Part shown: positions 1 to 35,851 of the stretch, one piece after another
How positions within the stretch are numbered: position 1 is the stretch's first letter
Layout of the letters: every line of letters begins with the position of its first letter
DNA from: Chloroflexota bacterium
GTDB lineage: Bacteria; Chloroflexota; Dehalococcoidia; SZUA-161; SpSt-899
Assembly: GCA_013203045.1 (NCBI GenBank)
Contig: JABMQN010000143.1
Location: 1-35,851, forward strand
DNA length: 35,851 bases
Direction of reading: 5' to 3'
Translations under genes and position numbers: made by a program
The notes under the pieces: model-generated
Seen by the model: the letters and a program-made list of their open reading frames with translations, nothing else
Database searches by the model: none
What the model was told of the DNA's origin: nothing

Positions 1-86
1 GCGCCTCTACAGTTTGTTCACTCCATAGTTTGATGGTGGATTTGGGGAGGATTTGTCAATCACGTAGTTTGCCCGCTACTCAATTT

Positions 87-116
87 TTGAACCCTTCACC
101 CCAATCGTGATACAAT
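87..116 (+). promoter_or_regulatory. Putative sigma70-type promoter of the moxR operon
   Basis: TTGAAC at 87-92 and TACAAT at 111-116 are separated by 18 bp. They lie about 70 bp upstream of the moxR-like start. A clear AGGAGG at 171-176 precedes that ATG by 8 nt. No transcript data; motif match only. Confidence 0.5.
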
Positions 117-184
117 AAATATGAATGCCTTTCAGTTTTGCTGGTAAGCGCAAATACATGGATCAAGTCCAGGAGGAATTATAA

Positions 185-1063
185 ATGCCGTATTTCGATA
201 AGGAATTTGATAAATTTAAAGGGTCAGACGATTACGTAGCATCAGCGCCATTAAAAAGCGCCGTGAACGTTTCGATTGCTTTGGGAAGACCATTGCTGAT
301 CCGTGGCGAGCCGGGAACAGGGAAAACAATGCTGGCGCACAGTATCGCTGAAGGATTGGATAAGCGACTTCTCGTATGGAATATCAAATCGACCACCAAG
401 GCTCAGGAAGGACTGTATGTGTATGATACAGTCCAGAGACTTAATGATAGCCGATTTGGAGATAAAGACATTTCGGATATCGGTCAGTATATCAATCTGG
501 GTAAATTGGGAGAATCATTCGATATCGATGAACAAGTGGTGTTGCTAATCGATGAAATTGATAAGGCTGATCTGGAATTCCCCAACGATCTATTAAACGA
601 ACTGGATGTGATGACGTTCTATATACCAGAGACCAAACAGACTATCAAGACCAAACATCGGCCTATCATGATCGTTACCTCCAATGCGGAAAAGGAACTC
701 CCGGATGCCTTCTTGCGCCGTTGTGTTTTTCATTACATCGAGTTCCCGGATAAAGAGGGAATGGAGGAAATAGTCCACGTGCATTATCCCGATGTTGAAA
801 AGAATCTACTGAAAGAGGCACTCAAAGTATTTTATGCCCTCAGAAATGTGGATGAATTTCGCAAGAAACCGTCAACCAGTGAATTGCTCGATTGGTTGCA
901 GGCCCTAATGCTCGGGGGTATCCCTCATGACAAGATTTCAGAGGAAATTCCTTTTATCGGAACGCTTCTCAAAAAGGAAGTGGACCACGAGTACTTCAAC
1001 TCTGCATACAGCGGTCGGGCAAGCGATAGTGGCGGCAACCGCAATGTCCGCTGGAGATACTAA
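185..1063 (+). CDS. MoxR-family AAA+ ATPase
   Basis: A cytoplasmic AAA+ ATPase of the MoxR group, which usually remodels or activates partners that carry VWA domains. Walker A GEPGTGKT is at residues 41-48 and Walker B VVLLIDEID at 118-126. A sensor-1-like segment, IVTSNAEKELPDAFLRRC, follows and ends in the arginine pair typical of the arginine finger. The length of 292 aa is normal for the family. The start is fixed by AGGAGG 8 nt upstream of the ATG. The next gene, 63 bp downstream on the same strand, encodes a CoxE-like VWA protein, the classical MoxR partner, so the two probably form a chaperone pair. The client is not visible: there are no CO dehydrogenase or other metalloenzyme genes next to it. 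Confidence 0.9.
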   Translation: MPYFDKEFDKFKGSDDYVASAPLKSAVNVSIALGRPLLIRGEPGTGKTMLAHSIAEGLDKRLLVWNIKSTTKAQEGLYVYDTVQRLNDSRFGDKDISDIGQYINLGKLGESFDIDEQVVLLIDEIDKADLEFPNDLLNELDVMTFYIPETKQTIKTKHRPIMIVTSNAEKELPDAFLRRCVFHYIEFPDKEGMEEIVHVHYPDVEKNLLKEALKVFYALRNVDEFRKKPSTSELLDWLQALMLGGIPHDKISEEIPFIGTLLKKEVDHEYFNSAYSGRASDSGGNRNVRWRY

Positions 1064-1084
1064 TTCAGGAGCCAGGGATTTGGG

Positions 1085-1114
1085 GAAAGCTGACCCCTGA
1101 ACCCTGAACCCCGA
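1085..1114. repeat. Short CCCTGAA tandem repeat
   Basis: In the moxR-VWA gap the sequence runs TGACCCCTGAACCCTGAACC, that is two copies of CCCTGAA flanked by related units. A related GGGGTCAGGGATCAG string occurs in the opposite sense near 34189-34203. Origin unknown. Confidence 0.4.
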
Positions 1115-1126
1115 CAACTTTTTAAA

Positions 1127-2308
1127 ATGTTTACAGAATTTTTCTACACTCTAAAAAGGAAAGGTGTTCCCGTTACTCTGACCGAGTGGATGACGCTGAT
1201 GCAGGCGCTCTCCAGTGGGTACATCTCAAATTTGGAGGAGTTCTATTTCCTTGCCAGAGCAATTTTGGTAAAGAGCGAGACCTTCTTCGATCCGTACGAT
1301 TTAGCTTTTCAGGAATACTTCGAGGGAATCGAAACACCAGATGCTATCAGAGATGAGATACTTGATTGGCTCAAAGACCCCGATAACGTTGCCAGTATCG
1401 AATCGCTTTTCACCGAAGAGGAAATGGCCCAGTTTGATGATTGGGATCTTGACGAACTTATTAAAGAACTGGAAAAGCGACTGGAGGAACAGAACGAACA
1501 GCATGATGGCGGCGGATACTGGATCGGGCGTGGTGGAACGAGTCCGTTTGGTCATGGTGGAAGACATCCGGCCGGGATCAGGATTGGGGGCGAATCAAAG
1601 GGGCGTGGAGCAGTTCAGATAGCCCAGAAGCGACAGTTCAAGGGGTATCGCAATGACATGATACTTGATGTCAGGCAGATCAAGGTCGCTTTAAGAGGAT
1701 TGCGTCAACTGGGCAGAATTGGCCCCGAAGAAGAACTGGATATCGATAGCACCATTGATGCTACTGCTCGCAATGCCGGGGATATCGACCTCAAATGGAT
1801 GCGCAGCCGCATCAATTCAACCAAGCTATTGCTGATGATGGACACCGGCGGCTCGATGATTCCCTATGCCCGGCTTTGCTCGCGGCTCTTCAGTGCGGCG
1901 CATTCCGTTTCACATTTCAAAGATTTTAAATTCTTCTATTTCCATAACTGCGTATACGATAATGTCTATCAGGATATCGAGCATGAAGAGGGAGTTAACA
2001 CCGAGTGGCTGTTTCGTAATTTGAGTTCGGATTATAAAGTGGTTCTGGTGGGGGATGCACGCATGGCGGCGTCGGAGCTGACCCATCGATATGGAGCGAT
2101 ATATTACTACGAGCGAAATGAAATTCCTGGCATTGTTCGTCTGCAGCAGATAGCGGATCACTTTTCTCATTGCGTTTGGCTTAATCCTGAGGAAGAGCAT
2201 TTCTGGAGGCATCCCACTGTGGAAATGATAAGACAAACATATCCTATGTTCCCGCTTACACTCGAAGGACTTGGATCGGCCATCAAGAGTTTGACTGTCA
2301 AGAAGTGA
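1127..2308 (+). CDS. CoxE-like VWA-domain protein
   Basis: A 393-aa protein of the CoxE/YehP-like VWA group. The N-terminal part (about 1-120) is helical and acidic, as in CoxE. A Gly/His-rich low-complexity linker follows at about 127-160, and the von Willebrand A fold occupies the C-terminal half. The metal-ion-dependent adhesion motif is DTGGS at 239-243, a variant of DxSxS with glycine in the middle position. It follows a MoxR ATPase, and such pairs act together in metal-centre insertion or complex remodelling. No Shine-Dalgarno sequence precedes the ATG. The 63-bp gap instead holds CCCTGAA tandem units, so the start is less certain than the frame. The substrate is unknown. Confidence 0.85.
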   Translation: MFTEFFYTLKRKGVPVTLTEWMTLMQALSSGYISNLEEFYFLARAILVKSETFFDPYDLAFQEYFEGIETPDAIRDEILDWLKDPDNVASIESLFTEEEMAQFDDWDLDELIKELEKRLEEQNEQHDGGGYWIGRGGTSPFGHGGRHPAGIRIGGESKGRGAVQIAQKRQFKGYRNDMILDVRQIKVALRGLRQLGRIGPEEELDIDSTIDATARNAGDIDLKWMRSRINSTKLLLMMDTGGSMIPYARLCSRLFSAAHSVSHFKDFKFFYFHNCVYDNVYQDIEHEEGVNTEWLFRNLSSDYKVVLVGDARMAASELTHRYGAIYYYERNEIPGIVRLQQIADHFSHCVWLNPEEEHFWRHPTVEMIRQTYPMFPLTLEGLGSAIKSLTVKK

Positions 2309-2473
2309 TCCTTGATTAGGCCCTGAAAAGCAAAGTCTTGTGCAAAATGGCAAACTTTTTCTCTCGCAAAGAACGCAAAGTATTTATAATTTATCTCGGT
2401 GTCTCTGTGGCATCCTTCCCGGTATCGGAAGGATTAGTGCCAGCTTGTCCGGATTAGGAGTTAAACTACTTAC

Positions 2474-3232
2474 ATGAGTGAATTCATCAAGAAACTGGGG
2501 CAGGTTTCGCGTGGAAATGAGCAACCGATGGGATTTGGCCTCAGGGCAAAGGTCAGGATTGCCCCGATGATGCTCATTGCTCAGTTTGGAAGCGTTGATA
2601 GAAACACTGTAAAACAAGCTATCTCTGGTGGCGCTGATGCAGTGCTTTTTGATATTGAGAAGCCGCTTAGCCAGATAGAGATGATTTCGCAAATTAGTGG
2701 CTCGATTGGAAAGGCTCCCTGGGGTGTGCGATTGGGGGCAAATACCAGTGAGGACATAGATAAACTGGCTGATGCAGGCTGCGACTATGTAGTGATGACC
2801 GCCGATGTACCGGCGCAGTTGCTTATTGAAGACAGGATGGGGAAGGTGCTGGAGACGGATATAACACTCGGTGATGGCCTCGCTGAAGCAGTCAGTCAGG
2901 TTTCTGTCGATGCGATACTTATTACTGATGGTGATAGCTTGCCCACTTTAACGATTGGCCGGTTGCTCGATTATCAACGAATATGCGCATATTCTGGAAA
3001 GTTGGCAGTGGTGAATGTTCCTCAGAACTTGACCGATCTGGATGTGTTACTGGAAGCTGGCGTGGGAGGGGTGATAGTGGATGTGGAGGTCGAAAGGGGA
3101 AGTGAAATACTTTCAGAGGCAAGGGAAAAGATACAGAGCCTTTCGGGTCACAAAAAAAGAGAGCGAGAGGAAAACCACGCTTTGCTGCCCAGAGCATCAG
3201 CTATGTTTGAGGATGATGAGGAAGGTTTCTAG
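2474..3232 (+). CDS. Hypothetical protein, TIM-barrel-like
   Basis: I do not recognise the family. The 252-aa product has alternating beta/alpha segments that look like a TIM barrel. Examples are GGADAVLFDIE near residue 53, WGVRLGAN near 83, AGCDYVVMTAD near 97 and VSVDAILITDGD near 144. Later come LAVVNVP and AGVGGVIVDVEV near 178-204. The C-terminus is charged and acidic (EDDEEGF). There is no signal peptide or membrane segment. AGGAG lies at 2456-2460, 13 nt before the ATG, which is a rather long spacing. It follows the MoxR/VWA pair at a distance of 165 bp. A role as an enzyme or as a binding barrel is possible; no catalytic motif is evident. Confidence 0.75.
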   Translation: MSEFIKKLGQVSRGNEQPMGFGLRAKVRIAPMMLIAQFGSVDRNTVKQAISGGADAVLFDIEKPLSQIEMISQISGSIGKAPWGVRLGANTSEDIDKLADAGCDYVVMTADVPAQLLIEDRMGKVLETDITLGDGLAEAVSQVSVDAILITDGDSLPTLTIGRLLDYQRICAYSGKLAVVNVPQNLTDLDVLLEAGVGGVIVDVEVERGSEILSEAREKIQSLSGHKKREREENHALLPRASAMFEDDEEGF

Positions 3233-3249
3233 GATATAGAAAACCTTCC
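3220..3249. terminator. Hairpin between convergent genes
   Basis: GGAAGGTTT (3220-3228) pairs with AAACCTTCC (3241-3249). The hairpin overlaps the stop codons of both converging genes. The U-tract is poor on either strand, so its terminator function is likely but not certain. Confidence 0.45.
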
Positions 3250-3545
3250 TATAAAACAGCAGCCAGGATGATCAGTATGGCAAAAGCCACTGCAGCAAAT
3301 ATACCGGTTCGTTTTAAGTCAGATATAACATAGCTATATGAGGAGGAACCCGTAGTGTGATCGGCGCGCTTTGTTCTAGGGCGTGCTGGCTGTGATGCCA
3401 CCATAAGAGTGCCCTCAGTGGTATCTGCCTGTGGAGATGCAGCACTGGCATTCATCGGTGTTGTTGGTTTACGAGGACGTCTCTTTTTTGGCTGTGTACC
3501 TTGTTTGGCGTATCTTCCTCCGGATTGATAGGTTTTCTTGCCCAT
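3249..3545 (-). CDS. Small basic tail-anchored membrane protein
   Basis: A 98-aa protein of unknown family. The first 40 residues are rich in Lys, Arg, Gly and Gln, followed by a Ser/Thr/Ala/Pro-rich stretch. One hydrophobic helix ends the chain (about residues 80-98, GIFAAVAFAILIILAAVL). This predicts a cytoplasmic basic domain with a C-terminal membrane anchor. The ATG at 3545 is preceded by GGGAG about 8 nt upstream, which supports translation. It diverges from the radical SAM gene at 3643 and converges on the gene at 2474. A nucleic-acid-binding role for the basic tail is possible but only a guess. Confidence 0.65.
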   Translation of the reverse strand: MGKKTYQSGGRYAKQGTQPKKRRPRKPTTPMNASAASPQADTTEGTLMVASQPARPRTKRADHTTGSSSYSYVISDLKRTGIFAAVAFAILIILAAVL

Positions 3546-3642
3546 TGATGCTCTCCCGTCTGAATCAGTATGCTATGCTTTGATTGTAGCGTCCAGTTGG
3601 GACTTTGACAAGACTGTTATGTAGAGAAATCGGAGAATATAT

Positions 3643-5460
3643 ATGTTTGATCTGAGCCAGATACTTCATCGGGTAAATCGCCCTGCCAGATATACGGGTG
3701 GGGAATGGAACTCGATTACAAAGGATTGGGACACAATCGATGTGAAGATTGCGCTTGCCTATCCTGATGTGTATGAGATTGGGATGTCCAACATGGGGAT
3801 GGCTATTCTGTACAATCTATTGAATCAGAAAAAAGATGTACTGGCAGAAAGAGTGTTCACTCCGTGGACCGATATGGCTGACCAGATGCGGGAAGGCGGT
3901 GTACTCCTCTTCGGTCTGGAAACGAAACATGCTATTAGTGAATTTGATATCATCGGATTTTCTCTGGGATATGAGTTAGCCTATACGAATGTTCTGGAAA
4001 TGCTTGACCTATCTGGAATGCCAGTCATGGCTGCTGAGCGAGATGAGACGATGCCACTGGTTATTGCCGGGGGGAGTTGTGCGGTAAATCCTGAACCAAT
4101 GTCAGATTTCATCGATGCTTTTGTGATTGGTGAAGGTGAAGAGGTGATCCTGGAATTGGTAGAGGCTTACCATCTCTGGAAGAGAAAGGAATCAACCTTA
4201 AAAACCGATCTATTGCGTGATCTGGCAAAGATACGTGGTGTATATGTGCCAGGTCTTTATCACGTTGAGTATATGGAGAATGGCCGATTTGGTTCAATTA
4301 TTCCGGATATTCCCGAAGCAAAAGCTTCCGTGGAAAGACGAATAGTTGCTGAATTACCGGCTCCGGTGGTGAGCCCGGTGGTTCCCTATGTTGAGATTAC
4401 CCATGATCGAGGAGCGGTCGAGATTCAGCGGGGATGTACCAGAGGCTGCCGCTTTTGCCAGGCTAGTGTTGTCTATCGACCCGTGCGCGAACGATCGGTT
4501 GATGAAGTCATCGATGCGGTAGACGGTCTTGAGAAAAACTGCGGTTATGAAGAAATCTCTCTACTATCGCTCAGCACAAGCGACTATTCTGGTATTAATG
4601 AACTGGTGGTATCTCTCTCTGAAAAATACGATGGACAGCACTTGAATCTCTCACTGCCAAGCCTTCGCACGGACGCGTTTTCGGTGGAACTGGCAAAGTC
4701 GATTAAAAACCATCGAAAAACAAGCCTTACTTTTGCTCCGGAAGCCGGAACCGATCGATTGCGTTGTGTTATCAACAAAGGTGTATCCGAGGACGATTTG
4801 ATTCAATGTGTTGAATTGGCGCTCAGATATGGATGGAAAAGTTTCAAATTGTACTTCATGATTGGGCTGCCCACGGAGACAGAAGAAGATGTGATGGGTA
4901 TTGTCGATCTGGCACGAAGGGTGAGAGGGATAAGAGGAGTGGATGGAAAGAGACCGAATATAAAAGTAAATGTATCTACTTTTATACCAAAAGCTCATAC
5001 ACCGTTTCAGTGGGTAGCGCAGAACACTGGAGGGGACCTAGACATAAAACATGAAATCTTGAGACGGGGCTTGCGCAAAGCTGAATCAAAACTTTCGTGG
5101 CACGATCCGAAGGTGAGTTTATTGGAAGGGGTGATGTCACGTGGTGACCGGCGTCTAGGGCGGGCGATACATAGAGCATGGCAGTTGGGATGCGTTTTCG
5201 ATGCCTGGACTGAAATGTTCAAATTCGACAAATGGATGCAGGCATTTGAGGAGTGCAATATTGATCCAATGGAGTATATACGGGAACGTGCATTGGATGA
5301 ATCGCTCCCCTGGGGCCATATAGATACCGGGGTAAGCGTTGATTTTCTCGCAAAAGAATACGAGAAAGCTATAAAGGGAATAAAGACCCCAGATTGCAGA
5401 GGCGATACTTGCAATAGTTGCGGACTTCAACGATGGGATGTCTGCAACGGAAGCAAATAA
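3643..5460 (+). CDS. TIGR03960-type radical SAM protein with B12-binding-like N-terminus
   Basis: A 605-aa radical SAM protein. The N-terminal third resembles a B12-binding Rossmann fold (LAYPDVYEIGMSNMGMAILY; later VIAGGSCAVNPEPM and FVIGEGEEVI), but no DxHxxG cobalamin-ligand motif is present. The 4Fe-4S motif CTRGCRFC supplies Cys265, Cys269 and Cys272. A second cysteine cluster near the C-terminus (CRGDTCNSCGLQRWDVC, about 586-602) could hold another metal. The layout matches the uncharacterised TIGR03960 family, which is often followed by a DUF2344 (TIGR03936) gene. That partner is absent here. The reaction is unknown. The gene stands alone on its strand between two oppositely oriented small membrane-protein genes. 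Confidence 0.9.
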   Translation: MFDLSQILHRVNRPARYTGGEWNSITKDWDTIDVKIALAYPDVYEIGMSNMGMAILYNLLNQKKDVLAERVFTPWTDMADQMREGGVLLFGLETKHAISEFDIIGFSLGYELAYTNVLEMLDLSGMPVMAAERDETMPLVIAGGSCAVNPEPMSDFIDAFVIGEGEEVILELVEAYHLWKRKESTLKTDLLRDLAKIRGVYVPGLYHVEYMENGRFGSIIPDIPEAKASVERRIVAELPAPVVSPVVPYVEITHDRGAVEIQRGCTRGCRFCQASVVYRPVRERSVDEVIDAVDGLEKNCGYEEISLLSLSTSDYSGINELVVSLSEKYDGQHLNLSLPSLRTDAFSVELAKSIKNHRKTSLTFAPEAGTDRLRCVINKGVSEDDLIQCVELALRYGWKSFKLYFMIGLPTETEEDVMGIVDLARRVRGIRGVDGKRPNIKVNVSTFIPKAHTPFQWVAQNTGGDLDIKHEILRRGLRKAESKLSWHDPKVSLLEGVMSRGDRRLGRAIHRAWQLGCVFDAWTEMFKFDKWMQAFEECNIDPMEYIRERALDESLPWGHIDTGVSVDFLAKEYEKAIKGIKTPDCRGDTCNSCGLQRWDVCNGSK

Positions 5461-5462
5461 AG

Positions 5463-5478
5463 ACACAGCGCGCTGTGT
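5463..5478. repeat. 16-bp perfect palindrome between convergent genes
   Basis: ACACAGCGCGCTGTGT lies 3 bp after the radical SAM stop codon and just before the stop of the convergent gene at 5481. It could form a 6-bp stem with a CGCG loop. It lacks a U-tract, so it could be a weak bidirectional terminator or a protein-binding site. Confidence 0.4.
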
Positions 5479-5480
5479 TC

Positions 5481-5900
5481 CTACTCTGCTACAAATTTAT
5501 TGAGCGTATCTTGGATTATTGCTCCTCCGATCATGCCAATGAAGAAGAGAAGCAGGAATGCCACTGGGCCAGCCATCTTTCCTTGAGTAACCTGTTCGAT
5601 ACCCTCGGAGAACTTCCACATCCACCAGAAATTAATTATGGGTATTATTATCAGCCATGCAGTAGGTATCTGAGTACCAGAGGCATTCATTTCGAGTTTG
5701 GTCATAACATACCAGTAATACCCGTATATACCGAAGGTAATAATTGAAAAAATGAGAACCATAATAGGGTCCCGGCGTTGTAACCCTGTCGCTGTTCCTA
5801 CCCCTGTTGTTGCTTTTGAACCACCTTTTAATGGGTTTCCGCAACTGGTGCAAAACTCAGCAGCTTCACCATTTTGTGCCCCGCATTTTGTACAGAACAT
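5481..5900 (-). CDS. Zinc-ribbon and DUF4234 membrane protein
   Basis: A 139-aa protein. It starts with a double-CxxC zinc ribbon (Cys3, Cys6, Cys17, Cys20), followed by a short Gly/Thr linker. The membrane part then has about three hydrophobic segments (near 46-66, 80-97 and 112-133). The segment with IITFGIYGYYWYVMTKLEMN is typical of DUF4234. The start at 5900 has AGGAGG 7 nt upstream. The function of this family is not known. The ribbon probably faces the cytoplasm. It is a single-gene unit, convergent with the radical SAM gene. Confidence 0.8.
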   Translation of the reverse strand: MFCTKCGAQNGEAAEFCTSCGNPLKGGSKATTGVGTATGLQRRDPIMVLIFSIITFGIYGYYWYVMTKLEMNASGTQIPTAWLIIIPIINFWWMWKFSEGIEQVTQGKMAGPVAFLLLFFIGMIGGAIIQDTLNKFVAE

Positions 5901-6223
5901 GCCAGTCCTCCTTTGATCATCAAGATACTGATTACGGGGAGTTTACATCAATGGGAGCGAAGTCGTCAAGCTGCTGTGTGTGTTCCAGGTCAATCGCATC
6001 TTAATATAGCCATGAATTCAGGGTAAAAGACGCGTCCACACGTGTCATGCGGGACGCCTGACCTACGGAAGTCTAATAGAAAAGTCCTCGTAGGACGGGC
6101 ATCTTGCCCGTCATAAACGATGAGGAGTGCTTGAAGTGCCCCACAATAAGATGTGGATTTTAAAGTTGCTTGCTTCGGCTTTAGCTATTGTTGTAGGATG
6201 ATTTACTGAGGGTTATTCTCATC
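5901..6223. other. Intergenic region without a gene
   Basis: Between the divergent DUF4234 gene and the abcF gene I find no credible ORF. The region contains a GC-rich hairpin at 6094-6112 and a looser inverted pair (CGTCC...GGGACG near 6032-6055). No convincing -35/-10 pair for abcF was found. Confidence 0.5.
6094..6112. repeat. REP-like hairpin element
   Basis: GACGGGCA, TCT, TGCCCGTC: a perfect 8-bp stem with a 3-nt loop, outside any gene. Short GGGCAAGATGCCC-type hairpins of this form are often dispersed through bacterial genomes. Only one copy is seen in this window. Confidence 0.45.
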
Positions 6224-8197
6224 ATGTTGAGTATTGCAAATCTTTCCAAATCATATGGGGATCGTACACTATTTTCTAATGTTACGCTGAATGTCGGAGC
6301 GCGTGATCGAATCGCAGTGATTGGCCCCAATGGTTCGGGCAAGACCACGCTTTTTGAAATCATTGCAGGAAACATGACTGCCGATTCGGGTAGCGTGACA
6401 AAGAGAAAGGGGACGGATATCGGTTTCCTTGAACAGGAGATAAAGCCTTCATCAAAACGGGAATTACTGCAAGATGTTGCTGGCGCTTCGACAAGGATAA
6501 AAGGGATGGAGCATCGGATACAGATGTTGCAGGAGGAGTTGGCAGAAGGGGTTGACGGTGAGGTTTCGCCTAAGCTCATGCGTGAGTTGGGTGAACTTCA
6601 GCATCAGTTTGAGGCGGCTGGTGGGTACGATGCTGAGTACGAAGCGAGGGTGATTCTCTCAGGGCTGGGTTTTAAAGAATCAGATTTTGGGCGTTCCATG
6701 TCTGAGTTCAGTGGTGGGTGGCTGATGAGAGCTGCTCTGGCCAAGCTTTTGCTACTCAATCCAGACTTGCTTCTGCTGGACGAGCCCACGAACCATCTTG
6801 ATCTGGAATCATGTATTTGGTTTGAGGACTACCTCAAAACGTATCAGGGCGCAGTGCTGGTCACTTCGCATGACAGGGCCTTTTTGAACAGAGTGGTGAG
6901 CAGGGTGCTTGCCTTTGATCACGACGAAGTGATATTCCATCGCGGAAACTATGACAGTTATATCAAGACAAAGCAAAAAGACCTGGAGGTAAGGGAGGCT
7001 ACGGCGAAACGGCAGGAGCAGAAGATAAAGAAAGAGATGCGCTTTATTGAGAGCTTCCGAGCTGATAAAAGAAGAGCTGCTCAAGTGCAAAGCCGAATCA
7101 AACGCTTGGATAAAATGGAAAGAATAGAATCTACCAAGTCTACCAAAAAGATGCATCTTTCGTTTCCGGAACCGGCGCGCAGTGGTGAAGATGTAATAAC
7201 GCTGAAACACATCTTAAAATCGTATGGCACTAATGTGGTTTACCGAGGGCTCAATCTGGTTCTGAATCGGGGGGACTGTGTGGCACTGGTGGGGCCAAAT
7301 GGTGCTGGTAAAACCACACTTTTAAAGATGCTGGCTGGTGTATTATCCTTTGAAAAAGGAGAACGCAAGCTGGGGCATAACGTGGAAACTGCTTACTATG
7401 CTCAGTATCAGCTCGATCTCCTTGATCCGGAGAACACCGTCTTGACTGAATTGCGGAAAATTGCAGGGGATGAATCGGAACAGAAACTAAGGGGTATTCT
7501 GGGAGCTTTCCTCTTTGGTGGTGATGATGTAGAGAAGCGGGTATCCGTGCTATCCGGTGGGGAGAAAGCTCGCCTAGCCATTGCTAAAATGCTGGTGAGA
7601 CCTTCGAATTTCTTATTGATGGACGAACCGACCAATCATCTTGATATTCCTTCCCGAGAAGTCCTCACTGATGCGCTCGAAGCCTATGGCGGGACACTTT
7701 GCTTTGTTACCCATGATCGTACGGTAATTCAGCAAATTGCCAATAAGATCATCGAGGTAAAGGAAGGTAAACTGACAGTCTTTCCGGGTGCTTATGATAG
7801 CTATCTCTTTTGGAAAGAAGAATCGGGAAGAGATGAGTCAGCAGAAATGCCGAAGATTTCAAAAAATAAGGAGGTGTCTGCCAGGGACCAAAGCCGTCGT
7901 CGCAAACAGGCTGCGGGTGAACTAAGGAATGAATACTATAAAAAGAGTTCACCGATAAAGAAACGGATTGAGGCGGTAGAAACAGAGCTTGTTGATCTAG
8001 AGATGCAGATGACGCAAATTCAGAAAATGATGGCCGATCCTGACCATTATGAAGACAATACACGGGTGGTGGAGACCATCGAGAAACATCGTCAGTTGAA
8101 GGATACCATTGAATCCCTTACTGCTGAGTGGGAAGAACTTTTTCTGGAAGTTGAGAGCCTGCAAAAGGAATTCGAGCAGGCAAAGGATCAAATGTAG
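6224..8197 (+). CDS. ABC-F family ATP-binding protein
   Basis: A soluble twin-ATPase of the ABC-F family, whose members act on the ribosome (translation factors or antibiotic protection) instead of in transport. The first Walker A, GPNGSGKT, is at residues 34-41. A signature [10 protein letters not shown] and [12 protein letters not shown] follow. A charged linker at about 235-310 corresponds to the P-site tRNA-interaction motif. The second cassette has GPNGAGKT near 353, [10 protein letters not shown] and [12 protein letters not shown]. The C-terminus (about 545-657) is a Lys/Glu-rich coiled coil as in Uup/YdiF. There are no membrane segments. It is the first gene of a five-gene operon and its stop codon abuts the next start. 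Which ABC-F subtype it is cannot be told by eye. Its neighbours suggest a protective role. Confidence 0.92.
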
Positions 8198-8970
8198 TGA
8201 TGAGTTCGGAAGGTATGGAGGGGAATAAGCGCCAGGTACAAAAGAACTTTGGCAGGCAGGCTCTGGCTTACAATGCCAATTGTCTTCTTGCTGATGAAGG
8301 TAACTTGAATACCATAATCGAAATGGCCAACGTCAGTGAGGATGATAGTGTATTGGATGTGGCCACCGGAACAGGGTTTCTGGCTGGTGCTTTATCTAAA
8401 ATAGCCAAGGAAGTGATGGCTACCGATCTCACCCTTGAGATGCTTTACCAGACGCGTCCAAAAACGAAAGGAAACACATCATTTTGCTTGGCTGATGTGG
8501 AGAGATTGCCTTTTGTTGACGATTATTTCGATGCGGTCACTTGCCGGGTTGCCTTGCATCATTTCACGCGACCGGAAGAGGCAATAGGCGAAATGCAGAG
8601 GGTCTGTGGGGCAAATGGCCGAGTAGTGATAATGGATATCATTTCGTCGGAGGATGATAACCGCAGAGAGTATCACAATAAAATGGAACGTTTGAGAGAT
8701 ACATCCCATGTGAAACAATACTCGTATTCTGAACTGCTGCAAATGTTCGGATCTTGTGGCCTGAAAGTAGACGAAGTTGAGAAGTGGAGCTATCATTGGG
8801 AAATGGAGGAATGGCTGGCGATCGCTAATCCGGCTGAGCCAGGGGCTAATGAGATCAGAAGAATGATGCGCGAATCGGTAGACGGAGACAAATCGGGTCT
8901 GGGTGTGGAAATACGTGATGGGAAGGTTTACTTCACGTATATGGCAGCGATCGTTGTAGCACATAAATAA
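8197..8970 (+). CDS. Class I SAM-dependent methyltransferase (copy 1)
   Basis: A 257-aa Rossmann-fold methyltransferase of the UbiE/Methyltransf_11 type. The SAM motif I, VLDVATGTG, is at residues 52-60. The acidic motif II (VMATDLT) follows, then ADVERLPFVDDYFDAVTCRVALHHF and the RVVIMDI strand. It starts at GTG 8197, sharing one base with the abcF stop, or at the adjacent ATG 8200. It is clearly paralogous to the next gene along its whole length (shared ALHHF/AVHHF, GRVVIMD, HNKM, LRD and ESVDGDK/DSMDGDK blocks). The substrate is unknown. Position between an ABC-F gene and an ABC exporter suggests a small molecule or a ribosome-related target, but this is inference. Confidence 0.88.
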   Translation: MMSSEGMEGNKRQVQKNFGRQALAYNANCLLADEGNLNTIIEMANVSEDDSVLDVATGTGFLAGALSKIAKEVMATDLTLEMLYQTRPKTKGNTSFCLADVERLPFVDDYFDAVTCRVALHHFTRPEEAIGEMQRVCGANGRVVIMDIISSEDDNRREYHNKMERLRDTSHVKQYSYSELLQMFGSCGLKVDEVEKWSYHWEMEEWLAIANPAEPGANEIRRMMRESVDGDKSGLGVEIRDGKVYFTYMAAIVVAHK

Positions 8971-8998
8971 CGATCCTAAATATGAAACGAGGATAGAT

Positions 8999-9772
8999 AT
9001 GCCGGACAATTCGGATTCAACTCAATATCTTACACAGAAGCTGTTTGGGAAAAAGGCGCAAGAATATAGCAATAGCAGCCTGTTAGTTAATAAAGGCAAC
9101 CTGGATTTGATACTTGAAATAGCCATGATTTCGCGTACGGATAGGGTACTCGATGTAGCTACTGGTACCGGGTTTTTAGCTGAAGCTATCGCTGACACCG
9201 GCGCTGAAGTGATAGCTACCGACTTTGCACTATCCATGCTGGAAAAAACCCGCGAACTTTTAACGGGTCGAAGTAACACGGTGCTGGCACTTGCTGATGC
9301 CGATAATCAACCCTTTATGGGGAATAGCTTTGATGTTGTTGCCTGTCGGGTGGCTGTTCACCATTTTGCAAATCCTCAAATAGCTTTTCATGAAATAGCG
9401 CGTGTATGCAAACCGGGTGGAAGAGTTGTGATCATGGATGTTGTTTCCGCTGAAGATAAGGAAAAAAGCGAACTTCACAATAAGATGGCAAAGCTTCGGG
9501 ACCCATCAGAGTACAGGCAATGGCGGAGATCGGAGCTGAAAGAAATGCTTAAAACCAGTGGACTAACGATTTCCAATGTAGATCTCTGGCCTCACCAAAT
9601 GGCCTTTGATGAGTGGATTCGATTAGGCGGAGCTGACGATAATACAGCGGTAACGATTCGGGGAATGATGATAGATTCGATGGATGGTGATAAAGCAGAC
9701 TTGAATCCGGAAATCAAGGATGGGGAACTGTATTTTACCTGGAATACAGCTGTCATAGTGGCAAACAAGTGA
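8999..9772 (+). CDS. Class I SAM-dependent methyltransferase (copy 2)
   Basis: A second 257-aa UbiE-type methyltransferase, the tandem paralogue of the gene 28 bp upstream. Motif I is VLDVATGTG at residues 50-58, then VIATDF, ADADNQPFMGNSFDVVACRVAVHHF and GRVVIMDVV. Equal length and collinear motifs indicate tandem duplication. Divergence is well beyond recent-copy level, so the two probably have distinct substrates or form a heteromer. The ABC ATPase gene starts 6 bp downstream. Ubiquinone/menaquinone biosynthesis (UbiE proper) is possible by fold, but no quinone genes are nearby. Confidence 0.88.
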   Translation: MPDNSDSTQYLTQKLFGKKAQEYSNSSLLVNKGNLDLILEIAMISRTDRVLDVATGTGFLAEAIADTGAEVIATDFALSMLEKTRELLTGRSNTVLALADADNQPFMGNSFDVVACRVAVHHFANPQIAFHEIARVCKPGGRVVIMDVVSAEDKEKSELHNKMAKLRDPSEYRQWRRSELKEMLKTSGLTISNVDLWPHQMAFDEWIRLGGADDNTAVTIRGMMIDSMDGDKADLNPEIKDGELYFTWNTAVIVANK

Positions 9773-9778
9773 GGTGTT

Positions 9779-10519
9779 ATGGAAGAAGGATTAGCTGTTG
9801 AAACTCGGGAATTGGTCAAGAAATACGGGAATTTCACAGCCGTTGATCATTTAAATTTGAAGATCGATCGTGGAGTAACGTATGGTTTGCTGGGTCCCAA
9901 CGGTTCTGGCAAGACCACCACTATTAAGGTGCTTTGTGATCTCCTCAAGCCAACCGGTGGAGAGGCATTTTTGCTGGGGAAAAAGGTTGGCGATAACTCC
10001 ATTGCGCCAAGGATCGGTTACATGCCTCAGGAAACCGCCTTGTATCTTGATCTTAGCATTCATGACAATATATGCCTTTTTGGCGAGGTTTACGGTATGA
10101 ACCGGGCGGAAATAGATTCGGCGGAAAAAAATCTATTGGAGTTCGTCGATCTTACGAAATGGCGTAACACACCGGTTTCGAACCTGAGTGGGGGCATGAG
10201 GCATCGAACCTCGCTTGCATGTAGTATGATTCACAATCCGGAACTGCTTTTTATGGATGAACCGACAGTCGGGGTTGATCCCGAGCTGAGAGCGTCGTTT
10301 TGGGAGTATTTTGAAACCTTGGGCAAACGGGGAGCCACGGTAGTGATAACAACGCACTACATGGATGAAGCTCACCGATGTGGCAAGATCGGGATGATGA
10401 GGCAGGGCAAATTGATTACTGAAGGGTCTCCGCAAGACATAATTCAATCTACCGGATGCGGATCACTTGAAGATGCGTTTCTTGAACTAGCCAGAAGAGG
10501 GGGGCATCATGCGGATTAA
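9779..10519 (+). CDS. ABC-2 type transporter ATP-binding subunit
   Basis: A 246-aa nucleotide-binding subunit of an exporter. Walker A GPNGSGKT is at residues 39-46, the Q-loop glutamine at 84, the signature LSGGM at 136-140 and Walker B LLFMDEPT at 156-163. A conserved switch histidine lies in VITTHYMDEAHRC. Its domain is of the multidrug/NodI-DrrA type. GAGGTG just upstream serves as ribosome binding site. The permease gene overlaps its 3' end by 11 bp, so the two subunits are translationally coupled. The transported compound is unknown. Confidence 0.92.
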   Translation: MEEGLAVETRELVKKYGNFTAVDHLNLKIDRGVTYGLLGPNGSGKTTTIKVLCDLLKPTGGEAFLLGKKVGDNSIAPRIGYMPQETALYLDLSIHDNICLFGEVYGMNRAEIDSAEKNLLEFVDLTKWRNTPVSNLSGGMRHRTSLACSMIHNPELLFMDEPTVGVDPELRASFWEYFETLGKRGATVVITTHYMDEAHRCGKIGMMRQGKLITEGSPQDIIQSTGCGSLEDAFLELARRGGHHAD

Positions 10520-11597
10520 ACGAGCCTTGGCTATCACAAAAAGAATTTTTCGCGGATTGAGACACGATCGGCGGACTGTAGCCTTAATTCTATTAGCTCC
10601 AATCTTAGCCATGACTCTGTTTGGAATCGCTTTCAGCGGTGAGGTTGAAGATGTGGATGTGATCGTGGTGGATCACGATAGCGGCGATCTTTCTGAGAGG
10701 ATTATATCAAACCTTGATGATAAAACTCTCAATATCCGTTTCATGGATAGCGAACAGAATGCAGTTAAAAAAGTAGAGGATGGGAACGCCTGGGCGGTTT
10801 TCGTGTTCCCGGAGGACTTTTCGCAAAACATCGCCACAAAGAATGCCGTTATTCATTTGAGGGCTGATAAAAGCAATGTCAACGTAGCCAGTGCTATAGC
10901 TGTCACATTGCGGGAGGCGATGACAGAAACGCTGACGCAGGCCGGAGGCGAAATGCCGATCAGTGTGAGTGAATCCCCGGTCTATGGCGAAAACGCTGAG
11001 TTTATCGATTTCTTCGTACCGGGCATCATGGCCTTTGCCATATTTCTACTGACTACGCTATTAACATTATTGGCCTTTGTCGGTGAGCGGACTAGTGGTA
11101 CATTGGAACGATTGAAAGCTTCCCCCATGCGTGATGGAGAGATTGTGCTGGGATATGTCATTGCCTTTGGCATTATAGGGATGGTACAAGCTTCTTTACT
11201 GCTCATCATTGCCACAGTTGGCTTCAATGTTACTATTGAAGGTAATCCTTTCCTGGCATACATAATCGTTGCTTTATTGGCTTTAGTGAGTGTGAACCTC
11301 GGGATTCTTCTTTCTGCTGCAGCAAAAAGGGAAGCGCAGGCCGTACAATTTTTGCCGATGATAATTCTGCCTACATTTCTGCTGGCTGGAATCTTCTGGC
11401 CGGTAGAGGCAATTCCCAGTTTTCTACGATGGGCATCTTTTGCCATCCCCCCGACTTACGGGGTTGAAGCTATGCGGTCGGTGATGGTTCGTGGATGGGG
11501 ATTGGGTGAGATATGGATGGAATTGGTTATACTGCTGGCATTTGCGCTGGTTTTCATGATTTTGAGTGTCAAGTCTCTGCAACGAGGGAAAGGGTAG
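10509..11597 (+). CDS. ABC-2 type transporter permease
   Basis: A 362-aa membrane subunit with the ABC2_membrane_3 layout. One N-terminal helix (about 24-42) is followed by a large extracytoplasmic domain (about 45-165). Five or so helices fill 168-355. The loop RTSGTLERLKASPM after the second helix is the usual coupling segment. It overlaps the ATPase gene and ends the five-gene operon. Together they would export a small molecule, lipid or drug. After the stop codon lies a decayed gene on the other strand; no clear terminator was seen in the 13-bp gap. Confidence 0.9.
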   Translation: MRIKRALAITKRIFRGLRHDRRTVALILLAPILAMTLFGIAFSGEVEDVDVIVVDHDSGDLSERIISNLDDKTLNIRFMDSEQNAVKKVEDGNAWAVFVFPEDFSQNIATKNAVIHLRADKSNVNVASAIAVTLREAMTETLTQAGGEMPISVSESPVYGENAEFIDFFVPGIMAFAIFLLTTLLTLLAFVGERTSGTLERLKASPMRDGEIVLGYVIAFGIIGMVQASLLLIIATVGFNVTIEGNPFLAYIIVALLALVSVNLGILLSAAAKREAQAVQFLPMIILPTFLLAGIFWPVEAIPSFLRWASFAIPPTYGVEAMRSVMVRGWGLGEIWMELVILLAFALVFMILSVKSLQRGKG

Positions 11598-11610
11598 TGC
11601 AAACCTTGGA

Positions 11611-12459
11611 TTATACTTCTAATTGCATCCCATCATAGGCAAACCGGATGAAAGGGTCGTCCGATTCCAGCGTGAGATAGTCATCATAACTACGGTTCCA
11701 ATATTCTTCCATATGAGTGAAGAGTACTTTATTAACCTCAAGACGGCGGCAAGTTCTAAAGTCTCTTCGAACGTATATAACGTATTCCTTGAGATATGAT
11801 CGGGAGGATATTCGAAATCGTGCTTTAGTCCTTTCTCAAATATACCCGGCTGGATAATCAGCAAGTCAGCGTTTTGAATCTCACTTCCTTCTTCCGGAAA
11901 TGGATTGATATCGCAAGGAGCATAAACCAGCTTTTTGCCGGATTTTTCAAAAGCGTAGATAAATGATACCTGCTAACCTCGATTAACAGGAACGGCCGAG
12001 ATGAGGATGTCACCTATCTTTATTGTTTTCTCAAATCGTCTGAATCTTAACAAAACTACTATCTTGATAGAAATCAATCACAGGTCCATATTGCGACCTG
12101 ATATCTCCAATGCGGTCTTTTAGTTGTTCCGGAAGAAGAAGGCAAATTTGTTTCTCAGGGTAAGCTTCCCAACTGCGGAAATCCAGGGCTATCTGTTCGA
12201 CTACCCGAAAACCTTCAGTATGATCGGGATCTAAATGGGTGAGAATGACGTAGTCGAGTTGGTGAATATCAGAGCGGTTGAGTTGCCCAGCAATCTCAGC
12301 TGGAGTATCAATCAGCAGATTTATATCATGTAAAAAAGCAGAAGGGCCTCCTCTGGAATAGGGGATGCTCTTCTTTCTTGCTTCCACACAGATGTGGCAC
12401 TGGCATAGCGGTTTTGGGATTATCGTACATCCGCCGGAACCGAGAATAGTACATTCCAT
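11611..12459 (-). pseudogene. Decayed metallo-beta-lactamase-fold hydrolase (PhnP-like)
   Basis: The intact 5' part (12459 down to about 12031) encodes MECTILGSGGC, a CxCxxC-like cysteine cluster (CQCHICVEAR) and the metal motif THLDPDH, with Asp where HxHxDH has its second His. Translation stops at 12031-12033, but homologous-looking sequence continues in the +1 frame (FEKTIKIGDILISAVPVNRG). It then meets an in-frame TAG at 11973-11975 and continues through LLIIQPGIFEKGLKHDFEY. A second shift near 11755 restores FTHMEEYWNRSYDDY, and the frame ends in TAA at 11611-11613. Two frameshifts plus one nonsense codon indicate a pseudogene, unless several assembly errors coincide. It starts 3 bp after the asnB stop and so was the second gene of that operon. 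Confidence 0.8.
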
Positions 12460-12462
12460 GAT

Positions 12463-14070
12463 CTAATTTGTTTTGATCTCTGCCTCTTCCCAGTCGTGTT
12501 TCAAGTCTCCATCAACAGTGCCCGAAACCTTCTCACGCTCTTCTTCGAAATCAAATCCGGTCCAGATACCGATGGACTTCAGTACTGAATCCTGGGGATG
12601 ATATTGGCGGAAAATTTTAAAGTAATAGGCGGCCTCTTTGCTATTGATGACAGCATCCGGGTTCTCTGCTACAATTCGCTCATACTCGTCATCGGACATT
12701 TCGCTGTGAGCCAGCTTTTCTCCCAGATCTTCGCAACCGGCCCCTTGAGTGTATTGTACTTTGTATCGCCATAGAATATCATCGGGCAGATAGCCAGTAC
12801 CTTCAAATGCTTTTCTCAATATCCATTTCTCGATCAGTGCTCCGTCATGCTCACGGATCTTGAGTTCTGGTGGAATCCTCATGGCGAGGTCAATCATAGC
12901 CACGTCAAAGAACGGTACGCGCAGTTCGAGGCTGAAATACATGCCCATACGGTCCGCTCTCTGCAGATTAATGTTGTGAACATCGCCAATTAGACGCCTG
13001 GATTCCCAGTTGATTTTCCCCCTCGGGTAGTTCTTCATGTAATGATAACCGGCAAAAATCTCATCAGCCCCTTCGCCGGTCAGTACGACGGTAACGTAAT
13101 CGGCAGCGCATTTGCAGGTGAAATAACATGGCACCGCACATCGAACAAGCGATGGATCATACGTTTCCAGTTTTTTTATCACTTTGGGTAGGGCTTCATA
13201 ATACTCGTCTTCAGTAAAGATGTATTCGTGATGAGCAGACCCGATATGTTTGGCAGCGATGCGCGAAGCTTTCAGGTCGTCACTGTCTTCTCCCGTAGCA
13301 TCCTTCATTCCTACAACAAAAGTATGAAGATTAGGAATCTCGTCTGCAGCAATGGCAGCTACCAGGCTCGAATCCAGGCCGCCGCTACAAAAAGAGCCCA
13401 CATGGACTTGCTTGTCGGCCAGGAGACGTTTTTTCACTGACTTGATGAATCGGCGGCGAATAAGGTCGCAGGCATCGTCTACCTCAGTAAGTATGTGATG
13501 TTGAATAGGGGGTACTTGATAATATTCGACGAATCCTTCTTTCGGTGTATAATAATGCCCTGCTGGGAACTCGTGAACTTCGTCGACGCTTGCCAGACTC
13601 ATAGCCCCAAGCTCGGAGCTGAAGTACATGTTTCCATCTACATAGCCATAATAGAGTGGTTTGATACCGATGGGGTCTCGTGCCAGCATATAGTCATCAC
13701 CATCAAATATGGCAAAAGCGAACATTCCATCGAGGTCATAAACGCATTCGGGACCAATTTCACGATAAAGATGTAGAACGACTTCGGAATCTGATCCGGT
13801 AGTGAAATGGTACTTCGATAGTAGCCTTTCACGGAGATCCTGGTAATTGTAAATTTCTCCATTGCAGATGATTCCGCATTTACCGTCATTAGCCAGGATT
13901 GGCTGATGCCCTTTGAGCACATCTACAATTGAAAGTCGTGTGTGACCGAACACCATGTTATTGAAAACATGAATACCTTGATCATTTGGCCCACGATGAG
14001 GGAGCGCATCCAGCATTCGATTTATTGTTGTTGTATCCTCAATTCCAAAACATCCTGCAATGCCACACAT
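12463..14070 (-). CDS. asnB: Asparagine synthase (glutamine-hydrolysing)
   Basis: A two-domain enzyme that makes asparagine from aspartate, ATP and glutamine. The N-terminal glutaminase has Cys2 as nucleophile (MCGIAGC), RLSI at 45-48, NGE at 70-72 and GSDSE at 92-96. The synthetase domain has the pyrophosphate loop SGGLDSS at 229-235 and the catalytic GEGADE motif. An upstream GTG at 14079 is in frame, but the ATG at 14070 is preferred because it puts Cys at position 2 and is correctly spaced from the strong GGAGGAAGG. The length of 535 aa is normal. It is a separate transcription unit from the mtt operon upstream, which ends in a terminator at 14180-14213. The decayed MBL gene follows. Contrast with its cysteine-less relative at 14251. 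Confidence 0.92.
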   Translation of the reverse strand: MCGIAGCFGIEDTTTINRMLDALPHRGPNDQGIHVFNNMVFGHTRLSIVDVLKGHQPILANDGKCGIICNGEIYNYQDLRERLLSKYHFTTGSDSEVVLHLYREIGPECVYDLDGMFAFAIFDGDDYMLARDPIGIKPLYYGYVDGNMYFSSELGAMSLASVDEVHEFPAGHYYTPKEGFVEYYQVPPIQHHILTEVDDACDLIRRRFIKSVKKRLLADKQVHVGSFCSGGLDSSLVAAIAADEIPNLHTFVVGMKDATGEDSDDLKASRIAAKHIGSAHHEYIFTEDEYYEALPKVIKKLETYDPSLVRCAVPCYFTCKCAADYVTVVLTGEGADEIFAGYHYMKNYPRGKINWESRRLIGDVHNINLQRADRMGMYFSLELRVPFFDVAMIDLAMRIPPELKIREHDGALIEKWILRKAFEGTGYLPDDILWRYKVQYTQGAGCEDLGEKLAHSEMSDDEYERIVAENPDAVINSKEAAYYFKIFRQYHPQDSVLKSIGIWTGFDFEEEREKVSGTVDGDLKHDWEEAEIKTN

Positions 14071-14127
14071 TATAATCACCTTCCTCCGGTTACGAAAGTA
14101 TACAGTAACCGTTTACCGACTGTTTCT

Positions 14128-14133
14128 ATTATA
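14128..14133 (-). promoter_or_regulatory. Possible -10 element of asnB
   Basis: On the minus strand a perfect TATAAT lies at 14133-14128, about 60 nt before the asnB ATG and downstream of the mtt operon terminator. No good -35 hexamer is found at 16-18 bp, so this is tentative. Confidence 0.35.
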
Positions 14134-14179
14134 AGCTATTTACCGTGGGAATTCATGTTTGAAAATTATAGAAGACGAA

Positions 14180-14213
14180 AAAGGACTGAGGTTGCTTTGA
14201 ACCCCAGTCCTTT
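14180..14213 (-). terminator. Intrinsic terminator of the mtt/asnB-like operon
   Basis: Read on the minus strand, AAAGGACTGGGGTT pairs with AACCTCAGTCCTTT, a 14-bp stem with one G-U pair. A run of T follows (CCTTTTTCG). It lies about 40 nt after the stop of the gene at 14251 and separates that operon from asnB. Confidence 0.8.
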
Positions 14214-14250
14214 CCAGGGTTATATAGATATGTCTTGCGTTGAAATTAAT

Positions 14251-15732
14251 CTACTTGAAGGGGTCCCACCTGATAGTCTGTTTTTCATAAGATGGCGGGA
14301 ACATCTGAATGAATTCATCATAGTAATAGATTTCCTTGAAACTTGCCAGCGGTAAGCCATATGGGGTGCTGGGACGTTGTTTGATCTCTTCTGGATCAAC
14401 TACCCTGGCGACCAGCTTATCCATTACGTTTTCAGTACCCACTCCCATGGAGAAACGGAGTTTCTCACGGTTGGCGATTTGTTCAGGCAGCATATCACGG
14501 AACGCTTCCCTCAAGATGAATTTCTCTATCTCCTTTTCTCCGTAGATCTTCCATTCCATGGGTATCTTTTGGCTGAATTTGACCACCTTCGGATCAAGGA
14601 AGGGGGCCTGGTAAACCACGGCATTGGCCATCCATCCCCGGTCCAGCCGCCTGAGAGCACTATTATAAGCAATATCCAGAAGATTCTGGGCCAACTCTTC
14701 ACGTCGCTCTTTAGTGGTGACACTGGGGTGTTTGAGAACCATGCGGTATCCGCCAAAAAGTTCGTCAGCCCCTTCTCCCACGAACATCAAATCGGTGAAT
14801 TCTTTGGCAAGTTTGGAGACGAAATAATTGGCTACCTGCCCGACGATACAATCCTCATCGAAGCTCTCCAGGTACCAGATCATATCAGGGATACAATCTT
14901 CTATTTCCTCATCAGTGATGCTATATATGTGGTGTTCCAACCCGAGGAAATCTGCCATAAGTTTAGCGTATTCCAAATCCGGACCGGGCGAACTCTCTAT
15001 AGTGCCAGTTATGAGTACTAGGTCCGGATTGAATCCTTTGGCAATAGTAGCCACAATAGAACTGTCAATCCCGCCGCTAAGTGCTGATGCCCTTATACCG
15101 GACATTCGCTTTTTAGTTGCTTCGATCATCAGGTCTCGAAGGATGCCAGCGGCAGCTTTAAGGTCATCACCAGGTTCCGGGACTTCGGGATCAAATGGAT
15201 CGAACAGTTTTTCCCCGTCCTTGATAGTGTAGATGGTCTGAGGCGGAATTTCATGGACATCGGTGCGGAGATGATCGCGGAGGGCCTTCATTTCCGTACT
15301 GAAGTAGAGTGTACCGTTCTGTGAGCCATAGAAAAGCGGTCTGGCTCCCACTTGATCACGGGCGAGAATCACTTCATCGCCATCGACGATAGCGCAAACA
15401 TACCCGCCATCCAAATGAGTGAAGCACTGCTTACCATATTTCTGATAGTATTCCTTGAAAAGCTGAACATCGGTTTGGCCATCAGCGCGATCATTGAATA
15501 ATTCTCCATCGAAAACGATATACGGGGATTGAGAAACCGCGGTTGCATCTGTTTTTTCTAGTGTCAGATTGATTTCGATAGCCCCAATGGCCCCATTGCC
15601 TTCAGGCAGAGTACGGACCACCATATTGTCCGGCCCGCGATGTCGCATCAGTTGTAGCATGTTTTCAACTTGCCCTGTGCGTTCCTCCGAGTCGTTTCCC
15701 TTTTTAGATATAATTCCTGCTATTGCTGCCAA
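14251..15732 (-). CDS. Asparagine-synthetase-like ligase lacking the glutaminase cysteine
   Basis: A 493-aa AsnB homologue whose glutaminase site is lost. The start is TTG at 15732, set by AAGGAG 7 nt upstream, giving MAAIAGI where active enzymes have MCGIAGI. The RLSI arginine is replaced (EINL, 53-56), NGE is DGE (75-77), and the region between them is shortened. The synthetase half looks intact: SGGIDSS at 219-225 and GEGADE at 319-324. Such proteins adenylate a carboxylate and use free ammonia or another amine, as in beta-lactam synthetases or lasso-peptide cyclases. It is the last gene of the corrinoid methyltransferase operon, 36 bp after the corrinoid protein gene, so a role on a methylated amine or amide substrate is conceivable. 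It could also be an ammonia-dependent asparagine synthetase. Confidence 0.88.
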   Translation of the reverse strand: MAAIAGIISKKGNDSEERTGQVENMLQLMRHRGPDNMVVRTLPEGNGAIGAIEINLTLEKTDATAVSQSPYIVFDGELFNDRADGQTDVQLFKEYYQKYGKQCFTHLDGGYVCAIVDGDEVILARDQVGARPLFYGSQNGTLYFSTEMKALRDHLRTDVHEIPPQTIYTIKDGEKLFDPFDPEVPEPGDDLKAAAGILRDLMIEATKKRMSGIRASALSGGIDSSIVATIAKGFNPDLVLITGTIESSPGPDLEYAKLMADFLGLEHHIYSITDEEIEDCIPDMIWYLESFDEDCIVGQVANYFVSKLAKEFTDLMFVGEGADELFGGYRMVLKHPSVTTKERREELAQNLLDIAYNSALRRLDRGWMANAVVYQAPFLDPKVVKFSQKIPMEWKIYGEKEIEKFILREAFRDMLPEQIANREKLRFSMGVGTENVMDKLVARVVDPEEIKQRPSTPYGLPLASFKEIYYYDEFIQMFPPSYEKQTIRWDPFK

Positions 15733-15768
15733 TGTTGCACTCCTTCTCCTAAGTATTGTTCTATTTGA

Positions 15769-16449
15769 CTAGGCCGCTTGCAAAGCATCCAACTTCTTAA
15801 CGGCATCGAAACCATCCAGGCAATAGAAATCAGCTCCGATCTCTTTAGCATATTCCTCGGATACTGCTGCACCACCCACGAGAACCTTGACGCTATCCCT
15901 GATACCGGCGCTCTTTAAGGCTTCAATCACATCTCCCATAACGACCATCGTGGTAGTTAGTAAGGCAGAAAGACCAAGATAATCAGGTTTTTCGTTCTTG
16001 ACATATTCCACTATTTTTTCGGTGGGAATATCGATGCCTAAATCATATACGTCGTAGCCTGCTCCTTTAAGAAGAATAGCGACGATGTTCTTTCCAATAT
16101 CGTGAATATCCCCCTTAACTGTCACTATAGCGAATTTCCCTTTGCCAGCTACCCCGGACTTTTCGAGATGGGGTTTGAGGAGATCCATGGCTGCACCAAC
16201 CGCATCGGCGGAGGCTAGCATATCGGGGATGTAGTATTCCTTGGTGGAAAACTTCTCTCCGACGACTTCCATACCAGAAGTAAGACCATCCATAATGATT
16301 TGGTTCGCTGGGATGTTTGCATCAAGAGCCTGCTGCGTGAGTTCTATTACACCCGGCCCTGTAAGGTCCTCTTCAATTCCCTCGTCATCTTCGGTTTTTC
16401 TTCCCTGGATGACGTTTTCTTTCAGTTTAGAAATAATGTCTTCGCTCAT
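15769..16449 (-). CDS. Corrinoid (cobalamin-binding) methyl carrier protein, MttC-like
   Basis: A 226-aa corrinoid protein that carries a methyl group on cobalt between a substrate methyltransferase and an acceptor methyltransferase. The N-terminal helical cap domain spans about 30-95. The cobalamin-binding Rossmann domain has the lower-ligand motif DIHDIG at 114-119, with His116 as cobalt ligand. LSALLTTTM and VLVGGAAV follow. An insertion rich in Glu and Asp (about 18-30) lengthens the N-terminus slightly. It sits 11 bp after the second mttB homologue and so is its likely partner. No acceptor methyltransferase (MtrH/MtvA- or MtbA-like) is in the window. Confidence 0.93.
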   Translation of the reverse strand: MSEDIISKLKENVIQGRKTEDDEGIEEDLTGPGVIELTQQALDANIPANQIIMDGLTSGMEVVGEKFSTKEYYIPDMLASADAVGAAMDLLKPHLEKSGVAGKGKFAIVTVKGDIHDIGKNIVAILLKGAGYDVYDLGIDIPTEKIVEYVKNEKPDYLGLSALLTTTMVVMGDVIEALKSAGIRDSVKVLVGGAAVSEEYAKEIGADFYCLDGFDAVKKLDALQAA

Positions 16450-16460
16450 CTATAATCTCC

Positions 16461-17993
16461 CTATTGATAAATATTTAACCGGGGCAGTAACCCGGGTATC
16501 TCTTTGAATATTGTGGAGGTGGTTGCTTCATCGATGTGGTCTACGGGTTTTTCGAGAAGCGCTTGAGTTTTTTCACAGGCCAGTTTGAACACGTTATCGC
16601 CTTCACCGTCTCCGTCGAAGGGATAGGCTTCGGAAAGTTGCCCACTACGCATTACCTTACGGATATAGCTGATGAATATCTTCTGGGGTGTACCAGATAC
16701 TGTTCGGATTTGCTTTAGCACATCAGCGAGTTCCTCTTCATCAATTATTGGTTGCCTGAGGAAGAACTTGATCATTTTGAAATGAGCATCGTCCAGAACT
16801 GCTTGAGGCAGGCAGAAAACGGAATTGCAATCGAGCAGACCGTAGGTGCAGTGGAGATACTGGGGCCCGCTAAGGGTTACCAGTATATCGGAGAAAAGGC
16901 GCTCAATTGATGATTGCTGTCCCGGTATTTTCGGATCGCATACGCCGGAAGTGGAATAGTTTGGAATCTTATAGTATCGCGCGAGTTGAACACAGTCGAT
17001 ATTGTACTGGCTGGTTTCCACACAGCCGTAGGAATCGTTAAGCGTATCCATACGGGCTCTCACCGGTACGCTGCCGTAAAGCACAGGTGTTCCGGGATTG
17101 ACCAGTTGACCGAGAGTAATTCCGGCCAAAACCTCAGAGTTGATCTGGGCGATGATACCGGCCTCTTTGATGGGAGCGGTACTGCCGGCTTGCGGTGCGG
17201 AGGAAACTACCACGGGAAGGCCACGCTTGCATATCTCGATGAACGTATCGGTGGTATCTTCCACGAATTGCAACGGGCTCTTCACCAGGCAAGTGATGAA
17301 GGATATGATCGGGTTTTCTTTGAGTTGATCTTTACCCCCGGTGATGATCTCTGCCATGTTAACCACGTTATCGAGTTGGTCGAGGCTGGTGAGTCCGGCC
17401 ATAACATGTTTGGTGATGTTATTGAGCGAAGCAAAATACTTGTTGACATCCTTGTTTTCTTCAGTAATGTCTTTGTCCTGAATATTGACGGTCCTGATGT
17501 AACCATCCAACGTATCGAGGTGCTCACACACATGTGCTGATTGGCAAAGGTCGGCTACCGTTCCGCGTCGGGGGATGAACTCAGGGACTTGGATTTCCTT
17601 GCTGGAATCAGCTTTCTTTACATACGTCGGGAAATCGACATCTAACCAGATATTGGTCTCGGAGCCAGTGATGTAATAGACTCTCGACTCTTCCCCGTTC
17701 ATGATAAGCGCGTTTTCAGGATTCCTGGCACCAAGTTTGATCGTCTTCGGTGCGCTGTCAAGCGCTTTGAGTACCATCTGCTCAGGAATCTTTATGAGCC
17801 ATGCAGGATGATTGTAGTCGGGAAGTGTGGTAACTTCGGCTCCATTTTCCTGAAAGATATCAGCGGCATCTTTGTTAAAACAGATAAGGCCTGGGTCCAT
17901 CAGAATTTCCATGGAAGCCTGATGGATTCGCTCCACCTGTTCCTGAGTCATTCTTAGCAATGGTCGTTCGATTAATAGTCCTTCTCTGGCCAA
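16461..17993 (-). CDS. Non-pyrrolysine MttB-family methyltransferase (second copy)
   Basis: A 510-aa TIM-barrel methyltransferase of the trimethylamine methyltransferase (MttB) family. It transfers a methyl group from a substrate, usually a quaternary or tertiary amine, to a corrinoid protein. It is read without any internal amber codon, so like glycine-betaine enzyme MtgB it lacks pyrrolysine. Family blocks include RVYYITGSETN, VSSAPQAGSTAPIKEAG, VNPGTPVLYGSVPVRARM and NYSTSGVCDPKIPGQQSS. A longer frame opens at TTG 18017. The TTG at 17993 is preferred because AAGGAG lies exactly 7 nt upstream and the start then clears the upstream stop. The tandem MttB homologue precedes it and the corrinoid protein follows. 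The substrate is unknown. Confidence 0.9.
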   Translation of the reverse strand: MAREGLLIERPLLRMTQEQVERIHQASMEILMDPGLICFNKDAADIFQENGAEVTTLPDYNHPAWLIKIPEQMVLKALDSAPKTIKLGARNPENALIMNGEESRVYYITGSETNIWLDVDFPTYVKKADSSKEIQVPEFIPRRGTVADLCQSAHVCEHLDTLDGYIRTVNIQDKDITEENKDVNKYFASLNNITKHVMAGLTSLDQLDNVVNMAEIITGGKDQLKENPIISFITCLVKSPLQFVEDTTDTFIEICKRGLPVVVSSAPQAGSTAPIKEAGIIAQINSEVLAGITLGQLVNPGTPVLYGSVPVRARMDTLNDSYGCVETSQYNIDCVQLARYYKIPNYSTSGVCDPKIPGQQSSIERLFSDILVTLSGPQYLHCTYGLLDCNSVFCLPQAVLDDAHFKMIKFFLRQPIIDEEELADVLKQIRTVSGTPQKIFISYIRKVMRSGQLSEAYPFDGDGEGDNVFKLACEKTQALLEKPVDHIDEATTSTIFKEIPGLLPRLNIYQ

Positions 17994-18009
17994 TGTCCGT
18001 CTCCTTGCG

Positions 18010-19443
18010 CTATTCAATAATTCCCGGTATTTCGCTGACTATCTTCTGCCTCACATCATCGGGAAGCTTGTAACCCGGAGAAGCGAGAATCTCCTGTGCT
18101 CTCTTCTGAGCTCGAATTGCAGTATTAGTCTTACCTTCAGCTTGCCATACCTCATGGTGTTCCCGATCGCTGAGGGTGGGCACAAAATGCTCATGACGCA
18201 TGTGTTTCCGTGTATGTTTTTCATTAATGAAGTGACCTGCAGGCCCTACTTTTTTGATCAGGTCGAAAGCTAACGTTTCTTCGTTGACGGTTATGCCTTC
18301 AACCGCTCTCATTGCCATACCGATGATCTCGTTGTCGGTAACGTATTTCTCCAGGCTCACACTGAGAGCGAAATCCATTAGTCCGGCAGCATCGTGAATA
18401 TAATTTGCGCCAGCTAGTGCACAGAGCAAAGTTGTAAGAGCAGATTCGTAGCCGCATTGGGCATCCACTACTTTTGAATCGGACATGCCAGCCGTAGCAT
18501 AAAACGGAAGTTTGTAGAATTGGGCCATCTGTGCGCTGGCAGCATTCGACATACCCATCTCGATAGCGCCTGTCAAATATTTGAGATCACGGAGATCATT
18601 GCTCGAAGCGACAGATCCAAATATTGCTGGTGTACCCGGATTGACAAGCTGAGTCAGACAAACCTCTGCCAGCGAGTCAACGGTTTGGATGAGAACATTT
18701 CCGGCGAGAGTAATCGGCGAAGTAGAACCGCACAGCGGTTCGGCGGGCAAAGCGATGGGAATGCCGGCTTTGGCGACGGTGACAATCATATCACCGTATA
18801 CATCGTCGATTTTAAGGGGACTGATGGCGCAAAGAATGATAGAAATAATCGGCTCTTGCCGAAGCTTCTCGGGCGATCCTGCGATTGTCTCGGCCATACG
18901 GATAACATTTGTGATCCCCTTGTGAGTATAGACACCGCCCATTATGTGCTTGGAAGTGTTGTCGAGTCCGGCAAAGAACCGGTTGACATCCACAATAACC
19001 GGTTCGATATCGGTTGGATAAGTAGGAAGAAGGAAGAAGTGGATATTATCCAGTCCATCGACTAGTTTAGCGATATCCTTAAGGTCATTGAGAGTGGCTT
19101 TTCTTCTGTCACCGGTAACACCGTCGATAATGTTTAGCGCCGTTCCGCCTGTTCCGGCATATACCCGGGCGTCTCCGAGATAGAGGTTGTGTATAGGGTC
19201 GCGTCCATAGAGGGTGATATTGGATGGAGCCTTGTTGATCAGGTCCATTACCATATCGCGAGGCATCTTCACGATACGATCGTCTACACTGGCTCCAGCA
19301 TCTTTGAAATACTTAATTGCTTTTTCTGAGTTTACTTGAACGCCCACATCTTCGAATATCTTCATCGCGGTATTGTGGATCTGGGCGATGTCATCTTCAC
19401 TAAGCGGCTTATATGAGCCGCCGACGAGTCCTTTTCGTATCAT
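18010..19443 (-). CDS. Non-pyrrolysine MttB-family methyltransferase (first copy)
   Basis: A 477-aa MttB-family corrinoid methyltransferase. Recognisable family segments are VYAGTGGTALNIIDG, AEPLCGSTSPITLAGNV, VNPGTPAIFGSVASSNDLR and FYATAGMSDSKVVDAQ. There is no internal TAG. Its length is near the usual figure, about 480-500 aa. The ATG at 19443 has GGAGGTAAGG upstream. It lies between the MetH-activation-like gene (13 bp upstream) and the second MttB homologue. The two copies are divergent, so they may act on different methylated substrates or as a hetero-complex with one corrinoid protein. Demethylation of an amine in an anaerobic C1 pathway is the likely role. Confidence 0.92.
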   Translation of the reverse strand: MIRKGLVGGSYKPLSEDDIAQIHNTAMKIFEDVGVQVNSEKAIKYFKDAGASVDDRIVKMPRDMVMDLINKAPSNITLYGRDPIHNLYLGDARVYAGTGGTALNIIDGVTGDRRKATLNDLKDIAKLVDGLDNIHFFLLPTYPTDIEPVIVDVNRFFAGLDNTSKHIMGGVYTHKGITNVIRMAETIAGSPEKLRQEPIISIILCAISPLKIDDVYGDMIVTVAKAGIPIALPAEPLCGSTSPITLAGNVLIQTVDSLAEVCLTQLVNPGTPAIFGSVASSNDLRDLKYLTGAIEMGMSNAASAQMAQFYKLPFYATAGMSDSKVVDAQCGYESALTTLLCALAGANYIHDAAGLMDFALSVSLEKYVTDNEIIGMAMRAVEGITVNEETLAFDLIKKVGPAGHFINEKHTRKHMRHEHFVPTLSDREHHEVWQAEGKTNTAIRAQKRAQEILASPGYKLPDDVRQKIVSEIPGIIE

Positions 19444-19456
19444 TTTTCTATTAACC

Positions 19457-20134
19457 TTACCTCCTACCTACACAATTATGCTTTTCGCAGGTTTTGCAAG
19501 GATTGTAAGTGGCCACGTCGTTTTGGCTAGGGGCCATTCCTATTATCCCGGAAATCGATTTCTGAGGTGTCATAAGGTGCTCTGGACTTAATTTCACGAC
19601 TGATGAATGCCCATCAAGTGCCTGAAAAACCTTTTCCTGTTGGCTAATGTCCCAATCGCAGTACCCGGGGCTGAACCGGCGGCTGATAGAAAAACCGCGA
19701 TGGTAAGCTGTTTCTCCAATGATTCCCTGAACGAATTCAGCGAGGTTTTCAACAGCACTTGATCCTATTGCATCGAGTACGTACGATTCCACGATCATGT
19801 TATCATCAGCCAATTGAGCGGCAATCTCTTCAAGTCGCCCACCGATGGTCAGAACGAAAATTGCCACTTTGTCACATCGATCCAGCAGTTTGCTGATTAC
19901 CTTTCCTTCGAAACAGACCGAATCCTCAACGGTTGCACAATTATCATTTACTTCGTGCACATTCTTGATTACATACGAATAAGACGGCTCGATGAGATGT
20001 TTGGCGTTTTCAATATACTCGTCAAGAAGAGAAGCAATCCTGGGTGACGGTTCTACATCGCGACTGTAGCCGATATATCGGCATACAATCTGTCGATCGA
20101 TATCTATGTCGGTTTCACTAATTGTTGTCATCAT
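19457..20134 (-). CDS. Stand-alone MetH activation-domain-like protein
   Basis: A 225-aa protein resembling the C-terminal activation domain of cobalamin-dependent methionine synthase (Met_synt_B12). In MetH this domain binds SAM and helps to re-methylate oxidised cobalamin. Hallmarks are RRFSPGYCDWDI, corresponding to the family's RxSPGYP, and the later LSPEHLMTPQKSISGIIG. The C-terminus has an extra cysteine cluster, CKTCEKHNC, which could bind metal or a cluster. The start at ATG 20134 is chosen for AGGAG 10 nt upstream; the longer frame from 20170 has no ribosome binding site. As first gene of the mtt operon it probably reactivates the corrinoid protein encoded downstream. RamA/RACo-type activators are absent here. 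Confidence 0.85.
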   Translation of the reverse strand: MMTTISETDIDIDRQIVCRYIGYSRDVEPSPRIASLLDEYIENAKHLIEPSYSYVIKNVHEVNDNCATVEDSVCFEGKVISKLLDRCDKVAIFVLTIGGRLEEIAAQLADDNMIVESYVLDAIGSSAVENLAEFVQGIIGETAYHRGFSISRRFSPGYCDWDISQQEKVFQALDGHSSVVKLSPEHLMTPQKSISGIIGMAPSQNDVATYNPCKTCEKHNCVGRR

Positions 20135-20224
20135 AAGTTTTAAGCTCCTGGTTAACGGCGCGATTATCATGGATTGATGAAAAGCCTAATTTCGTTAATT
20201 GTGATGCAAATCCAAGGGGATGTA

Positions 20225-20356
20225 ATGAAATACAGGGGATCATCTGAAAAAATAGAACTTGTGGGGGACTACTTACGTAGTAGAAGGAATAACAGTGAGG
20301 ATGAATTCATACGCAGGTTAAAGTTACTATCTATGCGCCTGAGAGGGCGAAGATAA
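20225..20356 (+). CDS. Possible small basic protein, 43 aa
   Basis: An ATG at 20225 with AAGGGG about 5 nt upstream opens a 43-codon frame rich in Arg, Lys and Glu (start MKYRGSSEKIELVGDYLRSR). It lies in the gap between the divergent mtt operon and prfA. No family is recognised. The frame could extend upstream to 20174. The fair ribosome binding site and the balanced amphipathic composition favour a real gene, but chance cannot be excluded. Confidence 0.35.
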   Translation: MKYRGSSEKIELVGDYLRSRRNNSEDEFIRRLKLLSMRLRGRR

Positions 20357-20427
20357 ATAACCCCCGGATCATATTTATGACCTCATTAGCGTCAGCCCAT
20401 CCTGTATCCTCTCTTTTTAAGATTCAT

Positions 20428-20444
20428 GGTTTCCCTTGGAAACC
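20428..20444. other. Intergenic hairpin upstream of prfA
   Basis: GGTTTCC, CTT, GGAAACC: a perfect 7-bp stem about 70 bp upstream of the prfA promoter. There is no U-tract on either strand. The rest of the region 20357-20514 shows nothing else. Confidence 0.35.
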
Positions 20445-20514
20445 TCCTAACCTTAATACAGTATTCTAGCATATTTGCCATACAGTGTCCAATTGAGCAG
20501 GTAAACATAACAAA

Positions 20515-20544
20515 TTGAAAATGAGGGTCCGTAGTGGATATAAT
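20515..20544 (+). promoter_or_regulatory. Sigma70-type promoter of prfA
   Basis: TTGAAA at 20515-20520 and a perfect TATAAT at 20539-20544 are separated by 18 bp. The prfA start follows about 27 bp later with GGAG in between. Confidence 0.75.
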
Positions 20545-20570
20545 AGATGTATTGATTGGAGAAATAATTG

Positions 20571-21644
20571 ATGATGCAGATAGAAACCATGTTCGAAAGA
20601 CTGGATACAGTAGAGAAGCGGTATGAGGAAATAAATCAACTCATGGCTCGTGACGATACTATTGCTGACCTTGAGAAATTGCAGGAACTGGCTCAGGAGC
20701 AGGCTTCGATTCGAGAGATGGTGATGAAATACCAGGCATTTAAAACAGTTACAAAAAGCATCGATGAAACGAACGCTATGCAAGAAGACGGCATGGATAC
20801 TGAAATGGCCGATATGGTACAAGAGGAACTCAACGAACTTGAGACACGTAAAGAGAAATTGTTAAATGATTTAAAGATCGCACTCAAGCCTAAGGACCCG
20901 GCTGATGAAAAAGATGCAATTGTCGAAATACGAGCGGGAGCTGGCGGTGAAGAAGCGGCTTTGTTCGCGGGCGACCTTTTCAATATTTACAGTAGATATG
21001 CTCTGGAAAGGGGATGGCGGGTGGAAACCATGAGCATGCATGAAACCGGAATTGGTGGATATAAAGAGATCATCTTTGAAATTAAGGGAAAAGGTGCTTT
21101 CAGTCGATTGAAGTATGAAAAGGGGGTGCACCGGGTTCAACGCGTGCCGGTTACTGAATCGGGGGGTAGGATACATACCTCAACGGCAACTGTGGCCGTC
21201 TTACCTGAAGCCGACGAGATAGATGTGAAAATTGATATGGATGATTTAAGGATTGATACATATCGTGCCAGCGGGGCGGGTGGTCAGCACGTGAACAAAA
21301 CATCGAGTGCTATACGTATTACGCATGAACCCACAGGAATGGTGGTTACTTGTCAGGATGAGCGTTCTCAACATAAGAACAAAGCAAAAGCGTTAGCGGT
21401 ATTGCGGGCGCGTTTGTATGATCAAGAGAGGGTAAAACAGTTCGACGAAGTCACTGAGAATCGACGTTCACAAGTGGGGAGTGGAGATCGTTCCGAAAAA
21501 ATCAGGACCTATAATATTCCACAATCAAGGGTTACGGATCATCGGATTGGATTGACAGTTCATAACTTAAAGGAAGTCTTCGAAGGGAAAATTGATGAGC
21601 TGATCGATACGCTGGTTGCTGCTGATGAACCTGTGGAAGAATAA
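20571..21644 (+). CDS. prfA: Peptide chain release factor 1
   Basis: Class I release factor that recognises UAA and UAG and hydrolyses peptidyl-tRNA on the ribosome. The length of 357 aa is normal. The GGQ motif is at 237-239 in [16 protein letters not shown], and the codon-recognition tripeptide is PVT at 193-195 (the PxT form that marks RF1, not RF2). Three nearby starts exist (TTG 20568, ATG 20571, ATG 20574). The ATG at 20571, 9 nt after GGAG, is chosen. The next gene encodes PrmC, which methylates the GGQ glutamine, so the operon order is the classical prfA-prmC. Confidence 0.97.
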
Positions 21645-21667
21645 CATCTTCAACCATATCCTCATCA

Positions 21668-22570
21668 ATGGGTAAATTACCAGTGAATCCAGTTAACATA
21701 AAAGAAGCTATACGTAAAGCTAGTGCTACTCTTGATCAAGCAGGCATGGAAGAAAGCAGGCTAGAAGCAGAAGTGCTTCTCTGCCATGTGTTAGGGATTG
21801 ACCGAATACAACTTCGCATCGGATTGAAAAATAGCATTTCAAATAAACAAAACCACCACTTTATCGAGCTCGTTAAACGACGCCTTCATCGTGAACCAAT
21901 AGCTTATATCACAGGCCATAAAGAGTTTTTCGGGCTTGATTTCCAGGTTACTCGTGAAACACTCATTCCTCGTCCCGAGACAGAACTGATCGTAGAAAAG
22001 GTGATTAGTCTAAAGGAAAGACATTCCTTCGAGATCAATATTATTGTTGATGTGGGCACTGGGTGTGGAGCTATCGCAGTGGCGCTGGCTGTAACCATGC
22101 CGGATGTTAAAGTAACAGCAATCGATATTTCACATGGTGCGTTAGAAGTCGCAGCATTAAACGCTAAGAGACATGACGTTTTCAAGAAGATACGATTCGT
22201 GGAAGGAGATTTGCTTGAACCATTGGCAGAATCGGTAGACATAATAGTGGCAAATCTGCCTTATGTCCGCGAACAGGACATGGGTATATTAGGTGATGAT
22301 GTTCGCCGATTTGAACCTGAACTTGCGCTGTCTGGTGGTGTGGATGGAATGGACTTCATTGAGAGGTTGATGAACCAGTCTTGTAGTAAGTTAAATACGA
22401 TGGGGATTATCATATTAGAGATAAGTCCGGAGCAACGAACATCTGTGGTTAATATCGCGAACCAATGTTTCCCGAAAGCGAATGTGGAGATTTTAACTGA
22501 TTTGATAGGGCATGACCGAGTCGTGTGTATTGAGACTGCGAATTCGGAGAGTGGTAATTTACGGGGATGA
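21668..22570 (+). CDS. prmC: Release factor glutamine methyltransferase
   Basis: SAM-dependent enzyme that N5-methylates the glutamine of the release-factor GGQ motif. The N-terminal helical domain (1-85) is followed by the PRPETE motif at 101-106 and the SAM-binding VDVGTGCGAI at 127-136. The active-site motif is NLPY at 196-199, where NPPY is usual; Leu in the second position is an accepted variant in several lineages. The length of 300 aa is close to the family norm. No clear Shine-Dalgarno sequence precedes the ATG, which is 23 bp after prfA, so translation may be coupled. Confidence 0.95.
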   Translation: MGKLPVNPVNIKEAIRKASATLDQAGMEESRLEAEVLLCHVLGIDRIQLRIGLKNSISNKQNHHFIELVKRRLHREPIAYITGHKEFFGLDFQVTRETLIPRPETELIVEKVISLKERHSFEINIIVDVGTGCGAIAVALAVTMPDVKVTAIDISHGALEVAALNAKRHDVFKKIRFVEGDLLEPLAESVDIIVANLPYVREQDMGILGDDVRRFEPELALSGGVDGMDFIERLMNQSCSKLNTMGIIILEISPEQRTSVVNIANQCFPKANVEILTDLIGHDRVVCIETANSESGNLRG

Positions 22571-22651
22571 TAGTATATAATAGTTGGCAGTGCGCGAAGA
22601 GCCTGATTCGCAACAAATGTTAGCACACAATTGAAATTAAGGAGTGCGAGA

Positions 22652-22873
22652 ATGCCCCAAGAAACCGTTACAGCCCCGATACCGGGAAAAGTGATGAGAG
22701 TCAATGTGAGTGCCGGAGGTCAAGTAAAAGAGGGTGATAGTATCTGTGAGATAGAATCCATGAAAATGGAAAACCCCATATTAGCCCCAGTCTCTGGATC
22801 TGTAAGTGAAGTAAGCATAGCAGCGGATCAAGTAGTGAAGACTGGAGATACTCTGGTTGTAATTGATTACTAA
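22652..22873 (+). CDS. Stand-alone biotin/lipoyl carrier protein
   Basis: A 73-aa biotin carrier domain with the biotinylation motif ESMKME at 35-40; Lys38 would carry biotin. Two near-symmetric half barrels are visible (GKVMRVNVSAGGQVKEGDS and GSVSEVSIAADQVVKTGDT). The ATG at 22652 is preferred over an in-frame TTG at 22631 because AAGGAG lies 7 nt upstream. Such free carriers serve acyl-CoA carboxylases, pyruvate or oxaloacetate carboxylases, or sodium-pumping decarboxylases. No carboxyltransferase or biotin carboxylase gene is nearby, so the partner must lie elsewhere. A strong terminator follows. Confidence 0.9.
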   Translation: MPQETVTAPIPGKVMRVNVSAGGQVKEGDSICEIESMKMENPILAPVSGSVSEVSIAADQVVKTGDTLVVIDY

Positions 22874-22901
22874 TAACGAAAGAAACGAAAATGTTTAAAT
22901 G

Positions 22902-22927
22902 AAAAAGGGAGCTTAGCTCCCTTTTTT
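22902..22927 (+). terminator. Intrinsic terminator after the biotin carrier gene
   Basis: AAAAAGGGAGC and GCTCCCTTTTT form an 11-bp stem with a TTA loop, ending in a run of T. It ends the prfA-prmC-carrier unit. Confidence 0.9.
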
Positions 22928-22991
22928 GTGTATATAGAGCATAAGGCCACTTGAGTGAATTTGACTGAAAACCCAGTGGGAAACATAAAAG

Positions 22992-23021
22992 GAGGGAACG
23001 TCTTATTTAAGACGTTCCCTC
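22992..23021 (-). terminator. Intrinsic terminator of the EF-G/L25 operon
   Basis: GAGGGAACGTCTTA and TAAGACGTTCCCTC form a 14-bp stem with a tiny loop. On the minus strand it is followed by CTTTTATG, about 27 nt past the L25 stop codon. Confidence 0.8.
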
Positions 23022-23047
23022 TTCCTTTCGAGTTGTACAAACGGGGG

Positions 23048-23719
23048 CTATTCTTCCTGTGATTCTGCTTCAGCTTCCGCCTCAGCTTCCGCCGCTGCTC
23101 CTTCAACCTCAGCCTCTTCTGCTACTACTTCTTCCTCCATCTCCTCTAGTTCTGCCGCAATCTTGGCAAGTGATACTGAAGCAATGATATCATCTGATGA
23201 GGTTAACAACGTAACCTTTTCGTCCACAATTAGATCACTAACGAGAATATGATCTCCTGCTTCGGCCAGACCCGTAATATCGACATGTATGTTTTCCGGT
23301 ATGTCAGCGGGGAGACATTCAACTTCAACTGAAGTAAGGTTTTCCAGCACAACAAAATCATTTCGGGAAGAAGCCGGAGCTACTCCATCGAAGATAATCG
23401 GAACTACCACTTTGAGCTTCTCGGTCATACTGATTTGGTAGAAGTCAACGTGGAGTAATCTACCTGTAATTGAATTTCGCTGTACATTTTTTACAAGGAC
23501 ACGGCGATCACGCTTATATGACGGTATCTTCATAGTGATCATGCGAGTTCTTCCTGCTATTGATAGCAATTTCTCCATATCAGCCGTATCTATTTGTATT
23601 GCTACTGAATCGACTTTGGAGCCATAGACGTTAGCCGGGGTTATGCCGGCTCGTCGAAGGGCTCTCACTTTCTTGCCCAAGACTGTTCTGGTATCGACTT
23701 GTTGTTGTAGAGTTTCCAT
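23048..23719 (-). CDS. rplY: 50S ribosomal protein L25, CTC form
   Basis: A 5S-rRNA-binding ribosomal protein of the long CTC/TL5 type, 223 aa. The N-terminal L25 domain (about 1-92) contains RTVLGKKVRALRRAGITPANVYG. The C-terminal beta domain (about 100-190) contains VEVECLPADIPENIHVDI. The last 35 residues are a Glu/Ala-rich low-complexity tail typical of CTC proteins. GGAGG is 7 nt upstream of the ATG. It lies 56 bp after the EF-G-like gene on the same strand. Confidence 0.94.
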   Translation of the reverse strand: METLQQQVDTRTVLGKKVRALRRAGITPANVYGSKVDSVAIQIDTADMEKLLSIAGRTRMITMKIPSYKRDRRVLVKNVQRNSITGRLLHVDFYQISMTEKLKVVVPIIFDGVAPASSRNDFVVLENLTSVEVECLPADIPENIHVDITGLAEAGDHILVSDLIVDEKVTLLTSSDDIIASVSLAKIAAELEEMEEEVVAEEAEVEGAAAEAEAEAEAESQEE

Positions 23720-23775
23720 TACAATTCCTCCAATGGACTAACTATGTACGGTCCCAACCGAAGTATTCGTACAGC

Positions 23776-25827
23776 TTATCCTTTGTCTTTCTCCTTTGCG
23801 GCTGCATCAATAATGCCTTGAGCAATATGTGCAGGGACTTCTTCAAGGTGACTCAGTTCTATTGTATAACTGCCGCGTCCCTGAGTCATAGATCTCAGGT
23901 CGATACTATATCGCTGAATCTCTGAAAGTGGCGCCTGTGCTTCAATTACACTGATGCCATTTTCAGGGTTCATTCCGGATATTCTGGCACGCCTGCTATT
24001 AAGATCACCCATGACGTCTCCAGTAAACGCGTCGGGGATGGATATTTTGATATTCATAATAGGCTCAAGAAGGACTGGATTGGCCAGGGACATCCCCTTT
24101 TTGAGAGCATGTGAACCGGCTATTTTGAAAGCCATATCTGAGGAATCGACAGCGTGGAAAGATCCATCGTAGAGGTTGACTTTCATATCTACGATAGGAG
24201 AACCTGCCAGGACTCCTTCGCCAAGCGCCTCGTTCACACCTTTTTCCACAGCAGGGATATAGTTTTTAGGTATGGTGCCTCCCACGATGGTACTGGTAAA
24301 CTGATACCCGCTTCCTTTGGGCAACGGTTCCAGTTCAATAAGGACATGTCCGTATTGACCGTGACCGCCAGTTTGCTTCTTATGTTTGTACTCTGCCTTG
24401 GTGGGTGTAGTGATGGTTTCTTTGTAGGGTATTTTGGGCACTGAAAGATCGGCGTCAAGTCCGAACTTACGTTTCAGTTTACCTACCAGAATGTCCATTT
24501 GTGCCTCGCCGTAACCGGAAATAAGTATCTCCCCAGAATCAGGATCTCTTCCAATCGAAAGCGAAGTATCCTCCTCACCGAGCTTACTCAAAGATGTTCC
24601 CATTTTTTCAATATCGGCTTTAGTTCTGGGCTGGAGTGATAAAATAAGGTTGGGTACTGGGAAGTCTATTGGATCGAAGGAAACAGGATGATCTTGAGCG
24701 CTAATAGTATCCCCTGTACTGGTATCCGTAAGTTTTGTCATTACACCGATATCGCCAGCCACAAGGCGCGTTATTGGTTCTTGTGTTTTACCTCTCATCA
24801 AAGTTAGCTGCCCCATGCGCTCAGATTTGCTCTTGGTGGAGTTCCAGATATTAGCATCTGCATTGATGGCGCCACTGAACACACGTATGAAGTTGAGTTT
24901 GCCAACGTAAGGATCGGTACTGGTTTTAAAAACAAATGCGGAAGTTGGGGCGTTTTCGTCTGGATCGAGGGATTCTTCTTTGTCACCGCTGCGTACTTGC
25001 ACCTTGCCCTTGTCTTTTGGAGACGGAAGATATTCACAAATGGCATCCATTAGATCGGTAATACCTTTGTTGCGTGCAGCCGTTCCTACAAGAACGGGCA
25101 CAAATTTGTTCTCACGGGTACCAGTGCGCAGAGCTGACCGAATCTCTTCCTCGGAAAGTTCCTCACCTTCCAAATATTTGGTAGCCAGATCATCATCTAC
25201 TTCAGCGGCACCTTCAACAAGTTTTTCCCTAAAGCTATCGATTTGATCTTGCGGGACCGCATCTGCTTTGGCGTCACCTGAAGGCTGTAATGTTACCAAA
25301 TCAAAAACACCCTGGAAGTTATTCTCGGCACCGATTGGAAGTTGAACCGGTACGCAATTGCGCCCGAATTTCTCTTCTATCTGGGCCATCACCTTGGAAA
25401 AGTCGGCGTTCTCGCGATCGATTTTGTTAATAAATATAATGCGCGGTAGATTAATTGACTCAACATAATCCCAGAATATCTCTGTTCCAACTTCTACTCC
25501 GGAAGCAGCACATACAACAATAATGGCTGCATCGGCAACACGCAAAGCTGCCTTGACTTCACCGATAAAATCGAAATATCCTGGCGCATCGATCAGATTG
25601 ATCTTAGTATTTTTCCACTCATAAGGTGCCAGAGCGGTGCTGGTACTGCTTTGACGTTTTATTTCCTCTGGTTCGAAATCGGTAACCGTGTTCCCGTCCT
25701 CAACCTTGCCAGTTCTGGTTATGGTGTTTGCATTAAATAGCATAGCCTCTGCCAGAGAGGTCTTTCCAGTTCCAGTATGAGAGAGTAGAAGGACATTGCG
25801 AATGTTCTCAGTTTTGAAATTCTGCAT
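23776..25827 (-). CDS. Elongation factor G-like translational GTPase
   Basis: A 683-aa five-domain translation GTPase of the EF-G-like (EF-G II) group. The P-loop is SHTGTGKTS at 16-24, in place of the GHxDHGKTT of canonical EF-G. Switch II DAPGYFDF and NKIDRENADF (G4) follow. Domains III-V end with a GRGSYTIELSHLEEVP strand and a lysine-rich tail. The TTG at 25839 is in frame, but the ATG at 25827 directly after GGGAGGG is preferred. EF-G-like paralogues of this type coexist with FusA and may act in translocation under special conditions, in recycling, or in protection. A leader hairpin lies upstream. It heads an operon with L25. Confidence 0.92.
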   Translation of the reverse strand: MQNFKTENIRNVLLLSHTGTGKTSLAEAMLFNANTITRTGKVEDGNTVTDFEPEEIKRQSSTSTALAPYEWKNTKINLIDAPGYFDFIGEVKAALRVADAAIIVVCAASGVEVGTEIFWDYVESINLPRIIFINKIDRENADFSKVMAQIEEKFGRNCVPVQLPIGAENNFQGVFDLVTLQPSGDAKADAVPQDQIDSFREKLVEGAAEVDDDLATKYLEGEELSEEEIRSALRTGTRENKFVPVLVGTAARNKGITDLMDAICEYLPSPKDKGKVQVRSGDKEESLDPDENAPTSAFVFKTSTDPYVGKLNFIRVFSGAINADANIWNSTKSKSERMGQLTLMRGKTQEPITRLVAGDIGVMTKLTDTSTGDTISAQDHPVSFDPIDFPVPNLILSLQPRTKADIEKMGTSLSKLGEEDTSLSIGRDPDSGEILISGYGEAQMDILVGKLKRKFGLDADLSVPKIPYKETITTPTKAEYKHKKQTGGHGQYGHVLIELEPLPKGSGYQFTSTIVGGTIPKNYIPAVEKGVNEALGEGVLAGSPIVDMKVNLYDGSFHAVDSSDMAFKIAGSHALKKGMSLANPVLLEPIMNIKISIPDAFTGDVMGDLNSRRARISGMNPENGISVIEAQAPLSEIQRYSIDLRSMTQGRGSYTIELSHLEEVPAHIAQGIIDAAAKEKDKG

Positions 25828-25846
25828 TTTCCCTCCCAAAATAATC

Positions 25847-25873
25847 TCCCTAAAATACGAGGTATTTCAGGGA
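25847..25873 (-). promoter_or_regulatory. Leader hairpin upstream of the EF-G-like gene
   Basis: On the minus strand TCCCTGAAATAC pairs with GTATTTTAGGGA, a 12-bp stem with one G-U pair and a CTC loop, 20 nt before the start codon. Loop-proximal sequence leads into GATTATTTTGGGAGG. It could be an attenuator or could affect ribosome binding. Confidence 0.5.
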
Positions 25874-25991
25874 GCATCGAAATCAGACCCGTTATATGCT
25901 GTCAGGAGGCTTAAATAGTAGATGAATATCCTCCAATCCAACTGCTGCGATCAATTAAACAGCATTACTAGCATAGATTCCCAGCGTGACA

Positions 25992-26020
25992 TTGTCAAGA
26001 TATAGAATCAATGCTACCAT
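25992..26020 (+). promoter_or_regulatory. Possible promoter of the S41 protease gene
   Basis: TTGTCA at 25992-25997, then a 17-bp spacer ending in TGC, then TACCAT at 26015-26020: a -35 with an extended -10. The gene start is about 38 bp downstream. Confidence 0.5.
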
Positions 26021-26057
26021 ACTCTACGTTACGAAAACGGAAGGGAGTATGAGTGGA

Positions 26058-27218
26058 ATGTTGAGAATAAACGGGTTGTCCGTGATTGCAATACTAATAG
26101 TAGTATTAATTGCAGTGCTTTTGATTATCGGATGTATTGGATTTACTAACGATGATCCTCCTGAGGGAATTGATGTGGTTGAGGAAGTATGGTCGATTAT
26201 TCTGGATGACTTTGTTGGTAGTGAAGCCCTTGACGATGAAGCGTTAACAGAGGCTGCCATACGTGGGTTGCTTGAAAGTTTGGAAGATCCGTATACAGTG
26301 TATCTAGATCCTGAATATGCAGAGATTTCAAGAGAAGAGCTTGAGGGGGGTATAACCGGGATTGGTGCCGCCATAACTATAAGGGACAATATGCTGACTG
26401 TGGTTATGCCATTGGATAGTTCCCCCGCGGAAAAGGCAGGTATCAAATCGGGTGATAAGATATTGGAGGTCGATGGGGAATCGACTTTGGAGATGAGCCT
26501 GGTGGAAGCAATGCTCAAAATAAGGGGGGAAGAGGGTACGAAAGTGAAGCTTTCAGTATTACATATGGACGAAGAAACACCGGTATATATTGAGATTGTG
26601 CGAGAGAAAATTGATGTTCCCAGTGTATATTTTGAGATGATAGCTGATGATATAGCTCATATAAGTATAACAAGCTTCACAGGTAGAACTGATTCGGAGT
26701 TTGAAGCCTCATTAAGTGATGCTTTGGAGCAGGGATCATCAGGAATTATTCTTGATTTGCGTAACAACTATGGTGGTCTTGTTGATAGTGCTGTCAATGT
26801 GGTCAGTGAGTTTGTTGAAGAGGGAATAGTTGTTTATGCCATGGATAATGAAGAGGCGAGGCGAGATTGGAGTATGACGAAGGGTGGAATAGCTTTGGAT
26901 ATATCATTAGTGGTCTTAACAAACGCCAACAGTGCAAGTGCGAGCGAAGTTGTTGCTGGGGCTTTACAGGATTATGATCGAGCTACACTAATAGGAACTA
27001 CTACCTATGGTAAAGGATCTATGCAACACGTTCTGTACCTGAGTAATGGAGGGGCGTTACATGTAACCTTTGCGAAATGGTATACGCCCGATGGACGACA
27101 AATCCATGATAAAGGGATTGATCCGGATATTGAGGTAGAGGTTACATCTGAAGATATTGAGAATGGACGAGATCCGCAACTGGAGAGGGCTATAACATTC
27201 CTTACTGAAGGAAGCTAA
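26058..27218 (+). CDS. S41 family C-terminal processing peptidase, likely lipoprotein
   Basis: A secreted or envelope-bound serine protease of the CtpA/Tsp family, 386 aa from ATG 26058. That start has AAGGGAG 10 nt upstream; ATG 26049 is too close to it. The N-terminus is a hydrophobic signal segment (9-25) ending in IIGC, a fair lipobox with Cys26 as lipidation site. A PDZ domain covers about 97-165. The catalytic pair is Ser294 in SASASE and Lys319 in TYGKGS, 25 residues apart as in Tsp. It has its own promoter-like sequence and is transcribed away from the EF-G-like gene. It probably trims envelope proteins. Confidence 0.93.
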   Translation: MLRINGLSVIAILIVVLIAVLLIIGCIGFTNDDPPEGIDVVEEVWSIILDDFVGSEALDDEALTEAAIRGLLESLEDPYTVYLDPEYAEISREELEGGITGIGAAITIRDNMLTVVMPLDSSPAEKAGIKSGDKILEVDGESTLEMSLVEAMLKIRGEEGTKVKLSVLHMDEETPVYIEIVREKIDVPSVYFEMIADDIAHISITSFTGRTDSEFEASLSDALEQGSSGIILDLRNNYGGLVDSAVNVVSEFVEEGIVVYAMDNEEARRDWSMTKGGIALDISLVVLTNANSASASEVVAGALQDYDRATLIGTTTYGKGSMQHVLYLSNGGALHVTFAKWYTPDGRQIHDKGIDPDIEVEVTSEDIENGRDPQLERAITFLTEGS

Positions 27219-27241
27219 ATTCATATGTTTTTGGGGTTTGT

Positions 27242-27270
27242 TTGCTGTTGGCAGATTGCCGTGATATTAT
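27242..27270 (+). promoter_or_regulatory. Possible promoter of the small envelope gene pair
   Basis: TTGCTG at 27242-27247 and TATTAT at 27265-27270 with a 17-bp spacer, 24 bp before the start at 27294. AAGGAGG lies just before that start. Confidence 0.5.
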
Positions 27271-27293
27271 AGTGTGAAAAGGAGGGCCATCGT

Positions 27294-27584
27294 ATGGAAG
27301 TTGAAGCCTTACGAGACTGGATCATTATTGTATATGGCGCAGTTGGGGTTGTTGCTATTTGTATTGTTCTTGCCCTTCTCATCATTGTCTACCGAAAGAT
27401 AGGCTCGATTCTAGATACAGCGCACGAAGCTGTAAAAAATGTACGAAATACATCATCTGTGATTTCCGAGAGCGTGATTCAACCTATTGCTAAAGCCCAG
27501 GGATTCATTACTGGTTTACGGAAAACAATGGAAATATTCGCTTCGCTAACCAAAAAAGAAGGGGATGAAAAAGATGGGCAATGA
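27294..27584 (+). CDS. Single-pass membrane protein, DUF948-like
   Basis: A 96-aa protein. Residues about 8-32 form one strong transmembrane helix (WIIIVYGAVGVVAICIVLAL). A helical, amphipathic tail follows (about 40-85), then a charged end (KKEGDEKDG). This resembles DUF948-type proteins that pair with YtxH proteins, and the next gene does encode a YtxH-like protein. AAAAGGAGG lies about 7 nt upstream of the ATG. The function is unknown; envelope stress or cell-surface organisation is assumed for the pair. Confidence 0.8.
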   Translation: MEVEALRDWIIIVYGAVGVVAICIVLALLIIVYRKIGSILDTAHEAVKNVRNTSSVISESVIQPIAKAQGFITGLRKTMEIFASLTKKEGDEKDGQ

Positions 27585-27813
27585 TGGAAAGCGTTCAGGA
27601 TTCTTAAACGGGTTCGTTCTTGGAAGTGTGGTTGGAGTGGTAATTGCGTTCTTCCTCTCCCAGAAAGGCGGCAGGGATTCTCTGAGAACAAAACTCGCAG
27701 ACGTTGTTGCTCGTGGCAGAGAGACCGTTCGCGAAGCTATCGAAGAAGGGAAGGAAGCCGCTGCGCAGAAAGAAGCCGAATTTCAGGCCAATATACACAA
27801 AGACGATGAATAG
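27574..27813 (+). CDS. YtxH-domain protein
   Basis: A 79-aa protein with an N-terminal glycine-rich hydrophobic helix (GFLNGFVLGSVVGVVIAFFL), followed by a Lys/Arg/Glu/Ala-rich amphipathic helix (ARGRETVREAIEEGKEAAAQ), the YtxH pattern. Two ATGs are possible: 27565 and 27574. The second is 9 nt after AAGGGG and is preferred. Either way it overlaps the 3' end of the DUF948-like gene by 11-20 bp, so the two are co-translated. It ends 9 bp from the convergent pheA stop codon. Confidence 0.82.
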   Translation: MGNDGKRSGFLNGFVLGSVVGVVIAFFLSQKGGRDSLRTKLADVVARGRETVREAIEEGKEAAAQKEAEFQANIHKDDE

Positions 27814-27822
27814 GGGCTGAAG

Positions 27823-28656
27823 TTACAATGTTCCTCGGTCCAGAGTTTGAGGGTAAGATCCCAGAATCTTCAGGAAGGCACATTTAGTATGTAATTCGGC
27901 GAGTGCCTCTTTACATTTCGCCTCTTCAACATGCCCCTCGAAATCCACATAGAATATGTACTCCCACGGAGTATCTTTTGCGGGTCTCGATTCTAGCTTG
28001 CTGAGATTGATATCTCTGTTGGCGAAGGCCCCCAAACCTTGGTATAACGCCCCTGGAATATTCTTGGTCCTGAAAACAAGAGACGTTTTGCTATTTTGTG
28101 TGTATTCAGCTTTGTTTACAGAGATAACAAAGAATCGAGTGTAATTCTTGGGATTGGTTTCGATACCTTCGGCCAGGATGGACATTCCGTAGATATCTGC
28201 AACTCTTTTACTGGCTATAGCAGCAGAGTTTTTTAAACCATTTTCCTTGATCATCTTAGCGCTACCAGCAGTATCGTATGTGGGCACAAGCTCAACGTTT
28301 AGTGAGCTTAGGAACTCCTGACATTGAGCCAGAGCCTGAGGGTGTGAGTATATCTTGTGCACATCGTTGAGCGTTTCGTCCGGAAGGGCAAGAAGACAAT
28401 GTTTGACTCGCAAGTAAACTTCGCCAACAATGTTCAGATCGTGTTGCAGAAGTAAATCATAGGTATCATTGATGCTGCCTGCCTGGGAATTTTCGACTGG
28501 GACAACCCCATAGTCCACCTCGCGAGAAGAGACCGGTTCGAAAACTGCCGAGAAATTGGGGAAAGGAGTAGGGTCTGCTTCGCCAAAAAACTGAAAAACG
28601 GCATCCTCGCTGAAGGACCCTTTTTCACCCTGGAATGCGACTTTCGGTAATTTCAT
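27823..28656 (-). CDS. pheA: Prephenate dehydratase
   Basis: Converts prephenate to phenylpyruvate in phenylalanine synthesis. The 277-aa monofunctional form has a periplasmic-binding-like catalytic domain (1-180) with GEKGSFSEDA, PVENSQAGS at about 53-61 and the catalytic TRF at 173-175. A C-terminal ACT domain (about 190-270) follows, with the Phe-binding ESRP motif at 222-225. Feedback inhibition by phenylalanine is therefore expected. It lies 39 bp after the second RCK gene, at the end of that operon. No clear Shine-Dalgarno sequence precedes the ATG. Confidence 0.95.
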   Translation of the reverse strand: MKLPKVAFQGEKGSFSEDAVFQFFGEADPTPFPNFSAVFEPVSSREVDYGVVPVENSQAGSINDTYDLLLQHDLNIVGEVYLRVKHCLLALPDETLNDVHKIYSHPQALAQCQEFLSSLNVELVPTYDTAGSAKMIKENGLKNSAAIASKRVADIYGMSILAEGIETNPKNYTRFFVISVNKAEYTQNSKTSLVFRTKNIPGALYQGLGAFANRDINLSKLESRPAKDTPWEYIFYVDFEGHVEEAKCKEALAELHTKCAFLKILGSYPQTLDRGTL

Positions 28657-28695
28657 AGGAATAAAAGTGTTAGTTTCAGTTGAGGGTATTTGGTA

Positions 28696-29358
28696 TTAGA
28701 GACCACTCAGTATTGAGCGTAGTTTTTGCTCATCACCTGATTCCGTTACGCACACTAACTCGTCCCCGGATTCGAGAACAGTGTCACCCGTGGGAATAAA
28801 AGGCTCCTTCCCTTTGCCCACAACGAGGCAGACAAGACTATTGGGAAGCATGCGAAAATCACTTAGTTTCTTGCCAACCATTTTTGATTCAGGCGAGACC
28901 TTAACTTCTACAATTTCCAGTTCACCACCCCTCAATTTAAGGATGGGTACAAGTGGGTGTGAGGGGAGATCCTGTTCGATGTGTGCCAGAAGTAGTTCAG
29001 TGCTGCAAACTGTGTGTGAGATTCCCAGTTTTTCACATATAGGACGATGCGTAGGGTTTTTAATACGAGTTACGGTATGTGGAACATTGAATTTGTGCTT
29101 TGCGACTTGGCAAGCAACAATGTTATCTTCATCATCACCTGTTACTGCAATGAGCATATCAGCTCTGGCTGTTCCTACTTCTTCCAGTGTGCGTGCCTCG
29201 CAGGCGTCACCGCGCATGACCACATCCCCGAGATCTTCGGATATTAGTTCGCAACGCCTCCAATCCTTTTCCAGAACTAGTATCTCGTGATCATCTGCCA
29301 AAAGCATCTTTGCCAGATAGTAGCCAACTTCGCCGCCACCAGAGATTATGATGTACAA
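28696..29358 (-). CDS. TrkA/KtrA-type RCK protein with RCK_N and RCK_C domains
   Basis: A cytoplasmic potassium-channel regulatory subunit of 220 aa. The NAD-binding RCK_N domain (about 1-125) has GGGEVGYYLA and an acidic ribose-binding residue in VLEKD. The RCK_C domain (about 140-218) has the ligand-binding layout KMVGKKLSDFRMLP. The start is TTG 29358, set by GGAGG 5 nt upstream; a TTG at 29370 overlaps that site and is less likely. Its start region overlaps the stop of the partner RCK gene. The channel subunit (TrkH/KtrB) is not in the window. Confidence 0.9.
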   Translation of the reverse strand: MYIIISGGGEVGYYLAKMLLADDHEILVLEKDWRRCELISEDLGDVVMRGDACEARTLEEVGTARADMLIAVTGDDEDNIVACQVAKHKFNVPHTVTRIKNPTHRPICEKLGISHTVCSTELLLAHIEQDLPSHPLVPILKLRGGELEIVEVKVSPESKMVGKKLSDFRMLPNSLVCLVVGKGKEPFIPTGDTVLESGDELVCVTESGDEQKLRSILSGL

Positions 29359-29359
29359 A

Positions 29360-29758
29360 TTAACCTCCAATTAATGTTCTGAGAGAATCAGCCCCCGTTT
29401 TTGTAGGACTTGTAGTTTCGATCCCTAATTCTCGGTACATGTCCTGTCTGATAGGATCATAGATACGGCAGACAACACGGGGTACATTAAAAGTGTGCTG
29501 AGCAATTTGCGCAGCCAGAACATTTCGATTATCTCCTTGCGTTGCCGCAACGAAGATATCTGCACTATCAATCCCTGCTTTAACAAGAGCGTCCTGGTCA
29601 GTCCCGCTACCCACCAATGCATTACCCTGGAAATTTGCAGGAATGCGTCTAAAGCTATAGGGGTCTATGTCCAAGATTGTGACCTTATGTCCCTCTGAAT
29701 CCAACATCCCTGCTAAACGGGCTCCAACACGACTACACCCCATAATGATCACATTCAT
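29360..29758 (-). CDS. RCK_N-only TrkA-type protein
   Basis: A 132-aa NAD(P)-binding regulator of potassium uptake consisting of one RCK_N domain: GCSRVGARLAGML, DIDPYSF, GSGTDQDAL and ADIFVAATQGDNRNVLAAQIA. The C-terminal RCK_C domain is missing. Of two adjacent ATGs, 29758 is better spaced from GGAGG. It lies immediately before the two-domain RCK protein gene, so the two probably assemble as a hetero-octameric ring. Paired short and long RCK genes occur in several Gram-positive and Chloroflexota genomes. Confidence 0.88.
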   Translation of the reverse strand: MNVIIMGCSRVGARLAGMLDSEGHKVTILDIDPYSFRRIPANFQGNALVGSGTDQDALVKAGIDSADIFVAATQGDNRNVLAAQIAQHTFNVPRVVCRIYDPIRQDMYRELGIETTSPTKTGADSLRTLIGG

Positions 29759-29795
29759 CATGCCTCCAGCATATAAAGATGCAAACCTAGTCTAT

Positions 29796-30233
29796 TTATT
29801 CGTCAGTAGAAGTTACGGATTCTCGTAGAATCATTACATGAGAAAGAGCGTGTTTTAGCACGTATGGCACAATATCTCCAAGGCTAAATTCACCAAAATG
29901 GGTTTTGTAACTCATACCCATCATAATAATATCTACACCTCGTTCTGCTGCTTCATTTACAATTGCAGGACCGACTGCACGCGCCTGAAGAAGGTCAGTA
30001 CAAATAGTGTATTTGCAGTCTTGGGCGCAATGCTCTGCAGAAGCCAACACCTGTTCAGCTTGTTGCACGGCGGGCTCAACATCTGCATCAAGGGGCAAAG
30101 TCCGGTCGAGCTGGATTACATAAGTCACGTAGACTTTACCTTTGCTTTGCTTGGCCAGATCACACGCAAACTGAATAACAGTTTCATCAATTTTAGTGCC
30201 ATTGATGGCAACCAGTATCCTCTTAAATTCCAT
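29796..30233 (-). CDS. Universal stress protein (UspA family)
   Basis: A 145-aa Usp-fold protein starting FKRILVAINGTKIDE. The ATG at 30233 is used because AAGG lies about 10 nt upstream; the frame runs on upstream to 30269 without support. The nucleotide-binding loop is GMSYKTHFGEFSLGDIV, which departs from the ATP-binding consensus G2xG9xG(S/T) at its second glycine, so ATP binding is uncertain. It lies 37 bp before the first RCK gene, and Usp proteins often accompany ion-transport regulators. It probably senses energy or stress state. Confidence 0.87.
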   Translation of the reverse strand: MEFKRILVAINGTKIDETVIQFACDLAKQSKGKVYVTYVIQLDRTLPLDADVEPAVQQAEQVLASAEHCAQDCKYTICTDLLQARAVGPAIVNEAAERGVDIIMMGMSYKTHFGEFSLGDIVPYVLKHALSHVMILRESVTSTDE

Positions 30234-30373
30234 GGTTCTATACCTTACTCTAAATAGTAATAGCAACAACTCAACTGGCGGATATTATAATACTCCTTGG
30301 CAAAGACTTCAAGTGGTGGGTGCATTTTGGAAAATCTTTTCAGATTACGCTCAAAACACACTTACACCACAAA

Positions 30374-30402
30374 AAGAGGGCCGCTTTTCCAGCGACCCTC
30401 TT
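30374..30402 (-). terminator. Intrinsic terminator of the structured RNA
   Basis: On the minus strand AAGAGGGTCGCT pairs with AGCGGCCCTCTT, a 12-bp stem with one U-G pair and a 5-nt loop, followed by TTTGTGG. On the plus strand the same position is an A-C mismatch, so the minus strand is the favoured direction. Confidence 0.75.
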
Positions 30403-30579
30403 ATTTCTTACTCTGAATCAGGCCCTTTTCGGGGCTTACTCCCGAATGGTCTGCCTTCCGAGGATTTTTTACCACCTTCCTACCTTAATTTATAAACCTC
30501 GTCAGGTTTTGAGGCCAATTCTACGATACATTAATCGGGCCTGATTCAGGACCCGCTTGCCCCGCCACGTGGCAGGGCG

Positions 30580-30624
30580 TTACTCATCAACTTGCCATAC
30601 TCCATACAATGCTTGAAGATTCAT
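30580..30624 (-). CDS. Possible 14-residue peptide within the structured RNA
   Basis: AGGAGG (30636-30631) lies 6 nt before an ATG that opens a 14-codon frame, MNLQALYGVWQVDE, ending in TAA. Spacing and strength of the ribosome binding site are excellent. It may be a leader peptide or a dual-function RNA, or the AGGAGG may be part of an RNA structure or target-binding site. Confidence 0.35.
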   Translation of the reverse strand: MNLQALYGVWQVDE

Positions 30625-30670
30625 CGTCCACCTCCTGGGATGTCGGCGCCGACTGTTTGCCTCTGATCCA

Positions 30671-30699
30671 ACTCTAGCATCGGGATATCAATCGGTCAA
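30671..30699 (-). promoter_or_regulatory. Promoter of the structured RNA
   Basis: On the minus strand TTGACC (30699-30694), a 17-bp spacer ending in TGC, and TAGAGT (30676-30671) form a -35 with an extended -10. The hpt promoter at 34131-34159 has the same architecture. Confidence 0.65.
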
Positions 30700-30786
30700 T
30701 TAGTATTTCTACGGTAACATCGCTGCGGGAAATACGGACCGAAGTAACTGATTTGTGTTTACTACGATTAAAACACCCAGAATGGT

Positions 30787-33528
30787 CTACATATCCCATT
30801 CTCTCGATTTCAATGAAACATCAGATATCATTATCCGGGCATCAACAACCGAATATCCTTTACCCTCTGCTTTAACTTTGACCGGATTGAGATCAAGTTC
30901 CACCAATTGAGGAATGTCCTCCACCATCGCTGATATTCTCAGCAACAATTCCTCAAGTGACTCTACATCCGCACGTTTCGCCCCACGCCATCCCTCGAGA
31001 AGTTTGTAGGCCTTTGTCGAACGAACCATCTCACTGGTATCCAGATCGGTTAGCGGATGAATGCGGAAAGCAACGTCCTTGTACAACTCAGTATAAATCC
31101 CGCCATAACCGAAAAGTATCAACGGGCCAAACGATGGGTCCTGCGTCACCCCTACAATCACTTCCAGCCCGCCTTTTATCATGTTTTGAACAATGACTCC
31201 TCCCATCTCGTTACCTAATCCTTCGTTTTCCAGCCGATGTCTGATTCTGGCAAAAGCCTGTTCCACCTCTCCTCTCGATCGAAGGTCAAGCGCAACACCA
31301 CCGATATCTGTTTTATGAGTGATTGTTTTTGATAGCAGTTTGGCACATACCGGAAACCCGATCTCCTCAGCTACATCGGCTGCTTCTTTAGCAGTTTTGG
31401 CCAGCCTGGTTGGCACAACCTGTATGCCATAGGCCTCTAATACTTCAACTGTAGATTTGGCGCTAAGCCATAAAGGTCGTGTCGAGCTCTTCCCTAACGC
31501 TTCTTCTATTATCCGAGCAGCCTTTCTTCTATCTATATTTGTAAATCTGGGAATCTTTCCTGCCGGACGTTTCAACCATTCGCTATAATCGCAAATCTTC
31601 GCGAGCGCACCGGCTGTGGCTTCAGGGAATGTAAACGTTGGAACATGCCCTTCTTCCTTTGAACCCAGCTCGGACGGTGCACCGCGCGAACTCATGAACG
31701 ACGCCACCAGCGTTTTTCCTTGTTCGCGAAATCGAGGGGCAACTTCTCGAATGGCCTTGGCTATTGCCTCGGGTTCTGTGACTACCGGAGGAATAAAGAT
31801 GACGATCAAAATATCGATATTCTCATCCTGGGCCATGATTTTCATGGCTTTTTTATAGTCTTCGGCACTCGGCCCAGCAGTCATATCAACCGGGTTAACC
31901 AGACTGGCTTCCTTGGGTAAAAACCTTTTAAGCTTGGAGACAGTACTCTTTGCCAAACTCGGCAACTCTAATCCTCTGGCAGCGCAAGCATCGGCAGTCA
32001 GAATTCCAGGCCCCCCACCGTTAGTGAGAATCGCTATTCTTTTTCCGTTTGGCAGAGGTTGATTAACCAACAAGTTCGCCACATCAAAAAGTTCTTCGAG
32101 CGAATCTACCCTGATTATTCCCGCCTGTTTAAACAGGGCATCGGATGCTATCTCGGTGGTGGCCAGTGCTCCCGTATGAGACGCAGCAGCCCTTGATCCC
32201 GCTAGTGTACGACCGCTTTTGACGACTACGATAGGCTTTTCTGCTGATATCCTGCGGGCAATACGCCCGAATTTCGCCGGATTACCAAACGATTCCAGAT
32301 AAAGCAAGATAACTTTAGTAGACGGATCTTCCTCCCAGTATTGAATAAGATCATTACTGGATACATCAGCCTTATTCCCCACGCTGACGAAGGTGGAAAG
32401 ACCTATATTAAGGTTTTCTGCATATTCCAGAATGGCAAGCCCCAGAGCCCCGCTTTGAGTTGCCATCGCAATGCTGCCGACAGGTGGGAATACCGGAGAG
32501 AAAGTGGCATTCATGTTCACTTCAGGATCGGTATTGAGCACCCCCATGCAGTTCGGGCCTACCATTCGCATCCCATAATTACGAGCTGTATCAAGTAGCT
32601 GTTGCTGTCGCTCTATTCCCTCTGGCCCAGCTTCCCCGAAACCGGCTGAGATAATCACCACCCCACGCACCCCTTTCCGACCACACTCCTGAACAACTTT
32701 GTTGACACCTTTCGCCGGAACGATCACAATTGCCAGATCTACATCTCCCGGAATATCCAGAACGGAGGGATATGCGCTCACCGAGCAAACCACTTTCGCA
32801 TTTGGATTCACCGGATAGACAACACCGGTCAACCCCTGATGAAGGATGTTGTAAAACACCTTGTTTCCAATTGACCCCACCCTTTGCGTAGCACCGATAA
32901 CCGCAATAGAACGCGGCTTGAGAAACGCTTGCAGCGAAGCGACGGAGGCTACTTTCTCCCGCTCTGCGCTCATCCGCTCGACTGTCGGAGTGGGGACAAG
33001 TTCCATCTCCATCTGATAGACTCCGGACTCCATTTCCTCCGAAATATAAAAACCGCTACGTTGCAGAAGTTGGAGCATTTCAGCATTCTCTGCAAGCACA
33101 GACGACTCAAAAACATTTATCCCCATTTCCCTGGCAATCGTAGCCAACTGCTGGAGCAGATGAGTCCCAATTCCTTTTCCTTGATAGGCATCTTCCACCA
33201 CAAAAGCTGATTCAGCCCGATCCATTGCTGGCATTCGATAGAAATTGCCCACAGCGATTATCTTCTCTTCCGAGTCCTCCCCAAGGGTCGCTGCCAGAGC
33301 AAAATTTTTCTCGTAGTCTACATTACAGAAACGCTTGGCTTCCTCTTTGGACATCTGCGTTAAAACATGATGGAAGCGGAGATAAAGACTATGACGGCTA
33401 AGTCGAGAGAAAAGTGCCAGTATCCGTTCTTCGTCCTGCTGCACAATTGGGCGAAGATGCAAAGTAGAACCATCCTTTAAAATAACTGCTTTCTTGTACT
33501 TTTCTAAAACAGATTTATCAATTACCAT
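30787..33528 (-). CDS. GNAT acetyltransferase fused to ADP-forming acyl-CoA synthetase
   Basis: A 913-aa fusion. Residues 1-180 are a GNAT domain with the acetyl-CoA loop QGKGIG at 116-121. From about 200 the chain is an ADP-forming acetyl/acyl-CoA synthetase: CoA-binding domain (205-300), succinyl-CoA-ligase-like domains with the phosphorylated His451 in ASHTGALATTE, and a C-terminal ATP-grasp domain (about 690-905). The key histidine is present, so the ligase half may be active, unlike the dead ligase of Pat/YfiQ lysine acetyltransferases. GNAT is N-terminal here, the reverse of Pat. The enzyme may make ATP from acyl-CoA, acetylate proteins, or both. GGGAGG lies 8 nt before the ATG. It follows hpt by 32 bp. 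Confidence 0.92.
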   Translation of the reverse strand: MVIDKSVLEKYKKAVILKDGSTLHLRPIVQQDEERILALFSRLSRHSLYLRFHHVLTQMSKEEAKRFCNVDYEKNFALAATLGEDSEEKIIAVGNFYRMPAMDRAESAFVVEDAYQGKGIGTHLLQQLATIAREMGINVFESSVLAENAEMLQLLQRSGFYISEEMESGVYQMEMELVPTPTVERMSAEREKVASVASLQAFLKPRSIAVIGATQRVGSIGNKVFYNILHQGLTGVVYPVNPNAKVVCSVSAYPSVLDIPGDVDLAIVIVPAKGVNKVVQECGRKGVRGVVIISAGFGEAGPEGIERQQQLLDTARNYGMRMVGPNCMGVLNTDPEVNMNATFSPVFPPVGSIAMATQSGALGLAILEYAENLNIGLSTFVSVGNKADVSSNDLIQYWEEDPSTKVILLYLESFGNPAKFGRIARRISAEKPIVVVKSGRTLAGSRAAASHTGALATTEIASDALFKQAGIIRVDSLEELFDVANLLVNQPLPNGKRIAILTNGGGPGILTADACAARGLELPSLAKSTVSKLKRFLPKEASLVNPVDMTAGPSAEDYKKAMKIMAQDENIDILIVIFIPPVVTEPEAIAKAIREVAPRFREQGKTLVASFMSSRGAPSELGSKEEGHVPTFTFPEATAGALAKICDYSEWLKRPAGKIPRFTNIDRRKAARIIEEALGKSSTRPLWLSAKSTVEVLEAYGIQVVPTRLAKTAKEAADVAEEIGFPVCAKLLSKTITHKTDIGGVALDLRSRGEVEQAFARIRHRLENEGLGNEMGGVIVQNMIKGGLEVIVGVTQDPSFGPLILFGYGGIYTELYKDVAFRIHPLTDLDTSEMVRSTKAYKLLEGWRGAKRADVESLEELLLRISAMVEDIPQLVELDLNPVKVKAEGKGYSVVDARIMISDVSLKSREWDM

Positions 33529-33560
33529 CTAGCCATCCTCCCTTATGTAGGGTATAACAT

Positions 33561-34091
33561 TTATGACTGCGATTCTGTATCCAGAAAACAAACATCCGGC
33601 AAATACCTGTACTGCTCATCAAAGTCCAGCCCATACCCCACCACAAACTTGTCCGGTATAGTAAATCCTGTGTAATCTATTTTGACTGGATTCTTCCTGC
33701 TTGATGGTTTATCCAACAAAGTACATACTTTCACCGAGGCCGGTTTCTTCTGATGCAACGTATGAAGCACAAAATTCAGACATATTCCGGTATCCACAAT
33801 GTCTTCAATCACCAGAACATCCCTTCCTTTTACGGTAGTCTTGAGGTCCTGCAATAACTCAATCTCCCCCGAACTCTCCATCTCCCGACCGTAGCTCGAT
33901 ACACTTATAAAATCGACTCCCAACGGTATATCAAGAGCGCGGACAATATCAGACATGAAGATGAAACTGCCTTTGAGGACGCCTACGAGGACTGGATTCT
34001 TATCACGATAGTCCTCTCGGAGCTGTGCAGCAAGTTCAGCTACTCTCTCACGGATTTGGTCTCTGGTAATTAAGACTTCCGGCTGTTCCAA
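33561..34091 (-). CDS. hpt: Hypoxanthine phosphoribosyltransferase
   Basis: Purine salvage enzyme that joins hypoxanthine or guanine to PRPP. The length of 176 aa is typical. The PRPP loop is VLVIEDIVDTG, ending at 102. The pyrophosphate-binding LKGSFIF is near 39-45, and SSYG in the flexible loop is near 65-68. DFDEQYRYLPDVC near the C-terminus supports the assignment. The start codon is TTG at 34091, preceded by GGAGG at 4-5 nt. An extended -10 promoter lies about 40 bp upstream. It is divergent from the apt gene, giving two purine-salvage genes side by side. Confidence 0.94.
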   Translation of the reverse strand: MEQPEVLITRDQIRERVAELAAQLREDYRDKNPVLVGVLKGSFIFMSDIVRALDIPLGVDFISVSSYGREMESSGEIELLQDLKTTVKGRDVLVIEDIVDTGICLNFVLHTLHQKKPASVKVCTLLDKPSSRKNPVKIDYTGFTIPDKFVVGYGLDFDEQYRYLPDVCFLDTESQS

Positions 34092-34130
34092 GTAGCCTCC
34101 TTGATCCTGCCCTGTTATGGCACGACACCT

Positions 34131-34159
34131 AGCCTAGCAGAGTTACCCACCATTGACAA
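34131..34159 (-). promoter_or_regulatory. Promoter of hpt
   Basis: On the minus strand TTGTCA (34159-34154), a 17-bp spacer ending in TGC, and TAGGCT (34136-34131). The extended -10 TGn resembles that of the structured RNA. Confidence 0.55.
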
Positions 34160-34394
34160 GCTGACTATTGCGGCTATCGAAAAACAGGGGTCAGGGATCA
34201 GCAGGAACAATCCTGTGTGATCCTCAAATACCAACATTCAAATATCAAAACGTATAATCGGGAGACAGGGAGCAGCATAGGGGCAAGACGTACGGCAAAG
34301 GGGGCAATCAATAGACTTCGTGTCCTTCGTGCCTGCGCGCTGTAGCGCTATGGAGCGCAAGCGTGGTTGATAAGGTGAGGAGGATGGGGGAGGA

Positions 34395-34412
34395 CTGATA
34401 ACTGATAACTGA
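34395..34412. repeat. CTGATAA tandem repeat
   Basis: Two perfect CTGATAA copies and a partial third (CTGA) lie 21 bp upstream of the apt -35. It could be a transcription-factor site or a remnant of a dispersed intergenic repeat. Confidence 0.4.
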
Positions 34413-34432
34413 CTGCTGACAGCTATTACACA

Positions 34433-34461
34433 TTGACTTGGATAGTTGGCCTTGTTATAAT
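34433..34461 (+). promoter_or_regulatory. Sigma70-type promoter of apt
   Basis: TTGACT at 34433-34438 and a perfect TATAAT at 34456-34461 with a 17-bp spacer, 56 bp upstream of the apt ATG. Confidence 0.85.
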
Positions 34462-34516
34462 TCACGGGAATTGACACCCAGAGTGGATTAGCTGTTTTTT
34501 AAGAGGAGCACCTTTT

Positions 34517-35056
34517 ATGTCAAAGCGCATTGCCAAAAAGATCCTTGAAGTTAAAGACTTCCCCAAGCCGGGAATCGGTTTTAAGGATATCACCCCGGTT
34601 CTTCATGATCCGGAGACTTTCAGGCACACTATTCTATTGATGTCATCATGGGCCTCAACGAAAGAGCCCGACATAGTTGTGGGCATCGAAAGCCGCGGCT
34701 TCATATTTGGTGCACCTATCGCACTTCAAATTGGCGCCGGTTTTGTCCCGGTGAGAAAACGCGGCAAACTGCCACGTGAAACGATTGAAATAGAAGCACC
34801 CAATGAATATGCTATTGAGTATTTTGAAATTCATGCTGATGATATTCAAAAAGGGCAACGAGTAGTGATCGTTGATGATCTCCTAGCGACCGGCGGATCG
34901 CTGGCAAGTGCTATTGAACTGGTTAAAAAGCTCGGTGGGGAAGTCGTGGGGGTTGTGCTCGTAGTGGAACTCGCTTTCCTGGCAGGGTTGGAGAAAATCA
35001 AAAAAGCGTACCCGGACATCGAAGTATTCACGCTGGTACAATACGATGAGGAATGA
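34517..35056 (+). CDS. apt: Adenine phosphoribosyltransferase
   Basis: Converts adenine and PRPP to AMP. The 179-aa protein has the family start FPKPGIGFKDITPVL (15-29), VGIESRGFIFG (55-65) and the PRPP loop VVIVDDLLATGG at 116-127. AGAGGAG lies about 9 nt before the ATG and a near-consensus promoter is upstream. It is divergent from hpt, so both purine-salvage genes may share upstream control. Confidence 0.97.
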   Translation: MSKRIAKKILEVKDFPKPGIGFKDITPVLHDPETFRHTILLMSSWASTKEPDIVVGIESRGFIFGAPIALQIGAGFVPVRKRGKLPRETIEIEAPNEYAIEYFEIHADDIQKGQRVVIVDDLLATGGSLASAIELVKKLGGEVVGVVLVVELAFLAGLEKIKKAYPDIEVFTLVQYDEE

Positions 35057-35161
35057 TGCCATTATACCAGCATCAGACAATACATAGATTACGTCAATAA
35101 TTGAGTATAAATTCACCCAGTCTTAGCCATTATCCTACTTAATGTTGAAGGCAGTTTAAAG

Positions 35162-35785
35162 ATGAGTCTGTTCATCCTCTTCGAAGGCGTGGAAGGAAGC
35201 GGTAAGAGTACCCAGGCCAAAGCCCTTAAACGTCGATTTGTCAAATTGGGGTTGCCTGTGGTTCTGGTTAAAGAACCCGGGAGTACCGCAGTTGGGAGTG
35301 CATCCAGAAGGCTTCTCAAGCATCGACTGGATATTCGAATTGACCCTGTCACCGAACTTCTCCTTTTCAATGCCGCCCGTTCTCAACTCATCGCGGAGGT
35401 TATTCGTCCCGCTCTTGATAAAGACCAGATCGTCATCTGTGACCGCTATGCTGAATCAACTCTGGCTTACCAGGGATACGGACGTGGGCTGGATCCAAAT
35501 ACCATCCGAACCATCAACGAAATTGCCACCGGAGGGCTCCGCCCTGACCTCATCATTCTCCCGGACATCGATGTCGAAGAAGGTCTTTCTCGAAAAGGTA
35601 CCGCAGCTACCAATGACCGCTTTGAAAGGGAGGATATCTCATTTCATCGCCGGGTGCGACAGGGCTATTTGGAAATGGGCAGAGAGGAACCGGACCGCTG
35701 GTTTGTGATTGATTCCACACTGACAAAGCGAAAGATTTCCGATCTGATCTGGCAAAAAGTTCAGCGTTATCTCCCTCAAACTTAG
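35162..35785 (+). CDS. tmk: Thymidylate kinase
   Basis: Phosphorylates dTMP to dTDP. The 207-aa protein has the P-loop FEGVEGSGKST at 7-17, the substrate-binding DRYAEST at 94-100 with YQGYGRG after it, and the LID region with DRFEREDISFHRRVRQGY. It follows apt by 105 bp on the same strand. Upstream GAAGG is only a fair ribosome binding site. Confidence 0.95.
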   Translation: MSLFILFEGVEGSGKSTQAKALKRRFVKLGLPVVLVKEPGSTAVGSASRRLLKHRLDIRIDPVTELLLFNAARSQLIAEVIRPALDKDQIVICDRYAESTLAYQGYGRGLDPNTIRTINEIATGGLRPDLIILPDIDVEEGLSRKGTAATNDRFEREDISFHRRVRQGYLEMGREEPDRWFVIDSTLTKRKISDLIWQKVQRYLPQT

Positions 35786-35851
35786 GACAAAATCCCCCTT
35801 CCCCCCCCCCTTTTACGAAATGGCAATCGCATTTAAAATAAACGTCAGACC
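35786..35851. other. Window end with poly-C run
   Basis: After tmk there is a C5-TT-C10-T4 homopolymer stretch (35794-35814) and no gene before the window ends. The long C run is an expected place for length errors. Confidence 0.5.

Follow-up and report, generated by a model that had tools for sequence, protein, structure and literature searches.

In dual-function small RNAs, among them SgrS/SgrT and RNAIII, one molecule carries both an ORF and an RNA part. The arrest-type peptides ErmBL (PMC4935803) and TnaC are encoded by short ORFs with conserved residues near the stalling codon, and they control the adjacent downstream gene. Asp10 occupies the P-site and Lys11 the A-site when ErmBL stalls, which requires Arg7 and Val9-Lys11 (PMC4935803). 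A leader-type micropeptide is also carried on the small RNA rnTrpL of Sinorhizobium (PMC7298713), which originates from the trp attenuator before the trp genes; its peptide, peTrpL, acts in trans. raiA, ROOL, OLE, GOLLD and HEARO are structured bacterial RNAs with unclear or unusual functions.

The sequence analyzed here, referred to as the window, comprises positions 1 to 35,851 of contig JABMQN010000143.1 of a Chloroflexota bacterium (GCA_013203045.1), and the element of interest is located at 30370-30699 on the minus strand. It very probably belongs to a widespread and independent small-RNA gene of Chloroflexota, which combines a conserved micropeptide with a conserved fold and has no match in Rfam. 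How this RNA works is proposed more tentatively: it may be a dual-function small RNA with an arrest-type micropeptide, in which a ribosomal pause would be read by the RNA and the output would be in trans.

Transcription Unit in the Window

The promoter (30671-30699, minus strand) consists of TTGACC (30699-30694), a 17-nt spacer ending with the extended TGC, and TAGAGT (30676-30671). The intrinsic terminator at 30402-30374 on the same strand has a 12-bp stem with seven GC pairs, followed by a U-tract. Taken alone, both signals are near the chance level in an 800-nt scan, where two promoter-like sites were found against 1.3 by chance. In the homologues, TTGAC is present 74-83 nt upstream of the ATG in 35 of 35 copies examined, and strong terminators end 202-250 nt downstream of the ATG, again in 35/35. 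Because both are conserved throughout these copies, the promoter and the terminator reported by the sequence-only reading are taken as real. The window RNA is thus predicted to be its own transcription unit with a transcript of about 290-300 nt, and the conservation of both ends in the 35 copies suggests the stand-alone unit typical of dual-function small RNAs.

Inside the transcript, a perfect Shine-Dalgarno sequence, AGGAGGT (30630-30636, minus strand), directs a short ORF (sORF) of 14 codons at 30624-30580 on the minus strand, MNLQALYGVWQVDE-stop (ATG AAT CTT CAA GCA TTG TAT GGA GTA TGG CAA GTT GAT GAG TAA). The core of the encoded peptide is GVWQVD, near the C-terminus. Upstream of the Shine-Dalgarno sequence, a 12-nt palindrome, GTCGGCGCCGAC (30642-30653, minus strand), was read by eye. 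Its counterpart in a genome of the same family (G003, locus L007) is GTTGGCGCCAAC, and by eye the palindrome is not retained in most other relatives.

Distribution of Homologues

By DNA search, contig C186 of the genome that contains the window was found to carry another copy, in two pieces, and homologues were detected in 8 further genomes. A pattern scan was performed against a contig collection with one genome per species (84,980 species), and returned 33 matches, 32 with the sORF and one by chance. Among the 32, 31 are in records titled Dehalococcoidia or other Chloroflexota, and one is in a record titled Deltaproteobacteria. The latter (L043, JABMRW010000038.1, Deltaproteobacteria bin.571) has one canonical copy, which may reflect a binning error, misnaming or transfer.

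Three covariance models were used: R1 for the section from the Shine-Dalgarno sequence through the sORF to hairpin P1, R2 for P1-P2 alone, and R3, which was rebuilt with distant members. R1 matched 81 of 393 Dehalococcoidia genomes with 1-6 copies each (three in the window's genome) and 39 of 400 Chloroflexota genomes; R3 matched 75 of 400 Chloroflexota genomes. R3 found no copy in 145 genomes of the phylum of a Verrucomicrobium record, an unrelated phylum and the one control. The pattern match in that record (L045) is attributed to chance; it has a stop right after Met, no model match was found in its genome, and the phylum is negative as above. Forty distant matches were read by eye. Close to the stop codon, nearly all of them have [YFLW]G(V/R)(W/L/F)Q(V/I)D, with P1 immediately after the peptide, a long folded stretch and usually a terminator. 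A few weak ones deviate: the R3 matches L190 and L191 look false by eye, and L151 departs from the pattern at P1.

R2 matched 26 of 245 genomes of the class, and the matches coincide with sORF matches except for three. One of these (G015) is cut by the contig end, and the other two have a diverged sORF led by a Shine-Dalgarno sequence (GVCAYLD and GVMEVYS). These two P1-P2 copies with diverged peptides count against the arrest reading.

In favour of a mobile or viral element, 2-6 copies are found in several genomes. However, viral contigs, phages and plasmids gave no match to the element, neither a shared neighbour nor a shared boundary was seen, and in the window's order the element is near-universal and mostly single copy. 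A mobile origin is very improbable. In the sister family f2, the R1 and R2 searches combined found it in all nine genomes. No copy was found in family f16, whose small single-contig genomes are probably the cultured Dehalococcoides/Dehalogenimonas group. In G003, which belongs to the window's family and has five copies, three loci (L090, L091 and L092) are diverged paralogues with MTLQKWYGVWLE... peptides replacing GVWQVD.

No known family was recognized by the Rfam scan proposed in the sequence-only reading: with release 15, nothing reached the gathering score in the element, where the weak matches were at chance level, and 20 homologues from the phylum gave no match either. A known RNA family is rejected on these grounds, and the earlier view of a new or rarely annotated family is upheld. 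The 6S covariance model is likewise unmatched in the window, in agreement with the earlier observation that a 6S signature is absent; RF00013 also matches none of 20 relatives (G000, G001-G019), while it matches five control genomes. The idea that the element is the missing 6S RNA was rejected for its differing architecture, and the relatives' lack of 6S matches is non-discriminating. A literature search, whose coverage fell short of most subscription journals, found no mention of the peptide or the RNA.

Conservation of the Micropeptide

Codon conservation was analyzed for 112 distinct sORFs, with five sequences without a recognizable motif left out. A Shine-Dalgarno sequence with at least 5/6 bases is present in 105 of them. 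The mean entropy of the core codons is 1.36 bits at position 3, compared with 0.39 at position 1 and 0.44 at position 2. Single-base codon differences, counted pairwise and thus not independent events, are 15828 synonymous and 3300 non-synonymous against an expectation of 4528 and 14600, and the N/S of the GVWQVD core is ~0.06 of the neutral expectation. In sequence terms, GVWQVD is under strong protein-level selection with a translation-type signature. Conserved residues near the proposed stall site under such selection are a feature of arrest peptides, and the codon-level selection together with the Shine-Dalgarno sequence points to a translated ORF on the RNA, as in dual-function small RNAs.

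The remainder of the peptide is variable. The number of residues before the core ranges from 2 to 19 (7 in 82/112), and the position of GVWQVD stays put. The core is followed by one residue and the stop in 76/112 sORFs and by an immediate stop in 4/112; in 32/112, the ORF continues 5 to 25 residues past GVWQVD, into or through P1. The core Trp is replaced by R, L, F, C, M and others in ~20% of copies. Attenuation by Trp codons was rejected, as the single Trp is substituted this often. In one locus (L194, 1-200), the motif occurs twice in tandem within one sORF, LGAWQVDQAFLGVWQVD-stop.

The sequence-only reading had described a body without a long ORF and likened it to non-coding RNAs. A simply non-coding body is not supported, with AGGAGGT and the 14-codon ORF inside it and codon-level conservation across the phylum. 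A purely non-coding structured RNA with an accidental ORF would be in line with the covarying structure and the absence of an Rfam match, and codons 2-4 may also pair in Dehalococcoidia. Against it stand the excess of synonymous differences, the frequency of the Shine-Dalgarno sequence, and the fact that the ORF always accompanies the domain unless a contig end cuts it; a purely non-coding RNA is therefore very improbable. What does stand of the earlier view is the independent structured RNA, with its own promoter and terminator, covariation and no tie to a downstream gene.

RNA Fold and Covariation

The GC-rich hairpin P1, GCCCTGCC-ACGT-GGCGGGGC (30559-30578, minus strand), begins one base past the stop codon. 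The ORF and P1 are the best-conserved section of the RNA. The P2 domain is closed by a 13-bp stem between CTGAATCAGGCCC (30537-30549) and GGGCCTGATTCAG (30413-30425), both on the minus strand, and the fold and covariation support the hairpin P4, TCGGG-AGTAAGC-CCCGA (30429-30445, minus strand). The closing stem, the palindrome and the GC-rich hairpin had all been correctly placed by the sequence-only reading.

In the window copy, the stability of the body fold exceeds that of all 200 dinucleotide shuffles (z -3.4). In an alignment of 34 sequences, 89.2% of the cells of P1, P2, P4 and the terminator pair, a percentage biased upward by the derivation of the structure from the same alignment, and pairing falls to 34-52% when the partners are slid by 1-3 columns. 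Double changes, which are the stronger evidence, were found in 27 of 37 pairs (156 two-sided cells), including 11 of the 13 pairs of P2, and none of 500 shuffles equalled the real alignment on any measure. Of the tests proposed in the sequence-only reading, those of covariation and of presence in relatives are thus positive. P1 phylum-wide is 90.7% paired with 32 double-change cells, against 35-47% in slid controls. As judged from these alignments, the folded part (P1, P2, P4 and the terminator) is conserved as RNA structure.

The 5' end may also take part in pairing. The 5'-terminal GAGG (30660-30663, minus strand) pairs with CUUC of codons 3-4 by 4 bp in the window copy, and the counterpart in most relatives is 5-6 bp of the GAAGCC/GGCUUC type. 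In Dehalococcoidia, codons 2-4 pair with a GAAGCC-like hexamer at the 5' terminus; most of the 34 sequences share the register of this pairing and show matched changes, and the Shine-Dalgarno sequence is able to pair with the same codons. The per-sequence shuffle test for this pairing is weak (median p 0.12), as is the pairing in the window copy. Alternate pairing of codons 2-4 with the hexamer or the Shine-Dalgarno sequence is a possible control of initiation.

When P1 was blocked, the consensus fold showed no alternative pairing and no antiterminator. This counts against the arrest-switch model, since it leaves no visible route by which the domain would be switched.

Spacing between the Peptide Core and P1

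Counted from the first base of the Asp codon, P1 starts 9-11 nt downstream in 101 of the 111 loci where its position could be measured. This spacing is kept in 27 of 32 loci that lost the stop codon and in 15 of 18 loci with a long N-terminus. The peptide core and P1 are geometrically coupled, as far as the sequences tell. With Asp in the P-site, ribosome geometry would place P1 where the mRNA enters, at about +11, and GVWQVD is read as an arrest-type motif because of this spacing. By its residues, ErmBL is the closest precedent, and the likeness is a lead and no proof.

The main rival to the arrest model is a peptide that acts in trans by binding a protein or RNA in the manner of peTrpL, with P1-P2 merely a stabilizing 3' UTR. 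Strong selection at the codon level fits it as well, and trans-acting leader peptides are known from peTrpL (PMC7298713). A free peptide, however, needs neither the long covarying P2 domain nor the fixed distance between Asp and P1. The 32/112 ORFs that run past GVWQVD also speak against a required free C-terminus, but are still compatible with an internal motif. On balance, this explanation is rather unlikely.

Genomic Neighbourhood

Of 121 loci, 67 have their first downstream gene on the same strand and 54 (45%) on the opposite one. The 59 same-strand downstream proteins scanned match 70 Pfam families, the top one being ribulose-phosphate 3-epimerase with 7 proteins, and no family is common to the loci. 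In the window, the next gene encodes a universal stress protein and has its own promoter-like site. As the neighbours are unrelated and 45% of them face the other way, the element is regarded as a stand-alone gene.

In a cis leader or attenuator, a stalled ribosome would permit the polymerase to pass the terminator and transcribe the next gene. Similar parts are present in uORFs that sense antibiotics (PMC12121999). In one group, a pyrE-like gene nearly abuts the terminator, and derived copies lie directly before exported-protein genes. Attenuators, however, occupy a fixed place upstream of the regulated gene and form mutually exclusive terminator and antiterminator folds; here the strands are mixed, the neighbours are unrelated, and blocking P1 causes no re-pairing. 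Cis attenuation is thus not the general role, and as an explanation of the family it is unlikely. The pyrE-like phosphoribosyltransferase gene is close behind the terminator in L096, L097, L103, L124, L125 and L203, from several families of the class, and this is the only setting in which control in cis seems plausible.

The derived copies (in G311, G360 and G239) have the sORF and P1 without P2 or the terminator. Their sORFs are of the MKLNMLYGVWQVD type, and they are located in L086 (259, 3601, 7140 and 9069), L087, L088, L089 and L102. The genes directly downstream have signal-peptide-like N-termini by eye, and encode DUF6345, matrixin-like and unknown proteins. It looks like the sORF+P1 module was re-used in some lineages as a leader set before exported-protein genes. 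L086 also has two identical exported-looking ORFs of 225 aa (2926-3603 and 6465-7142), with a derived sORF+P1 copy 11 nt after each; either the stretch was duplicated recently or the repeat stems from the assembly.

Elsewhere in the window, two adjacent genes at 18010-19443 and 16461-18017, both on the minus strand, encode MttB-family methyltransferases (Pfam MTTB). Rfam PYLIS_3 matches at 18486-18387 inside the former gene. The match opens with the codon AUG instead of UAG and the ORF is open, and therefore the gene looks like a non-pyrrolysine MttB homologue.

Proposed Mechanism and Comparison with Known Systems

In the arrest model, a single ~290-nt transcript would give two products, a micropeptide ending with GVWQVD-x and a folded RNA composed of P1, the P2-closed domain and the terminator. 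The ribosome would load at the strong Shine-Dalgarno sequence, synthesize the peptide, and presumably pause, upon a likewise presumed trigger, once the conserved Asp occupies the P-site. Nascent GVWQVD in the exit tunnel would be the arrest-type sensor, similar to ErmBL and TnaC, and P1 would be positioned at the mRNA entry of the paused ribosome. Whether the ribosome stays or leaves would then set the availability of P1 and of the domain downstream of it. The RNA would be a sensor read by the ribosome, with a putative output in trans. The model is supported by the codon-level selection on GVWQVD with a variable N-terminus, the fixed spacing of P1 and the covarying fold, as well as by the promoter and terminator of its own, the unrelated neighbours, the re-use of the sORF and P1 as a leader, and the precedent of ErmBL. 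Its broadest form, a phylum-wide ribosome-sensor RNA in which GVWQVD arrest and P1 switch a separate trans-acting domain uncoupled from any downstream gene, is possible but doubtful.

The family is an RNA with a micropeptide, matches no Rfam model, and is spread over a whole phylum in which RNA biology has been little studied. ORFs of 13-24 aa fall below the usual length of gene callers, and such an ORF would be missed because it is shorter than these programs usually report. If the arrest model is true, the RNA would be a ribosome-sensing device and not the leader of a regulated gene.

Compared with the described systems, GVWQVD ends with Val-Asp, as does the stretch of ErmBL that ends at the P-site during stalling (PMC4935803). 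Unlike ErmBL and TnaC, which control an adjacent gene, the window RNA ends in its own terminator, and its stalling is a proposal. raiA, ROOL, OLE, GOLLD and HEARO are set apart by the Rfam scan, in which no covariance model matched the region at the gathering score. rnTrpL is alike in carrying a micropeptide of the leader type on a small RNA, but the window RNA is not tied to a particular downstream gene, its covarying 3' domain is larger, and its peptide is another one. SgrS/SgrT and RNAIII differ in their ORFs and base-pairing targets, whereas here the end of the ORF and the hairpin at a fixed spacing are the most conserved.
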